DNA of 64,000 nt from NCBI GenBank assembly GCA_026986575.1, contig JALSOH010000006.1, positions 434,001 through 498,000 of the forward strand, read 5' to 3'. Below, in pieces: positions 1 through 64,000 of this stretch. Positions within the stretch are counted from its first letter, which is position 1. Each line of letters starts with the position of its first letter. Source of the DNA: Thermoproteota archaeon. Its GTDB lineage: Archaea; Korarchaeota; Korarchaeia; Korarchaeales; Korarchaeaceae. Both the position numbers and the translations under genes were made by a program. Under the pieces are notes generated by a model. It was not told the DNA's origin, did no database searches, and saw only the letters and a list, made by a program, of their open reading frames with translations.

Positions 1-352
1 CCAGTGGGACACCATTAACCTCGAGGTCGGCCTTTAGTATTCCCTCGACCAGAGGATCAACGAACTCATCTCTCAGGAGTTTAAAGGTAGCCCTTACTTC
101 TCCCCCCTTGGGGACCGAGGCGTACCTTCCCCTAACGAACTCCCTAGCGGTCGTGAGCCTGGTTACCGAGTAGGGAGCACCCATTCCGAGAGAGGAACTG
201 AGATCATGTAACTTCCTCGATAGATCCTTAGACTCAGCCGATAATGATCTGAAAAGCATGGATTGCACCAGTCTTCCTGAAGAAGGAAGTTCATACAGCA
301 ATCTATCACTGGCCAGTAGGTAAGCTGTAATCATCGCGGGCAATTGACCCAC
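1..352 (-). CDS. cas6: Cas6-like CRISPR RNA endoribonuclease (partial, runs off the left edge)
   Basis: An open frame on the minus strand reads from a GTG at 352 (alternative ATG at 334) off the left edge, giving about 117 residues. The N-terminus resembles Cas6: a strand ending YELPSSG, then a helix with VQSMLFRSLS, an LHD, and PYSVTRL, the order seen at the start of Cas6 ferredoxin folds. In that family the enzyme cuts the pre-crRNA inside each repeat and leaves an 8-nt handle; the array here would leave ATTGAAAG, as expected. GTG 352 is preferred because GGAG lies 8 nt upstream and a minus-strand TATA-like ATAAAAA at 386-392 would put the transcript start near 362. It is divergent from the nuclease-cas1-cas2-cas4 operon. 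The C-terminal glycine-rich loop is outside the window, so the call rests on N-terminal resemblance only. Confidence 0.5.
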   Translation of the reverse strand, partial: MGQLPAMITAYLLASDRLLYELPSSGRLVQSMLFRSLSAESKDLSRKLHDLSSSLGMGAPYSVTRLTTAREFVRGRYASVPKGGEVRATFKLLRDEFVDPLVEGILKADLEVNGVPL

Positions 353-477
353 CCTAATGGCTCCGTGATGTAGTTCGACTAATGCATAAAAAGTATTGTT
401 CCATTGTTTCAAAAAGGACCGCAATCTTGAAACTATTGACAAATTACCTCTTTTTATTCACCGAAGGTAATCGAGAG
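353..477. promoter_or_regulatory. Divergent promoter region between cas6-like gene and the nuclease-cas operon
   Basis: This 125-base spacer holds two TATA-like elements. On the minus strand TTTTTAT (386-392) lies about 27 bases before the expected cas6 transcript start. On the plus strand CTTTTTATT near 451-459 lies about 20-25 bases before ATG 478, so that operon mRNA is probably leaderless or nearly so. No convincing palindromic operator was seen between them. Confidence 0.45.
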
Positions 478-1770
478 ATGGCCATCCCAGAGACACTCGC
501 CTCGGTCCTCAATGAGAAATTCAACTCCCTTAGCTTGGTTGAGAGGAGGAAGAGGGATCTCCTAGACCTAGCTGAGGGAATGCTGAAAGAGATAGCCACA
601 TCGTTGGGAAGTGATGGGAGAAGGATAAAATACGTGAAGAAGGGGATCCTTCTCGATGACAGATACCTGATCTTCCTCGCGGAGAAGATGGACTCCATCC
701 TGATAGAGAAGCTGAGCGCGAGGTACAGTCCCGAGGAGATGTTTCTCATCTGCTGGTATTCAACGGAATCGGCTGTTAGCCTCGCTAGGGAACGAAGGGC
801 CAGTCTACTCATTCTATCCAGATCCCAAGTTCTGAGCACGGATACTGAGTTCTCCAAGGCCATACTGAAGCTCTGGGAGGAGAAAGGATTCTATTTAGAA
901 TATTTCAGGAGTCTAAGCTCTGAGGAAAACATTTTCGATCAAGAGACCTTTTTCCTTGCGGAACTCATCGCTCTCAGGGAGTTCTACAGAGAAGAGGTGT
1001 CGAAAAATCTAGATTCCAAGGTCATTGAACTACTTGACGACTTGGAGGAAATGGTGTTGAAAGAGGAAGATGAAACCGAAATTAATAGACTCCTCATCGC
1101 CATACTAGAGGCCTATCCAGCGAAGATAGATGAGAGGAACTCGGCCAAGCCTGGCAAACCGGATGTAATAGCATACTCACCACTTTGGACCTTATTTGAA
1201 CTAAAGAACGAGGAAGCAAATAGGTCTCACGTAGATCAGGCCAGAAAATATGCCAGTGAGTATAGAGGAACCTCTAGATCTCCCTTAGGCGTACCTTGGA
1301 GGACCGTCTTGATAGCGACCGAGGTTTCCCCTGATGTCCACTCCTATGCGCTCAAGAAAGGCATTAGGACTATGACTTGGGGGGTTCTGATAGGCTTTTT
1401 GAGGGATGTATACTCGAAAGGAGTGCCGCTGGAGCTTCTGAGGGACTCACTTGATAGCACCGATCCACAAAACACCTTGGTTTCCCGGGTGGACGATTAC
1501 CTTGAGGCATTGAGGGCCCGAGCTGAATTGCTTAAGGAGATCCTCTCTGTGAACGGAATTGACAGGAGAGAATTGGATAGGATAGTGGCATCGAAAGACT
1601 ATCCGTGGATCGGAGAGCTGGAGGAGATGATTCACGAGCTATCTGGTCCTTTAATCGGTTTCTTAGTCGTAGAAGAGGACCTAATCTCCTACAGAGGGCC
1701 CCATTCCATTAGCAGGGCCCTCAGGGCTCTCGGCTATTTAGGGGGTATGGTAAATGATGGACTCTGGTAG
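478..1770 (+). CDS. Putative PD-(D/E)XK nuclease, first gene of the cas1-cas2-cas4 operon
   Basis: This 430-residue protein opens the operon. The first 210 residues are mostly helical, charged and unrecognised. Residues about 222-300 carry a restriction-endonuclease-like core: Pro228-Asp229, then a strand with Glu241-Leu-Lys243 (ELKN), then Gln254-xxx-Tyr258. This is the D...ExK...QxxxY arrangement of PD-(D/E)XK enzymes, as in RecB and Cas4 nucleases. The frame stays open back to 382, but ATG 478 fits the TATA-like element and starts a better N-terminus (MAIPETLASV). The stop overlaps the next gene by 17 bases, implying translational coupling. It is not Cas4 (no cysteine cluster; the real Cas4 is at 5099) and matches no named Cas protein I know. 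The nuclease assignment is motif-based; substrate and role are unknown. Confidence 0.6.
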   Translation: MAIPETLASVLNEKFNSLSLVERRKRDLLDLAEGMLKEIATSLGSDGRRIKYVKKGILLDDRYLIFLAEKMDSILIEKLSARYSPEEMFLICWYSTESAVSLARERRASLLILSRSQVLSTDTEFSKAILKLWEEKGFYLEYFRSLSSEENIFDQETFFLAELIALREFYREEVSKNLDSKVIELLDDLEEMVLKEEDETEINRLLIAILEAYPAKIDERNSAKPGKPDVIAYSPLWTLFELKNEEANRSHVDQARKYASEYRGTSRSPLGVPWRTVLIATEVSPDVHSYALKKGIRTMTWGVLIGFLRDVYSKGVPLELLRDSLDSTDPQNTLVSRVDDYLEALRARAELLKEILSVNGIDRRELDRIVASKDYPWIGELEEMIHELSGPLIGFLVVEEDLISYRGPHSISRALRALGYLGGMVNDGLW

Positions 1771-2464
1771 TGTGTACATCCCCTCCTACACGTACCCCGG
1801 CCTAGATGTGATCTACCGTGTGAGGGAAGAGGCCAAGGGTATAACAGCTAGACGAATCTCTAAAAGGCTCAATGTGAAGGAATGGAAGGTGAAATCAGCT
1901 CTGGGTATTCTCAGGGTTATGGGACTGATTAGGTCAGAAAGGAAGGGTGGAAGGACGGTCTACACATCTCAGGGAAACGGGTTGACGGAGGCCTACGCTG
2001 GAACCTTCTTCAGGGCTCTTCTGAGGCTTGAGGAAGCTAAGACCTTGGATCTGATAATAAAGGATCTCTGGCCCCGTGATAAGAGAGCGACAGCCCGCAA
2101 GAGGGCCACTTACCTGTTAGCGATGGGGAGGGATCTGGACCTTATAGAACGAAAAGATGGGACCTACACCCTCTCTCCAGTTGGCTTGAGATTGTCTGTT
2201 GCAAGGGCTCTGGAGGAGATCTACGCCATGGAATTGGGTGGGAAGCTTGGAGACTTTGTGAGTCTAACAAAGATCCTGAGCAGACTATCTGAATGGGGGA
2301 TGAAAAGGAAGACAGCCAAGAGGGCCATAATCTCGGCTCTTGAGGAGCTGGAAGCGGACCTCACACCATCCCCGAATCTCTCCTCCAAAGTGAGGAGGGA
2401 CGGTATAATGACGGAAAGGGGATACCTCTACTACCTCACCCTCTGGAACTGGAGGTGGAGGTGA
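1754..2464 (+). CDS. Winged-helix DNA-binding protein of the cas operon
   Basis: A 236-residue protein (ATG 1754, or ATG 1757 directly after). Residues about 25-70 form a classic winged helix-turn-helix: a recognition segment around ITARRISKRLNVKEWKVKSA, then a wing with GLIRSERKGGRTVY. A second helical, arginine-rich block (about 85-160) may be another helix-turn-helix, ending in a wing-like DGTYTLSPVG. The C-terminus has an unusual Trp/Tyr/Arg-rich tail (YYLTLWNWRWR). It lies between the nuclease and the AAA+ ATPase with overlapping or 1-base junctions, so it is probably a DNA-binding subunit or local regulator of that module. It lacks the CARF domain expected of Csa3, the usual archaeal cas-operon regulator, so I do not call it Csa3. 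Confidence 0.6.
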   Translation: MMDSGSVYIPSYTYPGLDVIYRVREEAKGITARRISKRLNVKEWKVKSALGILRVMGLIRSERKGGRTVYTSQGNGLTEAYAGTFFRALLRLEEAKTLDLIIKDLWPRDKRATARKRATYLLAMGRDLDLIERKDGTYTLSPVGLRLSVARALEEIYAMELGGKLGDFVSLTKILSRLSEWGMKRKTAKRAIISALEELEADLTPSPNLSSKVRRDGIMTERGYLYYLTLWNWRWR

Positions 2465-2465
2465 A

Positions 2466-3836
2466 ATGGCCGACTACAGGAAGTACGGCCTCATCAGGAA
2501 CCCCTTCCCTCTGCACGGTTCCTTTCCCTTGGACGACAAATACGAGGAGAGATACGCCAAGCTTCTGATAGGAAGAGATAATCTGAAGGAGTTGCTAAGG
2601 AAGAAACTGGAGAACCTTAGAGCCGGTGAGTCCTCTGCTGTTTTACTTTTACTCGGAGATTATGGCACCGGGAAGACTCACTGCCTGAAGTTCATGCAGC
2701 ATTGGGCTATAAGAAAGTATAGGAACATAATTCCCCTGTACTTCAAGGGTCTCCCCGGGCCGAAAATGAGAGACCTTCTCAGAACCTTCTTAGACTCTTT
2801 GGAAGGGATCTTGGGAAGAGACTACCTGATGAAACTTGCATCAGAATCCCTTAACGTCGAGAGGAGCGGTCTAGTGGATACCAAGAACTTCCTGTTGGCC
2901 CTGGCCTCCAAGAACAGGAGCAAGGTCATCCCGGCCCTCAGGTGGGCCAAGGGTTACGGGCTATCCGATCAGATGAGGGAGAAACTTGGTCTCGTATCGG
3001 ACCTTGATGAATCAGTCGCTAGGGACGTTCTCTCGACCCTCCTAGAGATTATATGGGAGGTGAGGGGTACCAAGACACTGCTTCTAATAGATGAAGTTGA
3101 GGAATTGCTCAAATATGACCAGGAGGATCTTTACGACTTCTATTCCGGTCTCAGAAACCTCATAGACACGGTCTCCACGGGAATGATGATGGTCCTAGCT
3201 TCTACACCCTCCCTACTAAGGGACGAGGAGAAGGGCATCGCAGCTCTAAACCCAGCTTTGAATAGCAGGATCTCGGACGAAAACACCATTATCCTCTCGC
3301 CCCTTGACTCCATAGGAATAAGGGCCATGATAATCTCTTATCTCAGGGAGTTCAGGATACCCAGCGTTAAGAAGCTTATGAGCACATACCCCTTCACTGA
3401 GGAGGCCATCAACCTGATCGCTGATCTGAGCAGGGGAATACCAAGAAACGCCCTGATGCTCGCGAGCATAGCTCTGAGGGAGGCCCTATCCAAGGGAAAG
3501 AAGCAGATAGATGACGCATTCATCAGAACGATCCTAGAGCTAAGGAAGGATGAGTTAGCAGACTTCTTATTGGAATTTAAAGGTGAGGGAGAGGAAAGAA
3601 GAGATTTCAAGGAGAAACCAGTTGGACCAGCTCCTGTGGACGAGAGGACGGCTCTGAAGGTGAAGGTGATCAAAATATTGGAGGAACTCGGCGGAGTGTC
3701 CCCGAGATCTAGGATCCAGCAGAGAGTCAAGGAGATCTCCAGAAAGAAGTTCTACAGGTTGCTCGAGGAGATGAGAGATGAGGGAATGATTGATCTGATC
3801 AAGGTAAGGGGAGGGTACAGGGTGGTCCTCAAATGA
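2466..3836 (+). CDS. AAA+ ATPase with C-terminal winged helix, cas operon
   Basis: A 456-residue P-loop ATPase. The N-terminal YGLIRNPFPLHG recalls the FGL..NPF opening of ExeA/TnsC/TniB-type AAA ATPases. Walker A is GDYGTGKT (64-71), Walker B LLLIDE (205-210), a sensor-1-like AST is near 245, and an arginine in NSRIS (about 268) may be the finger or sensor. An insert of roughly 80 residues separates the Walker motifs. A linker follows (about 370-395), and the last 60 residues form a winged helix (SRIQQRVKEISRKKFYRLLEEM), the AAA+/wHTH layout seen in Orc1/Cdc6. A Shine-Dalgarno-like GAGGTG precedes the ATG, which sits 1 base after the previous stop. The 3' end overlaps cas1 by 4 bases (ATGA). 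The sequence supports an ATP-driven DNA-binding motor or switch; a part in spacer acquisition is inferred from context. Confidence 0.72.
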   Translation: MADYRKYGLIRNPFPLHGSFPLDDKYEERYAKLLIGRDNLKELLRKKLENLRAGESSAVLLLLGDYGTGKTHCLKFMQHWAIRKYRNIIPLYFKGLPGPKMRDLLRTFLDSLEGILGRDYLMKLASESLNVERSGLVDTKNFLLALASKNRSKVIPALRWAKGYGLSDQMREKLGLVSDLDESVARDVLSTLLEIIWEVRGTKTLLLIDEVEELLKYDQEDLYDFYSGLRNLIDTVSTGMMMVLASTPSLLRDEEKGIAALNPALNSRISDENTIILSPLDSIGIRAMIISYLREFRIPSVKKLMSTYPFTEEAINLIADLSRGIPRNALMLASIALREALSKGKKQIDDAFIRTILELRKDELADFLLEFKGEGEERRDFKEKPVGPAPVDERTALKVKVIKILEELGGVSPRSRIQQRVKEISRKKFYRLLEEMRDEGMIDLIKVRGGYRVVLK

Positions 3837-4849
3837 AGAAAGTGCTCGTGGTGGATCTACCTGGTGTGGGGCTCAGGCTCACTGAGGAGAGGCTGGTCAT
3901 GGCGAGCAGGGGCAGGAGAGAGGAGGTACCCATCAGCGACCTAGAGGAGGTCCGTATCTCCCCAAGGGTATCCCTATCATCCGATGTCCTGATTTCCCTG
4001 ATGGAGAAGGGTGTACTGGTTACTCTGGTGGACGAGAAAGGAGATCCAAGGGGAATAGTGGTAGTTCCCACCTTCGGAGGTACGGTCAGGACTAGAAGGG
4101 AGCAGCTCCTTAGTTACTATGATAAGAGAGGACTCAAGCTAGCCAAGAGCTTCGTGGAGGCCGCGACCCTCTTCAGGACGTGGGTCCTTAGGAAGCTCTC
4201 TATTAGCAGGCCCGAGAAATCGGAGAAGCTGTTATCATTGAAGGAAGATGTAGAATCAGTCGTACCTAGCATTAGAGCTCTCGATGGTTCTAACGTGGAC
4301 GAGGTTCGAGGCGAGCTTATGGCCTTGGAGGGCACGGCCTCATCCAAGTACTTCGAGGCCCTCTCCTTGGTCATCTCGGGGGAATTCTTCTCCGGTACGA
4401 GGACTAGGAGACCTCCTAGAGACCCGCTCAATGCCGCCATAAGCTATGGAAACTCCCTTATATATACAGAAACTTTGAAGTGCATCATATTCTCCGGACT
4501 GGATCCCTTCGCAGGTTTCCTACATGTGGATAGGCCGGGGAGATTCTCCCTAGCCCTAGACCTGGCCGAGGAGTTCATAGTTTATGCCTCCCATTGGCCA
4601 GTCATAACACTCTTCTCCAAGAGAATGATTGGGCGTGAGGACTTCAGGGGTTCGCCAGAGACGGGTGTCTACCTAAACTACGAGGGAAGGGAGAAAGTCT
4701 TCAGGGCTGTCTCATCCACCCTGACGAGGCACGTGAGTTACAGGGGTAAGAAGTGGAGATTGAGGGATCTCATGCTCTTGAGGGCTAGGAACGTCGTCAC
4801 CTTCGTGAGGGGAGAGTCTGATTACGAGGTCTTGGTGCCTTGGGAATGA
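3833..4849 (+). CDS. cas1: CRISPR-associated endonuclease Cas1
   Basis: A 338-residue Cas1, the integrase of CRISPR adaptation, which with Cas2 inserts new spacers at the leader-side repeat. Residues 1-90 form the beta-rich domain (start MKKVLVVDLPG). The helical domain has the metal ligands Glu166 in LMALEGTASSKYF, His231 in FLHVDRPGRFS, and the Asp243/Glu246-247 cluster in LALDLAEEF. Length is normal and the motifs look intact, so it should be catalytically competent. It starts inside the AAA+ stop (ATGA) and its own stop overlaps the cas2 start the same way, so the six genes form one operon. Confidence 0.95.
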   Translation: MKKVLVVDLPGVGLRLTEERLVMASRGRREEVPISDLEEVRISPRVSLSSDVLISLMEKGVLVTLVDEKGDPRGIVVVPTFGGTVRTRREQLLSYYDKRGLKLAKSFVEAATLFRTWVLRKLSISRPEKSEKLLSLKEDVESVVPSIRALDGSNVDEVRGELMALEGTASSKYFEALSLVISGEFFSGTRTRRPPRDPLNAAISYGNSLIYTETLKCIIFSGLDPFAGFLHVDRPGRFSLALDLAEEFIVYASHWPVITLFSKRMIGREDFRGSPETGVYLNYEGREKVFRAVSSTLTRHVSYRGKKWRLRDLMLLRARNVVTFVRGESDYEVLVPWE

Positions 4850-5142
4850 TGACACTCGTGATCTACGACATCAGCGACGATGATATCAGGAAATCCGTGG
4901 AGAAGGTATGCAAGAACTATGGACTCAGACACATACAGAGGAGCGCCTTCATCGGCCTCCTATCCAGAGGAGACAGATACAGTCTCTACAAGGAGCTGAA
5001 AAGGCTGCTCTGGGAGGAAAAAGGATCTATACGAATATATGTGATGAATCGGAGGCTCTACAACATGAGGATGTCTGTGGGCGTCTTGGAGGGCTTCGAT
5101 GATGACCCAGAATACGATGAAGAGGTTTATATCAGGCCCTGA
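4846..5142 (+). CDS. cas2: CRISPR-associated protein Cas2
   Basis: A Cas2 of about 98 residues, the small ferredoxin-fold dimer that bridges two Cas1 dimers during spacer integration. The first strand has the conserved Asp in LVIYDISDDD, followed by RKSVEKVCKNYGL and the strand RHIQRSAFIG. Starts at ATG 4846 or 4849 are preferred over the TTG at 4840 because ATG 4846 overlaps the cas1 stop in an ATGA junction. The 3' end overlaps cas4 by 44 bases. Confidence 0.93.
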   Translation: MMTLVIYDISDDDIRKSVEKVCKNYGLRHIQRSAFIGLLSRGDRYSLYKELKRLLWEEKGSIRIYVMNRRLYNMRMSVGVLEGFDDDPEYDEEVYIRP

Positions 5143-5677
5143 GGTCAGGGCATCCGACCTGAGGCAGTGGTACTATTGCCCACGCTTAATATACTGGAGA
5201 TACACTTTCAGGGCACCTTGGAGGCCAGGTAGAATCACGAAACTTGATGAGAAGCACGATCCCAGCTGGGTGGGGAGGTTGAAGGCCTTCAGTGGCTGTG
5301 AGGTGGAGAGGAACGTGTGCCTTAGATCAAAAACCCTCAACCTAGTGGGATGCATGGATGCCCTCCTGATGTGCGGCGATGAACTCATCCCTTTGGAGAT
5401 GAAGAGAGGAACCATCAGAGATGGGCACGACGTTCAGCTGTGTGCATACGCTATGCTGATAGAGGAGAACTTCGAAGTGAAAGTGACGAGAGGATACCTA
5501 TACTATCCCGGTGAAAAACTGGAGGAAGTTCCTATGGACAACGCGCTGAGAAAGAAGGTCTTGAGGACTTTAGATCTCATCAGGAGAATCCTAGAGGAAG
5601 GCATGATGCCGGAGCCAACGAAGGATAAGTGGAAGTGCAGAGTGTGTGATCACTACACTTATTGTGGCGGTGTCTGA
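5099..5677 (+). CDS. cas4: CRISPR-associated exonuclease Cas4
   Basis: A 192-residue Cas4 nuclease, which trims prespacers and helps select their PAM. An N-terminal cysteine lies in WYYCPRLIYWRY; the RecB-type core follows with GCMDALL, LIPLEMKRG (E-x-K) and QLCAYAMLIEE; the C-terminal KCRVCDHYTYC supplies three more cysteines, completing a probable four-Cys Fe-S cluster. ATG 5099 (or 5102 or 5117) starts inside cas2, indicating coupling. It is the last gene of the operon, and the leader-distal end of the array begins 14 bases past its stop. Confidence 0.93.
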   Translation: MMTQNTMKRFISGPEVRASDLRQWYYCPRLIYWRYTFRAPWRPGRITKLDEKHDPSWVGRLKAFSGCEVERNVCLRSKTLNLVGCMDALLMCGDELIPLEMKRGTIRDGHDVQLCAYAMLIEENFEVKVTRGYLYYPGEKLEEVPMDNALRKKVLRTLDLIRRILEEGMMPEPTKDKWKCRVCDHYTYCGGV

Positions 5678-5691
5678 TCCCCTTTCTTTTC

Positions 5692-7755
5692 GAGCCCTGA
5701 TTGCTTCGGAGGAGATCGCTAAGTTACTTGAGCAAGCTACGGAGACTTTCAATCTTCGCTCCTTAGGAGCCCTGATTGCTTCTTCAGGCACTCTGTTTTC
5801 TTGTGAAGAGCGATAGAAAAGCTTTCAATCTTCGCTCCTTAGGAGCCCTGATTGCTTCCTCTGTTGTGGCACTAGCATGTGTACATACCCATTCACCTCA
5901 ACTTTCAATCTTCGCTCCTTAGGAGCCCTGATTGCTTCTAGCTTTCTCAAGCTGCTGCCTCAACTGAGATTCCATCTCCAAGATAAGCTTTCAATCTTCG
6001 CTCCTTAGGAGCCCTGATTGCTTCCTGTTGCCGCCCGCCTTCCCTCCCATTTATACACCAAATTCATGAAGCTTTCAATCTTCGCTCCTTAGGAGCCCTG
6101 ATTGCTTCGGGCCACTAGAGGGATGGTGACAGAGTTTCTACCGCCCTTAGCGACGGCTTTCAATCTTCGCTCCTTAGGAGCCCTGATTGCTTCGTTCCGA
6201 GTTTCTAGCTCTAGTTCGCTTCCTTATACGCTTTTCTTTCAATCTTCGCTCCTTAGGAGCCCTGATTGCTTCATCTCAAGAGAGGGGGCTCTAGAGACAG
6301 GAGGTACTTCAGAACTTTCAATCTTCGCTCCTTAGGAGCCCTGATTGCTTCAGGAGTATGCCCGTGCATATGATCAGATCGAGGATGTTGTCGAGTTCAA
6401 GTTGGGTTTGGTCTTTCAATCTTCGCTCCTTAGGAGCCCTGATTGCTTCTCTGCATTTGGAGGGTGACCCCCCCATCTCCCTTCTCTTTCAATCTTCGCT
6501 CCTTAGGAGCCCTGATTGCTTCGAGTTCTCTTAGCTGATTTGATCTTCACCCAAGGAGGTAAGCTTTCAATCTTCGCTCCTTAGGAGCCCTGATTGCTTC
6601 AAGAGGATAGAGCATTATTCTCTCTAGATCTCCCTCCATCTTCTCAGCTTTCAATCTTCGCTCCTTAGGAGCCCTGATTGCTTCGTGTAAGCAAAGATGA
6701 GAGTCTTAGATCTCTTTTTTGGCATGGGTCTTTCAATCTTCGCTCCTTAGGAGCCCTGATTGCTTCAGGGATTACTTTGGGTATCCCTACTTTGATGTGT
6801 CTTTCTTTGGAACCTTTCAATCTTCGCTCCTTAGGAGCCCTGATTGCTTCGGTAAGCTCGACCCAGTCCTCGTCCATGCGATCGAGGTGCAGCTTCTCTT
6901 TCAATCTTCGCTCCTTAGGAGCCCTGATTGCTTCTACAAGCAGAAGAGGTGGCTGACTAAGAAAGAGCTGGCCGAAAGCTTTCAATCTTCGCTCCTTAGG
7001 AGCCCTGATTGCTTCATCTTGACTGGAGGGTGCTCGGCTATCAACCAGATGTCGTGTACTCTTCTTTCAATCTTCGCTCCTTAGGAGCCCTGATTGCTTC
7101 TATAAATCAGCCTTCTTTCGGTGAGGGAGAGATAAAAAGGATTTTCCTTTCAATCTTCGCTCCTTAGGAGCCCTGATTGCTTCGGCCGAAATACAGGATA
7201 AAATAGCGAAAAAGCTCCAGCTAGCGACCTTTCAATCTTCGCTCCTTAGGAGCCCTGATTGCTTCTGCCAGCCTACACATCAGTAGACAGGGAAAGGGGA
7301 TGGGTGTACTCCGACTTTCAATCTTCGCTCCTTAGGAGCCCTGATTGCTTCAAGGCATTCCTCATTGAGATAAAGAGGACTAGGGGAAGCTTTCAATCTT
7401 CGCTCCTTAGGAGCCCTGATTGCTTCAATCGTGAATCTGACCCCGCACAACATATCCGTCTTCGTCGCTGGCTTTCAATCTTCGCTCCTTAGGAGCCCTG
7501 ATTGCTTCGCGAGGAAGGACAGGGGCTACCTCACTCAGTCTCAGAAGGAACTTTCAATCTTCGCTCCTTAGGAGCCCTGATTGCTTCGTACAGAAAAAGT
7601 GTCTCACCGAAGGAGATCATTGTTGTGTTAAGACTTTCAATCTTCGCTCCTTAGGAGCCCTGATTGCTTCGAAGGAGCTGGCTAAGGCCAAAGCTGGTAC
7701 GGTACCCACTCCTCCTGACTTTCAATCTTCGCTCCTTAGGAGCCCTGATTGCTTC
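5692..7755 (-). CRISPR. CRISPR array: 25 identical 37-nt repeats plus one truncated terminal repeat, 25 spacers
   Basis: Full repeats begin (plus strand) at 5746, 5822, 5902, 5988, 6072, 6157, 6236, 6315, 6413, 6486, 6564, 6648, 6730, 6814, 6898, 6979, 7064, 7147, 7229, 7315, 7390, 7472, 7551, 7634 and 7719. Each is 37 bases, starting CTTTCAATC, with core GCTCCTTAGGAGC (inverted, 5-bp stem) and ending GATTGCTTC. A degenerate copy at 5692-5707 keeps only the last 16 bases. On the minus strand the repeat ends ATTGAAAG, the standard archaeal crRNA handle, so transcription runs leftward. The degenerate repeat is then at the correct leader-distal end. All 25 full repeats look identical. Spacers are 36-49 bases apart from one of 61 (6352-6412). 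Many spacers have an open frame; 6685-6729 covers the start of a probable cytosine methyltransferase gene. The effector class cannot be told from the array. Confidence 0.97.
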
Positions 7756-8055
7756 CGATGCTGGGATATCCTCTTACTAAATAAAGACAACTATCCGCCT
7801 GTTTCACTAATATTATACAGTTATGAAATGTCCTCGTATCTTGCTTGTATATAAAGGGATTATGAGAAGATTAGGGACAAATGCATTTGCCAGTAATGAA
7901 ACAAATAAGGCCACCATAACGTAAAGACTCTATAAATAATCCGAATTAGATTTAATCAATTTTAGTTAATGCTTGGTCTTATTGTTAATTCATTAATTGT
8001 TGAATCCCGTGCAGGAAGATAAAGATTATCTCGCTTTACACCTACTAACTAGTCT
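7756..8055 (-). promoter_or_regulatory. CRISPR leader and promoter (also the upstream region of the ABC gene at 8056)
   Basis: This AT-rich, gene-free 300-base stretch abuts the last, undamaged repeat. Read on the minus strand it has a perfect archaeal TATA element TTTATATA (7848-7855), which would start the pre-crRNA near 7825, about 70 bases before the first repeat. A weaker TTTATAGA lies at about 7929-7936. Leader identity follows from array polarity (handle ATTGAAAG, degenerate repeat at the other end). The right-hand part should also hold the plus-strand promoter for the gene at 8056, but I see no clear TATA at the expected distance. Confidence 0.7.
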
Positions 8056-8796
8056 ATGCTCAAGTATGAGAATGTGACCAAAAGCTACGGGGCCGTACAT
8101 GCGCTCAGAGGAGTATCTGTCCATTTTCAACCAAGTAAAATACACGCTATCCTTGGTCCAAACGGTTCGGGCAAGTCTACATTAATGAAAATGGCTATTG
8201 GTCTCGTTAAACCGGATTTGGGGACAGTTAGGGTGTATGGGATAGATCCGGTGGAGGATCCTATATCGGCTAGGAAGATAGTGGGGTACGCTCCCGAGGA
8301 GATAGTGATATACGAGAGCCTCACGCCAGCAGAGTACCTCAGCTTCCTCGGCTACATTTACGGCATCCCGAAGGATGGGCTGGAGATCCGATTGAAGACT
8401 CTGATCAAGATCTTCAAGATGGAGGAGCACATGGGGAAGCTGGGAGGGGAACTCAGCCACGGCAACAGGAGGAAGCTCCTCATCATGTCCGCCCTGATAC
8501 ACGATCCGAAGGTACTCATACTGGACGAGCCCTTCTCTGGACTCGATCCCGAGATAGCGAGAGTTCTGAAGGAGCTAATGAGGAAGTACGCGGAGGAAGG
8601 GAGGATCGTCATCTTCTCCACTCACATACTGGAACTGGCTGAGGCGGTGGCTGACGAGGTCACCATAATGCACTTGGGCGAGGTTGTGGCGAAGGGACCA
8701 ATGGAGGAACTCAGGGGAAAGAAGGACCTCGAAACCTACTTCCTCGAGGTCACGGGCCTAACCTCAGAGCTGGAGGAGTTGTTGAAGGCCCTCTAG
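8056..8796 (+). CDS. ABC transporter ATP-binding protein (exporter type)
   Basis: A 246-residue ABC ATPase. Walker A is GPNGSGKST (34-42), the signature is the variant LSHGNRRK, Walker B is VLILDEP followed by FSGLDP, and the switch histidine is in FSTHILE. Together with the large permease gene 8 bases downstream it resembles ABC-2/CcmA-type two-component exporters. Substrate is not predictable. It has no evident link to the CRISPR locus beyond sharing the leader region. Confidence 0.85.
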   Translation: MLKYENVTKSYGAVHALRGVSVHFQPSKIHAILGPNGSGKSTLMKMAIGLVKPDLGTVRVYGIDPVEDPISARKIVGYAPEEIVIYESLTPAEYLSFLGYIYGIPKDGLEIRLKTLIKIFKMEEHMGKLGGELSHGNRRKLLIMSALIHDPKVLILDEPFSGLDPEIARVLKELMRKYAEEGRIVIFSTHILELAEAVADEVTIMHLGEVVAKGPMEELRGKKDLETYFLEVTGLTSELEELLKAL

Positions 8797-8804
8797 GTGA
8801 TCTC

Positions 8805-10292
8805 ATGTCTTGGCGGAGGATAGCTGAGGTCGTTGCTAGGGAAGCAGCCTACAGGTCGAGGAGGGAGGCTGAAAGGAGCCTCCGCTTCTTCAGGATGAGC
8901 GGAGGGAGCATGCTCAAGTACAACGCGTTCCTCCTCGCTGTGTTTACCTTCATGTCCTCCATGATCGGCCTGAGCGCCTTCAGCGGGCCCGAGGTGGCAT
9001 ATCTAACCCTGATAATGCTGTTCCTGATGGAGATCCTTATGGGAGTGCTATTCATGGCCCTCAACCTCCAAGTACTCGTCTCGGACAGGCTCCTCGATCC
9101 GATATTCCACCTCCCGGTGAGCGAGCCTGAGATAAGGAGGGCGCTCCTCTGGGTGGGCATCTACTGGGGAGGCGCCGCCTTACCCTTCGTCCTGATTCCC
9201 GGGGCTGCCGTGGAGTCCTACCTCTTAAGAGATCCCCTCATCCTGGTGGGGGCGATAATGGGCTCACTCATCGCCTTGGTCCTGTCAATGGCCCTCGGCT
9301 ACTTGGCAGGTTCTCTAGCCACTAGGTACACGAGGAGTCTTAAGGGAAGGGCCGTCTCCACGGTAGTTTGGCTCCTAGTCCTGAGCGTGGGATTCATCAT
9401 GGGCCCCCTTATGGACGCTGTCTCCCAGCTCTACGAGGGCGGAGCCGTTCAAGCTCTGTACATGGTACCCCCGATAAGCTTTGCAGTGATGTTCGAGAGC
9501 TCCGGGGCCCTGTTGTCCTCTCTTCTCCTAGTTCTAGTCTCATATATCCTATTCAGGACTGGTACATCCAGATTCTGGAGGGTGGTCACGAGAGGAGAAG
9601 TCCCCTTGCCCAAGAGACCGGCTAAATGGAGCCTGAGTTTCGGTTTCACTGCCGCCTTAATGAAGGAGGTGAAGATGGCCACTAGGACACCCAGGATCTT
9701 CGCATCCATCATAATGTATTCCTTTATCTTCCCACTCGTCTTTATATTCCCCTTCTTCAGCGAGGGACTGCCACAGGGGTTTTCGGGTTTCCTCGCCCCC
9801 CTGGTCCTCGCGGTAGGGGGTCTCGGTGGCTTCTCCATCCTTTACCTTTACGTGATGGAAGCCTCTGGAGCCAAAACCCTATACTCGCTCCCCCTCACGA
9901 GGGGCAGGGTAGCCTTGGTGAAGTTTTACACATTCCTGACGGTAAACATGCCCGTAGCGATTCTGATAGCGGCAGCGCTCGCTGTGCTAATGCCCAACGG
10001 TGCAATACCCGCCCTCATATATCTGGCAGCCCTCTCCGGATCAGCCCTACTAAATTCACTGACCTACGCTCTTCTCTTACCGAAGGAACCCTCCCACTGG
10101 TCCACCGAGACCTTCGGCAGAACTCTCGTGGCGGTACTCTTCCTGATAGAGGGGATGGCCTACTTCTCCGTGGGAATCGCCTCCCTCTTCCTGCCTAATG
10201 GGCTCCGGGCTACTACTTCCCTCATCACCTTAGCAGCGATCTGGATCGTGGATTCGATCCTCCTCACCGTGAGTGGAAGGAGGGCCTTGTAA
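8805..10292 (+). CDS. ABC transporter permease, polytopic membrane protein
   Basis: A 495-residue integral membrane protein with roughly 12 hydrophobic helices after a basic N-terminus. The segments include FLLAVFTFMSSMIGLSAF and a C-terminal pair around LVAVLFLIEGMAYFSVGI. It follows the ATPase gene by 8 bases with an AGGTGATCT ribosome site, so the two form an exporter operon. Its 3' end overlaps the convergent gene at 10264-11679 by 29 bases. The family resembles large ABC-2-like permeases; substrate unknown. Confidence 0.75.
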   Translation: MSWRRIAEVVAREAAYRSRREAERSLRFFRMSGGSMLKYNAFLLAVFTFMSSMIGLSAFSGPEVAYLTLIMLFLMEILMGVLFMALNLQVLVSDRLLDPIFHLPVSEPEIRRALLWVGIYWGGAALPFVLIPGAAVESYLLRDPLILVGAIMGSLIALVLSMALGYLAGSLATRYTRSLKGRAVSTVVWLLVLSVGFIMGPLMDAVSQLYEGGAVQALYMVPPISFAVMFESSGALLSSLLLVLVSYILFRTGTSRFWRVVTRGEVPLPKRPAKWSLSFGFTAALMKEVKMATRTPRIFASIIMYSFIFPLVFIFPFFSEGLPQGFSGFLAPLVLAVGGLGGFSILYLYVMEASGAKTLYSLPLTRGRVALVKFYTFLTVNMPVAILIAAALAVLMPNGAIPALIYLAALSGSALLNSLTYALLLPKEPSHWSTETFGRTLVAVLFLIEGMAYFSVGIASLFLPNGLRATTSLITLAAIWIVDSILLTVSGRRAL

Positions 10293-11679
10293 CTTCCCTC
10301 TCCCCCTTACTCTCCATCTCCGACTCTGAAGAGGGCCAAAGCAGGTCCTCCCTGAGGGAGCCCATCAGGCACACGTATGATATGAAGATCCCCAAGCTCA
10401 TTACCATTAGTGAGGGCTCCACCAAGTAGGTCAGCCAGACGTTCCCGTATGGATTGGGGGAGTAAGGACCGGGCGGGTTCCCGAGCATGTACAGGTTCAC
10501 GGATATGGCCGCTGCACCGAAGCCCAGCAAGGAGAACCATCCTCCTAGCTTGACCCACTTGGACGTCCCTAGGAGGTCGGCGGGCCAGCTCAGGTATATC
10601 AAGAGGACGATGATCCCCCACATGCCCACCAGGATGTGCCAGTGTCCCACGTTGTAGGCCAGCTCGGCCCAATCCCACAGGGGATCTCTGAAGGGTGGGT
10701 TGAAGAAGAGGGGCTTCCTCAAGCTCATGGCTACCAAGGCACCGGGAATCGTGACCGACAGCCACATTATCGCATTACCGGTGAGGAGCCCCCACTTCAA
10801 ACTATCTCCCTTTGCCTTGAGGCTGAGGAGAGTTGTCCCTACCAGCAGGATGAGGGCTGCTGGAGTTATGATCACATGGGCCACCTTTCCGAACGGCCAG
10901 ACGGCGAAGCTAGCCACTGCAGCCATTAGCTGTCCCAGCCATATCAGGTGGAGGGCTAGCCTAGACACCCCCCTCTCTTCCACCCTCAGGAGGCTCACTG
11001 CTACCAGGAAGACCAAGCTAAGGGCTAGGAGAAGCATCGCGTGCTCGTGAGCAGTAAGAGCCCTCCAAAGGGAATCCTCCTCCGCAAGATCGGGATTGAA
11101 CCGCGCCTCGATGAGGGCCTTCAATAAACCCGATCTCCCCTCCATGAAACTGGATCCTAGGTAACCTCCGATCACGGAGCCAGCGAGCATGAGAACGCCA
11201 GATAACCTTAGGTTGGATTCAAGCAGGTTATGGGGATGAAGCCTCAAAACTGTCAGCAATCCGGCTAGGAATATGGCAGCAAGGCCTGTTATGAATAGCC
11301 CATGCCACAGGTGGAAGGATCCGGCGTAGGAGTAAGCGAGCCCCCCTAAAACTGTAAGGACAGAGCCCACGGAGAACAGGTTTATTAAATCATTTCCCAG
11401 TCTCATCCTCGTTATCAAAGGTATCATGGAGGCATAAATGAGTAGAGAGAAGATTGTGTGGTAGATGAAGGTTATCCTGGCTAAGTACTCTTCTCCTTCA
11501 TTTATCGAAATTATCTCAGCCGCCCCTACGCTCTCATTATATCTACTACCTGGGAGGTGAACGGGCAATCCCAAGTGAACCCTCACTTCGGTGAACTGTG
11601 GAGAGAGAATTACTAGAAAGCCTACTACTAGGACCAGTAGTGTCGACGAGAGAGCAATGTGGAAGCGGAGTTCATTCAT
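10264..11679 (-). CDS. Histidine-rich polytopic membrane protein, possibly heme-copper oxidase/NO reductase-like
   Basis: A 471-residue protein with about 12 transmembrane helices. Many histidines sit in or beside helices: His74 (FIYHTIFSLL), His123/126 (FHLWHGLF), His211/213 (TAHEHAMLLLAL), His268 and His346/348 (GHWHILVGMWG). Intramembrane histidines spaced in this way suggest heme or metal ligation as in subunit I of heme-copper oxidases and NorB, but I do not see a textbook Cu-B HH motif, so this is tentative. The start ATG 11679 follows a GGGGGATCT ribosome site. Its promoter carries a TGACA-N2-TGTCA palindrome shared with the hemerythrin-domain gene at 12296, which supports a redox or NO role. 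Confidence 0.4.
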   Translation of the reverse strand: MNELRFHIALSSTLLVLVVGFLVILSPQFTEVRVHLGLPVHLPGSRYNESVGAAEIISINEGEEYLARITFIYHTIFSLLIYASMIPLITRMRLGNDLINLFSVGSVLTVLGGLAYSYAGSFHLWHGLFITGLAAIFLAGLLTVLRLHPHNLLESNLRLSGVLMLAGSVIGGYLGSSFMEGRSGLLKALIEARFNPDLAEEDSLWRALTAHEHAMLLLALSLVFLVAVSLLRVEERGVSRLALHLIWLGQLMAAVASFAVWPFGKVAHVIITPAALILLVGTTLLSLKAKGDSLKWGLLTGNAIMWLSVTIPGALVAMSLRKPLFFNPPFRDPLWDWAELAYNVGHWHILVGMWGIIVLLIYLSWPADLLGTSKWVKLGGWFSLLGFGAAAISVNLYMLGNPPGPYSPNPYGNVWLTYLVEPSLMVMSLGIFISYVCLMGSLREDLLWPSSESEMESKGEREVTRPSFHSR

Positions 11680-11716
11680 GAGATCCCCCTCTTCTTCCTG
11701 TTCAGACTTATTAACA

Positions 11717-11728
11717 TGACACCTGTCA
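11717..11728. promoter_or_regulatory. Palindromic operator TGACACCTGTCA upstream of the 11679 gene
   Basis: A 12-base inverted repeat with 5-bp perfect arms (TGACA / TGTCA) and a CC centre. It lies 38 bases before the start codon of the minus-strand membrane gene, immediately upstream of its likely TATA element (TTAATAAG, about 11707-11714). The same half-sites with the same spacing recur at the promoter of the gene at 12296. Confidence 0.5.
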
Positions 11729-11795
11729 AATTGATGTAAGCTCGATGACCGATACGCTTCGGCGAGTAGTGAATCGAACTATCGGTTTGAACAGA

Positions 11796-12089
11796 TTATC
11801 TCTTGAGGCGATTCTCCAACTCATTCAATACTTCATCAAAATCCTTACCTCTCCTAATGAGATCACCGATCTGGATCACCAATCTTTCTATCTCCGAGAA
11901 CGTACCCTCGTCAAATTTCGTGTTAAGAATATAGTTTATGAGGGCGCCTATCCTCTCCGGATCCCCTGAGATCTCTTGCAGGTTTCTTAGTTCCTCAACT
12001 ATAGCGCTTTCCCTCATCCTTCTGTATTTGTCCTCGCTATCACTTCTCAAAGCTTCCTCCCAAGATTTGAAGAAGCCCATATTCATCAT
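11796..12089 (-). CDS. Small helical hypothetical protein
   Basis: A 97-residue, highly charged, all-helical soluble protein (start MMNMGFFKSWEEALRS; further ATGs at 12086 and 12080). It contains EISGDPERIGALINYILNTKFDEGTFSEIERLV, described here only in part: helices separated by a DPERIG turn. I recognise no family. A TATA-like TTATTAAG lies about 25 bases upstream, consistent with a leaderless transcript. It stands alone between the redox-linked genes on either side. Confidence 0.55.
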   Translation of the reverse strand: MMNMGFFKSWEEALRSDSEDKYRRMRESAIVEELRNLQEISGDPERIGALINYILNTKFDEGTFSEIERLVIQIGDLIRRGKDFDEVLNELENRLKR

Positions 12090-12242
12090 GAATAGGCGAA
12101 AGCTAGACTTAATAATGTAATCTTAGGCGCGCATTCCTCATGAAAACGAGGCTGGACAAGAATGGAGGTGAGATGATCTCCTGGGGTCCTAGAAAGAAAG
12201 TGTGAGATTACTAACAATATAAACCTGAACCTAGAATTTGAA

Positions 12243-12286
12243 TTAGGTTAACCTAAACTTTAATAGGTAATATGACACATGTCATA
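12243..12286. promoter_or_regulatory. Promoter with two palindromes before the DUF438-hemerythrin gene
   Basis: Three elements lie in a row: a perfect 14-base palindrome TTAGGTTAACCTAA (12243-12256), a TATA-like TTTAATA (12259-12265), and an inverted repeat TATGACA-CA-TGTCATA (12271-12286) with 7-bp arms spanning the expected transcript start. The second palindrome matches the one at 11717. Its position between the TATA box and the start suggests repression; the upstream one overlaps the BRE position. Confidence 0.55.
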
Positions 12287-12295
12287 ATGATGGCT

Positions 12296-13606
12296 ATGAG
12301 CAGGCAGGAGTGGATGGAGGAGAAGCTTGATCAGGTGAGGGAGATCCTTAAGGAGCTACACAAGGGTGCAGATTTTGAGGAACTCAAAGAGAGGTTCAGG
12401 GAGGTACTTCGCGGCGTATCCCCATGGGAAATACCCTTGGTGGAGCAGGAACTGGTGGCCCAAGGCATCTCTCCCCTTGAGATAGCCGCTCTCTGCGATC
12501 TCCACGTCGCCCTCTTCAGGGAATCTCTTATGGACTCCCGCTTGGAGGGTATCGAACCGGGTCACCCTCTGGACACATTCCTTAGGGAGAACGAGGAGAT
12601 CCTCAAAGACTCTGAGAAGCTCATGCTCTACGCGAACTCCCTCCCCAAGGTAGAGGGAGGCAGCAGGAAGGAGGTGTTCGATCAACTCAGTAAACTCGCC
12701 TCGGAGCTGAGGGGGATAAGGAGGCACTTTGTTCGATTACAGTTCCTTCTCTTCCCCTACATAGAGAGGAGAGGACTAACTGCGGTTCCGAGAGTTCTCT
12801 GGACGAAGCAGGATCAGGTAATGGCAAAGATAAGGAAACTGAACCAGATACTATCCGAGGGGAAGTTGGAGGATGCGGAGTACATATTGGAACTCAGGTC
12901 CCTCTCGGACGAGCTCTCTAGGGCATTGGTGGACATGGTGTTCAGGGAGAACAGGATACTCTATCCGACTGTCAGGATCCTACTGAGCGAGGAAGAGTGG
13001 TCCGCCGTCAAGCTGGAAGAGCCCGAGGTGGGTTACTACAAGGTCGAGCCTAGAGAGGGCTGGGAGCCCAAGGATCCGGTGTACCCTCACGAGGTGGAGT
13101 CGGGCATAACCGAGGAGCAGATATCCCGCATGCCCGAGGAAATGAAGGCTATGACCTCCCTCATGGAAAAAAGGGACGATCACGTACTGGTGAGGGCTGG
13201 CGACTTGGAGCTGAAAAACGGTTACATCTCCCTGAAGGAGATGGACGCCCTCCTGAGGACCTTACCCTTTGAGATAACCTTCGTGGATGCTGATGACAGG
13301 CTCCGCTACTACAATTACAGGCCGGGACTCATATTCTACCGCTCGAGGACGGTGCTGGGGAGAAAGGTGGAACTCTGCCACCCGCCGGGCAGCGTCCACA
13401 TAGTGAAGAAGATCGTGGAGGAGTTCAGAGCGGGCAAGAGGGATGTGGCTGAGTTCTGGATAGATATGGGGGGAAGAAAAGTGTACATAAGGTACTTCCC
13501 CGTCAGGGGGGAGGACGGCGAGTACCTTGGAACGGTGGAGGTGGTTCAGGACATTACCGACATAAAGGGGATAGAAGGGGAGAAGAGACTTCTAGGCGAG
13601 GCCTGA
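12296..13606 (+). CDS. DUF438 / hemerythrin-HHE / PAS domain protein
   Basis: About 436 residues from ATG 12296 (in-frame ATGs at 12272, 12287 and 12290; those at 12287-12296 fit a near-leaderless transcript). Three regions are visible: DUF438 (about 5-70; VSPWEIPLVEQELVAQGIS and AALCDLHVALF), a hemerythrin-like HHE bundle (about 85-230; GHPLDTFLRENEEILK and RHFVRLQFLLFPYIERRG), and a PAS domain (about 300-430; LPFEITFVDADDRLRYYN, GRKVELCHPP, GTVEVVQDIT). This architecture is known from proteins thought to sense or manage oxygen, NO or iron. It has no output kinase. The palindromic promoter ties it to the membrane protein at 10264-11679. Confidence 0.85.
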   Translation: MSRQEWMEEKLDQVREILKELHKGADFEELKERFREVLRGVSPWEIPLVEQELVAQGISPLEIAALCDLHVALFRESLMDSRLEGIEPGHPLDTFLRENEEILKDSEKLMLYANSLPKVEGGSRKEVFDQLSKLASELRGIRRHFVRLQFLLFPYIERRGLTAVPRVLWTKQDQVMAKIRKLNQILSEGKLEDAEYILELRSLSDELSRALVDMVFRENRILYPTVRILLSEEEWSAVKLEEPEVGYYKVEPREGWEPKDPVYPHEVESGITEEQISRMPEEMKAMTSLMEKRDDHVLVRAGDLELKNGYISLKEMDALLRTLPFEITFVDADDRLRYYNYRPGLIFYRSRTVLGRKVELCHPPGSVHIVKKIVEEFRAGKRDVAEFWIDMGGRKVYIRYFPVRGEDGEYLGTVEVVQDITDIKGIEGEKRLLGEA

Positions 13607-13632
13607 AATCGTGAAAATGCATTGGATGAAGG

Positions 13633-14331
13633 CTACCCCTCCAGATGGGCTCTCCTGCCCGAGACCTCCACATCACATCCTCCTTTCTTCACAGATACGA
13701 TGGCCAGCTCGTTCTCAGCGAGCTCCCTCAGGGAGAGCGATAACGTCCCACAGGAGAGCTTAACCGTGCTCGTCCAGTTCAGGACGTAAATGCCATCCAT
13801 CAATTTGATGTACTTGAGGCCTTGGACGGGCTGCCTCCAGTTGGTAAATATGCCCCTCGTATATATCACCTGGGGAGGGACTAGCCTGTGTTCAGAGCAA
13901 TCTGGGATCTCCACGGATTCATTGGCCACTTTGACCGCAGCGCCCTCAGGCATCCTGAGGAGCAGGACGGGTGTGTGGACGTACATGTCCATGAGCCTCT
14001 TATAGAAGGTCACATTCCTCTCAAGGATTACCTCATCTCCCTCCATTATCTCAATGGGAATCTCCTTCCTGATCTCCACATCAGCGGGGAAGAAAACCCA
14101 ATATCTCAGGAGAGCGTAGCACTCACCGTCGCATGATATCAGAGCGGTCTCGACGGAGGCGCTCCTACTCCCTGAGCTGCACCACCTAGTAAGCAGCTCA
14201 TCCGCTGGAGGCCACGATACGGGGAGCTCCTCAATATCGGCCTTCTTAGGTCCGTTGACCGAGGAGTAGGCTAGGGCGATTAGCAGGAGGGCCGCTGCCA
14301 CCACCAGAACTATCGCAACTGTCCTTATCAT
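13633..14331 (-). CDS. Membrane-anchored extracellular hypothetical protein
   Basis: A 232-residue protein with one N-terminal signal-anchor (IRTVAIVLVVAAALLLIALAY, shown in part as residues 2-22) followed by a mainly beta extracytoplasmic domain. Several cysteines (in TRWCSSG, ISCDGECYA, EIPDCSEH, KLSCGTL, KGGCDVE) could form disulphides, and N-x-S/T sites occur (NVTF, NESV, NWTS). No family recognised. Confidence 0.6.
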   Translation of the reverse strand: MIRTVAIVLVVAAALLLIALAYSSVNGPKKADIEELPVSWPPADELLTRWCSSGSRSASVETALISCDGECYALLRYWVFFPADVEIRKEIPIEIMEGDEVILERNVTFYKRLMDMYVHTPVLLLRMPEGAAVKVANESVEIPDCSEHRLVPPQVIYTRGIFTNWRQPVQGLKYIKLMDGIYVLNWTSTVKLSCGTLSLSLRELAENELAIVSVKKGGCDVEVSGRRAHLEG

Positions 14332-14342
14332 GAAACGACCGT

Positions 14343-14379
14343 GAGGCGCCTCTTACATCAGATAAAAGGCTGGCGCCTC
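14343..14379. promoter_or_regulatory. GAGGCGCC repeats around the promoter of the 14331 gene
   Basis: GAGGCGCCTC (14343-14352, itself palindromic) and GGCGCCTC (14372-14379) place two copies of GAGGCGCC in direct orientation on the minus strand, either side of a TATA-like CCTTTTATC (about 14361-14369) for the gene starting at 14331. A possible operator pair. A further GAGGCGCC occurs near 16060. Confidence 0.3.
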
Positions 14380-14461
14380 GTCAACCTTAAATTGGTCCTA
14401 CAGGACGATGGCCCTATGACAGGTGACCTCCTTTGGCCCTGATTTAAAGGAGGGTAATCGC

Positions 14462-15634
14462 ATGTCCCCGAATCAGGAGTTCAGAGTGACGCCTTGGGAA
14501 GTCGAGGGGCTAGTGGACTACGACCGCCTGATAAAGGAGTTCGGCACTAAGCCCCTAACTGAGGACCTCATCGAGAAGACGAGGGAGCTCACCAAGAGCG
14601 AACTTCCGCTCTTACTAAGGAGGAGGTTCTTCTTCTCCCACAGGGACTACGACTTGGTGCTGAAGGACTACGAGAAGGGTAGGGGTTTCTTCCTCTATAC
14701 GGGAAGGGGACCCTCCGGTCCGATGCACATAGGACACATAATCCCCTTCTACATGACCAAATGGTTCCAAGAGAAGTTCGGAGTGAACCTCTACATCCAG
14801 ATAACGGACGACGAGAAGTTCGTGTTCAAGCCGGAGCTGAACTTCGAGGAAACGAAGAGGTGGGCCTACGAGAACATCCTAGACATAGCGGCAGTGGGCT
14901 TCGACCCCGACAGAACCTTCATATTTCAAGATAGTGAGTACACCGAGATATACGAGCTGGCTGTCCCCATCTCCAAGAAGATAACGTTCTCCACGGCCAA
15001 GGCCGTGTTCGGATTCACTGAGAGCAGCAAGATAGGGATGATATTCTTCCCTGCAGTTCAGGCGGCCCCGACCTTCTTCGAGAGGAGGAGGTGTCTCATA
15101 CCTGCCGCAATAGATCAGGACCCTTACTGGAGGATCCAGAGGGATGTGGCCGAAAGCTTGGGCTACTACAAGACCGCCGCCATACACGGAAAGTTCTTCC
15201 CGCCTCTCACAGGACTGTCGGGGAAGATGAGCGCCAGCATGCCTGAGACGGCGATATACCTGACAGATGATCCCGAAACGGTGAGGAAGAAGATATGGAA
15301 GTTCGCCTTAACCGGCGGACAAGCGACGGTGCAGGAGCAGAGGGAGAAAGGGGGTAATCCGGAGAAATGCGTGGTCTTCAAGTGGCTCGAGATGTTCTTC
15401 GAGCCCGATGACGAGAAGCTACTGCAGAGGTACGAGGACTGCAAGTCCGGCAAGCTGCTATGCGGGGAGTGCAAGAATTACCTCATAGAGAAGGTGCAGA
15501 GCTTCCTGAAGGAGCATCAGGAGAGGAGGAAGAGGGCCGAGCCATTGGTGAGGCAGTTCAAGTATACGGGGAAGCTGGCCAGGGAGATGTGGGAGCGATC
15601 CATACCCAAAGAGCTGAGAGGAGGAGAGGTATAA
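14462..15634 (+). CDS. trpS: Tryptophanyl-tRNA synthetase (canonical copy)
   Basis: A 390-residue class Ic synthetase that charges tRNA-Trp. HIGH motif MHIGH (88-92) follows TGRGPSGP; the active site has QITDDEKFVF and AAIDQDPYWR; the KMSKS loop is intact as GKMSASMPET (K255). The C-terminal half has cysteines in DCKSGKLLCGECKNYL, as in archaeal TrpRS. ATG 14462 is chosen over the GTG at 14423 because AGGAGGG lies about 9 bases upstream. A divergent paralogue with an altered KMSKS loop lies at 32283. Confidence 0.93.
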   Translation: MSPNQEFRVTPWEVEGLVDYDRLIKEFGTKPLTEDLIEKTRELTKSELPLLLRRRFFFSHRDYDLVLKDYEKGRGFFLYTGRGPSGPMHIGHIIPFYMTKWFQEKFGVNLYIQITDDEKFVFKPELNFEETKRWAYENILDIAAVGFDPDRTFIFQDSEYTEIYELAVPISKKITFSTAKAVFGFTESSKIGMIFFPAVQAAPTFFERRRCLIPAAIDQDPYWRIQRDVAESLGYYKTAAIHGKFFPPLTGLSGKMSASMPETAIYLTDDPETVRKKIWKFALTGGQATVQEQREKGGNPEKCVVFKWLEMFFEPDDEKLLQRYEDCKSGKLLCGECKNYLIEKVQSFLKEHQERRKRAEPLVRQFKYTGKLAREMWERSIPKELRGGEV

Positions 15635-15644
15635 GACTCAACCC

Positions 15645-16118
15645 CTTCATCACCAAGTGCAGGTGCTTCTAGAGGGGCCGCTGTTAGCAGTACCACGACG
15701 ATATTAGAGTGCTCTTGCTTTAATTAGACTCGAAGTGCTCAGTTCAAGCGTAAACGCGGTGTACGGTAACTAGAAGACGGAAACCAGAAAGACGCTTGCT
15801 TACAGCAATCTGTTCCCCGGCAAAGGGATGGCAGGGGGCATGAACGAGCTCTGAGCTCGCTCCTTCACAGCAAACGGCTGGCACCTCTATGCCCCCTGCC
15901 ACTCGGCCTAGCTTCTCCTCCATTTTTAAGCGTATCTTATCCGAACCTAGGGGTCCTACCACTGAGCCTCCCGGCCTACACTTATTCCCTGCATTGCTGG
16001 CATCGCCCCCTCAGCAAGTCAAATCTCGATCCAATGAAGGTAGGTCTGAATCGAGTTAGAGGCGCCGCGAAGAAAGAGATGTGAGACATGTCCATAGGGG
16101 GGTTGGACATCAGCATAT
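15645..16118. other. 474-base gene-free region with a possible structured RNA
   Basis: No convincing coding frame on either strand. The middle has a strong fold: a 12-bp perfect inverted repeat GGCAGGGGGCAT (15829-15840) / ATGCCCCCTGCC (15888-15899) encloses two small hairpins, CGAGC-N5-GCTCG (15844-15858) and CAGC-N5-GCTG (15867-15879). This multibranch design looks like a non-coding RNA core rather than a terminator. I compared it by eye with archaeal SRP RNA and RNase P RNA: the minus strand has a short GCTAGGCCGAG resembling the SRP 5' domain, but the diagnostic helix-8 and P4 motifs were not found. Strand and ends unknown. The rest (15900-16118) shows nothing else I can support. Confidence 0.35.
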
Positions 16119-16379
16119 TCAGTCCAGCAAACCGAAGATCAGGTAAGAGAAGAGCAAAAACACCAAAAATGCCCTGAGAAGCTCATCTCCCCTCTCCTCG
16201 TACTCTATTGCGAAGATGTGAAGGAACCACGACATCGAGCCCATTATGATCAGGAGAAAGCTAAGTAGGCCAGCTAGTGAGGTCCAAAGGGAGAGATCAG
16301 GGTGCTCCAAAGCAAATCTCCCGATTGCTATTCCCATAGGCACCAGAAAGGAGCCCATGAAGGGAAGCCACTTCCTCAT
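16119..16379 (-). CDS. Small three-helix membrane protein
   Basis: An 86-residue hydrophobic protein with about three transmembrane helices (around residues 5-24, 32-58 and 68-85) and a short charged loop EYEERGDE between the last two. The start ATG 16379 is followed by MRKWLPF, giving a basic N-terminus. No family recognised. It is divergent from the HAD gene 58 bases to its right. Confidence 0.5.
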   Translation of the reverse strand: MRKWLPFMGSFLVPMGIAIGRFALEHPDLSLWTSLAGLLSFLLIIMGSMSWFLHIFAIEYEERGDELLRAFLVFLLFSYLIFGLLD

Positions 16380-16437
16380 CCTGCACTCATAAATACCTCT
16401 GGATTACCATAATAAGGATCTCCGACCTAAAACTCTG

Positions 16438-17061
16438 ATGCAAATCAAAGCAGTAATAATCGACTTAGACCAGACCCTACTCCACACCCTACATAGATTT
16501 CATACCGTTTTCAGCAAGATGATCGGCGATCTGGAATGGGATGATTTCATCAGGCTTTTCAGGGAAGACAGGCTGGATGAACTCATAGAAGGAGACAGGG
16601 CTCTATTCTGGGAGGAGTTCACCAGAAGATTCGCAAAGATAAGGCATCCTGATGACAGGCCCGTTGAAGGGGCGAGGGATGTGCTGGAGAGGCTGTCCAA
16701 GAAATATCTTATAGTGGTAACTACCGGAAGGAGAGTACCTTCGGGGGAGGTCTGGAAGGAGCTGGAGGAGTTTGGCCTGTCCCCTTACGTCCACGATGTC
16801 CGGACGTTACTGGGGTATGATGGCGTGTGGCACAGGGATGTCCTCCTTAGAAGGATACTCAAGGATTACGGTCTGTCCCCAGATGAGGTGGTGTTCGTAG
16901 GAGATTACTGGGTAGACATGGACTCTGCCAAGAGGGCCGGGATAAGGGCGATAGCTGTAAGGACAGGACTGGAGCCGGATGAGAGGCTCCTGAGGCACGG
17001 GGCGTTGGTTATCATCGATGGCATATGGGAGCTGCCCAAGATATTGGAGCGCCTTATTTAA
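16438..17061 (+). CDS. HAD-superfamily hydrolase
   Basis: A 207-residue HAD phosphatase-type enzyme. Motif I is IDLDQTLLHT with nucleophile Asp9 and acid Asp11; motif II threonine is in VVTTGRR; the acidic motif IV is VVFVGDYWVDMDSAKRAG. A helical cap lies between residues 15 and 85 (subfamily IA layout). Substrate cannot be assigned. Confidence 0.85.
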   Translation: MQIKAVIIDLDQTLLHTLHRFHTVFSKMIGDLEWDDFIRLFREDRLDELIEGDRALFWEEFTRRFAKIRHPDDRPVEGARDVLERLSKKYLIVVTTGRRVPSGEVWKELEEFGLSPYVHDVRTLLGYDGVWHRDVLLRRILKDYGLSPDEVVFVGDYWVDMDSAKRAGIRAIAVRTGLEPDERLLRHGALVIIDGIWELPKILERLI

Positions 17062-17354
17062 ACGGATGAGAGGTAGGGGGTCAGAGGAACCGGGTGCATC
17101 TCATCCAATCTCTCCTCTCAATTCCAATCTATCTTAATCACGTTTTGCTACCCAATTTTCAGACATTCCATTCATTACTGTAGTGAATTTCAATTTTTTC
17201 GCGGGTACCATTAAACCTGATATACTCTTCACTTCATCGATAAAAACGAGATGGGAACTCCTGTAAACTAAGGAATTAGAAATTCCTGCGGATCTAAGTG
17301 TGATTACAAAAAAGATTTAAAAAAGAAGGATAGATGCGATCCGGATGACTTCTC
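17062..17354. promoter_or_regulatory. AT-rich intergenic region with promoter for the giant surface protein
   Basis: 293 bases without a gene. A TATA element TTTAAAAAA (17316-17324) lies about 30 bases before ATG 17355, so the surface-protein mRNA should have a very short leader. Nothing else is supported. Confidence 0.45.
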
Positions 17355-18650
17355 ATGCATTTTGATATGCACACACGTGCTCGCATCCTTTCCTCCCCCA
17401 GTCATCACGGTAAGACGCTATTCTCGATTCTGATTTGTATGCTATTAGTCCTGCAAATTACATCTACCTCACTTGTACCGATAATGGCACTTCCTCGGCC
17501 GGTCCTGTCAACTGACATATTGAATTACAATCCATTCCTTGGGAAAGTAGCTACTTTGTGCCTCACTCCCTCCAACAGCGGAGATCAAAATGGATTCAGG
17601 CCAGTTATAGAGATCGTGGTTCCTGTGAACCTGACGTTTCAAGGGGCAACTTTCCTAGAACTGCCAGTGGAGTACGACAGCTACTTGATTCCCTCCTCTG
17701 GGGGCCTCACCTACAACATTGGTCGCTACTCGAGGACCGTAACCGGACAGCCAGGGGCTGAGGTCGTCGTCCTGATGCCGCCCATAAACAATATACCAGC
17801 GGGGGAGCGGATCCCTCCAATTTGCGTCGATCTCTTGGTGACGGATGATGCGGTCATAGGTAAGGATCATTTGGTCAATTCCACCCTCATTTTCGCCTAC
17901 GGAACCGATCCCCTTGACAATCCCAGCGTGGATCCGCCCGAGGTGAGCTACCCTCTGCAGGTCACCGTGACTCCATCCCTGATCAGGGTCAGGAAGGGCC
18001 TGAGTGGAATATGGTCGGCTGATGTGGTCCCGACGGGTCCCAATTACGCCTTCAATTACACGATCATCGTTTCCATGGCCGGAGTTGAGTTCGCGCGCGC
18101 CGCGCGCTACGGGGGCGGGGACTTCAATCCGCCGTTCGGGAGGGGAAGGACTTGGGGCTACATAAAGTTCTGGGCATATGTAGAGGAAGAGTATAGCTCC
18201 ACTGTGCCCAGTGGTGATCAGGAGATCGATTCTGGGGATGTGTTGAGTAACGAAGTTACCATGACATCGGAGTACTCGGGCACATCCACAGTTCCCCCAG
18301 ATATAGGGCGCACCACATCCCTTACTATAAAGAGGCCGTGGATCGAGAAGAGGATAGCATACTTGAATGGAGCATCTCCACCAAGCCCTGTGTATGTCAA
18401 GGCAGGCGATACCGTGACCTATGAACTCAAGGTGTACATATCCACAGCTAACGCCGATGAGTTGGAGATAAAGGACATGATCCCCCTGCCGGTGTTCAGG
18501 GTCGATTACAACAGGTACGGGCAGACCCCCCTTCACGGATGGTCAGCCCCCGACGACCACGATACCACCGCCTCCGGGGCAGTGGGCCATAGGCAGCGAG
18601 GACAACGTGACCTCCGTCACGGGGATACAGCCTACCCTATCTGTGGATGA
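17355..18650 (+). CDS. Giant DUF11-repeat surface protein, segment 1 (N-terminus, frameshifted)
   Basis: First of four frame segments of what reads as one gene, 17355-25116, about 2,590 residues if repaired. This piece has a signal peptide (hydrophobic stretch SILICMLLVLQI, about residues 24-45; alternative start ATG 17367) and beta-rich, N-glycosylation-rich extracellular domains ending with DUF11-like KAGDTVTYELKVYI. From about residue 395 the frame loses sense (GAVGHRQRGQRDLRHG). The adjacent frame reads on as PPGQWAIGSEDN into segment 2. The shift falls between 18540 and 18590, near runs of five C and four G. Confidence 0.7.
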   Translation: MHFDMHTRARILSSPSHHGKTLFSILICMLLVLQITSTSLVPIMALPRPVLSTDILNYNPFLGKVATLCLTPSNSGDQNGFRPVIEIVVPVNLTFQGATFLELPVEYDSYLIPSSGGLTYNIGRYSRTVTGQPGAEVVVLMPPINNIPAGERIPPICVDLLVTDDAVIGKDHLVNSTLIFAYGTDPLDNPSVDPPEVSYPLQVTVTPSLIRVRKGLSGIWSADVVPTGPNYAFNYTIIVSMAGVEFARAARYGGGDFNPPFGRGRTWGYIKFWAYVEEEYSSTVPSGDQEIDSGDVLSNEVTMTSEYSGTSTVPPDIGRTTSLTIKRPWIEKRIAYLNGASPPSPVYVKAGDTVTYELKVYISTANADELEIKDMIPLPVFRVDYNRYGQTPLHGWSAPDDHDTTASGAVGHRQRGQRDLRHGDTAYPICG

Positions 18651-19902
18651 CACCGCGAACGAATTGGTGTTCAGGTACGGAGGCCCGATCCACTCCGGGA
18701 ACAACACGCTTCTGGTGGTGGACATACTCTACATCCTGACGGCCACGGACGAGCCCTACGATGATCTCCTTGACTTGGCGAACTTGGTCACCATGAGCTA
18801 CGGCAACTCATTCAATGTGCCTACTCCTAGTTCCTCTTATACGTTGATCATCACTAACTCCCCAAGCCTGACCCTGAGCAAGGAGGTGGTGGCCTCTACT
18901 CAGGAAGCCATAGATAACGGTGATCTTTCGGGGGCCGATGCTGGAGATACCGTCACCTTCCAGGTGAAAGTGACTAACGAGGGCCACAGCGACGCTCACG
19001 ATGTGGTGATAAAGGATGAGGTACAGCCTCCCGGCGCAGGCTACCTACAAGACCTCCAGAACTTACATGTTTACGATTGCGACGGAGCTACCGAGTGGAA
19101 TCCCTCCTCAACTTACACCCTCACGGTGAGCCCTTCATATACTAACCCTGAGGAGATCATTCTCTCACTGAACGATAATGTTGTCCTGCCTCCGGACTCG
19201 TGCGTAGTGCTGAGGTACGATCTCACCCTCACCCAGAGCGTGTATCCTCTCCAAGACCTCATTAACAACGGGAGCATCACAAGCTACTCCTCCGTTGATG
19301 GAGGGGAGAACTTCGTCGATCCCAACGACCCTCCAACGGACGATGCCAAAGTCGCTGTGGCGCAGCCATCCATCGAGAAGTACCTTGAATCGACCGATCA
19401 GAGCTTCACGCCAGACGATATCCTTGCTGTGGGTGAGGAAGCGGTCTTCGGAATAAGGGTGACACTGCCTGGGGGGACCACGTCGGGTCTCATCATTAAC
19501 GATACGTTGCCGGAGGGCTTCACCTACGACGGGTCGGTGGAGCTGGATTCTACAGGATTCGGAGGTAGCCTGCCCTCTTACTCCGTTAACTACGATCCTA
19601 GCTCGAGGAACGTCACCTTAACCTTCTCCGGAGATGTGATCGTTAATAACAACAACGATGCGGGGGACAACTCCTTCCTGACAAAGGTGCACTCCAGAGT
19701 GGACAAGGACGCGGGCTGGACGCCATCTGCTAGCACTTGGACTAGGACCAACAGGGTCAGCATGGACTGGAACGGGAACCCCGGGCCTGAACTAACGTCC
19801 ACCTACGACGTGGAGGTGGCGACCCGAAGGTTACCGCCACCAAGGCGTTCTTCAACGAGGATTATTCCAGCATATCGAGCAAGGACGGGGGAGACAAGGT
19901 GA
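18607..19902 (+). CDS. Giant DUF11-repeat surface protein, segment 2 (frameshifted)
   Basis: Continues the surface protein. The coherent protein actually begins upstream of this GTG, in frame from about 18570. It carries two or three DUF11-type repeats: the signature GDTVTFQVKVTNEGHSDAHDVV is followed by a second repeat with GEEAVFGIRVTLPGG. The last 25 or so residues (TRRLPPPRRSSTRII...) are out of frame. The next frame gives DPKVTATKAFFNEDYSS, so a base appears to be missing near 19820. It is unlikely to be translated as an independent gene: it has no ribosome site, signal peptide or membrane anchor. Confidence 0.5.
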   Translation: MTSVTGIQPTLSVDDTANELVFRYGGPIHSGNNTLLVVDILYILTATDEPYDDLLDLANLVTMSYGNSFNVPTPSSSYTLIITNSPSLTLSKEVVASTQEAIDNGDLSGADAGDTVTFQVKVTNEGHSDAHDVVIKDEVQPPGAGYLQDLQNLHVYDCDGATEWNPSSTYTLTVSPSYTNPEEIILSLNDNVVLPPDSCVVLRYDLTLTQSVYPLQDLINNGSITSYSSVDGGENFVDPNDPPTDDAKVAVAQPSIEKYLESTDQSFTPDDILAVGEEAVFGIRVTLPGGTTSGLIINDTLPEGFTYDGSVELDSTGFGGSLPSYSVNYDPSSRNVTLTFSGDVIVNNNNDAGDNSFLTKVHSRVDKDAGWTPSASTWTRTNRVSMDWNGNPGPELTSTYDVEVATRRLPPPRRSSTRIIPAYRARTGETR

Positions 19903-20150
19903 TAATGAGGGTTAAGATAGTGAGCGAGGGAGCAGCGGATGCTTTCGACATCGAAGTCACCGACACCCTAACTGACATTCACGCAGATCTGGGGACACTT
20001 CAGGAGGTGACCCGGACCGTTCCGCCGGACACGACCGTCTCTTGGAGCATCTCATCGGGGAGCTTGGTTATCGAGGTGGACAGGCCGAGGAACATCACCG
20101 CCTCTCTCCGACAGGAAGGTCACGATAGACTTCTCCTTCAACTTGAATGA
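19899..20150 (+). CDS. Giant DUF11-repeat surface protein, segment 3 (frameshifted)
   Basis: A short segment (83 codons from GTG 19899, but in coherent frame from about 19822). It holds the middle of one DUF11 repeat (VIMRVKIVSEGAADAFDIEV). Sense is lost at ASLRQEGHDRLLLQ; the next frame reads LSDRKVTIDFSFNLNDTV. One base is apparently extra in the CTCTCTCC stretch near 20103-20110. Confidence 0.45.
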   Translation: MIMRVKIVSEGAADAFDIEVTDTLTDIHADLGTLQEVTRTVPPDTTVSWSISSGSLVIEVDRPRNITASLRQEGHDRLLLQLE

Positions 20151-23100
20151 TACGGTGGAAGCTGGAGAGACCTATCAAAACACCCTGAATTACGAGTATA
20201 CCACCTTACCGGGACTCAGCGATTACGAGAAGACCTTCACCGGAACGTACACGGCTGATTTGAAGATAAAGGACCCGGAGCTGGTGAAGGAGGTCCAGTC
20301 CACATCTAATCTCGATACCTCAGGTGATGACTTGGCCATAGGGGAGGAGGTCATGTTCCGCATCAAGATAACCCTGCCTGAAGGGGACATTCAGGACATG
20401 GTGTTGGAGGATACGTGGCCCCAAGGCTTCGGCTACCTGATTCACGAGATAGATAGCACCACATTAAACGGGAACCTGCCTACTCCAACGGTGAACGTGG
20501 ATGAGGTGAACAGGAAGCTGACGTTGAGTTTTAGCGGTGTAACGCATGTGAACGCGGACAACGATCCCAGCAACGATTACTTCTACGTAACTCTAGCTCT
20601 GAAGGTGCTGGATGATCCCAGCAATGTGGGATACCCGAGTAAGGGGGAGAAGGTAAACCAAGTCTCCCTGTCTTGGGATGGAGGCAAGCAGGTAACTGCC
20701 CAGAAGGAAGTGTACGTGGTAGAGCCCCACCTCGTCCTGTCTAAGGCCTTCAACGTCACGGTCGCTGACGCTGGCGACTGGGTTGAGGTTACTTTAACTC
20801 TCACTAACAACGGGCAGAGCCCAGCCTACGAGGTGAACGTTTCTGACGTGCTCGATGACGATGTGTTTGATCTCAACACAGTTACAGAGGTCTTGACGCC
20901 AGCTGGCTTCACATACGACTTCAATTCTGGCACTGGTGAGGTGAGCTACTCTGGTGACCGGATAGATGTAGGGGAGACCCTCACTTTCAGGTTCGCCGCG
21001 AAGCTGAGGGACGACGTGACTGCCCTCTCCAGCTATAACAACGTGGCCGAGGCGGAGGGGAGCAGCATGCCTGGCCATTTGGACGGGGAGAGGATCTACT
21101 CCGCTGAGGGTTCGGCCACGCTGGACATTGGCGAGGCGGTCCTGACCAAGCAGCTGGTCGACACCAGCGAGCCCACCACGACTGACAGCAAGGTGACGAT
21201 AGGAGAGATAATGATCTACAATTTGACGACATCCGTACCGGAGGGTGCTATCAAAAACCTGACCTTCTACGATATACTGCCGAGCAACTCAAACGTTCTG
21301 ATGTCATTCATGAACGCGAACATCACCACCAACAAGGGAGGGGTATCCAGCAGTGAGGTCACGCTCACTCCGGGCTCTTGGACCGAGATCACCCCAACTC
21401 AGACGGGCAACGTGTTAGCCTTCTACTTGGGCGACGTTACAAACACCAACGACGACGCGAAACAGGAGACCATAACTGTCCGGGTGAAGCTCCTCGTGCT
21501 CAATCTGGCTGAGAATCGGGCCGGTAGCCAGCTGGTCGATTCCTTCAAGATAGGGTACACCAATGCCTCCAACGATTACGTTTACAGCGAAGAGGTACAG
21601 CACACTCTGACCGTCGTTGAACCCCAGCTCTGGTCGGTCCTGACCGCGGACCCGGTAACGGTAGGTTGGAGCGGGGACGAGGTCGTGCTCCACATCAACG
21701 TGACCAACTTGGACACATCGACCTCGAGCCCAGCCTACGATCTGAATATATTATCACCACTCCCTCCCGAGTTCTCCGATCTCCAAGTGATGAGCATCGA
21801 CTCGTCCAACGCTGGCTCTATAACAGACTCATCCACTTCCGGCGAACTGAAACTGCGCTCCTCGTACCTCCAGCCCGGAGGATGGATCAACGTGACCTTC
21901 AGGGTGGTGCTCCAACCCAATGCGATCTTCGGTCAGAAGATAGAGATAGAGGCCTGCGCCAACGGTACAACCACCCCCGGAGATAGGGGAAGCTGGAACG
22001 AGATCCCCGGTGATCCGGGAGATCAGAATGGGGAGAGGATCGGGAACGGGGTCTCGCCCAATGACATAAGGGCTTGTGATCCAGCTTCTATCACGGTCGG
22101 TACGCCCAACGTGGAGAAGGATGTCCTCGCTCCCAAGGTGAGATACGCTCCAGGGGATCAGGTTAGGTACCAGATAACGATTGGTACCCCGAAGGGATCC
22201 ACCAGCGATCTGAAGGTCACTGACACACTAGCAGAGGGCCTCCTCTACTCCAATGATCTGGATGTGGAGGTGCCGAGTGGGGTTACATTCTCCAACACGC
22301 CAGGAGAATCACCACCCTTCTTCTCTCACACGGACACAGGAACCACCGAGATCCTGGTTTTCGATTTCGGCTCATTTACCAACTCGAATAGCGGTGGGGT
22401 GAACACCTACATAAGGTTCAGCGCCACCGTGGAGGACCATCCGAGCAATGTGGATGGGACGACCCTGAGCAACGAGGCGCTCCTAACCTACTTGGACAGC
22501 GACTCCAACGAGAAGGACGTGGGCCCCGCGACCGTAACCATCACGGTTGGGGAGCCGGAGCTGAGCGATCTCAGCAAGATCAGCCTATCCGACCTGAGGG
22601 GAGGACAGGTGAGCTGGTTCCTGCTCCGTTTCCGCAACTCCGGGAGCACAACTGCCTACGACACGAATGTCACTGATGTACTACCTCCAGAGCTCAAGGG
22701 AGATGTTCCGGAGGTCAGCTACGTGAAGGTAGGGGACAGGACCCTATCCCAGAGTGATTACGATCTCGATTACTACGAGACCAACGGTACTCTCAAGATC
22801 CACCTCATCACGCCTAGCGACGATTCGAGCGCGAGGATAGAGCCTGGTGAGCTGGTGGAAATAAAGATAGGTGCTAAGGCCCTCCCCCACGTTCCACTGA
22901 GCTACGGAGCGGTGAACTCCTTCGCCGTGAGCTACTCATCCAGACCGGGTGCTCCTGATGGGGAGAGGACCTACTCCACAGGACCGGCAAGCGCGACAGT
23001 CTACTCCCAAGACCCCGAGGTCAGCAAGGTGGTCCTCTCCACCGAGACGCCACCACCGGATCCAAACGATCCGACGAGAAGCAGGGCCAGAGTTGACGAG

Positions 23101-25116
23101 ACCATCATGTACAACGTCACCTTCAGGATGCCTCAAGGCACTTGGGCGGAGGATGTGGAGTTCCACGATACGATACCTGATGGCCTTGAGGTGATAAACG
23201 CCACGGCCAGAGGGATAAATGCGACGGGCCTCGTAACGGGAACGACCAGCATCACGGAGAGTGGTGGGAGGTATACGGTCACCGCTGCCTTCGGCAAGCT
23301 GGTTGATGCGGAGGTTAACGTCACGATATACGCTCGCGTGAAATACTACTACTCAGGCGGGTCGCCTGTGAGGGCCGGCGATGTGCTAATTGATGGCAAC
23401 GAGTCGAACCCCAGCTACTACTCTTGGAGCAACGGGGTCGAGACGAAGAGCGAGTACAGCAACGAGGTGACTACAGAGATAGTCAAGAGCGAGGCGAACC
23501 TGACTATTAGCAAGTCCTTTGATCCCAAACTACTGAGGTTCGGGGATGTCACGATAACCACCATAACTATCGCGAACGAAGGCAACGGGACCGTCTACCA
23601 GACCGTCCTCAGAGATGTGTTCTGCGACAGCTTCGAGTTCTTGAATGCAAGCGTGACGCCGATCGACGTCTCTGGAAACGTGATAACTTGGGAGATAGGT
23701 GAGTTGAGGCCGGGAGAGGAATGGACGGTCTCTGTAGCCTTTAAACTCTCAGCCTGCAGCTGCTTCAACAATAACGCCACAGTTTCCTACGTGAATCCCG
23801 GAGATCCATTCACCACGGAGGGGAGGAAGGCTCGGGACGATGTGAATGTGGTCGAGGAGCTGGACTTCGTCAATATGGCTGAACCGGAGTACCTTAAGCC
23901 AGGTGGTGCGGTCGGATTCAAGCTGCTAGTCCACAATCCCACGTGCACGGTGATCGAGAAGCTCAACTTCACCGACGAGCTGCCTGAGGGTCTCACATAC
24001 GTAAGCGGGAGTTCGAAGCTGAACGGAACTAGCGTGGATGATCCCAGCATATCCGATGGGGATCTGATCTGGAACACATCGCTCACCCTGAACCCCGGTG
24101 AGTCCTACCTCATGGAGTTCTCCGCTGAACTCTCTCCAGGTGCCAGTGGGGAGCTGACGGACTTGGGAGGCGTACTTGGGATCGGCAAGAATGGAATCGT
24201 GAGGGTGAACGACACGGCCTCAGTGACCGTTAGGGGAGAGAAGGGGGGTGTCCTGTTCTATAAAAGGGCCAGCCTAAGGGAAGTCAGCACTAACGGCACG
24301 GTCAAGTTCACTATAACGATCAAAAATGAATGGAACATCCCCATCGTGGATGTTGAGGTGTGGGACATACTTCCGTGCTGTATGACCTTTGAGAGAAGCT
24401 CTCCCGGATACCCCGAACCTGAGCATCCGAGCGAACTTCCACCGGGGACTGGGGTCATAAAAGTGACTAAGTTACCGGGGAGAGAGGTGGAGAGATTCAA
24501 AGGAGACAGGATACTCAAGTGGCACATAGATTCCATAGATCCCGGCGAGACAGTCACAATAGAGTTCGAGGCGAGGGTAAGGTACCCAGGATTATTGAAG
24601 AACACAGCTAAGGTGTTCTACAGGACCGAAGGCGGCCTTAAAGGTACAGGAAGATCCGATGTCCTGATTCTCGGCTACTCCTCACCTAAACTCGTGAAGA
24701 CTAGTAACTCTAGTTCTGAGGCAGGAATTAAGGGCGTTAATGAATTCAGCGGGAGCCACTCGATCTCAGAAGAAGTGAAGCGCTCTATAGGAAATGAGAG
24801 CAAAGAGGTATTGGTCACTACCTCAGAGCCGAGCTATACTAAGACGAAAGCCCCGACTGGGACCGAAGCTAAGGAGGCGGGCAAGAAGACTGAAACTAAA
24901 CCAAAATACACAACATCTTCAAGTGCTGAGGAGGCCCAGACTACTACCGAAAGTACCCCTGAGGTCACAACTGTCTCCAAGTCTCCCATGGATGAACTCA
25001 AGGGGACATTGCCCGCGATGGCTGGATTGGCATTCCTGCTCATTGTTGTACTTTTCCTATACTCGATGAGAAAGAGGACAAGGAGAAGGGGGGATTCGGT
25101 AGCTAGGATCCGGTAG
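20143..25116 (+). CDS. Giant DUF11-repeat surface protein, segment 4 (main body and membrane anchor)
   Basis: A 1,657-codon uninterrupted frame (nominal TTG start, in fact a continuation of segment 3). It comprises about ten DUF11/TIGR01451-like repeats, each opening with a K-x-V/F strand and G-D/G-E plus a VTF-like strand, e.g. VADAGDWVEVTLTLTNNGQS. N-x-S/T sites are abundant. The C-terminus has a Ser/Thr/Glu/Lys-rich stalk (about 1520-1610), one transmembrane helix (LPAMAGLAFLLIVVLFLYS) and a basic tail KRTRRRG. The layout is of a cell-surface stalk, S-layer-associated or adhesin-like protein fixed in the membrane. A T-rich stretch (25129-25141) just after the stop may terminate transcription. 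Confidence 0.8.
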   Translation: MNDTVEAGETYQNTLNYEYTTLPGLSDYEKTFTGTYTADLKIKDPELVKEVQSTSNLDTSGDDLAIGEEVMFRIKITLPEGDIQDMVLEDTWPQGFGYLIHEIDSTTLNGNLPTPTVNVDEVNRKLTLSFSGVTHVNADNDPSNDYFYVTLALKVLDDPSNVGYPSKGEKVNQVSLSWDGGKQVTAQKEVYVVEPHLVLSKAFNVTVADAGDWVEVTLTLTNNGQSPAYEVNVSDVLDDDVFDLNTVTEVLTPAGFTYDFNSGTGEVSYSGDRIDVGETLTFRFAAKLRDDVTALSSYNNVAEAEGSSMPGHLDGERIYSAEGSATLDIGEAVLTKQLVDTSEPTTTDSKVTIGEIMIYNLTTSVPEGAIKNLTFYDILPSNSNVLMSFMNANITTNKGGVSSSEVTLTPGSWTEITPTQTGNVLAFYLGDVTNTNDDAKQETITVRVKLLVLNLAENRAGSQLVDSFKIGYTNASNDYVYSEEVQHTLTVVEPQLWSVLTADPVTVGWSGDEVVLHINVTNLDTSTSSPAYDLNILSPLPPEFSDLQVMSIDSSNAGSITDSSTSGELKLRSSYLQPGGWINVTFRVVLQPNAIFGQKIEIEACANGTTTPGDRGSWNEIPGDPGDQNGERIGNGVSPNDIRACDPASITVGTPNVEKDVLAPKVRYAPGDQVRYQITIGTPKGSTSDLKVTDTLAEGLLYSNDLDVEVPSGVTFSNTPGESPPFFSHTDTGTTEILVFDFGSFTNSNSGGVNTYIRFSATVEDHPSNVDGTTLSNEALLTYLDSDSNEKDVGPATVTITVGEPELSDLSKISLSDLRGGQVSWFLLRFRNSGSTTAYDTNVTDVLPPELKGDVPEVSYVKVGDRTLSQSDYDLDYYETNGTLKIHLITPSDDSSARIEPGELVEIKIGAKALPHVPLSYGAVNSFAVSYSSRPGAPDGERTYSTGPASATVYSQDPEVSKVVLSTETPPPDPNDPTRSRARVDETIMYNVTFRMPQGTWAEDVEFHDTIPDGLEVINATARGINATGLVTGTTSITESGGRYTVTAAFGKLVDAEVNVTIYARVKYYYSGGSPVRAGDVLIDGNESNPSYYSWSNGVETKSEYSNEVTTEIVKSEANLTISKSFDPKLLRFGDVTITTITIANEGNGTVYQTVLRDVFCDSFEFLNASVTPIDVSGNVITWEIGELRPGEEWTVSVAFKLSACSCFNNNATVSYVNPGDPFTTEGRKARDDVNVVEELDFVNMAEPEYLKPGGAVGFKLLVHNPTCTVIEKLNFTDELPEGLTYVSGSSKLNGTSVDDPSISDGDLIWNTSLTLNPGESYLMEFSAELSPGASGELTDLGGVLGIGKNGIVRVNDTASVTVRGEKGGVLFYKRASLREVSTNGTVKFTITIKNEWNIPIVDVEVWDILPCCMTFERSSPGYPEPEHPSELPPGTGVIKVTKLPGREVERFKGDRILKWHIDSIDPGETVTIEFEARVRYPGLLKNTAKVFYRTEGGLKGTGRSDVLILGYSSPKLVKTSNSSSEAGIKGVNEFSGSHSISEEVKRSIGNESKEVLVTTSEPSYTKTKAPTGTEAKEAGKKTETKPKYTTSSSAEEAQTTTESTPEVTTVSKSPMDELKGTLPAMAGLAFLLIVVLFLYSMRKRTRRRGDSVARIR

Positions 25117-25128
25117 CTACCTTTCCTC

Positions 25129-25141
25129 CGTTTTTCTTTTT
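25129..25141 (+). terminator. T-rich terminator after the surface-protein gene
   Basis: A run of T5-C-T5 within 25130-25141, some 15 bases after the stop, fits the oligo-T transcription termination used by archaeal RNA polymerase. No hairpin is needed or seen. Confidence 0.4.
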
Positions 25142-25484
25142 AGGTAGACGCTGTTATTGAGGAGGATCCTTCCTACTTCCCTTTAAGACAAAGGAGAGAG
25201 GCGACTGAGGAAGCTGCCTATCCTTGCACTGGCGGAGTTTTATAACAGACATGGACTGAATTTGCAAGGTGTGGGTTGAGTTAGTATTCGAGGGATCAGA
25301 TACCCAGTTTTGAAGGCCCTCTCTCCTGTTTTCTACGGAGTACCTCTCCTCTCGTTTAGAGGATATGTAGTTTTTCGCGTAGACAAGATGCTCTTCATAG
25401 TGAGCGCTGACATGACATGGAAACAACTCCTGCAGGGCGATAACCTTATACAACTTTCCCTCATTGACTTAATTGACTTACAAG
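25142..25484. other. Gene-free region before the HEPN gene
   Basis: 343 bases. Short frames exist on both strands (for example minus 25154-25453), but none has domain-like sequence or a ribosome site. The end holds a possible promoter: CTTATACAA (about 25444-25452) lies some 35 bases before ATG 25485. Confidence 0.3.
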
Positions 25485-25899
25485 ATGCTAGACGAACAGG
25501 AGTATGATAAATGGATAACTATGGCGAAAAGGACGCTAGAATCAGCGAAGAGAGATCTCTCTGGTGGGGACTATAATTGGGCCTGCTTCAAGTCCCAACA
25601 AGCGGCCGAGTTTGCGGTGAAGGCCCTTCTCTGGGGAATTGGCAGGCCTAAATATGGGCATGTGGTCTATAAACTCGTAGTGGAGCTCGGTAATGTATCT
25701 GAAGAAATTGTAGAAATTTTGTAAGAGGCTTGACAAGTTCTATACAGCTCCTAGATACGCGGACATGTGGAGTGAAGGCGCCCCTTTCGAATATTACTCA
25801 AGAAAAGAGGCAGAGGAGGCAATTTATTATGCAAGAAGGGTACTAAAGTTCGTTGAAGGGAGATGGAAGTCATTGAAAGAAGGAAGAAGGAGAGAATAG
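25485..25899 (+). pseudogene. HEPN-domain toxin of a HEPN/MNT pair, interrupted by one frameshift
   Basis: ATG 25485 starts a HEPN protein: MLDEQEYDKWITMAKRTLES, SGGDYNWACFKSQQAAEFAVKALL and HVVYKLVVEL are the typical HEPN helices. The frame stops at 25724, right after a TTTT run (25717-25720). In the next frame the domain carries on without a break as KRLDKFYTAPRYADMW, FEYYSRKEAEEAIYYARRVL, to a stop at 25897-25899. The RYADMW and EEA..YA..VL segments are the usual HEPN C-terminus, so one base appears extra in the T run. The R-x4-6-H toxin motif is not evident; the family includes both RNases and scaffold partners. It overlaps the nucleotidyltransferase gene by 37 bases. Confidence 0.7.
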
Positions 25900-26240
25900 A
25901 ACTTGCTATGGAGTTCGTTAGATCCCTCGAGGAACTGCGTCCTCTCACCGCGATCGTTATAGGATCAACCGCACGGGGATATTTCAATGAATGGAGTGAT
26001 ATCGATGTGGTGATAATCTCGAACAAGTTCCCGGACGACCCCCTCCGGAGATTCGATCTAGTAGAGAAGCCTCTTAGACCAGGCATAGAACCCATTCCTC
26101 TTAGAATGAGCGATCTTCTACGATTGGTTAGGAAAAGGGCGCCTGTGGTAGAGGACATGAGACAAGGGGTCTTCTTGGTGGACGAGCTAGGCGTCAGGAA
26201 GATCTTGGAACAGGTGCATGAGAACGAAAGAGAGAAATAA
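25863..26240 (+). CDS. MNT-type nucleotidyltransferase (antitoxin partner of HEPN)
   Basis: A 125-residue minimal nucleotidyltransferase. The signature GSTARGYFNEWSDIDVV (about residues 33-49) has the G-S motif and the D-x-D metal pair. In characterised HEPN/MNT modules this partner neutralises the HEPN RNase, in some cases by AMPylation. The gene lies directly after and overlapping the HEPN gene, the standard order. It looks intact although HEPN is frameshifted. Confidence 0.82.
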   Translation: MEVIERRKKERIELAMEFVRSLEELRPLTAIVIGSTARGYFNEWSDIDVVIISNKFPDDPLRRFDLVEKPLRPGIEPIPLRMSDLLRLVRKRAPVVEDMRQGVFLVDELGVRKILEQVHENEREK

Positions 26241-26308
26241 AGAGATCGGAGAGATGGGATGAATCTGAGGAGCTACCAATGAGATCTAATACCTGTCTGC
26301 TTTGAAGT

Positions 26309-27883
26309 TCAGACGATCTCTAACGAGTACTTCCTCCTTACCGATTCTAAATCCTCCCTTAGCAGCTTCATTGCCCGCGGCAGGTAAGCCATTATATCGC
26401 CTGCGGTCATTCCATCCTCTCCCAGCTCCTCGGCAGCTATATCGCCCGCTAACCCGTGGACGAAGACCCCCATCCTCACCGCCTCCCCTACCTCGAACCC
26501 TATCCCGTACATCGCTGCTACCGTGCCAGTCAGCACGTCTCCAGAGCCAGCGGTCGCCATTCCCGGATTTCCGGTCATATTAAGGTATACCCTGCCGTCT
26601 GGGAAGGCGATGATGCTGTGAGCCCCCTTCAGCACCAAGTAAGTGTTGTACTCGCTGGCAAATCTCCTAGCGACACCCACCTTATCCAAATCTATCTCCG
26701 CCACGCTCAGACCCGTTAGACGGGACATCTCTCCCATGTGGGGGGTTAGCACGGTGGGCGCTGACCTGCTCTTTAGGACCTCTGGATCCCTCGAGATGGC
26801 TGTGAGTCCGTCTCCGTCTATTATGACTGGCCTGTCTATGCGCGATGTCAACTTCCTTATCAGCTCTTGGGTCTCCTCGTTCAGGGAGGTGCCCGGGCCG
26901 AGCGCCACCACATCTATGTCATACCTATCTATGACCTCCAGTATGTAGTCTTCGTTCTCCATGGAGATGGACCCGGCCTTGGTCTCTTTTAGGGGGATGT
27001 ACACAACCTCGCTGGCCTTCGATGCTATGTGGGGTATTATGGACTCGGGAGCCGCGAGCCTAGAGTAACCGCCTCCTGCCCTCATGAACGACAGGGCAGT
27101 GAAGTAAGGAGCCCCGTAATAGTTCCGGGCCCCTGCTACGGTCAGCAGCTTCCCGAAGGTACCCTTATGTCCCCATTTCACCCTCTCCGGTAAGAGTAGG
27201 GGGTCATTCAGTTCCGTCTTCAAGTGGGAGTACATCTCCGGGGGGAAGGATATGTGACACACGTAGAGCCTGCCGCAGTAGTCGTAACCAGGGTAGAGCA
27301 CATTACCAAGCTTGGGCAGGCCGAAGGTGACTGTGTAATCGGCCTTGACCGCGACTCCGTAAACCCTCCCGTCGTCTCCCCCTATACCTGAGGGAATGTC
27401 GACAGCGAACACCACCTTTCCAGAGGAGTTTATGGCCAGGATCGCATCCCTGTATATCCCCCCAACCTCCCTGGCCAGGCCTGTGCCGAAGATACCGTCT
27501 ATCACCGCGTCGGACCACTCCAACCCCTCGATGAGGGACTCTATGCCCTCGTCCCTGACTTTGTGCATCTCCAGACCTATCTTCTCCGCGATCTCGTAGT
27601 TCTTCTTGGCGGAACCCCTGAACTTAGCCGGGTCTCCCACCAAGTAGACCCTGACTTCACCACCATTGGAGTGGAGCTTCCTGGCCACCACAAGAGCATC
27701 TCCACCGTTGTTTCCTGAGCCAGCGACCACCGCGAATCTCTTGCCTCGGACCCCAAGCTCCTTCTCTATCACGAAGAAGAGCGCATTTCCAGCGTTCTCC
27801 ATGAGGAGATCCTGATCGATTCCGTACCTCTCCATGGCGGTGGAATCGAGGACCCTCATCTCCTCCACGGTACTGACCTTCAA
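26309..27883 (-). CDS. nnrDE: Bifunctional NAD(P)HX epimerase / ADP-dependent dehydratase
   Basis: A 524-residue fusion that repairs hydrated NADH/NADPH. The N-terminal half is the YjeF_N epimerase ([35 protein letters not shown] at about 55-70). The C-terminal half is the ribokinase-like dehydratase with [35 protein letters not shown], and [20 protein letters not shown], where the last GSGD carries the catalytic Asp. Length and motif order are normal. Confidence 0.93.
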
Positions 27884-27969
27884 GGCGACACCCGCGAAAT
27901 AGGAGGGACCTTCAATATTGTGATTTCCATGTCCTTTTAAGGCCCGGTCTCCATTGAATGGGGGATCGC

Positions 27970-28884
27970 ATGCACCTCCGACCCGAAGACACGGAGATGG
28001 AGTTCATTCGCTTCGTGAGGAGCGCTCATCTCAATGCTTACGGAACCCTTTACGGCGGCTGGATGATGAGGTGGATAGTCGACGCCGCATCAACCGTTGC
28101 CGTGAGGCTCGCTAGGGGGCCAGCTGTTCTGGGATACGTGGATGACCTCCATTTCCTCTCCCCGATAATGCCGGGGGAGCTGGCCATCTACAGGGCTAGG
28201 GCTGAACATACCTCCAAGCATAGCATCGTCGTGAGCGTGGAGGTGTGGGCTGAGGATCCAGTATCAGGTGAGAGAAAGCCAGCGACCTTCTCCATGCTCT
28301 CCTATGTGGCGGTGGATGGTAAGGGGAGGCCCAGAGAACTCCCCGTAGGCATAATAGGGACTGAGATGGGGAGGCAATTCTATGAAAACGTCAAGGAGAG
28401 GATAGCTGACAGGGGGCAGAGGGGTCAGGATGTGAATGTGGAGGGCTATGAACTTGTCACGAGCACTTTAGTTAGAGAGGAGCATCTGGTGAACGCGGAC
28501 CTAATGTACGCGGGGTACCTTCTATTCCTCTTGGATGAGGTAGGATCAATAACCGCCCTAAAGTACTCGAGAGGTCCAGCAGTTACTGCCTGCTTGGACA
28601 GGCTTGCCTTCTACACCCCCATGAGGAAGGGGGATGTAGTCCACTTCTACTCCAAGATCACCAAGGTATGGAACACATCCATGGAGATCTCGGTGAAAAC
28701 GCTGGTGGAGAAGCCCGAGGGATTGAGACACGCAACCACCTCTTACATGGTCTTCGTGGCCATGGGGGAGAAGGGACCTAGGAGGATTCCGCCCATGGAA
28801 GACGGCGATCCGGAGGCAGACAGAAGGAGAGAGGAGAGGTTTAGGATACTTCAGAGGATCAGGGAGCTGATGAGCTCACGTTGA
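27970..28884 (+). CDS. Tandem hotdog acyl-CoA thioesterase
   Basis: About 304 residues with two hotdog domains. The first (about 1-125) has [22 protein letters not shown]; the second (about 150-275) has [23 protein letters not shown]. Both match the N-x-x-G-T-x-x-G-G pattern of acyl-CoA thioesterases in the ACOT/YciA group, with a degenerate second copy (conserved Asp/Glu in DEVG). ATG 27970 is preferred over 27958 because GGGGG lies 5-10 bases upstream. The physiological acyl-CoA substrate is unknown. Confidence 0.8.
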
Positions 28885-28955
28885 TGTAGAGGGTGAATAT
28901 TCCCCTCCCATCCATGGAGGCTCCTCCCCAAAGCTCCCGGAGATTCGGCCTCCCT

Positions 28956-30053
28956 CTACGACAATAACTGTTTAATGATGCTGGGCGTCGTCTTCAGTCC
29001 AGAGCCAGTGAGTAAGAGGACGACTCTATCCCCCCGATCCACCCCTCCCATTTCGACCTGCTTCTTGTAGCAGGCGAGGGGAACAGCTGAGGTCGGCTCC
29101 ACGAATATTCCCCTTCTAGCTAGTTGATGGAAGGCATCTGCTATCTCCTCCTCCCCAACTACCTCAACGGACCCTCCCATCTCTCGGAGCTTCTCCACCA
29201 TGAGATCTAGCAGGGGAGGCTTAGTCACGATCAAGGCATCTGCTATTGTCTTCAGCCTCTCAGGTGGAGTGTATGGCTCGCCCCTGAACCTATGATAGAG
29301 CGGAGACACTACCTCGGTCTGACAGGCTACCACCTCAGGGAAAGGACCGCCCAGATGCTTGAGCCCCTCCAAAATACCCAAGAGTCCAGTTCCCGAAGAT
29401 ACCGGGACGTAAATCCTGTCCGGTGGGGTCCAGTTGAGTTGCTCCACTATCTCGTAGGCGAGGGTCCTCATCCCATCCCTGAAGATGGGGTGCCACGCAT
29501 GACCCACGTACACCTTCCCCTGCTCGGACCTCATAGCCTCCTCCGATACCCTCTCTCTACTCCCCTCGACTCTAACCAGCTCGGCCCCGTAGGCCATTAT
29601 CTGATCTATCTTGTGACCAGAGATGCTCGCTGGCACATAGATCCTCGCCTTAATTCTGGCTCTCGCAGCGTAGGCTGCTATGGAAGCTCCGGCATTTCCG
29701 GACGAGTCTTCAGCTATGAACCCTGTAACTCGATCGCGAATAGCCGAGATTATGGTCGACGCCCCTCTATCCTTGAAAGAGCCGGTAGGATTGAGGAAAT
29801 CCATCTTGACGTATACATTGCTCTCAAACCTCAGGAGGGGAGTCCACCCCTCCCCCAAGGTGACAATACTCCGTTTCTCTATGTATGGAAAGAAGTTCAC
29901 ATACCTCCACATGGAGGCAGTATCTACCAAGTCCTCCCTTCTGAATTCCCCCGGCTGCATGGGGATATCGAGCGGAGATCCGCAGTTGCACCTGAACCTG
30001 AGTGGGTCATCGTACTCCCTACCGCAGGAGGGACACCTCGTCACGTACTCCAC
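28956..30053 (-). CDS. thrC: Threonine synthase
   Basis: A 365-residue PLP enzyme making threonine from O-phosphohomoserine. Residues 7-24 form a zinc-ribbon-like Cys set (CPSCG...CNCG) common in archaeal ThrC. The PLP lysine is K94 in NPTGSFKDRGAS; SSGNAGASIAAYA binds the phosphate region and LLTGSGLK is the C-terminal glycine motif. GTG 30053 directly follows the stop of the upstream small gene, so the two are co-transcribed. Confidence 0.92.
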   Translation of the reverse strand: MEYVTRCPSCGREYDDPLRFRCNCGSPLDIPMQPGEFRREDLVDTASMWRYVNFFPYIEKRSIVTLGEGWTPLLRFESNVYVKMDFLNPTGSFKDRGASTIISAIRDRVTGFIAEDSSGNAGASIAAYAARARIKARIYVPASISGHKIDQIMAYGAELVRVEGSRERVSEEAMRSEQGKVYVGHAWHPIFRDGMRTLAYEIVEQLNWTPPDRIYVPVSSGTGLLGILEGLKHLGGPFPEVVACQTEVVSPLYHRFRGEPYTPPERLKTIADALIVTKPPLLDLMVEKLREMGGSVEVVGEEEIADAFHQLARRGIFVEPTSAVPLACYKKQVEMGGVDRGDRVVLLLTGSGLKTTPSIIKQLLS

Positions 30054-30320
30054 TCAACCACCCTCCGAGGCCAGCTCTCCCCTCTCCTCCAACTCCTTTG
30101 CTAGCTTTTCCACATCCTCCGGCGATCCGGCAGTGAGCAACACGTAACCGATCCATCCCAGAACCACCAGCAGCACTAATACGATTAAGAGAGCTGTCAG
30201 CTTCAAAGTGAGGGTCGGGATCGGCTCTGGCGCCAGGAAAAGCAGGTAAATATATAGCGCGGCTGCTACGGCAGAGATCACGATCAAGAGGAAACCCAGA
30301 AGTTTCTCCTTCATCTCCAA
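30054..30320 (-). CDS. Small two-helix membrane protein upstream of thrC
   Basis: 88 residues with two hydrophobic helices (about 8-30 and 37-65) and a charged helical tail SPEDVEKLAKELEERGEL. Its stop codon abuts the thrC start. No family recognised; possible function is not deducible from the neighbour. Confidence 0.55.
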   Translation of the reverse strand: MEMKEKLLGFLLIVISAVAAALYIYLLFLAPEPIPTLTLKLTALLIVLVLLVVLGWIGYVLLTAGSPEDVEKLAKELEERGELASEGG

Positions 30321-30407
30321 TCGGAGGGTAAGGAGATCAAGATAATATAACTTTGGGGCCTCTCACCGCAGTGACCTTTAATGTAGAAGGCTTTGAATTC
30401 CTTAGAG

Positions 30408-31031
30408 ATGACATTGTCCGTGGACAGGAAACTCTGGGTCAGAAGGAGGGAAAGCACTCTAGCTGAGCTTAGATCGCATATGGAGGCGGGGAGGGTGGAC
30501 GAGGACGTTATCTCGCTACTTAACATCATAAACTCGCTGGATTACGCCTTCACCACCAGCAGCTGCTCTGGCAGGATTCAGGTGTATGCGGCCAACGAGC
30601 CCGGAGAAAAGTTCGGCATCAGGACCTTGGGGAAGTGGCACTCTCCTATAACTCCAAGAGAATTGACGGAGACGCTGGAAGATAAGGCTGACTCCATATG
30701 GCTTGCAGTCCTCCCCCCTATAGTTCATATAGCGGTCTGCAGCGTGAAGGCGGCCTTCCACCTGCTGGGACTGCTGAGGTCGGCTGGCTTCAAGAGGGCC
30801 GGGATAATCTCCGCATCGGAGGACGGGATCACTTTGGAGGCAATAGGCACCGAGAGGATGGAAGCTCCCCTGAGGCTGTCCGGTGTGGACATCTTCAGGG
30901 AGGATGCGATCCCCTTAATAGTTGAGAGGGCCAACTCACTACTGATCAGGTCGAAGAGGAGGATCCTCAGACTTGAGGAGGTGCTGATGGGTGAGATTGC
31001 CGGAGGCTTGGATAATCTCTGTTGGGAATGA
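30408..31031 (+). CDS. taw3: Taw3/TYW3-family tRNA wybutosine methyltransferase
   Basis: About 207 residues. The family signature is near residues 40-55 (DYAFTTSSCSGRIQVYA); SIWLAVLPPIVHIAVCSVKAA and GFKRAGIISASEDGITLEAIGTERMEAPL follow, the order of TYW3/Taw3 proteins. Known members N4-methylate the wyosine precursor at G37 of tRNA-Phe. ATG 30408 is preferred to the TTG at 30393. The 3' end overlaps the CinA-like gene by 41 bases. Confidence 0.88.
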   Translation: MTLSVDRKLWVRRRESTLAELRSHMEAGRVDEDVISLLNIINSLDYAFTTSSCSGRIQVYAANEPGEKFGIRTLGKWHSPITPRELTETLEDKADSIWLAVLPPIVHIAVCSVKAAFHLLGLLRSAGFKRAGIISASEDGITLEAIGTERMEAPLRLSGVDIFREDAIPLIVERANSLLIRSKRRILRLEEVLMGEIAGGLDNLCWE

Positions 31032-31821
31032 ACTGCTGAACGGTAGGATAGTGAATACGAACCTAAGCTGGCTTGCGAGGAAGCTCACTATAGATGGATA
31101 CCTAGTGAGGGCCGCTATAGCCGTTAGGGACGATTGTAATGACATCGTATGGGCGTTCAGGACCGCTCTTGATAGGGGAGCTGATCTAGTGATCTCCACA
31201 GGTGGGCTGGGTCCCACGTTCGATGACAAGACATCAGAGTGCCTAAGCAAGGCGCTGGGGAGGAGGCATGTGGTGAACGAGGAAGCACTTAGAATGGTGG
31301 AGGAGAAGTACAGGGAGAGAAACCTCCCCATGACAGAGCACAGGGTGAAGATGGCTATGATGCCTGAAGGGGCCGAACCAATAAAGAACGAAGTGGGAAC
31401 GGCACCGGGCATCTTGGTCAGGGAGAGGGACGCGCTGATAATAGTGCTGCCTGGCGTTCCCAAGGAGATGAAGGACATATTCGAGAGGGTTGAACCCCTG
31501 ATCAGGGAGAGGGCTCCTCCCCTCCACTACGTAAGCAAGGACTTGGTGGTGAGAGGAGTGCCAGAATCGGCTGCCGCTCCTCTCATTGAGAGGGTGATGA
31601 AGGAATTCCCTGTCTACATAAAGAGCCACCCTCATGGCCACGAGATCCGAAAGCCCGTGCTGAAGATAAACATCACCGCCTCATCTCCTGAAGGGGATGA
31701 GGCAGAGAGGATCGTGGAAGCAGCGCTGGAAAAGCTTAAGGATCTCCTGATCGAGGAGGGAGGGGAAGTAGAGGGTATAGAGGATGCCGAACAGGGTGAA
31801 GCTGATAGTTCTCGACCTTGA
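30991..31821 (+). CDS. CinA N-terminal / MoaB-like molybdopterin-binding family protein
   Basis: 276 residues, GTG start. It has the CinA/MoCF core: ISVGNELLNGRIVNTN, VISTGGLGPTFDDKT (STGGLGPT is diagnostic), and the tail YIKSHPHG. The C-terminal CinA deamidase domain is absent. In bacteria related proteins act in pyridine nucleotide or ADP-ribose metabolism; the archaeal substrate is not established. It overlaps genes on both sides, in the taw3-cinA-phosphatase-trpS2 operon. Confidence 0.85.
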   Translation: MRLPEAWIISVGNELLNGRIVNTNLSWLARKLTIDGYLVRAAIAVRDDCNDIVWAFRTALDRGADLVISTGGLGPTFDDKTSECLSKALGRRHVVNEEALRMVEEKYRERNLPMTEHRVKMAMMPEGAEPIKNEVGTAPGILVRERDALIIVLPGVPKEMKDIFERVEPLIRERAPPLHYVSKDLVVRGVPESAAAPLIERVMKEFPVYIKSHPHGHEIRKPVLKINITASSPEGDEAERIVEAALEKLKDLLIEEGGEVEGIEDAEQGEADSSRP

Positions 31822-32281
31822 TCAGGTGCTCTGGGATCATCACGACGCCACCTCCCTCGCCCTTCCCCTCAGGAGGGTCGACGAGAGGACCTTAGTCGAC
31901 GCCTCTGGCGACAAGGTCGTTCTGAGGGAAGGGGTCAGGGACTTCCTGGAGAGGGCCAAGGATAAGGGGATTTACTTATCCACCTGCAGCTGGAACGAGC
32001 CGGATAAGGCAATAGCTGTCCTGAGGACCTTTCAACTTGATCGATACTTCGACCTGCTGATGATAGAGCCCCACCCAGAGAAGGATCGAATGATGGAGAA
32101 GATACTGAATCACTTCACCCCCAAGGGAGTGAAGGAGGAAGAGACGGTATTCGTGGATGATAAGGAGGAGATGCTAGAGAGGGTCAGGAGGAGGTACCCG
32201 AAGATCAGGACCCTCAGGTTTCATCCCGATGGGGATGTGCACAGCTTCCCTGACTTGAAGAGGATAATACTGGGTGAATGA
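31784..32281 (+). CDS. MDP-1-like magnesium-dependent phosphatase (HAD superfamily)
   Basis: 165 residues. Motif I is VLDLDQVLWDHH (Asp11, Asp13), the DLD..LW form typical of magnesium-dependent phosphatase 1. Other motifs are STCSWNEPDKA (motif II region) and ETVFVDDKEEMLERV (acidic motif). It starts inside the preceding gene and its stop overlaps the nominal start region of the TrpRS paralogue, so it is part of that operon. MDP-1 enzymes act on phosphotyrosine or fructosamine phosphates in vitro. Confidence 0.78.
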   Translation: MPNRVKLIVLDLDQVLWDHHDATSLALPLRRVDERTLVDASGDKVVLREGVRDFLERAKDKGIYLSTCSWNEPDKAIAVLRTFQLDRYFDLLMIEPHPEKDRMMEKILNHFTPKGVKEEETVFVDDKEEMLERVRRRYPKIRTLRFHPDGDVHSFPDLKRIILGE

Positions 32282-32282
32282 C

Positions 32283-33407
32283 ATGATTCCCGGCTTCAGG
32301 ATAACGCCATGGGAGGTAAGTGGAGATACGGTAGATTACAACTCGCTGATCTCCCTCTTCGAGCTGGATGTCGTGACGACTGAGGTTAGGAACCTCTTCC
32401 AAGAGGTCTTCGGGGAGGAACACTACCTCATCTCTAGGGGCATATTCTACGCCCATCGCTTCCTTAGGCTCGCTCTTCTGGACCTCAAGTACAACAGAGC
32501 CAAGGTCTACATCTTCACAGGCCGTGGTGCATCGGGCCCGATGCACATAGGCCACCTCATACCAGTGAACCTCGCGAAATGGATGCAGGAGAGGCTAGGT
32601 CTCCACTTCTTCTTCCAGATATCTGACGACGAGAAGTTCGTCCTGAGGCCCGATCTGGGATTGAAACAGGTGAGGAAGTACGCCTTGGGCAACGCTTTGG
32701 ACTTCGTAGCGCTGGGATTCGATGAGAAGAGGACCCACATAATCTGGGACACGCAGGTAGCTTCATGGCTCTATCCTCTCACACTCAAGCTGGCCAAGAG
32801 GATATCTCTGTCCGAGCTAAAGAACTTGGTAAAGATAGACGACTCTTGGAACGTGGGAGTGGCCTTCTACTCCGTAGTGCAGTCGATGCCCGCCCTCATG
32901 ATGGAGATGGAATTGAACGAACCTTACCGCGCCCTTGTACCCATGGCAGTGGATCAGGACCCGCTCATGAGGGTTTCCGTACTCATAGCGGATAAGATGG
33001 GGCTCAGGAAGCCCGGAATGATCCACAGCAAGTTCCTCCTTGGACTTAAGGGAGAGCCCAAGATGGGGACCAGGTATCCCGAGTCAGCCATCTTCCTCAC
33101 CGATCCGCCCGAGGTGGTGAGGGAAAAGATAGAGGGATCCGCCTGTGGTCCTCCGAGGAGGTGCCCAGCCCTGTCCTACCTGAGGGCCTTCGATCCGGAT
33201 GATGAGTCCTTCTTCTCCATATGGGAGGTCTGCTTCAACGATCCGGAGGAGGGATGTAAGCTGGCGAAGAAGAGGGCTATAGAGGTGCTGGTCCCCTTCA
33301 TCGAGGAGCATCAGATGAGGAGGAAGGAGATGAGGGATAAAGTCGACGAGTATCTCATGAAGGAACCTCCCATCCCCTTGGATAAGTCGTTGGATCCGAG
33401 GGACTGA
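32283..33407 (+). CDS. Divergent tryptophanyl-tRNA synthetase paralogue
   Basis: 374 residues, clearly related along its whole length to the TrpRS at 14462: FRITPWEVSGDTVDY, TGRGASGPMHIGHL (HIGH at 88-91), QISDDEKFVL and MAVDQDPLMR are kept. The KMSKS loop, GKMSAS in the canonical copy, is changed to GEPKMGTRYPES: the second Ser/Lys positions are lost and the loop is longer. The N-terminal arm is shorter and the C-terminal cysteine pair differs. ATG 32283 lies 2 bases after the previous stop (GTG 32274 is the alternative). It could be a weak or specialised synthetase, one for a Trp analogue, or a non-charging regulator. Confidence 0.82.
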   Translation: MIPGFRITPWEVSGDTVDYNSLISLFELDVVTTEVRNLFQEVFGEEHYLISRGIFYAHRFLRLALLDLKYNRAKVYIFTGRGASGPMHIGHLIPVNLAKWMQERLGLHFFFQISDDEKFVLRPDLGLKQVRKYALGNALDFVALGFDEKRTHIIWDTQVASWLYPLTLKLAKRISLSELKNLVKIDDSWNVGVAFYSVVQSMPALMMEMELNEPYRALVPMAVDQDPLMRVSVLIADKMGLRKPGMIHSKFLLGLKGEPKMGTRYPESAIFLTDPPEVVREKIEGSACGPPRRCPALSYLRAFDPDDESFFSIWEVCFNDPEEGCKLAKKRAIEVLVPFIEEHQMRRKEMRDKVDEYLMKEPPIPLDKSLDPRD

Positions 33408-33454
33408 CCGGATAAGGTTAAAGCTCACGACCTCTCTCTTTACTGAGGGTTATC

Positions 33455-34177
33455 ATGAGCGTCGAGATCGTCGAGACCGCGCCGGAGGTAAAGAACCCCA
33501 TTCTCATCTTGGCGGTTCCCGGTGCCGGCCTCGTGAGCATAATAGCGGCCGATCACCTCATCAAGGTCGCTGACCTTAAGGAGGTCGGCAGGATAGATTC
33601 TCCCCTGTTTCCTCCTGTCATAGGCGTGAAGGACGGCGTCGCCATGCACACCGTCAAGATCTACGGGGGAAAGGGGCTGTATGTGGTCAAGGCCGAAGTA
33701 CCCCTCCCCATAGACCCCCTCCTGAAGCTTACAATATCTGTACTGGACTGGATCGCCAGGAAGAGACCCAAGCTAGCGATAGTAATGGGAGGAGTCCCCG
33801 AGGAGGATAGAATAAAGGTGGAGAAGCCTCAGGTAATGGCCGTATTCAGCAGCGAGGAGGCCAAGTCCTTGGCGGAGGGCATGGGTGGTGAGCTGATGAA
33901 GGAGGGGTACTTGAGTGGATACGCGGCCTTCTTCCTCAGGGAAGCTAGCAGGAGGGGAGTTCCGGCTGCGGCCCTCATGGTGCAGAGCTTCGCCGCCTAT
34001 CCAGATCCCGGAGCAGCTGCAGAGGTCCTCAAGGCCATAGAGCCTATCTTGGGCTTCGATGTCGATATAAGCCAGCTGGAAGCCGAATCAGAGACGATAA
34101 GGCTCAAACTGAAGGAACTGATGGCCAAGACCGTCCAGACGGCGAAGGAGGCCCCGGCTCCCATGTATATAGGTTGA
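33455..34177 (+). CDS. PAC2 family protein (proteasome assembly chaperone-like)
   Basis: 240 residues of the archaeal PAC2 family: PILILAVPGAGLVSIIAADHLI, VVKAEVPLPID, LAIVMGGVPEE, GYLSGYAAFFLREASRRGVPAAALMVQSFAAYPDPGAA (given in part as the conserved run PDPGAA) and a coiled C-terminal helix. Archaeal homologues are thought to help proteasome or ATP-dependent assembly; the exact role is not established. It heads a run with hsp20 and DNA ligase. Confidence 0.85.
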   Translation: MSVEIVETAPEVKNPILILAVPGAGLVSIIAADHLIKVADLKEVGRIDSPLFPPVIGVKDGVAMHTVKIYGGKGLYVVKAEVPLPIDPLLKLTISVLDWIARKRPKLAIVMGGVPEEDRIKVEKPQVMAVFSSEEAKSLAEGMGGELMKEGYLSGYAAFFLREASRRGVPAAALMVQSFAAYPDPGAAAEVLKAIEPILGFDVDISQLEAESETIRLKLKELMAKTVQTAKEAPAPMYIG

Positions 34178-34190
34178 GGGGGGATGCCGT

Positions 34191-34526
34191 ATGGATTGGT
34201 TCTACAGGGAGGTCAGGTGGGGATACTTCTCTGTTAGGGATGTGGAGGAGCCCCTCCACGAGGTCAAGGTTACTAAGGAGGGCGTAGTCATAACAATGGA
34301 CCTTCCCGGGGTGAGGAAGGAGGAGCTCGTCATAAGAGCAAGCGAGGATGCCATTCTGGTGGAGGCCACGTCGAAGGTCGGGGGAGCGACCGTGAGGTAC
34401 AGGAAGCTGATTAGGACCCCGATACCCATAGATCCTGACAGGGTGGTGGCGAGGCTGACCAACGGGATACTCCAGATAGTCGCTCCACCAAAGGAGGTCG
34501 GCTTCAGGAGGGTGAAGGTGGAGTAG
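34191..34526 (+). CDS. Small heat-shock protein Hsp20
   Basis: 111 residues with an alpha-crystallin core: VEEPLHEVKVTKEGVVITMD, DLPGVRKEELVIRASEDAILVEA and the closing strand LTNGILQIVAPPK. The N-terminal arm is short and the C-terminal I-x-I motif is weak or absent. The stop is immediately followed by the ligase ATG. Confidence 0.88.
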   Translation: MDWFYREVRWGYFSVRDVEEPLHEVKVTKEGVVITMDLPGVRKEELVIRASEDAILVEATSKVGGATVRYRKLIRTPIPIDPDRVVARLTNGILQIVAPPKEVGFRRVKVE

Positions 34527-36335
34527 ATGAGGGACATGTTATTCATTGAGGTGGCGAAGTACTACGAGAGGATAGAAGCCACATCCGGCAGGCTAGAGAT
34601 GATAGACTACCTCAAGAAGCTCTTCTTGGAGACTCCTCCGGAGATACTGGATAAAGTGGTCTACCTCACGCTTGGAAGCATAGCTCCCGCCTACGAGGGA
34701 GTCGAGCTCGGGGTAGGGGAGAAGCTCCTCCTCAAGTCCCTCTCGATGGCCACGGGCATATCTCAGAACAAGCTAGAGGCCAAGTATCCAGAGCTGGGTG
34801 ATATAGGGAAGCTGGCCGAGTGGGCCGTGGAGAACAAGGTGGCCCAGTCCTTCTTCACCGAGGACCTCACCGTGAACAGGGTCTTCGACACCCTAAGGAG
34901 GGTAGCAGAGATCGCAGGTGAGAAGGCCCAAGATGCCAAGATAAGGTTGCTAGCCGGACTGTTCAGCGATGCCAAGCCCCTAGAGGCCAGATACATAGCT
35001 AGAGTGGTGACGGAGAGGCTGAGGCTTGGAGTGAGGGACATGACAGTCTTGGACGCCCTAGCGGAAGCCTTCCTCAAGGGGAGGGCCTTCAGGGACAAGT
35101 TAGAGAGGAAGTACAACATCTTCCCCGACATTGGTAGGATAGCGAAGATAGTGGCGGCTAGGGGCTTTGAGGGATTGGAGGAGATCAAACTCACCTTGGG
35201 AATACCTGTCAGGCCCATGTTAGCCCAGAGGCTCAGGTCCGCCCAAGAGATAATGGATAAGATAGGGCCGAGGGTGTACGCGGAATTCAAGTATGATGGG
35301 GAGAGGATGCAGATCCACGTCTGGAAGGATGGAAAGGTCCAGATATTCTCCAGAAGGCTGGAGAACATTACTGAACCTTATCCGGACGTGAGAGAGTTTG
35401 TATCCAAGGCCGTGGAGGGTCACGATGTCGTGCTAGACAGCGAGACCGTGGCAGTGAACCCTGACACTGGAGAGATTCTCCCATTCCAGGAGCTGATGCA
35501 CAGGAGGAGGAAGTACGGCGTGGAGGAGGCGATGAAGACCTATCCAACAGTGACTTACGTGTTCGATGTGCTCTACTTAGACGGTAGAGAGCTTCTAGAC
35601 GAACCGCTCGAGGAGAGGAGGAAGATCCTCCTCAATCTGCTGAAGGAGAACGAGAAAGCAAGGGTAGTCCAGTATGAGGTAGTGGATAACGATGTAGAGG
35701 AGCTGGAGAGGTTCTTCGAGCACGCGGTGGAGATGGGCACCGAAGGGCTAGTGGTGAAGGATCCCAAGTCCCAGTACCAAGCAGGGACTAGAGGATGGTC
35801 TTGGATCAAGCTCAAGAGGAGCTACATAAGTAAGATGGTGGAGCCGGTAGATCTGGTGGTCGTGGGAGCCTTCTGGGGCAAGGGCAAGAGAGCTGGTACC
35901 TACGGCGCCCTCCTCATGGCCGCGTACTCTCCTGAGGAAGATGTGTTCAAGACAGTGTGCAAGATGGGATCCGGCTTCACCGATGAGGAGCTCGCGGAGC
36001 TGCCTAAACTTCTGGAACCTTACAAGATAGAGCACAGGCACCCGAGCGTATTATCTAATTTAGAGGCAGACGTCTGGTTCGTCCCTCAGAAGGTAGCTCA
36101 GGTGCTGGGAGACGAGATAACGCTCAGTCCCACCCACACCTGCGGCTGGGGTAAGGTGAAGAGGAACGCTGGGCTGGCGATAAGGTTCCCTAGGTTCATG
36201 GGATGGAGGGACGATAAGGGACCTCAGGATGCCACGACGGAGGAGGAGATTATCCAGATGTATAAGATGCAGTTAACAACTGTTACAGATATAGAGGAAC
36301 AGAAGTCTTCTATTTCAGAAAAAGATGAAAGATAA
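34527..36335 (+). CDS. lig: ATP-dependent DNA ligase
   Basis: A 602-residue archaeal/eukaryotic-type ligase that seals Okazaki fragments and repair nicks. Domains in order: helical DNA-binding domain (about 1-225), nucleotidyltransferase domain with adenylated Lys255 in EFKYDGERMQIH, FVFDVLY-type motif in VTYVFDVLYLDGREL, EGLVVKDPKSQY (motif IV) and WIKLKR (motif V), then an OB-fold with GTYGALLMAAYSPEE. It begins at the base after the hsp20 stop. Confidence 0.96.
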   Translation: MRDMLFIEVAKYYERIEATSGRLEMIDYLKKLFLETPPEILDKVVYLTLGSIAPAYEGVELGVGEKLLLKSLSMATGISQNKLEAKYPELGDIGKLAEWAVENKVAQSFFTEDLTVNRVFDTLRRVAEIAGEKAQDAKIRLLAGLFSDAKPLEARYIARVVTERLRLGVRDMTVLDALAEAFLKGRAFRDKLERKYNIFPDIGRIAKIVAARGFEGLEEIKLTLGIPVRPMLAQRLRSAQEIMDKIGPRVYAEFKYDGERMQIHVWKDGKVQIFSRRLENITEPYPDVREFVSKAVEGHDVVLDSETVAVNPDTGEILPFQELMHRRRKYGVEEAMKTYPTVTYVFDVLYLDGRELLDEPLEERRKILLNLLKENEKARVVQYEVVDNDVEELERFFEHAVEMGTEGLVVKDPKSQYQAGTRGWSWIKLKRSYISKMVEPVDLVVVGAFWGKGKRAGTYGALLMAAYSPEEDVFKTVCKMGSGFTDEELAELPKLLEPYKIEHRHPSVLSNLEADVWFVPQKVAQVLGDEITLSPTHTCGWGKVKRNAGLAIRFPRFMGWRDDKGPQDATTEEEIIQMYKMQLTTVTDIEEQKSSISEKDER

Positions 36336-36683
36336 TCATTTTATAAACTTTTTGAATCTAGCAAGCCGCTATAGCTTAGCTTGTTTCTAACTAGTTAGTA
36401 GCAACCACTATAGGAAACCCCACCACTTGCTATTATGCCTTCTCTACTGGAATTATCATAGTTGTTTGGAGATGGGATATGTCCATAAGTTAAGATCGCA
36501 TTCCATTGTGAGGATTGAGGGTAACATAGATTGGAGGGATACTCAAATCTTCTGATAAATTCATCTTGTGAGTCCGTAGATAGTGGGGATAGCATTAGGT
36601 AATGCATTTCTCTGGGGGGTTAATGCCGCCACTCAATTGGGTACTGGCCTAATGAAATATTAGCAATGCAAAGACCATCATTT
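36336..36683. other. Gene-free region downstream of DNA ligase
   Basis: 348 bases without a supported gene. It contains a 12-base palindrome CTAACTAGTTAG (about 36387-36398). Near its right end is a copy of the sequence that recurs at 37221-37245 and 37430-37475 (CCTAATGAAATATTAGCAAT, 36648-36667, then ATGCAAAGACCATCA). The remainder is unremarkable AT-rich sequence. Confidence 0.4.
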
Positions 36684-36953
36684 TCAGATATCTCTGTAAG
36701 CCTTCTCCCTCCTCTCCACTAGGAGGACATCTACCCTTCTATCCTCCCAAGAGATCTCGTATATAACTCGAATATCTCCTATCCTAGCTCTGTAGGTATC
36801 AAAATATCCCTTGAGCTTCCTGATATCATAATAATCAGCTGGAATTGGGTTTTCCCTTAGGAGGAGAAAGAGCTCCAACACCCTCCTCCTGTAGAAACAA
36901 GGTAACTTTTTCAGTGATTTCTTGGCCCTCCTCGAAACCACGACCCGAAACAT
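36684..36953 (-). CDS. relE: RelE-family mRNA interferase toxin
   Basis: An 89-residue RelE/ParE-fold toxin: MFRVVVSRRAKKSLKKLP, IRKLKGYFDTYRARIGDIRVIYEI and the tail VDVLLVERREKAYRDI are the standard RelE strand-helix segments with the basic and C-terminal Tyr/Arg positions. Its ATG directly follows the antitoxin stop. It probably cuts ribosome-bound mRNA if active. Confidence 0.88.
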   Translation of the reverse strand: MFRVVVSRRAKKSLKKLPCFYRRRVLELFLLLRENPIPADYYDIRKLKGYFDTYRARIGDIRVIYEISWEDRRVDVLLVERREKAYRDI

Positions 36954-37163
36954 TTAATCCTTCATCTCCTCTAGGAGATCCTCTAGCTCCACGAATGATC
37001 CCTTAGCTATTTCCTCCCTAGCTTCCTCAATCACCCTTTTCTCCTCTTCACTCAGCTCCTCTTTTGGAAGAAGCATTGCCCTTAACCTCAGTAACTCCAA
37101 CCTAACTGAGTCTAGCTTCTTGACTAGGAGCTTTAACTGGTCTTCTGTTATCGTGACGCTCAT
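36954..37163 (-). CDS. relB: RelB-like antitoxin
   Basis: A 69-residue charged helical protein (start MSVTITEDQLKLLVKKLDSV; acidic middle KEELSEEEKRVIEEAREEI), immediately before relE on the same strand. Size, position and acidic helices fit a RelE antitoxin that wraps the toxin. No clear ribbon-helix-helix is visible. The palindrome-rich region upstream (37214-37443) may be its control region. Confidence 0.72.
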   Translation of the reverse strand: MSVTITEDQLKLLVKKLDSVRLELLRLRAMLLPKEELSEEEKRVIEEAREEIAKGSFVELEDLLEEMKD

Positions 37164-37213
37164 CCTTCTTCCTCAATATCAGCGCTAACTCAAATTTAAT
37201 TGTAAACTCTCCC

Positions 37214-37443
37214 ATTTAGGTAGTGCCCTAATGAAATGTTAGCATGTTTGGGCTAGCCCAAACCAGCATTGTCATGTTAGGGCAGTTGCCCTAACTACCG
37301 GATGGAGCACGTATATGCTCAGTTTGGGTATTTACCCATAAAAGTTTATATTATAGTTTGGGCATGCCCAAATTAGCATTTTCTTGCCATATGAAAACAA
37401 TTTGATACTGTGGGCCTATCTTCCATTAAGGCACTGCCTTAAT
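37214..37443. repeat. Cluster of six palindromes sharing a TTtrGGC / GCCyaAA half-site
   Basis: Between two toxin modules lie: an imperfect ATTTAGG-N5-CCCTAAT (37214-37232); a perfect GTTTGGGCTAGCCCAAAC (37246-37263); GTTAGGGCAGTTGCCCTAAC (37276-37295, 9-bp arms); TGGGTATTTACCCA (37325-37338); a perfect TTTGGGCATGCCCAAA (37357-37372); and ATTAAGGCACTGCCTTAAT (37425-37443, 9-bp arms). Arms are related, with consensus near TTWRGGC/GCCYWAA. At least three copies of the half-site (36646, 37225, 37436) continue as TAATRAAA. No gene lies here. Possible readings are a multi-site operator for relBE, a palindromic mobile repeat, or binding sites of an unknown protein. Confidence 0.7.
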
Positions 37444-37475
37444 AAAACTTGAACAATGCAAAGATCATCAATTTT

Positions 37476-37662
37476 TCAGATGCCTCGGTAAGCCTTCTCT
37501 CTAGACCCAATGAAGTGAACTACAATCCCCCTTCCAATCTATCGATTATATAACCCTGATCTTCCCCATCTTATCCAGAATGAATCCCTGGTAACCTTTA
37601 AGCCTCCTCAAGTCTAGAGAGTGAGGGATCGAGTTATCCCCTAAGGTCCCCAATATTTCGAG
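37476..37662 (-). pseudogene. Remnant of a second RelE toxin gene
   Basis: On the minus strand SIPHSLDLRRLKGYQGFILDKMGKIRVI matches the middle of RelE proteins such as the intact copy at 36684. After a frame change it reads GRGIVVHFIGSREKAYRGI to a stop at 37476-37478, matching the RelE C-terminus. An in-frame TAG and the frame change break it, and the N-terminal half is missing: upstream the frame runs into the tail of the VapC remnant. The 3' flank repeats that of the intact relE (ATGCAAAGATCATCA here, ATGCAAAGACCATCA there). Confidence 0.65.
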
Positions 37663-37689
37663 GACCTTTTCCTTGGTCGGGTTTGTCGG

Positions 37690-38099
37690 CTCCTCAAATG
37701 GTTTAAGAAGCCCCTCAATTACTACAAGGTCCAGCCCCTCCTCTTCTAACCTCTCGAAGTATTTCACATTCCCTTGACTAGAGGAAGATTCCGCTCAAGG
37801 GCAGAGGCTCCAACAATCAGATCCCTGAACTCCAATCGAAGTCCTAGCTTACTCAATTTCACGTCCAAGAGTAGGGTCTTCTTGATTATTTCCTGATCGA
37901 GGGGAACGACCTCGTAGAGCGAGTCCAGAACCTCCTTCCACCTTTCCACATCCTTGTCTATGTACGCAAGACCGAACAGGTACTCGTACAGGGTGACCAC
38001 AGGAATGCTCATGTAGTAGGATATGTGTGCGGCCTTCAGCACTCTTTCATCCTTATGCAGCTCTATGAGAGCATCAGTATCTAGTAGGACCTCTTCCAC
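37690..38099 (-). pseudogene. VapC (PIN-domain) toxin, frameshifted near its C-terminus
   Basis: A PIN-domain RNase toxin starting at GTG 38099 with ribosome site GGAGGGA (ATG 38132 is the outer alternative). It has LLDTDALIELHKDE (first Asp), VVTLYEYLFGLAY (Glu) and LEFRDLIVGASALERNLPLV (third acid). The frame then stops at 37764. In the overlapping frame (GTG 37767) NVKYFERLEEEGLDLVV continues exactly as a VapC C-terminus should. One base seems lost near 37780. Beyond the VapC tail the frame fuses into the RelE remnant. The catalytic acids are retained, so a truncated product might still be partly active. Confidence 0.65.
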
Positions 38100-38323
38100 C
38101 AAGTCTCCCTCCCCTCCCGGATTACCTTCCATATCTCCCTTGCTTCATCTTCGGTCAGTATCGTTGATCTCAGAATCCTCTCTATCAGATTCCTCTTTCT
38201 CTCTTCTATCAGGAGATTTATCAATTCATCGTAAGAATCCACCCCTAATTCCTCTTTTAGCCTCCTGAGCCTATCTATCGTCTTCCGAGATAATGTGAGG
38301 GTAGTTCTTCCTGATGAACTCAT
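38081..38323 (-). CDS. vapB: VapB-like antitoxin
   Basis: 80 residues from ATG 38323. The N-terminus has a ribbon-helix-helix/AbrB-like DNA-binding start (SGRTTLTLSRKTIDRLRRLKEELG), and the rest is a charged helix that would clamp the toxin (LTEDEAREIWKVIREGRETW). The frame is open further upstream to 38401, but that extension is not antitoxin-like. It overlaps vapC by 19 bases, the usual coupling. Confidence 0.72.
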   Translation of the reverse strand: MSSSGRTTLTLSRKTIDRLRRLKEELGVDSYDELINLLIEERKRNLIERILRSTILTEDEAREIWKVIREGRETWWKRSY

Positions 38324-38644
38324 CACGCATAATGAATACATGGCGAATGTATACGTGCCAAGTGGTGGACTAAGGGCCCTCATCTGGAGGAGCGCCGACA
38401 TGGCAGTTGAAAGGAACGCGATCTACGGATCCACCGTTCTTGGACCCTCTAAAGGAAGATTAGCTACTTCACGGGTAAGGTACGTTATACTGCTATGCTC
38501 CAAGAAAATCTTCACAGCGACTAATGGCTGCCCCTTCCTTCTCAATGACATTCTTCTTTGTATCTCCGATCTTACCTAACGGGATCACATGACAAATTAA
38601 ACCTTCATTAAAACATTTATGTGGCTCTCCGTCACATATACCCT
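38324..38644. promoter_or_regulatory. Divergent intergenic region between vapB and the 38645 gene
   Basis: 321 bases with no supported gene. It has a short plus-strand frame (38295-38579) without family features. The right end has an AT-rich promoter (TTAAAACATTTATG, 38606-38619) for the gene at 38645. No palindromic operator was seen next to vapB. Confidence 0.35.
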
Positions 38645-39382
38645 ATGAAATACACTGCCTCTACCTTCTATTACCACGTTAAGGGATTGAGCGAGTATTT
38701 CGACCTGTTCATAGAGAAGCTCTTCAATCAACTTGCGCTAAATGGAACGGCCATAACCGATAAGTCAACTGAAGGTGAATTGGTTAGAGTTTCCGTGAAA
38801 TACAAGGATGAGAAGGGCAAGCTAGCTGCATCCCCCGTGGGAGACGACATAAAGATACTTTACGAGGTGGAGAGCGGCGGTATACTGAGGAAGGGAGTGT
38901 TCGGCGCTCTGATGGGCGGAGGCTTGGCCAGCTTGGCCAGTAGCCTCCTCGCTGGGGATGTGGACAGCATCAAGAGCGCCTTAGCTGGGGCGGTCGTGGG
39001 AGGAGCTTATGGGATGTTAGACGGCTTCAACACCGCTATGAATGAAGCCACTGACTTCTCACGTCTTCTCGCAGAATGTATCAGAAATGTGGAGCTTGAA
39101 CTCCTCGAGATGAGGAGGCAGGAGGAGGTGGAGGTTGAGTCCCTAGAGGACGAACTTGAGAATGTGTATGCAGACACTGTATCCGTGGGCGATGAGATCC
39201 TCCTGTTGGAGGCGGAGGGAAAGGACGTCTCCAAAGCCAAGGCGAGGTATGAGATCGCCCTGAAGAACTTGGAGGAGGCCAGAGAATCCTTGAAGAAGAG
39301 AGACATCTTGATCGCTAGGGCAAAGATCCGATCAGCCTCCAGAATGGTCGAATTGGCAAGAGAGGAGCTCCAGAAGCTTTAA
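38645..39382 (+). CDS. Hypothetical protein with glycine-zipper and coiled-coil C-terminus
   Basis: About 245 residues from ATG 38645 (GTG 38621 is the outer alternative). Residues 1-80 are a mixed globular domain (MKYTASTFYYHVKGLSEYFD). Residues about 88-128 are a small-residue-rich, membrane-active-looking segment (GALMGGGLASLASSLLAG; ALAGAVVGGAYGML), a glycine zipper. The rest is a long charged coiled coil. This combination is seen in proteins that insert into or associate with membranes. No family recognised. Confidence 0.65.
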   Translation: MKYTASTFYYHVKGLSEYFDLFIEKLFNQLALNGTAITDKSTEGELVRVSVKYKDEKGKLAASPVGDDIKILYEVESGGILRKGVFGALMGGGLASLASSLLAGDVDSIKSALAGAVVGGAYGMLDGFNTAMNEATDFSRLLAECIRNVELELLEMRRQEEVEVESLEDELENVYADTVSVGDEILLLEAEGKDVSKAKARYEIALKNLEEARESLKKRDILIARAKIRSASRMVELAREELQKL

Positions 39383-39440
39383 TAAGCGCGCAATACATCC
39401 TTCCCCCTCAGCTTATCTCTCCCTACCGTGGTTAGCAGCG

Positions 39441-39686
39441 ATGGCCATACGAATGGATGATGTGATCTCGCTCTTGGGTCCCTTCGGTGAGGTCCTCCGG
39501 GTGAAGGAGTCCGACGCCTTCCTACCAGGGACTGGCCCTTCAGATTGCTTAGAGGTCCTGATAAGGCTGAATAGGGGGATCGAGATCTCTAGACTACTAT
39601 CCACGCTGGAATCCGTGGGATACTCGATCGGGCTAGTCAAGCTCAGGGGAAGGAGGCTGAAGTTCGTCCTCTTTGAGAGCAGCTGA
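39441..39686 (+). CDS. Small conserved-looking hypothetical protein
   Basis: 81 residues (MAIRMDDVISLLGPFGEVLRV..., ending KLRGRRLKFVLFESS) with an alternating helix-strand pattern and a cysteine in GPSDCLEVLIRL. The start could be ATG 39441 or 39453. No family recognised. It sits 66 bases before the flavoprotein gene and may be co-transcribed with it. Confidence 0.5.
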   Translation: MAIRMDDVISLLGPFGEVLRVKESDAFLPGTGPSDCLEVLIRLNRGIEISRLLSTLESVGYSIGLVKLRGRRLKFVLFESS

Positions 39687-39752
39687 TATGATCCGGATCT
39701 CAAACGAAGGGTACGTTAAAATCACTGACCCTCATCGAGGCGCGGTGACAGG

Positions 39753-41081
39753 ATGAGGGCAGTTGTCATAGGTGGCGGTCCCGCTGGCATGGCTGCGGCC
39801 AGTAGGATCAGGAAGCACAGGCCTGATAGCGAGATAATAGTCATAGAGAAGACCAAGTACGTGAGCTTCGCTCTCTGCGGTATACCTTATTACGTCGGTG
39901 GGGTCATAAAGTCGCTAGACGATCTCATGTACTACCCTCCGAGCTTCTTCGTCGAGAAGAGGAGGATCAATCTGGAATTGGAGGCCGTTGCCGAGAGGAT
40001 CCTCCCGGCTGAGAGGAAGGTGGTTTACAGGAAGGGGGATGAAGTGAGGGAACTGGAATACGATGTCCTGATCGTCGCCACGGGTGCCAGATCCAAGTCG
40101 CCCCCCATACCGGGTCTAGACAACGAAGGTGTTCTCTCAGCCCATCACTTGGATGAGGGGGAGGAGATAAGGAGGAGGGTCCTCAAGTCGAGGAGAGTGG
40201 CTATTATAGGGGCCGGGCTAAACGGCATGGAGTTCGCGGAGAACATAGCGAGGCTGGGAAAGGAGGTTCACGTCTTCGAGTACTTCGGATGGCCCCTGCC
40301 AAAGGGACTGGATGAGGACATGGGGGAGGTAATGAAGGAGCTTCTCTCCTCAATCGAAGTCAAATTCCATTTCGGAACTCCAGTGAGGGAGGTGAGGCGG
40401 TCAGGAGAGGCCCTGAGGGTTGAGGCTGGAGACTCCTCCATGGATGTCGATTTGGTGCTCGTCTTCGCTGGCGTTGAGCCTAACGTCGAACTACTCAAGG
40501 AGGCGGGAGCGGAAGTGGGTGAGACCGGGGCCATCAAGGTGGACTCCAAGATGAAGACCAACTTGCAGGATGTCTATGCCGCTGGCGATAACGTAGAAGC
40601 AATAAACAGGGTGACAGGGAGGCCCGACTGGATGCCTTTCGCCCAGATAGCCAACAAGATGGGGCTGGTTGCTGGCTCCAACGCTGCTGGGAAGGATACC
40701 GAGTTCCCAGGAGCGGTGAGAACTTGGACGGCTGAGGTATTTGGGATAGAGGTGGCTGGCACGGGCCTCACCGAGAGGGAGGCTAGGGAGAAGGGCTTCG
40801 ATGTGAAGGGGGTGGTGATAAAGGGTAGGAACAAGGCCCATTACATGCCGGGATCCGGCTACCTTTGGGTGAAGCTCGTGGTTAGCGAGGATGGTATAGT
40901 GATGGGCGTCCAAGCCATAGGTAAAGGAGCGTTGGCTAGGGTGAACGTAGCTGCCACTCTCCTCCCGTATAAGCCCAAGAGCAGGGACCTCATATTTGCT
41001 GATGTGGGTTACGCTCCACCGCTCGCTCCAGTGTGGGACCCGATTGTCGTGGCTGGGAGAAAAATAGATCCTGTGTTGTGA
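39753..41081 (+). CDS. FAD-dependent pyridine nucleotide-disulphide oxidoreductase (CoA-disulphide reductase/NADH oxidase type)
   Basis: 442 residues. FAD Rossmann GGGPAGMAAASRI (7-19); single redox cysteine Cys42 in SFALCGIPYYVGG, as in CoA-disulphide reductases and NADH oxidases; NAD(P)H site VAIIGAGLNGMEFAENIARLG (about 148-168, cited in part); second FAD motif VYAAGDNVEA; C-terminal dimer domain ending DVGYAPPLAPVWDPI. This group reduces CoA disulphide, polysulphide or oxygen with NAD(P)H. The precise substrate is not determinable here. Confidence 0.88.
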   Translation: MRAVVIGGGPAGMAAASRIRKHRPDSEIIVIEKTKYVSFALCGIPYYVGGVIKSLDDLMYYPPSFFVEKRRINLELEAVAERILPAERKVVYRKGDEVRELEYDVLIVATGARSKSPPIPGLDNEGVLSAHHLDEGEEIRRRVLKSRRVAIIGAGLNGMEFAENIARLGKEVHVFEYFGWPLPKGLDEDMGEVMKELLSSIEVKFHFGTPVREVRRSGEALRVEAGDSSMDVDLVLVFAGVEPNVELLKEAGAEVGETGAIKVDSKMKTNLQDVYAAGDNVEAINRVTGRPDWMPFAQIANKMGLVAGSNAAGKDTEFPGAVRTWTAEVFGIEVAGTGLTEREAREKGFDVKGVVIKGRNKAHYMPGSGYLWVKLVVSEDGIVMGVQAIGKGALARVNVAATLLPYKPKSRDLIFADVGYAPPLAPVWDPIVVAGRKIDPVL

Positions 41082-41459
41082 TCAGACCAGCCCCTCCTCG
41101 CCCGATTTTTCACCTCTGGGAGGCCTATAAGTCCCAGAGAGGTAGGCGTCGAGTATCTCCCTGACCGTCCTGCCCGTGGCGAACACGGCCCTTATCCCCC
41201 AAGAGGTGAGGCTCCTGAGCACGTCCTCCGGGAGGGATATGGAGATGAGGACCGTCACCCCCATGTGCTTGAGCCATGACGCCAAGCTGGGCCCCCTGTA
41301 AGTGAGGAGTCCCGAGGCGGGATTCCTTATCACCTCGACTTTCTTTATCTCGGAATCCTCCACCGTCACTATCGTGAAGAATGGGGCGTAAGAGGGCTGT
41401 CCAAAGGCTATGGCGTTTAATCCCTCAGGACCCTTCGCGGGAACCGCTATCTTCTCCAA
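41082..41459 (-). CDS. NifX/NafY-like (dinitrogenase iron-molybdenum cofactor family) protein
   Basis: 125 residues: MEKIAVPAKGPEGLNAIAFGQPSYAPFF and VEVIRNPASGLLTYRGPSLASWLKHMGV match the small RNase-H-like NifX/NifB-C family. In archaea without nitrogenase such proteins are common and probably carry Fe-S or Mo clusters. It is convergent and abutting with the flavoprotein gene. A second member lies at 44609. Confidence 0.75.
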   Translation of the reverse strand: MEKIAVPAKGPEGLNAIAFGQPSYAPFFTIVTVEDSEIKKVEVIRNPASGLLTYRGPSLASWLKHMGVTVLISISLPEDVLRSLTSWGIRAVFATGRTVREILDAYLSGTYRPPRGEKSGEEGLV

Positions 41460-41503
41460 CCCCTCACCCGCCTATACTGCCGATCCCAAAATATAAGGGG
41501 GTA

Positions 41504-42448
41504 TCAGCCGGAGATCCTCTTGAGCTCCTCCAGCTTCATCAGCCTCTCCTTCAGCCTCGGGTGAGTGGAGAACAGGGACATTATCCTCTCGAAGAAGCTC
41601 TCCTCCCTCCCCATGATCGATCTGAGGTCCTCGTCGAGCTCCCTCTGCGTGGGATCAGTTATCATGAGTGCTTTAGCGCTGGCTAGCTGGGCACCCAGCT
41701 TAGGATCGGTGTTCTTGGCTATCTTCACTAGAGCGCGCTGGAGTTTCTCTGCGCCCCTCTTGACGGTAAGCGCCGAGTGGGCGTCTGCGTAGAACTCCCT
41801 CAGCCTGCTGAGCCTCAGGGCCAGGAGGTACAGGAGCCACCCGATCACGGTGAGCGCCACCCCTAGGAGGTAGAGGGATCCGACATTGTCCCTGTCCCTC
41901 GAACCCCCGTACCCGAACATCGATCCCCAGATGAACCATCTGCCTATCTGCAGGAATATCGCAGGGAGGGCGGTAGCGATCATCATCACATGCATGTCTC
42001 CGTGCTTTATGTGTCCTATCTCGTGGCCCAGTACCGCCTCTACCTCCTCCTCGTCCAGTATGTTGAGGAGCCCCTCAGTGACGGCCACGCCGTAACCGAA
42101 GACCGGACTCCCGAAGGCGAAGGCGTTAGGTACCTCGGTGGGCGCGATAAATACCTGAGGCATCCTTTTTAGACCGCTCTCCACTGCAAGCATCTCCACT
42201 ATGGAGTATAGCCATGGCATCTCCTCTCTTCTCACAGGTTTGAGCCTGTACATAGTCCTTATTAGGTAAGGGGATATGAGCCACATGAAGAAGTTGAACA
42301 GCAATGCTAGCACTACTCCTCCGACCAGACCGACACTAGGACCAAGTAAGTAGATGAAAACGAACCCTGAGACCGCTATTATGAGCGAAAGGGTCAGCAC
42401 CATATCTACTCTGAGTCCTAGAAGGGTCATACTCCTCCTTGCACTCAT
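41504..42448 (-). CDS. htpX: HtpX-like M48 membrane zinc metalloprotease
   Basis: 314 residues. Two N-terminal transmembrane helices, the zinc motif HEIGH (142-146) in VLGHEIGHIKHGD, a second hydrophobic pair (about 158-205) and the third ligand Glu in LREFYADAHSA. It degrades misfolded membrane proteins in characterised relatives. The C-terminal cytosolic part ends STHPRLKERLMKLEELKRI, typical of the family. Confidence 0.93.
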   Translation of the reverse strand: MSARRSMTLLGLRVDMVLTLSLIIAVSGFVFIYLLGPSVGLVGGVVLALLFNFFMWLISPYLIRTMYRLKPVRREEMPWLYSIVEMLAVESGLKRMPQVFIAPTEVPNAFAFGSPVFGYGVAVTEGLLNILDEEEVEAVLGHEIGHIKHGDMHVMMIATALPAIFLQIGRWFIWGSMFGYGGSRDRDNVGSLYLLGVALTVIGWLLYLLALRLSRLREFYADAHSALTVKRGAEKLQRALVKIAKNTDPKLGAQLASAKALMITDPTQRELDEDLRSIMGREESFFERIMSLFSTHPRLKERLMKLEELKRISG

Positions 42449-42580
42449 ATATTTCCCCTCAGATTGGAGGATAACTGGCTTAATAAGTCTGCACGAGCCG
42501 GACTGCGCAGCTGTTTAGCGTTAGAGATCTCGCGAGGAGGCCTCCTTTCCTAACGATTCACTTCCTTTTTTCGGAGTATC

Positions 42581-42613
42581 TTGATAATAAAGAATAAATA
42601 CGTAAATTATCAA
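42581..42613. promoter_or_regulatory. AT-rich inverted repeat upstream of the MscS-like gene
   Basis: TTGATAAT (42581-42588) and ATTATCAA (42606-42613) form 8-bp arms 17 bases apart, followed by ATGATAATT. The promoter proper, TTTTTAATATAG, is near 42683-42694, about 30 bases before ATG 42722. The repeat may be an operator or chance in AT-rich sequence. Confidence 0.3.
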
Positions 42614-42721
42614 AAGTATTATTATGATAATTAAGGGATCGAACGTCGCATATTATGGGTCTTACGATCTCCCTAAATAAATTTTTAATATAGCAAATAT
42701 CTAAGGATCCGGGTGATATGA

Positions 42722-43402
42722 ATGCAGGTGCTTCAGGTTTACCTCGCTGAGCTGATCAGGTACATTGTCGAGATGACTCCCAAGCTGCTAGGCGCTATAG
42801 TGATCCTAGTGATAGGGTGGGCCGCTGGCAGGGCCTTCGGGAAGGCGGTCAGCTACGTCCTCGACAAGATAGGCGTTGACGATGCCATAAGGTCCACCTC
42901 GGTGGGTAAGGCCATCGAGGAGAAGACCCACGTTAGCATCGCTACGATCTTCGACATCATCGCTAGGTGGTTCGTCTACCTACTGGCCATAGCTGCAGCT
43001 TCCGACACCCTAGGTATAAGAGCGCTCACCGAGATAGTGGCTTGGATACAGGGCTACCTGCCTCACTTGGCCGCGGGCATTGCCATAATAATAGTGGGCC
43101 TCGTGGCGGGTGACTTCCTCGGGGATCTCATCATAGATGTGAGCAAGAAGCAGGGGGTGGAGTGGGCCGAGATAATAGGGAACCTCTTCAAGTTCATGAT
43201 ATACTTCGTGGTGCTGCTCATAGGCCTAAGGCAGATGATGATAGATGTGACCCTGCTGGAGGAGATAGTCAGGTACTTGGTGCTCGGCGCGGCGATAGGT
43301 TCAGCGGTCGGCATCGGCGTCGCTGTGGGCTGGGGTCTCAAGGACGTCGTGAAGAAGTATGCGGAGGAGAAGTACGAGGAGTACCAGAAGAAGGAGAAGT
43401 GA
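42722..43402 (+). CDS. MscS-like conserved TM-helix membrane protein
   Basis: 226 residues with four to five transmembrane helices. Two internal repeats of the conserved TM_helix type are visible: LLGAIVILVIGWAAGRAFGKAVSYVLDKIGVD (about 20-52, cited by position) and HLAAGIAIIIVGLVAGDFLGD. The C-terminal segment GAAIGSAVGIGVAVGWGLKDVVKKYAEE is glycine-rich like the MscS pore helix. It lacks the large MscS cytoplasmic cage, so it is a minimal relative. A role in osmotic response is likely but unproven. Confidence 0.78.
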   Translation: MQVLQVYLAELIRYIVEMTPKLLGAIVILVIGWAAGRAFGKAVSYVLDKIGVDDAIRSTSVGKAIEEKTHVSIATIFDIIARWFVYLLAIAAASDTLGIRALTEIVAWIQGYLPHLAAGIAIIIVGLVAGDFLGDLIIDVSKKQGVEWAEIIGNLFKFMIYFVVLLIGLRQMMIDVTLLEEIVRYLVLGAAIGSAVGIGVAVGWGLKDVVKKYAEEKYEEYQKKEK

Positions 43403-43429
43403 GGGACTCTATCCCCACTCTTTATTTGA

Positions 43430-43702
43430 TCACCTCATTATCCTGAAGTCGTCGAATTCTCCCCTGTAATCCTCCCACCGCACCTCCACCCTCCGCACCC
43501 TCGCAAGGGGCGGACCTTGATGGGCCCACTCAACTATCCTCTCCACTTTTTCCCTCTCTCCCTCGACAACAGCCTCGACGCTCCCATCTGGTAAGTTCCT
43601 CACCCATCCCTTTACTCCAAGCTCCCTCGCAACATCCCTCATGGTCGATCTGAAGAAGACCCCCTGAACCCTCCCATATATACGGAGGTGCGCTCTAGCC
43701 AT
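43430..43702 (-). CDS. acyP: Acylphosphatase
   Basis: About 90 residues from the ATG at 43702 (43714 is the outer ATG). The catalytic motif [20 protein letters not shown] has the phosphate-binding arginine, followed by [17 protein letters not shown] with the catalytic asparagine. The fold and length are standard. It hydrolyses acyl phosphates. Confidence 0.94.
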
Positions 43703-43735
43703 CTGGCTGGGCATCGAGGGTCTAGGTGGTAATTT

Positions 43736-44101
43736 CTAAAATTCGTTGCCCTCGTAGAACCCAACAATCTTATCAATCAGGGCCTTCAATCCTCTCAGTT
43801 CGGCCATCCCAGCGGCTAAAAATTGCTCTCCAGCTGGAGTCAGCCTGTAAATCTTCTTTCCCCTGGGATCAGAGGGCATGGGTGTGGAGATAACAAGGCC
43901 TGATGCTTCCAGCCTCCCCAAAGTAACGTAAATGAATCCAGGAGGCATGGGAATGCCTGTTATCTCCTCTATCTTCCTCTTCATCTCGTATCCGTGATGG
44001 TAACCCCTGCGTATCATGAGAAGCACCAGCAGGGGGTAGAGCCCTGATATTCCAAGGCCCGGGCCCCCTGCACCTAGGCCCCTTCTCCACCTCTTTCTCA
44101 T
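43736..44101 (-). CDS. PadR-family transcriptional regulator
   Basis: 121 residues: a basic, Gly-rich N-terminal tail (RKRWRRGLGAGGPGLG), then the PadR winged helix with LYPLLVLLMIRRGYHHGYEMKRKIEE, GFIYVTLGRLEASGLV and the wing DPRGKKIYRLTPAGEQFL. It is divergent from the Trp-rich gene and separated by 67 bases, so it probably controls that operon and itself. Confidence 0.9.
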   Translation of the reverse strand: MRKRWRRGLGAGGPGLGISGLYPLLVLLMIRRGYHHGYEMKRKIEEITGIPMPPGFIYVTLGRLEASGLVISTPMPSDPRGKKIYRLTPAGEQFLAAGMAELRGLKALIDKIVGFYEGNEF

Positions 44102-44168
44102 CTCCTCTCAGGGCTCCTAGAAGGTTACATTTTTATAGGTTACTATGTTATCTATGGTGGTGATATAT
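44102..44168. promoter_or_regulatory. Shared promoter of the padR and Trp-rich genes
   Basis: The spacer contains GGTTAC twice (44123-44128 and 44139-44144) flanking a plus-strand TATA TTTTTATA (44131-44138). The Trp-rich gene would then have its mRNA start about 44160, just before ATG 44169. The direct repeats around the TATA box are a candidate PadR operator. Confidence 0.4.
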
Positions 44169-44612
44169 ATGGCGTGGTGGTACGGCTACGGCTGGTGGGG
44201 CCCTGGCTGGGGCTGGAGGAGAGGCTGGGGCAGAGGATGGGGATGGAGGAGAGGAGGCTTCGGATGGGGAGGCTGGGGATGGGGTAGAGGATGGGCTTGG
44301 TGGGTGGCTCCGCAGGTCATCTCCGCTGCGGCCTCTAGGGGATACACTTACATCGGACCCTGCAGGAGCGGCATTGGACCATGGGCATTCTACCTCTCAC
44401 CCAGCGGTCAGGTGGTCCACGCTTGGCAGATCTTCGGATCCGGGATACCGTTCCCAGCTTGGCCATGGACCTATCCGGCCACTACGACACAGCAATCCGT
44501 CACCGCTCCCGTTAGTGAGAAGGAGCAGCTGGAGAGGGAGAGGGAGTACCTGAGGCGGGAGCTACAAGAGATAGAGAGAAGGCTCAAGGAACTGGAAGGT
44601 GGTGAACAGTGA
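44169..44612 (+). CDS. Trp/Gly-rich protein with coiled-coil C-terminus
   Basis: 147 residues from ATG 44169 (preceded by GGTGATAT). Residues 1-45 are almost only Trp, Gly, Arg and Tyr (starting MAWWYGYGWWGPGWGW), with about 15 tryptophans; more Trp follow (GPWAFY, HAWQIF, PAWPWTYP), about 19 in all. The middle is a small domain (APQVISAAASRGYTYIGPCRSG) and the C-terminus a heptad-like helix EREREYLRRELQEIERRLKELE. The arrangement recalls DUF5320-type proteins found beside NifX-like genes, but with Trp dominant. It overlaps the NifX-like gene by 4 bases, so they form an operon. A function in metal or redox handling is only inferred. Confidence 0.75.
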   Translation: MAWWYGYGWWGPGWGWRRGWGRGWGWRRGGFGWGGWGWGRGWAWWVAPQVISAAASRGYTYIGPCRSGIGPWAFYLSPSGQVVHAWQIFGSGIPFPAWPWTYPATTTQQSVTAPVSEKEQLEREREYLRRELQEIERRLKELEGGEQ

Positions 44613-45070
44613 GAATAGCCGTTCCGGTGGACACCTCTGAGGGGCTGAGGTCTAGAGTCTCCTTCCTCTTCGGGAGGGCCCCCTACATAGCCATAGTGGA
44701 GAAGACTGAGGAGGGAGTGAAGGAGGTAAGTGTCGAGAGCAATCCCTACGCTCAGCTCCCTGGAGGCGCCGGACCAGCACTAGCTAACCTCCTGCGGGAA
44801 AGAGGAGTCAGCATCGTGCTGGCCAGTGATGTGGGACCCAATGCGGCCGCTACCCTGGCCAGTGCTGGGATCAGCTGGATACCGGTCCCGGCAGGAGTTA
44901 CCGTTGAGGAGGCCTTGGGATTCTTGACCTCTCAACCACAGATCTCCCCACCAGCACCACCTGCGTATCCCTTTTCAAGCAAAGAAGAGGAGATCAGGTG
45001 GCTGAAGGAGAGAAAGAAGTGGATAGAAAAGAGGCTAAGGGAGATAGAGGAGGCACTCAGCAGATCCTGA
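44609..45070 (+). CDS. NifX-like (dinitrogenase iron-molybdenum cofactor family) protein with coiled-coil tail
   Basis: 153 residues, GTG start inside the stop of the Trp-rich gene. The NifX-like domain spans about 1-110 (MRIAVPVDTSEGLRSRVSFLFGRAPYIAIVE, cited by position; GGAGPALANLLRERGVSIVLASDVGPNA). A proline-rich linker and a C-terminal coiled coil (EEEIRWLKERKKWIEKRLREIEE) follow, similar in type to the coiled coil of its partner, so the two may dimerise through these helices. Confidence 0.8.
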   Translation: MRIAVPVDTSEGLRSRVSFLFGRAPYIAIVEKTEEGVKEVSVESNPYAQLPGGAGPALANLLRERGVSIVLASDVGPNAAATLASAGISWIPVPAGVTVEEALGFLTSQPQISPPAPPAYPFSSKEEEIRWLKERKKWIEKRLREIEEALSRS

Positions 45071-45098
45071 TCTCAACTCCTCCTTTTTCGATAGCCTC

Positions 45099-45857
45099 TC
45101 AGCTTAAACCCTCACCCTCTTCCTTCTTACTCGTAATACCACTCTTAAGAGCCTCTAGGCTGTTCTTACTGTACGTATAGATTAGTACAGTGGCCACTAT
45201 TCCCAGAATCGTTCCTACTACTCCTAAATTAGGGATCAAGTCCAAGATAACTCCAGCTATGTACAGAATCCCAGCCCATTTGAAGCCAGGGTCCAAGCCC
45301 TCCACCTCAGCGAGCCTCATGATCATTATACCGAAGAGAACGCTCCCTATGATTATTAACACGGCGGCAATTATGATCAGGCCTACTAGCGCGAAAATAG
45401 CTCCGAGTACGCCCCCTAGAGCCTGAGGTCCCATCGACGCACCAGCCCCAGCCAACGAGGCTATGAGGATCAATACACCGATGATTACCACTCCTAGGCC
45501 TGCAAGGGAAATGAGTATACCAGTCCTCCCTATGCCCAGTCTGGAGGGATCGTATTCCTTCAGGTGACCGGTGGCTTTGTAGAATTTGTAGAAGGCTAAG
45601 ATCGCTAGGACCAATACTGCAATTCCCGCAACCACTATCAGGGTCAGTGCGCCTAGGAGCGCAGCCATGCTCCTCACAGGAAACGCCTTGGGACCGGCCA
45701 TTCCAGGAGTCATGAGGCTTGGCATCATGGACATGGCTATGAGCATGACTACGAACGAGAGCGCATACGCAATGAGACTGAACAGTGCCCCGGTCTTGAG
45801 GTCAGATAATCCATTAACTAGGGACTCGTTGACAGGGTAATCGAACGACATAAACAC
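45099..45857 (-). CDS. DUF996-family membrane protein
   Basis: 252 residues with about six transmembrane helices; family landmarks are the N-terminal LVNGLSDLKTGALFSLIAYAL, the loop FYKFYKATGHLKEYDPSRLGIGRTG and the C-terminal SKNSLEALKSG. ATG 45857 or 45851. Function of the family is unknown. A second, frameshifted member lies at 53552. Confidence 0.75.
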   Translation of the reverse strand: MFMSFDYPVNESLVNGLSDLKTGALFSLIAYALSFVVMLIAMSMMPSLMTPGMAGPKAFPVRSMAALLGALTLIVVAGIAVLVLAILAFYKFYKATGHLKEYDPSRLGIGRTGILISLAGLGVVIIGVLILIASLAGAGASMGPQALGGVLGAIFALVGLIIIAAVLIIIGSVLFGIMIMRLAEVEGLDPGFKWAGILYIAGVILDLIPNLGVVGTILGIVATVLIYTYSKNSLEALKSGITSKKEEGEGLS

Positions 45858-45948
45858 CCCGTTTATGGTACGGACAATGCATTTATCCGTTGCTCCCTAG
45901 GCCGGGAGACATGTTTATGGTTTTCATTCAACGGGGAACCTCGGTGAT

Positions 45949-46725
45949 ATGATGAGACTGAAGGTGGCCACCTACAACGTCAACTCCATAAGGTCCAGGT
46001 TGCATATCATCGTACCGTGGCTGGAGGAAAACGAACCTGACCTGCTCTGCATGCAGGAAACTAAGGTGGACGACACCAAGTTTCCCGTGAAGGCCTTCGA
46101 GGACATAGGGTACAGGGTGGTTTTCCATGGAACTGGCAGATATAACGGGGTGGCCATCGCTTCCAAGGAGGAGCTGAAGGATGTTAGATTCGGTCTATTC
46201 GGCAGGGATCCAGACAGGCTGGTCAGGGGCGTCTACAGGGGAATACATGTTGTGAACACCTACGTGCCTCAGGGTTACAAGATAGACAGCCCGCGCTATC
46301 ATTACAAGCTCCAGTGGCTCAGGGACCTGAGGAGGCTCTTTGAGGAGGAGTACGATCCCGAATGGATGATCCTCTGGTGCGGCGATATGAATGTCGCCCC
46401 TGAGGAGATAGATGTGCACAACCCAAAGAGGCTGAAGAACCACGTGGACTTCCACATAGAGGCGAGAAGGGCTTTCAAGGAAGTGGTGGAGTGGGGTTTC
46501 GTGGATGTGTTCAGGAAGCATCACCCCGATGAGCCTCATCAGTACACCTTCTACGATTACAGGGTTCCCAAGGCGATAGAGAGGAAGCTCGGATGGAGAG
46601 TCGATCATATCATGGCCACGAAGCCGTTGGCCGACAGGTCGGTGGACAGCTACATTGACATGAAGCCTAGGCTAGCGGAGAAGCCCTCCGATCACACGAT
46701 ACTTGTGGCTGAGTTCGAGATCTGA
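45949..46725 (+). CDS. xth: Exodeoxyribonuclease III / AP endonuclease
   Basis: About 258 residues (ATG 45949 or 45952; GGTGAT precedes). Motifs: VATYNVNSIRSRL, DLLCMQETKV (metal Glu), ILWCGDMNVAP (Asp/Asn), RVDHIMATK and the terminal PSDHTILVAEFE (catalytic Asp-His). It cleaves DNA at abasic sites during base excision repair. All motifs intact. Confidence 0.95.
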   Translation: MMRLKVATYNVNSIRSRLHIIVPWLEENEPDLLCMQETKVDDTKFPVKAFEDIGYRVVFHGTGRYNGVAIASKEELKDVRFGLFGRDPDRLVRGVYRGIHVVNTYVPQGYKIDSPRYHYKLQWLRDLRRLFEEEYDPEWMILWCGDMNVAPEEIDVHNPKRLKNHVDFHIEARRAFKEVVEWGFVDVFRKHHPDEPHQYTFYDYRVPKAIERKLGWRVDHIMATKPLADRSVDSYIDMKPRLAEKPSDHTILVAEFEI

Positions 46726-46823
46726 TTCTACCTAAAGATTCAAGCTAGGCGCCGAGCTGACTCTAATTTTATCTAACCTCAGATGACCCCAACTTTATTC
46801 GATTTAAACTCAAATGAAATAGA

Positions 46824-47771
46824 TCAGATCAGGGGCGCAACCTTCCTTCCCGCCACGCCGACCCCGTAAATTATCTTACTGCCTTCATTGAAAGCGAAGG
46901 ACATGGTTGGAGTATTGTACGCCAGCCCCACGTTTCCTCGAGAATCTATGAGTATTAGACCGGCTCCTCCCCCGACCCTCTTCTCCATGATCTCGATGGC
47001 CCTCTTGGCAGCGCTGGCTGGATCAGTCGCTTGGGAGACAAGATCCAGCGCGGTCTTAGACAGGACAACCCTCATTATAGACTCCCCAAGTCCCGTCGCG
47101 CTAGCCCCTCCCAGCGTGTTGTCAGCGTAGGCACCGCTACCAACCAGAGGGGTATCGCCCACTCTCCCGGGCATCTTCAGGGGCGTTCCTCCTGTGGAAG
47201 TGGCTGCAGCTAAGTTTCCATCCTCGTCTATTGCCACCGCTCCAACCGTCGAGTACATGAATTCCTTGGAGGGGTTCACCTTTCCCGCCCTCATTTCCTC
47301 CCACTCTCTCTTACGCCTCTCCGTCAGGAAGTATGAGGGATCGGCCAGCTCGATGCCCATGACCTCGGCCAGCCTGTCCGCCCACTCGCCCGCGAACATG
47401 TTGTGATCCGTCCTCTCCATCACGGCTCTGGCCAGCCTGACGGGATTCTTAACCCTCCTCACAGCTGCCACGGCACCCATTGAGAGGGAGGAACCGTCGA
47501 TCACAATGGCATCCATCTCGATGAACCCCTTGCTATTAAGGACAGACCCCCTGCCCGCGTTGAAGGTGGGATCATCCTCCATGTACGCCACGGCCTCGAC
47601 AACCGCGTCAAGAGCGCTTCCCCCACCCCTCAAGATCTCTAACCCTATATTTACCGCTTTCATGACACCCTCTGCATATAGAGGAGCCTTATCTTCAGGT
47701 ATCTTACCAGCTCCGCCATGGACGATGACCCTGAAAGGCTCACCTGTCCTGGGAGAAAGGAGCTGCTCCAC
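46824..47771 (-). CDS. Isoaspartyl peptidase / plant-type L-asparaginase (Ntn hydrolase)
   Basis: 315 residues, GTG start. The autoproteolytic nucleophile is Thr175 in FMYSTVGAVAIDEDGNLAAATSTGG (residues 171-195); VHGGAGKI opens the fold and GSGAYADNT and GLGE line the pocket. It should mature into two chains and hydrolyse isoaspartyl dipeptides or asparagine. A TATA-like TTTATAAG (about 47804-47811) precedes it. Confidence 0.92.
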   Translation of the reverse strand: MEQLLSPRTGEPFRVIVHGGAGKIPEDKAPLYAEGVMKAVNIGLEILRGGGSALDAVVEAVAYMEDDPTFNAGRGSVLNSKGFIEMDAIVIDGSSLSMGAVAAVRRVKNPVRLARAVMERTDHNMFAGEWADRLAEVMGIELADPSYFLTERRKREWEEMRAGKVNPSKEFMYSTVGAVAIDEDGNLAAATSTGGTPLKMPGRVGDTPLVGSGAYADNTLGGASATGLGESIMRVVLSKTALDLVSQATDPASAAKRAIEIMEKRVGGGAGLILIDSRGNVGLAYNTPTMSFAFNEGSKIIYGVGVAGRKVAPLI

Positions 47772-48053
47772 TTTTCCACCTAGGTCATTAATCCACGAGA
47801 TCTTATAAATAATCTGTCTAATTAAAAATTTTCCTTATTAATTCATGCGAATATTGACGCAGAACTCTTAATATATTTCATTGAATTGACCATACAACAA
47901 CGCTTTTTCTATGCAATTCTACCTGCACAGACAAGGGGAAGAGTCTCTCTGCCAACTTCTGGAATCCGAATAAGTTTCTTTTCCGATAGAGCTTATATTT
48001 TAGTTGCTTCAAAGAAAATGAGGCCTTAAGGGGCCCGAGAGAGGTGTCATGGG
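47772..48053. promoter_or_regulatory. Divergent promoter region, asparaginase / liv operon
   Basis: 282 bases, AT-rich at the left. The liv promoter has CTTATATTT (47992-48000) with a predicted start near 48020. The 5' leader of about 35 bases ends with GAGAGGTGTC as ribosome site. No attenuator-like structure was seen. Confidence 0.4.
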
Positions 48054-49271
48054 ATGAATACGAGGAACCTAGTGATAGGAATAGTAGTGGTGATAGTGGT
48101 CATAGTGGCTGCCTATTTTGCCCTACAGGGCGGTGCTGGCGCTCAGGAGATCAAGGTAGGGGCCCTATACAACATAGGAGGCTTCATGGGATCCATAGAT
48201 GCTCCGGCCGCCAACGGAGTGAAGTTGGCGGTCAAACAGATAAACGAGGCCGGTGGGATCAATGGGAAGAAGATAAAACTCATCCTGATAGATACTAAGT
48301 CTGACCAGACCGAAACGGCTGCAGCTGCCAAGAGACTCGTGCAGGAAGGAGTCGTCGCCATGGTAGGCTACGGGGACACCAACTTCGCCAGAATAGCAGG
48401 GGAGATAGCTCAAGCTAATAAGATACCTTTCATCACAAGCGGTGCCACCCATCCTCTATTGCCTAAATGGGTAGGCGATTACATGTTCCTAGCTCCTTTC
48501 GGAGACAATGTGCAAGCATCTGCTGTCGCTGAATATGCAGCGAAGAAATTGGGTTACAAGAAGGTCGTCGTATGGGTTGATGTGGAGATGGACTTCAGCA
48601 GGGCCGTCTGCACGTATTTCGTAGACGCGTTCAAGCACTACACCGGTGACCCCAACTCTATAGTCTATATAGATACCTTCCATACAAACGATAAGGACTT
48701 CTCAGCTCAGATAGCTAGGCTGAAGGACAAGATGAAGTCCGAGAAGATCGATGCAATCTATATAGGCGCCACCCCTGGTAACGTTGGGCTTATAATAAAG
48801 CAGATAAGGGACGCTGGGATAAATCTCCCCATTTTAGGAGAAGACGGCTTTGATACTCCGGAAATGGTGAAAGTGGCTGGTAAGGCGGCTGAGGGGACTA
48901 TATTCTCCACCCATGTCTCACTCGATGTGCCACCCAATGACAGAGTGAAGAAATTCATAGAGGACTATCAGAAAGAATACGGTAGAAAACCGGAGAATGC
49001 CTTCGCGGCACTAGGATACGATGCGATGATGGTGCTCGCCGAAGCGATAAAGAAAGCCGGTAGTACTGATCCTACCGCAATAAAGAATGCCTTAGAGAGG
49101 ATAAAGAACTTCCCTGCGGTCACGGGTACAATAAACTACTCACCTCAGAACCACGTTCCACAGAAGGCGGTTTCTATAATCCAAGTTAAGAATGGAAAGT
49201 TCGTGACCTTAGAGCAGCTGATACCTGATTACATGCCTCCAGCTGAGCTGGCCCTGAACCCGATACCTTAA
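48054..49271 (+). CDS. livJ: Branched-chain amino acid/amide ABC transporter substrate-binding protein
   Basis: 405 residues. An N-terminal signal-anchor (LVIGIVVVIVVIVAAYFAL) is followed by a type I periplasmic binding protein fold: EIKVGALYNIGGFMGSIDAPAANGVKLAVKQINEAGGINGKKIKL (cited by position 33-77), then DTKSDQTETAAAAKRLVQEG. There is no lipobox cysteine, so it is probably held by the N-terminal helix. It opens the livJGFHM operon. Ligand is unknown; a creatininase-family gene at the end of the run suggests amide-type compounds. Confidence 0.9.
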   Translation: MNTRNLVIGIVVVIVVIVAAYFALQGGAGAQEIKVGALYNIGGFMGSIDAPAANGVKLAVKQINEAGGINGKKIKLILIDTKSDQTETAAAAKRLVQEGVVAMVGYGDTNFARIAGEIAQANKIPFITSGATHPLLPKWVGDYMFLAPFGDNVQASAVAEYAAKKLGYKKVVVWVDVEMDFSRAVCTYFVDAFKHYTGDPNSIVYIDTFHTNDKDFSAQIARLKDKMKSEKIDAIYIGATPGNVGLIIKQIRDAGINLPILGEDGFDTPEMVKVAGKAAEGTIFSTHVSLDVPPNDRVKKFIEDYQKEYGRKPENAFAALGYDAMMVLAEAIKKAGSTDPTAIKNALERIKNFPAVTGTINYSPQNHVPQKAVSIIQVKNGKFVTLEQLIPDYMPPAELALNPIP

Positions 49272-49305
49272 ACCCCCTAATCCACCTTTTTTACAGGGTG
49301 ATTTC

Positions 49306-50067
49306 TTGTCCCTCTTGGAAGTCAGGGGACTGACAAAGAGGTTCGGTGGACTCTTGGCCGTGGACGATTATCGGTTAGACCTCCCTAAGGGGGAGATTTA
49401 CGGCCTGATAGGCCCCAACGGTGCCGGGAAGACCACGGTGTTCAACCTCATCACCGGATACATAAGGCCGGATGGAGGCTCGGTCAGGTTCGAGGGCAGG
49501 GACATAACGGGCCTGCCACCGAATAGGGTGTCGGAGCTGGGCATTGCTAGGACCTTCCAGAACCTGCGCATATTCAGGAGGCTCACGGTCATGGAGAACC
49601 TCCTGATAGGGAGGCACAAGTCCTACTCCTACTCCCTACTGGACACCGTGTTCATGAATTCTAGGTACGCAGGAGAGGAGATGGATGGGGAGCGTGAGGT
49701 CCGTGAGGTCATGAGGGAACTAGGCATTCACGAGTACGCGGATAGGCTCGCGGGGGAGCTCCCCTACGGGATACAGCGACTTGTAGAGATAGGGAGAAGC
49801 CTCCTCACCAAGCCGAAACTCCTCATGCTGGACGAGCCCACAGCTGGAATGAATCCTAAAGAGGCGGAGGAGCTTATATCCAAGGTCAGGGAGATAAAAG
49901 AGAGCTTCGACCTCACGGTTCTCATCGTCGAACACAGAATGAAGGTGATCCAGGGACTCTGCAACTGGGTGCAGGTGCTCGATCATGGAAGGATAATCGC
50001 TGAGGGGACCTACGACGAGGTCGTCAGCAATCCCAAGGTGATAGAGGTGTATCTGGGAGGGACCTGA
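49306..50067 (+). CDS. livG: Branched-chain amino acid ABC transporter ATP-binding protein LivG
   Basis: 253 residues from TTG 49306 (GGTGAT 6 bases upstream). Walker A GPNGAGKTT, LivG-type insertion GIARTFQNLRIFRRLTVMENLLIG, signature-like LPYGIQRLVEIGRSL, Walker B LLMLDEPTAGMNP. The SGGxQ signature is replaced by PYGIQRL, common in this group. Confidence 0.92.
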   Translation: MSLLEVRGLTKRFGGLLAVDDYRLDLPKGEIYGLIGPNGAGKTTVFNLITGYIRPDGGSVRFEGRDITGLPPNRVSELGIARTFQNLRIFRRLTVMENLLIGRHKSYSYSLLDTVFMNSRYAGEEMDGEREVREVMRELGIHEYADRLAGELPYGIQRLVEIGRSLLTKPKLLMLDEPTAGMNPKEAEELISKVREIKESFDLTVLIVEHRMKVIQGLCNWVQVLDHGRIIAEGTYDEVVSNPKVIEVYLGGT

Positions 50068-50778
50068 ATGGCCCTCTTGGATGTTAAGGATTTATTCGTG
50101 AGTTACGGTCCTTTGGTAGCTGTTCAGGGTATAAGCTTTCAGGTGAGAAAGGGTCAGGTCGTGAGCCTGCTCGGGAGCAACGGAGCCGGTAAGACAACCA
50201 CTCTCAGGGCTATCTCCGGTACCATAACTCTTGTGGGAGGGAAAGTGACGGGAGGCAGCATATCCTTCGAAGGCCAAGAGATAACCAAGGTATCGCCTCA
50301 CAGGAGGGTGAGGATGGGCATCTCCCTAGTCCCGGAGGGTAGGAAGATATTCCACAGGCTCACGGTCTACGAGAATCTCGTGGTAGGTGGCTACACGGTA
50401 AAGGACTTGGAGGACAGGTTGGAGTTCGTTTACCAGCTCTTCCCCATCCTGAAGGAGAGAAGGAATCAGATAGCTGGCTCCCTGAGCGGGGGAGAGCAGC
50501 AGATGCTCGCCATAGCTAGGGGGCTGATGAGCAACCCCAAGCTCCTGCTGCTGGACGAACCATCACTGGGATTGGCTCCTCGAGTAGTAGATATCCTCTA
50601 CGATGCGATCTCCAAGATAAATGAGGAGAGAACGACGGTGCTAGTGGTGGAGCAGCATGTCAAGAAGGCGCTCACTCACTCACACTACATCTACGTGATC
50701 CAGACTGGCAGGATAATAGCGAGTGGGGAGCCCGAGGAGGTCCTCTCCATGGACATGGTGAAGGCATATCTAGGGTGA
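50068..50778 (+). CDS. livF: Branched-chain amino acid ABC transporter ATP-binding protein LivF
   Basis: 236 residues, starting at the base after the livG stop. Walker A GSNGAGKTT, PEGRKIFHRLTVYENLVVGGY, signature LSGGEQQMLAIARGLM, Walker B LLLLDEPSLGLAP. It should form the ATPase heterodimer with LivG. Confidence 0.94.
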   Translation: MALLDVKDLFVSYGPLVAVQGISFQVRKGQVVSLLGSNGAGKTTTLRAISGTITLVGGKVTGGSISFEGQEITKVSPHRRVRMGISLVPEGRKIFHRLTVYENLVVGGYTVKDLEDRLEFVYQLFPILKERRNQIAGSLSGGEQQMLAIARGLMSNPKLLLLDEPSLGLAPRVVDILYDAISKINEERTTVLVVEQHVKKALTHSHYIYVIQTGRIIASGEPEEVLSMDMVKAYLG

Positions 50779-50782
50779 TATA

Positions 50783-51676
50783 ATGGTCAGCGCAACCTAC
50801 ATTCTGGACCTGTTCGTAGGGAGCTTCGTCCTCGGGAGCATGTACGCCCTCCTCGCGATAGGTATGAGCATAATATACGGGATCCTCAGGCTCATCAACT
50901 TCGCCCACGGAGCGATGCTGATGGTCGGCGCCTACTTCTACATCATGTTCTTGGCCATGGGACTTGATCCGATAACTTCACTGCCTCTCTCGATGGCGCT
51001 GGGAGCCGTCTTGGGCGTGGCCATAGATTTCTTCGCCTACAGGCCCCTGAGGGGAGGACCGGAGCTATCCATGCTGATCACCTCGCTTGGGGTCTACATA
51101 TTCTTGGAGAACCTAGTGAGGATCATCGCAACCCCGCAGCCCAGAGTGTTCCCATTGCCCGAATTCCTGAAAGGGGTTTACAGGTACGGGGACTTCTCCG
51201 TGAGGGTCATAGAGATCTTCACCATAATCTCCACGCTCGTCCTGTTCGCCGCCTTAGTTCTCTTCTTCACTAAGACGAAGGTGGGCATAGCCATGAGGGC
51301 CACTGCCGATGACTTGGAGGCGAGCGTACTCATGGGCATCGACGCGAACCGAATCATAATGATCGCTTTCGCCCTCGCCTCAATGGTCGCTGCACTGACC
51401 GGCTTCCTGTGGGGAGGTATGTACGGCCAAGTCGATCCCACCACGGGCTTCATGCCCGGCGTGAAGGCCTTCATAGCTGCCGTCGTCGGGGGCATAGGCA
51501 GCCTGACGGGCTCCGTGCTGGGAGGCTACATCTTGGGCTACGCTGAGATATACTCAGTGGGCCTCCTTCCACCCGAGTACTCTGGGCTCAGGGACGGCAT
51601 CTCATTCCTGATCCTCATAATAATACTCCTGATCAGGCCCTACGGCCTCTTCGGCAGGGAGGTGGAGCGCGTATGA
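50783..51676 (+). CDS. livH: Branched-chain amino acid ABC transporter permease LivH
   Basis: 297 residues, about eight helices. Family motifs: YALLAIGMSIIYGILRLINFAHGA near the N-terminus and VGIAMRATADDLEASVLMGID with the coupling-helix region, then AAVVGGIGSLTGSVLGGYILG. The stop overlaps the livM start by 4 bases. Confidence 0.93.
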   Translation: MVSATYILDLFVGSFVLGSMYALLAIGMSIIYGILRLINFAHGAMLMVGAYFYIMFLAMGLDPITSLPLSMALGAVLGVAIDFFAYRPLRGGPELSMLITSLGVYIFLENLVRIIATPQPRVFPLPEFLKGVYRYGDFSVRVIEIFTIISTLVLFAALVLFFTKTKVGIAMRATADDLEASVLMGIDANRIIMIAFALASMVAALTGFLWGGMYGQVDPTTGFMPGVKAFIAAVVGGIGSLTGSVLGGYILGYAEIYSVGLLPPEYSGLRDGISFLILIIILLIRPYGLFGREVERV

Positions 51677-52677
51677 GGGATGCTAAGAGGATGCTGTTGA
51701 CTACCTTGGTTGGCGCCGCCTTCCTGCTGCTTATCGACAACTTCGCCTCAGGTTACCATAAGTACCTGATAGAGCTCATGGGGATATACGCTATCCTCAC
51801 AGTGAGCTTGGGCCTGACTAACGGCTTCACCGATGTGTTCAGCCTAGGGCATGTGGGCTTCATGGCCGTCGGGGCGTACACGGCTGCGCTACTGACCTTC
51901 CCTCTGGAGAAGAGACCCAGCTACTTTCCAGAGCTTCCAGACATATTGAAAGGCGCTTATCTACCCTATCCGGCAGCTCTCATAGTCGGAGGACTCTTGG
52001 CCGCGGCGATTGCCCTCGTCATAGGCTTCCCCGTCCTCAGGCTGAGGGGTCACTACTTGGCCGTCGCAACTCTGGGCTTCATGGCAGTCGTGTACTCCCT
52101 CCTCCTGAACCTAGAGCCCATTACTAGAGGGGCATTGGGGATAAGCGGCATTCCCGAGTACACTAACATCTGGTGGATCTACCTCTGGCTGGGCATCACC
52201 ATCTACGTGACATGGAGGATAGTCGACTCCTACCACGGAAGGGCCATGATAGCCATCAGGGAGGACAGCACTGCCGCCCAGAGCCTCGGGATAGACACGT
52301 TCAGGTACAGGCTGATGGCCTTCGTGATAGGCGCCTTCTTCGCTGGGGTCGCTGGGGGCCTATACGCTCATCTGATCACTTTGATAGATCCTAGGGCCTT
52401 CTCCTTCGTCCTCACCTTCAACGTAATAATAATGCTCATTGTCGGTGGCATGTACACTATATCGGGAGCATGGCTTGGTGCGGTTCTCTTCACGGTTCTC
52501 ATGCAGGTATTGAAGCCCGTGGAGGAGTCTACAGGCCTTTACGGTCTCGTCGAATTGATCTTCTCAGCCCTTCTAGTTGCCATTATGATATACAAACCCA
52601 GAGGTATACTGGAGGAAGAGCTGCCTGCTGTGGTCAGGAGATGGCTTAAGGCCGGTGAGGAGTCTAAACGATCTTAA
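51673..52677 (+). CDS. livM: Branched-chain amino acid ABC transporter permease LivM
   Basis: 334 residues, about nine helices. VSLGLTNGFTDVFSLGHVGFMAVGAYTAALL and FPVLRLRGHYLAVATLGF (cited in part) are LivM landmarks, followed by GRAMIAIREDSTAAQSLGID as the coupling region. Last transporter gene; the creatininase gene follows after 81 bases. Confidence 0.93.
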   Translation: MRDAKRMLLTTLVGAAFLLLIDNFASGYHKYLIELMGIYAILTVSLGLTNGFTDVFSLGHVGFMAVGAYTAALLTFPLEKRPSYFPELPDILKGAYLPYPAALIVGGLLAAAIALVIGFPVLRLRGHYLAVATLGFMAVVYSLLLNLEPITRGALGISGIPEYTNIWWIYLWLGITIYVTWRIVDSYHGRAMIAIREDSTAAQSLGIDTFRYRLMAFVIGAFFAGVAGGLYAHLITLIDPRAFSFVLTFNVIIMLIVGGMYTISGAWLGAVLFTVLMQVLKPVEESTGLYGLVELIFSALLVAIMIYKPRGILEEELPAVVRRWLKAGEESKRS

Positions 52678-52758
52678 ACTTTTTCCTATTTACTCTGATG
52701 GTCGGATGGCAAAGGTTATACTTTTCTCATGGATACCTAGATCACATAGGTGATATCT

Positions 52759-53523
52759 ATGGGGATAATTCTCGACAAGGATGTGAACCTCCTTTTCCTA
52801 AACGGGAAGAAGTTCAGGGAAGGTAATTATGACAAAGCCCTCATCCCTGTTGGCAGCTGTGAGAACCACGGAGATCACCTTCCATTCGGCTCGGACACAA
52901 TAGTTTCCACAAAGATAGCCGAGGAGGTAGCTAAGAGAGTTAAGGGGGCCTTCGTTGTTCCTCCTCTTCCCTACGGGATGAGCGAACATTACGCGATGTT
53001 CCCCATAGCAGTGTCCCTCAAACCCGAGACCGTCATAGCGGTCCTCAGGGACGTGTTCGAGAGCCTTTACAAGCACGGGATCAGAAAGTTCCTCGTCATC
53101 AACGGGCACGATGGCAACATCGAGCCAATAGAGATAGCTGCCAGGCAGTTCAAGGTGCAGCACAAGGACGCTAAAATTGCTGTCCTCGACGCTTGGTGGG
53201 TTACTGCCGGCAAGCTCCTGCCTCCAGATACCTTCGAGGTGTGGGAGGGACTCGGGCACGCCGGTGAGGGAGAGACCTCCATAAACTTGGCCATAGCTCC
53301 AGAGCTGGTGGACATGGAAGCCGCGAAGGGCGTGGTCCCGAAGCTTCCCGAGCACATAAAGATAGTCTGGACCTTCGACGAGCTCACGCCATATGGAGCG
53401 ACCGGCGATCCCACCAAGGCAACCAAGGAGAAGGGGGAGAAGATGCTGAACGCCATCGTGGACTTCCTCGTGAAGTTCATAGAGGAGATGGACGCCAAGA
53501 ACTGGGAGTACAAGCAGTACTGA
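52759..53523 (+). CDS. Creatininase-family amidohydrolase
   Basis: About 254 residues from ATG 52759 (AGGTGATATCT upstream; GTG 52750 less likely). Metal ligands are recognisable: Glu35 and His37 in GSCENHGDHLPFGSD with Asp46, His in VINGHDGNIEP, and Glu in GHAGEGETS. The family includes creatinine amidohydrolase and pterin or riboflavin-pathway formamide hydrolases (ArfB, MptD-like relatives). Its place after the amide/amino-acid ABC operon suggests an imported cyclic amide, but a biosynthetic role is equally open. Confidence 0.85.
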   Translation: MGIILDKDVNLLFLNGKKFREGNYDKALIPVGSCENHGDHLPFGSDTIVSTKIAEEVAKRVKGAFVVPPLPYGMSEHYAMFPIAVSLKPETVIAVLRDVFESLYKHGIRKFLVINGHDGNIEPIEIAARQFKVQHKDAKIAVLDAWWVTAGKLLPPDTFEVWEGLGHAGEGETSINLAIAPELVDMEAAKGVVPKLPEHIKIVWTFDELTPYGATGDPTKATKEKGEKMLNAIVDFLVKFIEEMDAKNWEYKQY

Positions 53524-53551
53524 TTACCTCAACGCTCATTTCCTTCTCTTT

Positions 53552-54326
53552 TTACCTCATCACTGGTTTAACCACCTCTACAGGGGCTCCCTCTGAATGG
53601 AGCTCCTTAAGGAAATCCTCGCTGCTCCAGTATATCAGGAGCATCAAGATAAGTCCTAATATGCACTCCAGAAAGGAGATCACGTCAGCTGACAGGATTA
53701 CCATCAGGCCCAATATGGTGAGGGTTCTGAGAACCTCCCTCGCCAAGTAGAGAAGGCCGCCGATCCCGTATCCCTTACCCAGTCCCTCTCTAGATAGCCT
53801 CACCATCATGACCGCGAAGAGGAGGCTGCCCAAGACCATCAACCCGGATCCCGCGATCGCAACACCGTTCATAGACAGCGCCAGGGCCGGGGGGCACGCC
53901 CTCTTGCCCGCTCCCCTCTGCGCTACTCATTGCCGTTATCACGATCCAGCTACCTAGGAACGACAGGAGCACGCCGCTGATTATAAGGAGAACTCCTATC
54001 CTGCCCACATCTAGGCGGGGATCAAATCTCCTGAGATGTGAGGCACCCTCGTAGAAGTTGAAGAGTGCTATGACGATTAGCACAAGCATTGTTGCTCCTA
54101 TTAGCCCTGTAAGCGGGCCTATAAGGTCTTCCAGCCAGGCGGGCATATTTAGGGAGGTGCGAATGAAGGTCGTGAGAATGAAGGTAAGGAGGACGTTATT
54201 TGCCAGCGCCAAGGCCCATGCTATAGAGCCTAGAAGTCCCCCCACCTTCACGGCCCGTATCCCCTCTACCAAGGAACTCCCCCTATTCCTACCATCCAAT
54301 TCAGAAACTCTTTCCTCCTTTATCAT
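53552..54326 (-). pseudogene. DUF996-family membrane protein with a frameshift in a six-C run
   Basis: The upstream frame (54326 to about 53890) gives the N-terminal helices and the loop FNFYEGASHLRRFDPRLDVGRIG that matches the intact paralogue at 45099. After EGVPP it becomes nonsense (GPGAVYERCCDRG). Skipping one C of the CCCCCC run (minus strand, about 53888-53893) lets the next frame continue as ALALSMNGVAIAGSGLMVLGSLLFAVMMVRLSREG (cited by position) to the stop at 53552, exactly the DUF996 C-terminal half. Either a homopolymer sequencing error or a recently broken gene. Confidence 0.75.
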
Positions 54327-54477
54327 AAAAATAAAATAACATTGTGACTTAAAAAGTTAAGTTATATATCCGTAAAAAGTAAGTGTAGGACATATCAATT
54401 CACTTCTCCCACATTAGGACGCCTCCGCGGAAAAAGGAGTGGATGCGAAAAGTGAAAGGGATGCATAGAATCGGAGC

Positions 54478-57237
54478 TCATGACTTCAACATCTTCCTCA
54501 GGACGTACTGCAGTATGCCGCCGTGCCTGTAGTACTCCACCTCCACATGGGTGTCGAGCCTCGCCCTCACCTTGAACTCCACCACGCTCCCATCCGGCTT
54601 GGTAGCCCTCACAGTCAGTATCTTCCCTGGCTCCATTGCCTCCCCTATCCCCAGTATGTCGTAGACCTCGTCTCCTTTCAACCCGAGGCTGCGCCAGCTC
54701 TCGCCTTCCATGAACTGGAGCGGGAGGACACCCATCCCCACAAGATTGCTCCTGTGGATCCTCTCGAAGCTCTCCGCTATGACCGCCTTGACCCCGAGCA
54801 GGGCGGTGCACTTGGCCGCCCAGTCCCTGCTGCTCCCGGTCCCGTACTGCTTCCCTGCTATGACTATAAGGGGTGTGCCCTCCTTCCTATACCTCATGGC
54901 CGCATCGTATATCCACATCCTCTCCCCTGTGGGCCAGTAGATGGTCTTACCACCCTCCTCTTCCACCAGCAGGTTCCTTATCCTGACGTTACTGAAGCAC
55001 CCCCGGTTCATCACCTCGTGGTTGCCCCTCCTGCTGCCGAAAGTGTTGAACTCCTCCGGCTTCACTCCATGCTCGATCAGGTACTTCCCAGCGGGGCTCT
55101 CGACTGGTATCGCGCCGGCAGGGCTTATGTGGTCCGTGGTGACCCTGTCGCCGAACAGGGCAAGGACTCTAGCTCCTCTTATGTCCTTCGGCTCCGGAGA
55201 CTCGAGACCCATTCCCTCGAAGAACGGGGGTTTCTTTATGTAGGTGCTCCTCGGGTCCCAAGAGTAGAGATCGCCGCTGGGAGCCTGGAGGGACTCCCAC
55301 CTCTCGTCCCCCTTGAAGACGTCCTTGTACTTCTCCTTAAAGAGCTCAGGATCCAGAGCGCGCTCCACTGCCTCCTTCAGCTCTTCCTGCGTGGGCCATA
55401 TGTCCCTGAGGTAGACCGGCTGCCCGTTGGGGTCGTAGGCCAAGGGCTCCCTAGTCAGGTCTATGTCCATCCTGCCAGCTATGGCGTAAGCGACTACGAG
55501 AGGTGGGCTCGCCAGGAAGTTGCCCCTCGAAAGCGGATGGATCCTTCCACTGAAGTTCCTGTTTCCGCTAAGTACTGAAACGGCGTACAGGTCATGCTCC
55601 TTTATGGCCCTCTCTACCTCGGGGCGGAGGGGACCACTGTTCCCTATGCAGGTAGTGCACCCGTAACCCACGACGTGAAACCTTAAGGCCTCCAAATAGG
55701 GGAGCAGGCCAGCTTGCCTGAGGTAATCGGTGACCACCCTGCTCCCAGGAGCAAGGCTGGTCTTCACCCATGGCTTGGTCCTCAGACCTCTCTCCACAGC
55801 CTTCTTCGCGAGCAGGCCGGCGCCGAGCATGACAGTTGGGTTACTGGTGTTAGTGCAGCTGGTTATCGCCGCTATGATCACGCTCCCATGCCTGAGAACG
55901 ACCTCCTCCCCCTCCACGGTAATGGGAACTCCCTCTGTTGCTGATTCGCCTGATGGACTGGGTCCTCCTTCCGAGGCATAGGCGGCTTGTTCCTCCGTCT
56001 CCACATGATAACCTAAGGCCTCTAAGTATGCTTTCAGTATCTTCAGGAACCTCTCCTTCGCCTCCTTGAGAGGTATCCTGTCCTCCGGATGGCTGGGTCC
56101 CGATATGCTCGGCTCCACCTGACTCATATCCACCTCAACGACATCGCTGTACACGGGCTCGGGAGCCCCGGGCTCCCTGAACAACATGTTCGCCTTGGTA
56201 TACCTCTCCACCAGTTCCACATGCGAGGGGTCCCTGCCGGTGCGCTGGAGGAAGTTGAGTGTGGCCTCGTCGACCGGGAAGAAGCCCATTGTCGCCCCGT
56301 ACTCTGGGCTCATGTTCGCTATGGTCGCCCTGTCGGGGACGCTGAGCTTCTCCACGCCGGGCCCGAAGTACTCCACGAACTTGCCCACCACACCCTTCTT
56401 CCTGAGGACCTCGGTGATCGTGAGGACCAGATCCGTGGGGGTCGCCCCTTCCGGCAGCTCCCCTACTAGCTTGACCCCTATGACCTCGGGGAGGACCATG
56501 TAGTAGGGCTGTCCCAGCATCGCCGCCTCGGCCCCTATACCGCCGACTCCCCACCCCATGACGCCCAGTCCGTTGATCATGGTTGTGTGACTGTCAGTTC
56601 CTAGGACGGAGTCGGGGTAAAGGGTGGACTCGCCCCTGAACTCCCTGAGGTGAACGACCTTAGCTAGGTACTCGAGGTTCACCTGGTGGATTATCCCCCT
56701 ACCCGGAGGCACGACCCTGAAGTTGGAGAAGGCCTTCTGGGCCCACTTTAGCAGGTTGTACCTCTCCTTGTTCCTCTCGAACTCAAGCTCCATGTTCTTG
56801 GCTAGTGCGTATAGGGTCCCGAAGAAGTCCACCTGCACGCTGTGATCGATTATCAGGTCGGCCGGTATCAGAGGATTGACCTTTCCCGGATCTCCTCCCA
56901 GCTCTCTCATTGCATCCCTCATGGCCGCGAGGTCAACGACAGCCGGCACCCCAGTGAAGTCCTGCATGACTATCCTAGCAGGCATGAACGGGATTTCGGT
57001 TTTGCCCTGCTTCTCCTCCCACAGGGCGACCTTCTCGACATCCTCTCCCCTGACCACGTGCCCATCGTAATTCCTCAGGACGTTCTCCAGCAGTATCCTT
57101 ATGCTGTAGGGGAGCCTGCTGACCTCAACCAGCCCTTCCTCCTCCAAGTGGCGGAGGCTCCAGAACTTGGCCTTTCCCGAGTTGACATCCATGTAATCGA
57201 CAAGATGGGAGGGGTTGATGTCAGCCAAATCGATCAC
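54478..57237 (-). CDS. acnA: Aconitate hydratase (AcnA/IRP type)
   Basis: 919 residues. Interconverts citrate and isocitrate. The 4Fe-4S ligands are Cys461 (ITSCTNTSNP) and Cys527/Cys530 (YGCTTCIGNSGPL). Other motifs are TDSHTTMINGLGVMGWGVGG and the swivel domain with YGTGSSRDWAAKC and AESFERIHRSNLVGMGVLPL. GTG 57237 is preceded by an AGAGGT-type site. Full length, no damage seen. Confidence 0.96.
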   Translation of the reverse strand: MIDLADINPSHLVDYMDVNSGKAKFWSLRHLEEEGLVEVSRLPYSIRILLENVLRNYDGHVVRGEDVEKVALWEEKQGKTEIPFMPARIVMQDFTGVPAVVDLAAMRDAMRELGGDPGKVNPLIPADLIIDHSVQVDFFGTLYALAKNMELEFERNKERYNLLKWAQKAFSNFRVVPPGRGIIHQVNLEYLAKVVHLREFRGESTLYPDSVLGTDSHTTMINGLGVMGWGVGGIGAEAAMLGQPYYMVLPEVIGVKLVGELPEGATPTDLVLTITEVLRKKGVVGKFVEYFGPGVEKLSVPDRATIANMSPEYGATMGFFPVDEATLNFLQRTGRDPSHVELVERYTKANMLFREPGAPEPVYSDVVEVDMSQVEPSISGPSHPEDRIPLKEAKERFLKILKAYLEALGYHVETEEQAAYASEGGPSPSGESATEGVPITVEGEEVVLRHGSVIIAAITSCTNTSNPTVMLGAGLLAKKAVERGLRTKPWVKTSLAPGSRVVTDYLRQAGLLPYLEALRFHVVGYGCTTCIGNSGPLRPEVERAIKEHDLYAVSVLSGNRNFSGRIHPLSRGNFLASPPLVVAYAIAGRMDIDLTREPLAYDPNGQPVYLRDIWPTQEELKEAVERALDPELFKEKYKDVFKGDERWESLQAPSGDLYSWDPRSTYIKKPPFFEGMGLESPEPKDIRGARVLALFGDRVTTDHISPAGAIPVESPAGKYLIEHGVKPEEFNTFGSRRGNHEVMNRGCFSNVRIRNLLVEEEGGKTIYWPTGERMWIYDAAMRYRKEGTPLIVIAGKQYGTGSSRDWAAKCTALLGVKAVIAESFERIHRSNLVGMGVLPLQFMEGESWRSLGLKGDEVYDILGIGEAMEPGKILTVRATKPDGSVVEFKVRARLDTHVEVEYYRHGGILQYVLRKMLKS

Positions 57238-57325
57238 CTCTAGAGGGTGGACCCTACTCCTAAAAATGATGAGTCACCGGTACAGTAAAATCCTGCGGTA
57301 TCTCGTACCATCGGAGGATGGCTCC

Positions 57326-57817
57326 ATGTCTGATCCCTGCCGCTTCAGGCCTATAGGTGTTATCAGGACCGACGCCAGCGACGAGGAGGTAAAGTTAAGC
57401 TATGAGGGGGTCAAAGGATATGTTGAGGTGTTTCCTGAGTTCTCTGAGGGTCTCAGAGGTGTGGAGGGTTTTTCTCATCTGATACTGATCACCTGCCTGC
57501 ACAAGGTCTCGGAGGAGCAGAGGAAGGTCTTGGTGGTCAGGCCTAGGAGGCTGGTGAGGTTCGGACTATCCTTGGAGGAGCTGCCCGAGATTGGGGTGTT
57601 CGCATCAGATTCCCCCCACAGACCCAATCCCATAGGCCTCCACGTTGTGAGGCTAGATGGGGTTGAGGGTAACAGGCTCTCGGTCTCGGGGCTGGACACC
57701 TTCGACGGAACGCCGGTACTCGACATAAAACCCTACACGATCTCTAGGTTGGTGGAGAGACCCAGCTATCCGGAGTGGTACGAGGAGCTGAGGAGGAGAA
57801 CTGGCAGGGAAGTATAG
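57326..57817 (+). CDS. trmO: TrmO-like tRNA N6-methyltransferase (UPF0066/YaeB family)
   Basis: About 163 residues from ATG 57326 (CGGAGG upstream; the open frame extends to 57215 without family features). RFRPIGVIRTDASDEEVK, LEGFSHLILI-type segment GVEGFSHLILITCLHK, the signature FASDSPHRPNPIGLHVVRL and DTFDGTPVLDIKPY define the family. TrmO methylates t6A37 in certain tRNAs using SAM. Confidence 0.9.
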   Translation: MSDPCRFRPIGVIRTDASDEEVKLSYEGVKGYVEVFPEFSEGLRGVEGFSHLILITCLHKVSEEQRKVLVVRPRRLVRFGLSLEELPEIGVFASDSPHRPNPIGLHVVRLDGVEGNRLSVSGLDTFDGTPVLDIKPYTISRLVERPSYPEWYEELRRRTGREV

Positions 57818-57833
57818 GTCCGGCTCAACACCG

Positions 57834-59798
57834 TCACCTGAACCTGAATAGCCTTCTTAGGTACTCTACGGCCTCTCTCTCGCTCATCTCTAGGTAGTCC
57901 CCCGGGTTCCTCCCCTTGGGATGGGGCCTCACGGTTGAGTACCTGAGGCAGGTCCTCCTCAACACGTCGAATATCTCATGGGGACCGAGCAACCTCTCCA
58001 GAACTTCCAGATCCTCCATGAGGGGCAGGGACCCCCCGAAATCCCTCCTGAACCAGTGGCCGACAGTGTGTCTATAGGAGGGAGGGAAGGCGTCCACCAC
58101 GTCCCTCACTCTCAATCCCCTCTCCCTTCTCAGGACGTTCAGGTAGAGGGCTGCTAACGGCTGATCAATCTTGAAGAGCCTCCCCCTAACGAAATAGTCG
58201 CCTATTATTAGCTTTCTTGCCCCGGGAGATGCCCCCCAGTTGATCCTCTCCAGCCCGGAGAACTTGCTGTTCGCGGAGCCGTTCGCCCCTCTGACCAACC
58301 TGACTGAGGATGTTGGATGAGTCATCTCCACCTCGAGCTCAGGCAGCGTGTCCGCACTAATCCATAACTGGGAGCCGCAACTGGGACACCTGCCGTTGAG
58401 GGGATCGAACTCCAAGGGTGCGCCGCACGCGGGACACCTCAGCTCAACCTTGGTCTCGGATCTGGGGTGCAAGACGAACTCCTTCGTGAGGGACCCGTCC
58501 GACCACTCGACCTCAACCTCCCTGACGAAACCTTCCTCGTACCTGCTCAACACCTTAGCAACGGTTCCTCTCCTCCTGACCTTGGACATAGAATCCCTGA
58601 CCTCCATTCCTACGGGATCCGCCCTGTAACTCTCCTTGGTCTTGGGAGGAGCTCTAAGAGCATCTAGGTTGAACCTGTAACTGACCCTCTTGGTGTCCCT
58701 AGCCATCACGAAGATGGGAAACCACTTCTCGCCTTGGGAGATGACAACCATGTTCCGGAGGACATACCCGTACTTTAGCATCGCAGATGGAAGGCAGAGA
58801 TCTCCCAATTCCCACTTCTTAACCCCTAGGAGGAAGAGGGCGTCCTCCCTGTGGCTCGACAGGAACTCCTCAGTGGTCATGCCCCTGAGTACGGAGGCGA
58901 AATCGAAGCTGTTGGAAGCCACGTGAATCTCTCCTCTAGGATCGCTCCTCAGCACCACTGGATCCACAGCCGGAAGACCCACGTTTCCAGCGGGCTTCCA
59001 TCGGTAGCTCTCCTCCCCAACTCGCACCTCCTCGAAGTCCTTTACCCTATGCCTGATGATCTCGACGAACTCCTCGCCCCTCTCTATCATGATCCATTTG
59101 GCTTCTACACCCATTCCCTCTAGAACGGCGGCTACTGTTCCAGTACCAGCGAAAGGATCTAAGACAACGTCGCCTTCCCTCAACCTCACCCTCCTGACCA
59201 GCTCCCTCACCAATCCTCCAGGGAAGACGGCCGTATGCTTCCAAGGCGTCTGCTCCAGCCTGACTTTGATCACCGAGCTTCCGCCCCTATACGCGCTGTT
59301 CTCAGACTTGGTGAGCACGAGCACTGGCTCGTAGGTGTTAGTGAACCTGTCCCTAGCTGGGGACGGCATGTGGTTGATCTTGTACCAGATGATGATGTCC
59401 TGGAGGTGCCATCCTCTCCTCACCATCTCCCCAGCCAGCCTGTAGGGTATCTGGAGGAGGTGCGATTTACCGTACTTCGGGAGGTACTTGTCCCCCACAT
59501 TGAGGAAGAACACCCCGTCGGGAGTGAGTTTCTCCCTCAACAGATCGAATATCGCGACTAACCTCCCTATGTAATCCTCGGGGGTCCTCTCCTGACCTAT
59601 CTGTCCATCGAAACCGTAGTCCCGCTGTTTCCAGTATGGCGGGGACGTCACGGCCAGCCTCACGGATTCCGAGGGGACCTTCTTCAGTGCAGCGTACACA
59701 TCCCCGTGGAGCAGGAGGTTTTTCACATCGGAGAGTCGAGGGTCATCCCTAAAAGCGTGATTCGGCTCCCGTCGCAGGGCAACAGTAATTAGCTCCAC
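57834..59798 (-). CDS. DNA methyltransferase (N4-cytosine/N6-adenine, beta-type order) with zinc-ribbon insert
   Basis: 654 residues, GTG start. Catalytic TSPPYW (51-56) precedes the SAM motif DPFAGTGT (214-221), the beta-class order; SPPY favours N4-cytosine modification. After the MTase core (about 1-255) comes a second region (about 280-390) ending YRFNLDALRAPPK, then a zinc ribbon CPACGAPLEF...CPSCG (455-474), a linker and a basic C-terminal domain (about 515-654) that may recognise DNA. No restriction endonuclease gene is adjacent, so it looks like an orphan modification enzyme. Confidence 0.85.
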   Translation of the reverse strand: MELITVALRREPNHAFRDDPRLSDVKNLLLHGDVYAALKKVPSESVRLAVTSPPYWKQRDYGFDGQIGQERTPEDYIGRLVAIFDLLREKLTPDGVFFLNVGDKYLPKYGKSHLLQIPYRLAGEMVRRGWHLQDIIIWYKINHMPSPARDRFTNTYEPVLVLTKSENSAYRGGSSVIKVRLEQTPWKHTAVFPGGLVRELVRRVRLREGDVVLDPFAGTGTVAAVLEGMGVEAKWIMIERGEEFVEIIRHRVKDFEEVRVGEESYRWKPAGNVGLPAVDPVVLRSDPRGEIHVASNSFDFASVLRGMTTEEFLSSHREDALFLLGVKKWELGDLCLPSAMLKYGYVLRNMVVISQGEKWFPIFVMARDTKRVSYRFNLDALRAPPKTKESYRADPVGMEVRDSMSKVRRRGTVAKVLSRYEEGFVREVEVEWSDGSLTKEFVLHPRSETKVELRCPACGAPLEFDPLNGRCPSCGSQLWISADTLPELEVEMTHPTSSVRLVRGANGSANSKFSGLERINWGASPGARKLIIGDYFVRGRLFKIDQPLAALYLNVLRRERGLRVRDVVDAFPPSYRHTVGHWFRRDFGGSLPLMEDLEVLERLLGPHEIFDVLRRTCLRYSTVRPHPKGRNPGDYLEMSEREAVEYLRRLFRFR

Positions 59799-59814
59799 CT
59801 TCGCCAGACCTCCG

Positions 59815-60675
59815 ATGGACTACGTAGCTGTGGGTCACATCACCGTGGACGAGCTGGACGGGCTCGTTCGGCTGGGTGGAGGAGTCTCTTATGGATCGGC
59901 CTTCGCCGCTGGCTTGGGACTCTCAGCCAAGGTGGTGTCCAGGGTCGGCACCGACCTGACTGATGAGCTGCTCCGCCCCCTCATGGAGGTGGGGGTGGAC
60001 CTGAGTGGCGTGAGGAGGGCGTGCGGGAGGACGACGAGGTTCGTCATTAGGCTGAGAGAGATCAGCGAGGTCTCAGGGCTTGCGTACAGATGCGATCCCA
60101 TCTCCCCCTCAGATCTTGAGGGAGTAGAGGCGGGAGTGATCCACTTGGCTCCAGTGGCCCGGGAGGTGAGCAGGGAAGTAGCATTCGCAGCTATCAACTC
60201 GGGATCCTTGGTTCTGTTGGACCTGCAGGGCGTGATAAGGACCTTCGATGACGGGTTGAGGCTCGATGGCAGGCTAGCTGAGGAGTTCGAGGGCCTCGAT
60301 CTCGTGGTGCATGCCAACCTCCAAGAGACGAGGGCCATCACCGGGGAGGATAATCCTATGAACGCGGCGGAGCGCCTCTCCTCCATGTTCTGGATGTCTT
60401 CGGTCACTTTGGGGAGGAGGGGGGCGGTGATATCATCGCCTGAGGGGTTCGTGATGGCTGAGGGACCGGAGGTAGATTCCCTAGATGATGTCGGTGCTGG
60501 GGATGTCTTCACCGCAGCGCTGGGGATAGCGCTGTGGAGGGGCTACTCCTTGGAGGATGCCGCTAGGTTCTCCGTGGCGGCGGCTGCCGCCTCGACAAGG
60601 AGGAGAGGGCCCGCCCCAGTACCTCGGGAGGAAGTGGAGTCACTCATGCCCGAAGTCGAGGTATCATGGCTCTGA
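59815..60675 (+). CDS. PfkB/ribokinase-family sugar or nucleoside kinase
   Basis: 286 residues. The N-terminal GGGVSYGSAFAAGLG is the PfkB substrate motif; the C-terminal DSLDDVGAGDVFTAALGIAL carries the catalytic Asp and anion hole (GAGD). It is divergent from the methyltransferase with a 16-base gap. Substrate cannot be read from sequence. Confidence 0.86.
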   Translation: MDYVAVGHITVDELDGLVRLGGGVSYGSAFAAGLGLSAKVVSRVGTDLTDELLRPLMEVGVDLSGVRRACGRTTRFVIRLREISEVSGLAYRCDPISPSDLEGVEAGVIHLAPVAREVSREVAFAAINSGSLVLLDLQGVIRTFDDGLRLDGRLAEEFEGLDLVVHANLQETRAITGEDNPMNAAERLSSMFWMSSVTLGRRGAVISSPEGFVMAEGPEVDSLDDVGAGDVFTAALGIALWRGYSLEDAARFSVAAAAASTRRRGPAPVPREEVESLMPEVEVSWL

Positions 60676-60680
60676 GCTAG

Positions 60681-60714
60681 TAAACTTTAAAGTAGTATAC
60701 TTTAGAGTATAATT
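60681..60714 (+). promoter_or_regulatory. Palindrome-rich promoter of the DUF234 ATPase gene
   Basis: Just before GTG 60715: ACTTTAAAGT (60684-60693) and AGTATACT (60694-60701) are adjacent perfect palindromes, then TTAGAGTATAATT. The related motif ACTTTA occurs twice (60684 and 60699). The TTTAAAG/TATA elements lie about 25 bases before the start, so the palindromes overlap the core promoter and could be an autoregulatory operator. Confidence 0.35.
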
Positions 60715-62061
60715 GTGATCGGGAGGTTCGTAAACAGGGAGAGGGAGCTGGAGTTCCTTGAAAGGGCCTACAGATCCCCAATACCCCAGCTGTTGGTTAT
60801 CTACGGAAGGAGGAGGATAGGAAAGACTGAGCTGGTCCTGAGGTTCCTGAGGGACAAGCCCCACATCTATTACTTGGCCGACTTGGAGTCGGGACTCTCC
60901 CAGCTAAAGAGGTTCAAGAGGTCCGCCGAGGTCCTGCTGCAGGACGAGACCTTCAGAAGGGCAGAGTTCAGGAACTGGGAGGACCTGTTCGTTGCCCTCT
61001 TGGACAGTTGGGGGAGTGAAAGGAGGCTCGTAATAGCCATAGACGAATTCCCGAACTTGGTGAGGGTGAATCCGGCATTTCCCTCTATATTACAGAGGGT
61101 GTGGGACCTCTACCTCTCTAGGGCAGATATGATGCTCATACTCACGGGTTCATCCGTCTCCTTGATGGAGGACGAGGTCCTCAGCTCCAAGTCTCCCCTC
61201 TACGGCAGGAGAACGGGTCAATGGAAGCTGGGACCAATCAGCCCTGAATACCTAGGGGAATTCCTTCCCTATAAGGAGGAAGATCTGGCGAGGACCTACG
61301 GGGTGACCGGTGGGGTCCCCCATTACCTCAACCTGTTCGACCCCAACCTCCCTTTCTGGGACAATGTGGAGAGGCTGGCCCTGAGCAAGGGAGGGTTCCT
61401 GTACGAGGAAGCTGACTTCCTGCTCAGGGAGGAGCTAAGGGACCCCTCGAACTACAAGAGCATCTTGGAGGCTCTGGCCAGGGGTGCTATGAGACTGGGG
61501 GAAGTGTGTAACCTGACGGGACTTGACAGGGGGCTCGTGTCCAAGTACCTCAGCGTCTTAGAGAGGTTGGATGTGGTGGCGGGGGAGAGGCCCTACGGCT
61601 CAGGCCCCAAGAGTAGGAGGAAGAGGTATAGGATAAGGGACCCCTACATGAGGTTCTACTTCAGGTACATCCAGCCCAACAAGTGGATGATAGAATCCGG
61701 CCTCGGAAGCGAGCTGAGGAGGGAGGTCGAGGCCGATTACGACAACTTCATGGGTCCCACGATGGAAGAGATATGCAGAGAGGTGCTCCCACGCCGATTC
61801 AGCGCCAGGAGGGTTGGGAAGTGGTGGAGCGGGGAAGGGGATCTGGATCTGATTATGAAGGGCGCGAAAACCGTGGTGGTCGAGTGCAAATGGGGAACGG
61901 CTAGGGTTAGGAATGAGGTCCGAAGGATGAGAAGGTTGACCTCAATAGTGGGGATCAGAACTGACCTTTACGCGATAGTAGCCAAGAGATTAGAGGGAAG
62001 GCCCGGGAGTGGTGTGAAGCTCATCTCCTTAAGGGAGCTGCTGAGCCCTCCTAAACTTTAA
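60715..62061 (+). CDS. Archaeal ATPase with C-terminal DUF234 nuclease-like domain
   Basis: 448 residues, GTG start. N-terminal FVNRERELEFLERAY and Walker A GRRRIGKT (31-38), Walker B LVIAIDEFPNL, sensor ILTGSSVSLM; then a winged helix (about 255-310; VCNLTGLDRGLVSKYLSVLERL). The C-terminal DUF234 part has GEGDLDLI...VVVECKWG, a PD-(D/E)XK-like D...ExK motif. These archaeal STAND-like ATPases are numerous, often mobile and of uncertain function; defence or DNA transactions have been proposed. Confidence 0.85.
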   Translation: MIGRFVNRERELEFLERAYRSPIPQLLVIYGRRRIGKTELVLRFLRDKPHIYYLADLESGLSQLKRFKRSAEVLLQDETFRRAEFRNWEDLFVALLDSWGSERRLVIAIDEFPNLVRVNPAFPSILQRVWDLYLSRADMMLILTGSSVSLMEDEVLSSKSPLYGRRTGQWKLGPISPEYLGEFLPYKEEDLARTYGVTGGVPHYLNLFDPNLPFWDNVERLALSKGGFLYEEADFLLREELRDPSNYKSILEALARGAMRLGEVCNLTGLDRGLVSKYLSVLERLDVVAGERPYGSGPKSRRKRYRIRDPYMRFYFRYIQPNKWMIESGLGSELRREVEADYDNFMGPTMEEICREVLPRRFSARRVGKWWSGEGDLDLIMKGAKTVVVECKWGTARVRNEVRRMRRLTSIVGIRTDLYAIVAKRLEGRPGSGVKLISLRELLSPPKL

Positions 62062-62093
62062 GAAATTTAACTTTTTTAGATATAACTAAGGTG

Positions 62094-62483
62094 ATGGGAA
62101 CGGGTCTCTCCGACGAGGAGAAGGAGGAAATCAAGAGGAAGGTCATAGAAGCACTCAAAACAGTTTATGACCCTGAGATACCGGTTAATGTCTACGATCT
62201 GGGTCTAGTTTATCGGATAGAGGTTGACGATGAGGGTAACGTGACGGTGGACATGACCCTCACCTCCCCCGGTTGTCCCGTTGCTGAGATGGTGCTGAAC
62301 ATGGCGGAGGCGGCGATCATGGAGAGACTACCCGGTCGTGAGGTGAAAGTTAACTTGGTATGGGAGCCCTTTTGGACGCCCGACAGGGTCAATGAGGAGG
62401 GTAGGAAGAAGCTCCAGGAGATTTACGGTTACGACTTCGTCGGAGAGTGGTTGAAGAGGCAGAGGGGTGATCAAGTTGGATAG
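62094..62483 (+). CDS. MIP18/DUF59 (SufT/PaaD-like) iron-sulphur assembly protein
   Basis: 129 residues from ATG 62094. VYDPEIPVNVYDLGLVYRIEVD and MTLTSPGCPVAEMVLNMAEAAI with the conserved cysteine define DUF59, and VWEPFWTPDRVNEEGRKKLQ the extended MIP18 form. It helps insert Fe-S clusters into targets. Its position just before MinD-like ATPases carrying ferredoxin motifs fits a Fe-S theme. Confidence 0.9.
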   Translation: MGTGLSDEEKEEIKRKVIEALKTVYDPEIPVNVYDLGLVYRIEVDDEGNVTVDMTLTSPGCPVAEMVLNMAEAAIMERLPGREVKVNLVWEPFWTPDRVNEEGRKKLQEIYGYDFVGEWLKRQRGDQVG

Positions 62484-62862
62484 GGACCGGGAATATGTGG
62501 CTTACGTGATGAGCCGGCTCGGCTGCGTCCACCCTTTCAGGATCTCCAGAATACTCTTACTGGCCGACTGGCTTTCAATGGAGAGGAAGGGCAGGAGACT
62601 CACTAATTTAACCTACGTGAAGGAGGAGTTCGGGTTCTACGTGGAGGAGCTAACTGGTATAATGGAAGAGCTGCAGGAGAAGGGGTGTGCGGTCAAGAGA
62701 GAGGAGAGGAAATGCCTAGAGTACATGTGCAGCGAGCCGGACATACCGGAGGAGGACAGGAAGATACTTGAGGAGGTCATATCGGAAGTCAGGGACCTAG
62801 ATGATAGGGAGCTCAACAGACGCGTGCTCTCCGATCCGAGATACAGGGAGGGATCCCCATGA
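62467..62862 (+). CDS. Conserved-looking helical hypothetical protein
   Basis: 131 residues, GTG start overlapping the DUF59 gene by 17 bases and its own 3' end overlapping the MinD gene by 4. It is mainly helical, with FRISRILLLADWLSMERKGRRLTNLTYVKEEFGFYVEEL (cited by position 23-61), which resembles the opening of Panacea/SocA-like or archaeal small helical proteins, and two cysteines in RKCLEYMCSEP. Function unknown; the tight coupling suggests it works with the Fe-S assembly or MinD partners. Confidence 0.55.
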   Translation: MIKLDRDREYVAYVMSRLGCVHPFRISRILLLADWLSMERKGRRLTNLTYVKEEFGFYVEELTGIMEELQEKGCAVKREERKCLEYMCSEPDIPEEDRKILEEVISEVRDLDDRELNRRVLSDPRYREGSP

Positions 62863-63725
62863 TCGTCTCGGTATCGGGCGGGAAGGGAGGCACGGGGAAG
62901 TCAACAGTCGCCGTCAACTTAGCCATACTGCTGGCCGAGGGAAGGAAGTTGGTGATGGCCGACTTGGATGTGGAGGACCCCAATGACCACATCTTGCTTG
63001 GGGTGAGCTTGGAGGAGGAGAGGCCGGTGAACATAATGCTCCCCTTCATAAGGTACGATGATTGCATAAAATGCGGCGAGTGTGGACGCGTTTGCGACAC
63101 CGGGGCCATGCTGATAAGCCCCGATGGCCTCCCCTACGTAATTCCCAGACTGTGCAGCGGATGCAGGGCATGCTTCTTCGTCTGTCCCACGAAGGCTATA
63201 GTTGAGGGTGAGAGGACCATCGGGTACACCTACCACACGGTGGTGGAGAGAGGGAGCAGGTTCGACTTGGTGACGGGGATGCTGAGGGAGGGCGAGGAAC
63301 ACACGCCTCCTGCTGTTCTGGCGGCGAGGGAGAGGGCCTTCTCTCTGCCCGGGGACCTCTACTTGGTGGATACATCGGCCGGCACGAGTAACTCAGTAGC
63401 CACGGCTATGGACGGCTCTCGTTTGGTAATAGCAGTGACGGAGCCAACTCCCCTGGGATTGCACGACTTGGAGCTTATACTAAGGCTGACCCAGAAGATG
63501 GGAATAGAGACATGGGTCGTTATGAACAGGTCCGGCTTGGGATCAGAGGAGAGGCACGAGGAAGTGGTGAGGCGCTACGGGTCGGAGATAGTGGCTAGAA
63601 TACCGTATTCTAGGAGAATAGTGGAGTCCTATGTTAAGGGGGAGCCCATAGTCCTCCTCCATCCTGACTCGGAGGAGGCTCAGGTGTTCAGGGAGCTGGC
63701 GTCCATGGTTGAGGGGGTGATTTGA
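62859..63725 (+). CDS. MinD/ParA-type ATPase with inserted ferredoxin domain (first copy)
   Basis: 288 residues. Deviant Walker A SGGKGGTGKST (6-16), ADLDVEDPN (switch), an inserted 2x[4Fe-4S] ferredoxin (about 67-108: CIKCGECGRVCDTGAM and CSGCRACFFVCPTKA), then LVDTSAGTSNSVATA and VTEPTPLGLHDLEL. Such ATPases occur in tandem in archaea and are linked to Fe-S or metal cofactor handling. It abuts the second copy directly. Confidence 0.92.
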   Translation: MIVSVSGGKGGTGKSTVAVNLAILLAEGRKLVMADLDVEDPNDHILLGVSLEEERPVNIMLPFIRYDDCIKCGECGRVCDTGAMLISPDGLPYVIPRLCSGCRACFFVCPTKAIVEGERTIGYTYHTVVERGSRFDLVTGMLREGEEHTPPAVLAARERAFSLPGDLYLVDTSAGTSNSVATAMDGSRLVIAVTEPTPLGLHDLELILRLTQKMGIETWVVMNRSGLGSEERHEEVVRRYGSEIVARIPYSRRIVESYVKGEPIVLLHPDSEEAQVFRELASMVEGVI

Positions 63726-64000
63726 ATGTTGGAGATGGCCATAGCCAGTGGTAAGGGAGGAGTGGGTAAGTCTACGGTGTCGGCCACGATAGCGATCACG
63801 CTGGCGAGGAGGAGGAAGGTGATAGCGGTAGATGCCGACGCCGATGCCCCGAACATGCACCTGATACTAGGTTTGAGCGAGGAGTGGGAGTGGGAGCAGC
63901 CCTACAGCGAGTCAATGGTGGCTAGGATAGTGACGGAGAAGTGCACAAGGTGCGGCGAGTGCATGACCGTGTGTCCTTACAAGGCCATATACGTGGATGA
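63726..64000 (+). CDS. MinD/ParA-type ATPase with ferredoxin motif (second copy, partial)
   Basis: Starts at ATG 63726 (or 63735), the base after the previous stop, and runs off the right edge after 91 codons. It has [20 protein letters not shown] (Walker A), VDADADAPN and the first ferredoxin cluster motif [17 protein letters not shown]. Paralogue of the upstream gene; the pair presumably forms a heterodimer. Confidence 0.9.

Follow-up and report, generated by a model that had tools for sequence, protein, structure and literature searches.

A palindrome shared by archaeal DUF438-hemerythrin and membrane-protein promoters and its candidate XRE-like regulator

Two neighboring genes and their promoter palindromes

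The window (the whole stretch of 64,000 nucleotides that was analysed) contains two genes whose promoters carry the same palindrome. The first one, on the minus strand (10264..11679), encodes a membrane protein of 471 aa with 12 long helices and a predicted heme-copper-oxidase/NO-reductase-like fold. Its TATA-like box, TTAATAAG (11707..11714, minus strand), is kept in the loci L002, L003 and L004, and the palindrome TGACACCTGTCA (TGACAGGTGTCA on the strand of the gene) lies at 11717..11728, just upstream of this box, i.e. over the BRE region. The second gene, on the plus strand (12272..13606), encodes a DUF438-hemerythrin-PAS_10 protein (444 aa from the first ATG). We read its TATA-like box as TTTAATAG (12259..12266, plus strand); downstream of it, the palindrome TATGACACATGTCATA (12271..12286) covers the likely transcription and translation start. 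This site also contains the first ATG of the ORF (12272), so that translation probably begins further on, at 12287-12298. Both genes are directly divergent in genomes G015 and G005, while in the window they are separated by a 97-aa ORF (11796..12089, minus strand) belonging to no Pfam family. A sequence similar by eye to this ORF is found before the membrane gene of G008, and none in L003. A second palindrome, TTAGGTTAACCTAA (12243..12256), which the earlier note on this DNA does not mention, closely precedes the TATA box of the DUF438 gene; it is identical in L003, reads TTAGGGCAGCCTAA in L004, and has the form TTAGG-N4-CCTAA in G005. Besides, TTAACCTAAA precedes sites also in L159, L164 and L174.

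The earlier note had proposed a shared operator, TGACA-N2-TGTCA, with the same half-sites and spacing at both promoters and overlapping the core promoter in each. The window scan confirmed both sites and their overlap with the BRE region at the membrane gene and with the likely transcription start at the DUF438 gene. The palindrome was thus rightly placed, although its conserved form is narrower: the part shared across promoters of the same genus is TGAC-N4-GTCA. The membrane-gene site reads TTGACGGGTGTCATGTTAATAAG in G008 and G015, TGACGCCTGGCATGTTAATAAG in G005 (one mismatch) and TATGACTCGGGTCATTATG in G001, and the DUF438 site is identical to TATGACACATGTCATA in G015 and reads TATGACACACGTCATA in G005, while the DUF438 promoter of G001 has no more than a degenerate site. 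Absence of the motif from these promoters in close relatives would have refuted the earlier note; the operators in fact recur at both promoters in related genomes, which supports the link that it drew between the two genes.

The genome-wide search that it had suggested returned exactly two copies of TGACANNTGTCA in the 1,911,475 bases of the window's own genome (G000), both at these promoters and 556 bp from each other, against one copy of the reversed control pattern. Allowing one mismatch, we found 30 sites genome-wide (15 for the reversed control) and, in the window, 2 matches against 1.49 expected, an unremarkable count. The core TGACNNNNGTCA occurs 28 times in the genome, compared with 12 for its control. 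Three of these copies are in promoters (those of the DUF438 gene, the membrane gene and an HTH_10 regulator gene), one lies between convergent ORF ends, and 24 fall inside mechanically called ORFs, two of them at or near an ORF start: C9:99608 is 22 nt away from a start codon, and C6:452608 has an offset of 1 from one while also falling within the 3' end of a different ORF. Over 16 genomes of the same genus, ATGACN4GTCAT was found in 21 places (12 for the reversed control), nine of which are promoters of the regulon and the rest inside ORFs (G010:C69, G005:C122 and G015:C62 lay outside this check). Hence, the number of sites is near chance, but their placement is not: the two window operators each adjoin a TATA-like box, are 556 bp apart and recur at the same promoters in relatives. 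A sigma-70 promoter scan was set aside, the host being an archaeon.

A candidate regulator and its linkage to the motif across lineages

The candidate regulator is a protein of ~125-155 aa with an XRE-like helix-turn-helix, the recognition helix TQSAVSRY and a C-terminal C-x2-H-x11-C-x2-C motif. In G000 its gene (C6:422898-423272) lies outside the window, 21 kb from the gene pair. Its distance to the membrane gene is 2.5 kb in G003 and 3 kb in G015; it is found directly after the DUF438 gene in G009-G012, and one gene away from it in G033, where a DUF1858-TusA gene separates the DUF438 gene from that of a 131-aa XRE-like protein. The three Cys of the tail are invariant in 22/22 sequences and the His is present in at least 90% (the L169 protein lacks it). 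Regarding known families, the L103 protein exceeds the cut-off for the generic HTH_5 and HTH_3, that of L164 for HTH_24 and that of L117 for none, and for the regulator of G000 even the generic helix-turn-helix families remain below their cut-offs. The proteins of L117, L098 and L103 did not match Rrf2 at E<=0.1, and a fold search with the regulator model gave no PDB match at E<=0.001.

Using this protein alone, a profile search over named genomes retrieved 19 loci, comprising Thermoproteota/Crenarchaeota MAGs, eleven Thermococcus/Thermococcaceae records, a Desulfurococcales MAG and Ca. Hecatella. An intergenic TGAC-N4-GTCA was present in 14 of the 19, and in all 13 loci outside the close relatives of the window (L156-L168), eleven of which are Thermococcaceae; L156, a Thermoproteota archaeon by title, was counted among the 13 on the basis of 46% regulator identity. 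TGAC ranked first of 256 half-sites in both sets of loci, with the next best reaching 5/13. The five loci with no site are L152-L155, contigs of close relatives with the targets elsewhere or cut off, and the Hecatella locus L169, with TQSAVSRY present and the operator absent. None of 24 relatives sorted as lacking TQSAVSRY had the site, a figure to which we give little weight: the set includes L169, which does carry this helix, as well as some members with no checked helix, and mostly covers 1.5-kb flanks.

In these loci the site fronts genes for DUF438-hemerythrin-PAS proteins, Hcp (Pfam Prismane, 1.4e-111) and DUF1858-TusA (Pfam, 1.5e-17), and at several of them also the gene of the regulator. 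The earlier note had tied the hemerythrin/PAS protein to oxygen, NO or iron, and a stress setting of this type is supported by the same operator in front of Hcp and DUF1858 genes elsewhere. Once near-identical promoters were removed, the genomes beyond the close relatives gave 16 promoters of DUF438 or Hcp genes, and the operator was found in 16/16 of them, while 500 shuffles, which keep base composition only, gave a mean of 0.036 and a maximum of 1. Two of the 16 promoters (L174, L177, G055) came from a motif search, and the remaining 14/14 are also positive. When 256 half-sites were combined with 9 spacers, TGAC-N4-GTCA was equalled by one other pattern, ATGA-N6-TCAT, which overlaps it.

Among close relatives, promoter sites were present in 6/6 genomes with a TQSAVS[RK]Y regulator (G000, G001, G003, G005, G008 and G015; G033 shares this helix), and in 0/11 DUF438 or membrane-gene promoters of G004, G006, G009-G012, G016 and G022. 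This last count leaves out the DUF438 genes of G001 (the degenerate site), G004 and G027 and a broken membrane gene in G002, which are site-less too. The TQSAVS[RK]Y regulator was not found in G004 and G006 (both incomplete), G009-G012 or G016, G022 being outside the search; G016 has both genes, and its regulator match is weaker and partial. In G009-G012, which account for 4 of the 22 regulator sequences, the recognition helix reads SVAAVSRY, SVSNVSRY or SAAAISRY instead. The DUF438 promoters of these four genomes and of G004 (L097-L100 and L028, corresponding to G010, G011, G012, G009 and G004) carry TTTRCC-N4-GGYAAA, with variable outer bases, abutting the TATA box. The changed helix and changed palindrome of G009-G012 are a candidate case of operator-regulator covariation.

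We also built a matrix from the 13 distinct sites of G033 and L156-L168 only and scanned the window with it. The best score was that of the DUF438 site (27.3), followed by the membrane-gene site (19.3), with the third match scoring 8.9; maxima over 30 shuffles, again keeping base composition only, averaged 11.8, with 18.4 as the largest. This is the strongest single argument for taking both window motifs as sites of one system. The distant archaeon G033 carries TGACACCTGTCA at its DUF438 gene, where its position with respect to TATA is similar, and two of the three ATGACN4GTCAT copies of this genome lie inside ORFs. G055, of the same family, has five copies: two in the upstream region of Hcp, one at DUF438, one other intergenic, and one, TGACACGTGTCA (L172, position 1502), before a SufB/SufD-like gene (1554-2909, minus strand; named by eye). 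The latter suggests that the regulon of some genomes may include iron-sulfur assembly.

According to these comparisons, TGAC-N4-GTCA is well supported as an operator, and the XRE-like protein likely reads it. Some observations weigh against this: in G000 the regulator gene is 21 kb from the pair and its own promoter has no more than a half-matching site (TTATGACGCGGATAATAG, score 8.1), L169 has the helix without the site, the site at the DUF438 gene of G001 is degenerate, and the operator is placed differently at the membrane gene. The earlier note had expected an archaeal regulator of a kind other than FNR/NNR, and the protein linked to the sites is indeed XRE-like. We found no description of this operator or regulator in the literature searched, which covered few subscription papers, and PMC6316755 contained none of the terms looked for.

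Membrane and oxidase-like proteins associated with the operator

The membrane protein belongs to no Pfam family, and its NCBIfam match is at chance level (E 0.057); the Pfam matches of ten members at E<=1 do not include COX1 (PF00115), and a PDB sequence search with its profile gave chance matches only. By its model it resembles a divergent heme-copper oxidase or NO reductase. The AlphaFold2 model (pLDDT 75.5) has twelve long helices. With Foldseek, matches had E values of at least 0.11, and the first 15 listed were heme-copper oxidases or NO reductase. VIA-align 2 aligned 383 residues with cbb3 at 4.0 A (Z 21.5) and gave Z 21.3 to RdNOR and 20.2 to P. aeruginosa cNOR; the 50 matches listed all belong to the heme-copper oxidase superfamily by their descriptions, with Z from 16.3 to 21.5, the caution level for helical models being about Z 13. 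Identity to these structures is 7-13%. In an alignment of ten sequences, H74, H126, H211, H213, H268, H346 and H348 are invariant. Heme and metal ligands of the heme-copper oxidase superfamily are located in helices 2, 6 and 10 (HxH), and the invariant His are found in these same helices (GHWH; H74, H211/H213 and H346/H348), as numbered from the model rather than by residue-level superposition. The model shares with NorB and heme-copper oxidases the fold and the 12 long helices, and these His may correspond to their ligands; the protein differs from them in having no COX1 match, in an extra invariant H126 in helix 4, and in the His-His pair after helix 7, which was not found in the ten aligned sequences (AH268V/L stands instead). 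The predicted fold agrees with the heme-type membrane protein that the earlier note had suspected. In G002:C44 (L014, L015 and L016) the membrane gene is in separate pieces, some of them in opposite orientation, reflecting an assembly problem or decay.

The third promoter copy of the core in G000 (C9:4447) overlaps the start of a 193-aa protein with a Pfam HTH_10 domain and N-terminal cysteines. On the divergent side of its gene there are a small ORF and the genes of a CoxB-like subunit, with an NCBIfam match (E 2.5e-6) under the family cut-off, and of a COX1-family protein (PF00115, 3.8e-63). TGAC-N4-GTCA is found at the HTH_10 start in G000, G008, G005 and G003, and on the oxidase side in G001. 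The other variants at the oxidase promoter are weaker: TGACACNTGACG in G008, G005 and G003, and TGACACGTAAAGAC alone in G000. These divergent promoters also hold a palindrome with a AACATGTT core, reading GCGAACATGTTCGGT in G000, G008, G005 and G003 (L058, about 2391-2405) and CCTAACATGTTAGG in six genomes of a second clade (L090, L091, L092, L009, L093 and L094). We consider it a probable operator of the HTH_10 protein. Beyond the oxidase operon, relatives carry a ferritin-like gene (L063, L064 and L065; Pfam on the L065 copy) and a Fur-family gene (L063 and L064; Pfam on the L063 copy). In G015 (L096, 3479-4068), the C-terminal part of HTH_10 lies beside the last part of the oxidase gene, as if by deletion, and both operators of the gene pair are intact in this genome despite the apparent loss.

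O2-reducing oxidases of the superfamily are expected to contain the segment HPEVY. The oxidase divergent from HTH_10 has the His-His pair and FHFH, with GLDMIADGDVL in place of HPEVY. A profile comparison between the membrane protein and this oxidase subunit was not significant (hhalign probability 2%). As both oxidase-like proteins are unlike O2 reductases, NO reduction would be a reasonable guess for them, and at most that.

Proposed regulation, signal and comparison with known systems

Taken together, we judge it fairly probable that archaea have a conserved regulon for nitrosative or redox stress, with TGAC-N4-GTCA as its operator and the XRE-like protein as the reader. The protein would bind the operator as a dimer and repress by blocking the transcription start; its Cys/His cluster may hold an iron-sulfur or iron center, and NO or another redox stress would damage this center and release the promoters. 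In Thermococcaceae, the targets would be Hcp, DUF438-hemerythrin-PAS and DUF1858-TusA, joined at several loci by the regulator; in the lineage of the window, they would be DUF438-hemerythrin-PAS, the membrane protein with its predicted heme-copper-oxidase fold, the HTH_10 regulator and possibly the divergent oxidase-like operon. At most targets a TATA-like box precedes the operator by about 6-14 bp (by eye; the boxes of Hcp are unclear), and the operator covers the start, which fits repression by occlusion. The membrane-gene operator is just upstream of TATA in G000, G008 and G015, so there it may block TFB or, as an activator site, recruit it.

We infer NO as the signal because Hcp and DUF438-hemerythrin are targets. 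Hcp was not found in G000, so in this genome the link with NO rests on DUF438-hemerythrin and on the oxidase folds. One could argue that the regulon and its XRE-like reader are real and respond not to NO but to oxygen, to iron or to iron-sulfur damage in general. DUF438-hemerythrin-PAS proteins could sense O2 or iron, and the same direction is indicated by the operator before the gene that we named SufB/SufD-like by eye in G055, and by the ferritin-like and Fur genes near the oxidase operon in relatives. On the other hand, Hcp is linked to NO in bacteria (PMC10210160), and the signature usual for O2 reduction is missing from both oxidase-like proteins. A signal other than NO is accordingly a serious contender, which we hold at somewhat below an even chance.

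A different reader of the operator has a much smaller claim. The HTH_10 protein, which is Bat-like and has a Cys-containing N-terminus, could read TGAC-N4-GTCA and control itself, the oxidase operon and the DUF438 and membrane genes. Its domain is confirmed by Pfam, the operator is present at its start in four genomes, and in the second clade its gene is divergent from the membrane-gene operon. Nevertheless, the AACATGTT-cored palindrome in the divergent promoter of both clades is a more natural site for it, and in six second-clade loci (G004, G006, G009, G010, G012 and G022) this palindrome is present and TGAC-N4-GTCA was not found. Also, the HTH_10 homologue of G033 has no TGAC-N4-GTCA within its 9-kb neighborhood, though the site is found at the DUF438 gene of that genome. 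Given the AACATGTT palindrome and the linkage seen across lineages, we prefer the XRE-like protein as the reader and regard this reading as unlikely. NarO of haloarchaea is a regulator of the Bat/HTH_10 type, and here one regulon target encodes an HTH_10 protein with N-terminal cysteines; this protein is probably one of the targets and has AACATGTT as an operator of its own, rather than being the reader of TGAC-N4-GTCA.

The operator could also be read by an HcpR-like NO regulator from the CRP/FNR family, as in bacteria. According to PMC1274295, the HcpR palindrome of two cyanobacteria is TTGACnnnnGTCAA, fronting hcp and norB beside the regulator gene, and predicted bacterial HcpR regulons often include hemerythrin-like genes along with Hcp. 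The half-site and spacing equal those found here, so the claim of the earlier note that the half-site differs from those of bacterial NO regulators stands only in part; outside the half-sites, most bases do not agree with TTGAC...GTCAA. However, the regulator linked to our loci is of another family, being small and XRE-like with a Cys/His cluster at its C-terminus, and the promoters are archaeal, with TATA boxes and a site position suggesting repression. In G000 we found six HTH_Crp_2 matches, all below the cut-off (the best with 24.2 vs 27 bits), and matches to this family are unspecific, occurring in all 25 genomes searched. We consider a reader of the HcpR kind very improbable. That the sites are chance palindromes near promoters would be in keeping with a window count no higher than expected and with two genome-wide copies against one for the control, but the conservation of the sites at both promoters in relatives and the cross-lineage tests are contrary to it and leave it hardly credible.

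The XRE-like protein can be likened to NsrR and IscR, small helix-turn-helix repressors with a metal center bound by Cys and His ligands and with targets in NO and Fe-S stress. Like them, it is a small helix-turn-helix protein with a proposed metal center and would have targets in NO and Fe-S stress; unlike them, it gives no Rrf2 match at E<=0.1 and would hold its cluster in a short C-terminal tail. The operator of NsrR and IscR is unrelated to TGAC-N4-GTCA. As a more tentative proposal, possible rather than probable, the XRE-like proteins of Thermococcaceae, the Desulfurococcales MAG and the lineage of the window may be an uncharacterised regulator family and the archaeal counterpart of HcpR/NsrR, with an operator converged with that of bacterial HcpR. 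The lineage of the window would then have recruited two non-canonical proteins with the heme-copper-oxidase fold, one of them an unrecognised family reducing or binding NO.

To our knowledge, regulators of NO and nitrosative stress are well described in bacteria, and the literature searched gave us none for the Hcp and hemerythrin genes of hyperthermophilic archaea. Thermococcus is a genetically tractable host group. With a defined operator, a candidate regulator, a list of targets and such a host, the question becomes directly testable. The regulon would provide a hypothesis of function for three groups of proteins: the DUF438-hemerythrin-PAS family, a regulator family to which neither Pfam nor NCBIfam gives a specific name, and a membrane protein outside Pfam whose predicted fold is that of heme-copper oxidases.

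Follow-up and report, generated by a model that had tools for sequence, protein, structure and literature searches.

What a second, divergent relative of tryptophanyl-tRNA synthetase (TrpRS) does in an archaeon that also has a canonical trpS gene is the question raised by this locus. The window, that is, the whole stretch of 64,000 nucleotides analyzed here (positions 434,001 to 498,000 of contig JALSOH010000006.1), comes from a genome whose genus is inferred to be Korarchaeum. Coordinates are those of the window, and features are on the + strand unless indicated otherwise. The TrpRS paralogue, designated as WRSp, is a protein of 374 amino acids encoded at 32283–33407 and recognized through its open reading frame (ORF), Pfam, phmmer, and its orthologues. 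The ORF starts with ATG at 32283, its stop codon ends at 33407, and it includes no internal stop codon. The canonical archaeal trpS, which carries a KMSAS loop and served as the comparison copy, is at 14459–15634. A first-pass annotation from the sequence alone had described a second TrpRS with an altered loop, and this was confirmed with the ORF, Pfam, and phmmer matches in PDB. It had also located the canonical trpS elsewhere, correctly, but at a distance of 18 kb, which is about 16.6 kb when measured.

Family, neighborhood and distribution of WRSp

WRSp matches the Pfam family tRNA-synt_1b (PF00579) with the e-value 3.6e-19. In the phmmer search against PDB, its best matches are TrpRSs of the archaeal/eukaryotic type, with the e-value 1.3e-58 for Pyrococcus horikoshii TrpRS, while bacterial-type chains (2g36, 1yi8, and 2a4m, including TrpRS II) match at only ~1e-5 to 1e-7. 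The AF2 model of WRSp has a pLDDT of 87.1, and Foldseek aligned it with human TrpRS (TM 0.83) and Pyrococcus TrpRS (TM 0.82). The bit scores of WRSp are below every curated NCBIfam trpS equivalog cut-off (311/478, 253/644, and 156.4/176.75), and the canonical trpS passes, scoring 740 bits where 644 are required. The TrpRS from P. horikoshii (3jxe) and human cytoplasmic TrpRS share with WRSp whole-length homology, the fold, the activation-site residues, and Gln194 in human numbering. WRSp differs from archaeal/eukaryotic TrpRSs in having KMG for KMS and Phe for Tyr159, in the absence of Phe267-Gly268, in the deletion of an anticodon segment, and in its sub-cut-off scores.

Upstream of WRSp are genes for the wybutosine enzyme Taw3/TYW3 (30393–31031), a CinA-like MoCF-domain protein (30991–31821), both assigned with Pfam and syntenic in the genus, and directly 5' of WRSp, a HAD-family acid phosphatase (31784–32281). 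These three neighbors had been named in the first-pass annotation, and they are as described. The ORFs for Taw3, CinA/MoCF, HAD, and WRSp overlap or abut. A PAC2-family protein (33455–34177; Pfam, synteny) is encoded 3' of WRSp. At 36684–37163 on the − strand, a small gene pair resembles a RelE/ParE-type toxin and an antitoxin, as judged by eye only.

Of the 16 genomes from the genus, 14 contain an orthologue of WRSp, with identities from 97 to about 46%. The gene order Taw3-CinA-HAD-WRSp-PAC2-Hsp20-ligase is held in the genomes of the genus where the contig reaches, except that HAD is absent from the locus in G001; in the covered genomes, WRSp is thus positioned between the HAD or CinA gene and PAC2. 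Six genomes from other genera of the family contain PAC2-Hsp20-ligase, and Taw3-CinA-HAD-WRSp was not detected beside it. Absence from the remaining two genomes (G002 and G013) was rejected as true loss; the whole locus including the PAC2 orthologue is missing there, so assembly gaps are probable. WRSp was likewise rejected as the sole TrpRS of G007 and G008: both are without the canonical locus, most likely through assembly gaps, as the contig of G008 begins just downstream of the place of trpS, and G007 is without that region.

A profile search in a sample of 692 genomes (115 + 398 + 23 + 156) that covers four other phyla of archaea revealed no orthologue, and the same profile, as a positive control, detected WRSp in the 14 genomes of the genus. 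No close relative was detected in 156 genomes of the phylum of G032, where the best matches are TrpRSs with KMSAS or KMSTS. Of the eight named records obtained with a motif scan, seven are metagenome bins of Thermoproteota or Crenarchaeota and one is an uncultured archaeon; the motif scan revealed no viral relative. As a separate observation, the only TrpRS-like protein found in G018 and G016, from other genera of the same family, carries HLGT for HIGH and KMSKR for KMSxS; its branch among the TrpRSs is very divergent.

Phylogeny and selection

The WRSp proteins constitute one clade with the support 100/100, on a stem of ~1.0–1.6 changes per column, the lower figure being obtained under midpoint rooting, which divides the branch. 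A single clade of WRSp and the trpS of the same genus was rejected (AU p 0.0002), and a recent duplication of the genus's trpS is thereby rejected as the origin. Two other groupings were not rejected: WRSp with the genus trpS and the TrpRS of G033 (p 0.17), and WRSp with the TrpRS of g3, a genus of the same family (p 0.26). Two indels agree with the grouping of WRSp and the g3 TrpRS: in WRSp and the g3-type TrpRS alike, but not in Korarchaeum trpS, the stretch ahead of DQDP is longer and the KM loop is preceded by one residue fewer.

The canonical Korarchaeum trpS itself groups with the TrpRS of G033, a genome from another phylum, and not with that of g3. The sequence relationships suggest that the canonical trpS may have been acquired by horizontal replacement. 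On one reading, which depends on a long branch, WRSp would be the old, vertically inherited synthetase, freed when the present trpS arrived.

Among close species, dN/dS is 0.027–0.036 for WRSp, which is thus under strong purifying selection, and 0.044–0.053 for canonical trpS. Between subclades, where dS is saturated, WRSp diverges faster than canonical trpS. The reading frame is intact in 13 of the 14 genomes. The exception is G009 (G009:C1:386800-388500), in which a 23-bp tandem duplication shifts the frame near residue 341 and ~28 C-terminal residues are lost; WRSp is intact in the near-identical G012. Decay, proposed earlier as an outcome that would speak against a changed function, was not seen in the lineage of the window, with dN/dS of about 0.03 and an intact frame.

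Anticodon-reading segment and activation site

The alignment compared 14 WRSps with 34 other TrpRSs, eight very divergent ones among them, and human residue numbers were placed via motif anchors. Human TrpRS reads C34-C35-A36 via Ser378, Gly380, Arg381, and Lys431 together with the backbones of Thr427 and Gly428 (PMC12135181), and helix alpha17 (Asp382–Gln389) also contributes to anticodon reading (PMC2954223). In WRSp, a deletion of 14 residues, sited at residues ~284–288 (EGSAC; 33132–33146), removes most of helix alpha17 together with the stretch that includes Ser378, Gly380, and Arg381. The 378–381 segment is missing from all 14 WRSps and kept in all 34 other TrpRSs, including the eight very divergent ones. 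The AF2 model has no helix at the deleted segment and is mostly coil at about 285–294. Gly428 is substituted by K, R, E, or D in 13 of 14 WRSps, and the anticodon contacts left are Lys431, which is invariant, and, at position 427, the archaeal Cys. The invariance of Lys431 could mean partial use of the anticodon surface.

The residues for activation are largely retained. The first-pass annotation noted HIGH, DDEKF, and DQDP, and all are present. The MHIGH signature is at residues 87–91 (32541–32555) and DQDP at residues 224–227 (32952–32963); the second His of the former is Asn in 5 of 14 WRSps and the latter is DQHP in 5 of 14, and HIGN and DQHP co-occur in one five-member subclade. Invariant in all 14, in human numbering, are T160, G161, G163, H170, G172, Q194, D198, E199, K200, Q284, P287, D312, Q313, K349, and M350. 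These include the ATP residues, those for the alpha-amino group, and Gln194 for the indole.

The loop sequence of WRSp is GEPKMGTRYPES, and the altered KMSKS loop, GEPKMGTR, covers residues 257–264 (33051–33074). KMG is observed in 14/14 WRSps, versus KMS in 34/34 other TrpRSs (Ser351 to Gly). Conservation of this loop had been proposed as a check, and since K-M-G is invariant among the 14 orthologues, the change is neither chance nor a sequencing error. Bacterial TyrRS carries KFGKS/T at this loop, with Gly natural at the third position, so the loop alone is no argument against activation. The first-pass annotation probably put its emphasis on the wrong feature in choosing the loop: KMG does not conflict with ATP activation, the functional break is the loss of the anticodon readers, and the loop is the lesser change beside it. 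On the other hand, HIGN/DQHP in 5 of 14 members and the loss of Ser351 in all imply that activation could be weak or absent in part of the family.

The pocket for the amino acid is also changed. Human TrpRS holds the indole nitrogen with Tyr159 and Gln194 (PMC2954223). WRSp has Phe78 (codon 32514–32516) at the position of Tyr159, where Phe is found in 14/14 WRSps and Tyr in 26/26 archaeal-type TrpRSs, and it keeps the second ligand of the indole NH, Gln112 (codon 32616–32618; human Gln194), in 14/14. Escherichia coli TrpRS has Phe7 at the Tyr159 position, and in bacterial TrpRS, the indole NH is bound by an Asp instead (PMC12135181). Beside the active-site cavity, V-K-I-D-D (residues 183–187; 32829–32843) replaces Phe267-Gly268-Phe of TrpRS. 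Positions 267 and 268 are an aromatic residue and Gly in 34/34 TrpRSs, versus V/T/I/L and Lys in 14/14 WRSps; this Lys184 is invariant. Phe267 sits where compounds in the active-site cavity would clash with it (PMC12135181). The otherwise near-universal Arg321-Asp322 pair is lost in all 14 WRSps. The deletion of the anticodon segment, the change of Tyr159 to Phe, and that of Phe267-Gly268 to x-Lys had been overlooked at first. The earlier proposal of a retained fold with a changed function is supported by the AF2 model and its TM scores, the purifying selection, and the family-wide changes at specificity positions.

Possible functions of WRSp

There is about an even chance that WRSp is an ancient, genus-specific enzyme of the aminoacyl-tRNA synthetase (aaRS)-like kind, derived from archaeal TrpRS, with activation predicted to be kept, CCA reading of tRNA-Trp lost, and another acceptor or mode of recognition adopted. 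The gene is intact and vertically inherited under purifying selection, with a predicted fold; the activation residues are kept, the anticodon segment is lost, and the cavity is remodelled with Lys184. WRSp most likely would still activate an amino acid with ATP, and the probable substrate is tryptophan or an amino acid that resembles it in being aromatic or bulky. It would no longer select tRNA-Trp through the CCA anticodon, and the adenylate may be passed to a different acceptor, or a tRNA may be recognized without the Trp anticodon. More specifically, and tentatively, WRSp may represent an aaRS-like family not described before and limited to Korarchaeum, which either couples an activated aromatic amino acid to an unusual acceptor, such as a protein, a small molecule, or a base of a tRNA, or charges a tRNA independently of the Trp anticodon. 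Among the neighbors (Taw3, CinA, HAD, and PAC2), none is an obvious acceptor partner.

A single candidate of tRNA-Trp(CCA) was found (G000:C6:329718-329860), apparently split by two introns, one of which is in the D-loop region. It has G1-C72 and A73, read by eye, and ARAGORN labelled it as tRNA-Met with an intron. ARAGORN, run without introns, revealed no tRNA gene in the window. With only this one CCA candidate, nothing points to a second, dedicated tRNA-Trp, though intron-rich tRNAs can be missed. Elsewhere, two near-identical sequences like the 3' half of a tRNA lie ~1 kb apart (G000:C4:161889-161955 and 162886-162942), and neither has an obvious 5' half next to it; they are possibly split-tRNA halves or integration scars.

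The single tRNA-Trp gene would fit an alternative TrpRS that charges ordinary tRNA-Trp via the acceptor stem and Lys431, for stress or against an inhibitor of the Trp site. Gln194, Pro287, the activation residues, and Lys431 are all kept, and E. coli TrpRS normally has Phe at position 159 (Phe7; PMC12135181). Yet four of the six anticodon contacts are gone, although all other TrpRSs compared keep the segment, and the scores are under every curated NCBIfam TrpRS cut-off. This explanation is unlikely.

It is quite unlikely that WRSp places an amino acid on another tRNA, or on a base of a tRNA as GluQ-RS does. Such a role in tRNA modification would fit the neighboring Taw3, as the Taw3-CinA adjacency extends throughout the genus where contigs reach, and it would fit the loss of the Trp anticodon reader with retention of the activation site. 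However, adjacency within one genus carries little weight, Taw3 exists in archaea that have no WRSp gene, and no candidate tRNA was identified.

A catalytically dead protein with a regulatory or structural role, such as a partner of canonical TrpRS or a Trp sensor, is improbable. The change from KMS to KMG in all members, HIGN and DQHP in one subclade, the lost Arg321-Asp322 pair, and the divergence between subclades, faster than that of canonical trpS, point in this direction, but nearly all residues for ATP and the amino group have stayed invariant despite a divergence of about 50%, and this is unexpected after the loss of catalysis. A decaying or recently duplicated copy of trpS, to which the frameshift in G009 might point, is very improbable and is refuted for the lineage of the window by the low dN/dS, the frames intact in 13 of 14, and a monophyletic, apparently vertical history in which WRSp is not sister to the genus trpS.

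Several second or non-canonical synthetases are comparable to WRSp. The first-pass annotation drew an analogy with antibiotic resistance, which is not supported: WRSp is of the archaeal/eukaryotic type, vertically inherited, genus-wide, and without the tRNA-reading residues, and a resistance-type second TrpRS was rejected for the sequence type and the loss of tRNA readers. Deinococcus TrpRS II and Streptomyces TrpRS1 are similar as second TrpRS copies; TrpRS II still charges tRNA with Trp and functions alongside Trp nitration, and TrpRS1 confers indolmycin resistance (PMC9437257). WRSp differs from both in its archaeal type and the absence of anticodon readers. TrpRS-A and TrpRS-A-like proteins from CPR bacteria and DPANN archaea are also non-canonical archaeal-type TrpRSs; in the archaea, such a TrpRS coexists with a canonical one, as WRSp does, and TrpRS-A-like proteins carry insertions and deletions (PMC5370408). 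These proteins are linked to ORF1 and tRNA-Trp (A73) genes (PMC5370408), whereas WRSp is flanked by known Pfam families (Taw3, CinA, HAD, and PAC2) with no tRNA found in the window; this distinction is drawn from gene context. LeuRS-I from Sulfolobaceae and haloarchaeal LeuRS2 are duplicated archaeal aaRSs that persist in a single lineage with a changed function, and LeuRS-I makes the adenylate and does not charge tRNA (PMC9437257), but they belong to a different synthetase with changes in other domains. Asparagine synthetase A, aa:CP ligases, EpmA, and GluQ-RS offer an analogy in working, with activation kept, tRNA recognition reduced or lost, and a new acceptor; unlike WRSp, they are derived from synthetases other than TrpRS. 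The table in a 2022 review of aaRS duplications includes no TrpRS-derived aaRS-like entry (PMC9437257), and a limited literature search for Korarchaeum and tryptophanyl-tRNA synthetase found no paper.

The aaRS-like proteins illustrate the reuse of translation enzymes, and WRSp, in which amino-acid activation is clearly separated from anticodon reading, is a conserved candidate for it in a deep, heat-loving lineage of archaea. If WRSp is active, Korarchaeum would have either a novel aminoacylated product or a way of charging that does not depend on the anticodon, which may offer an orthogonal pair.
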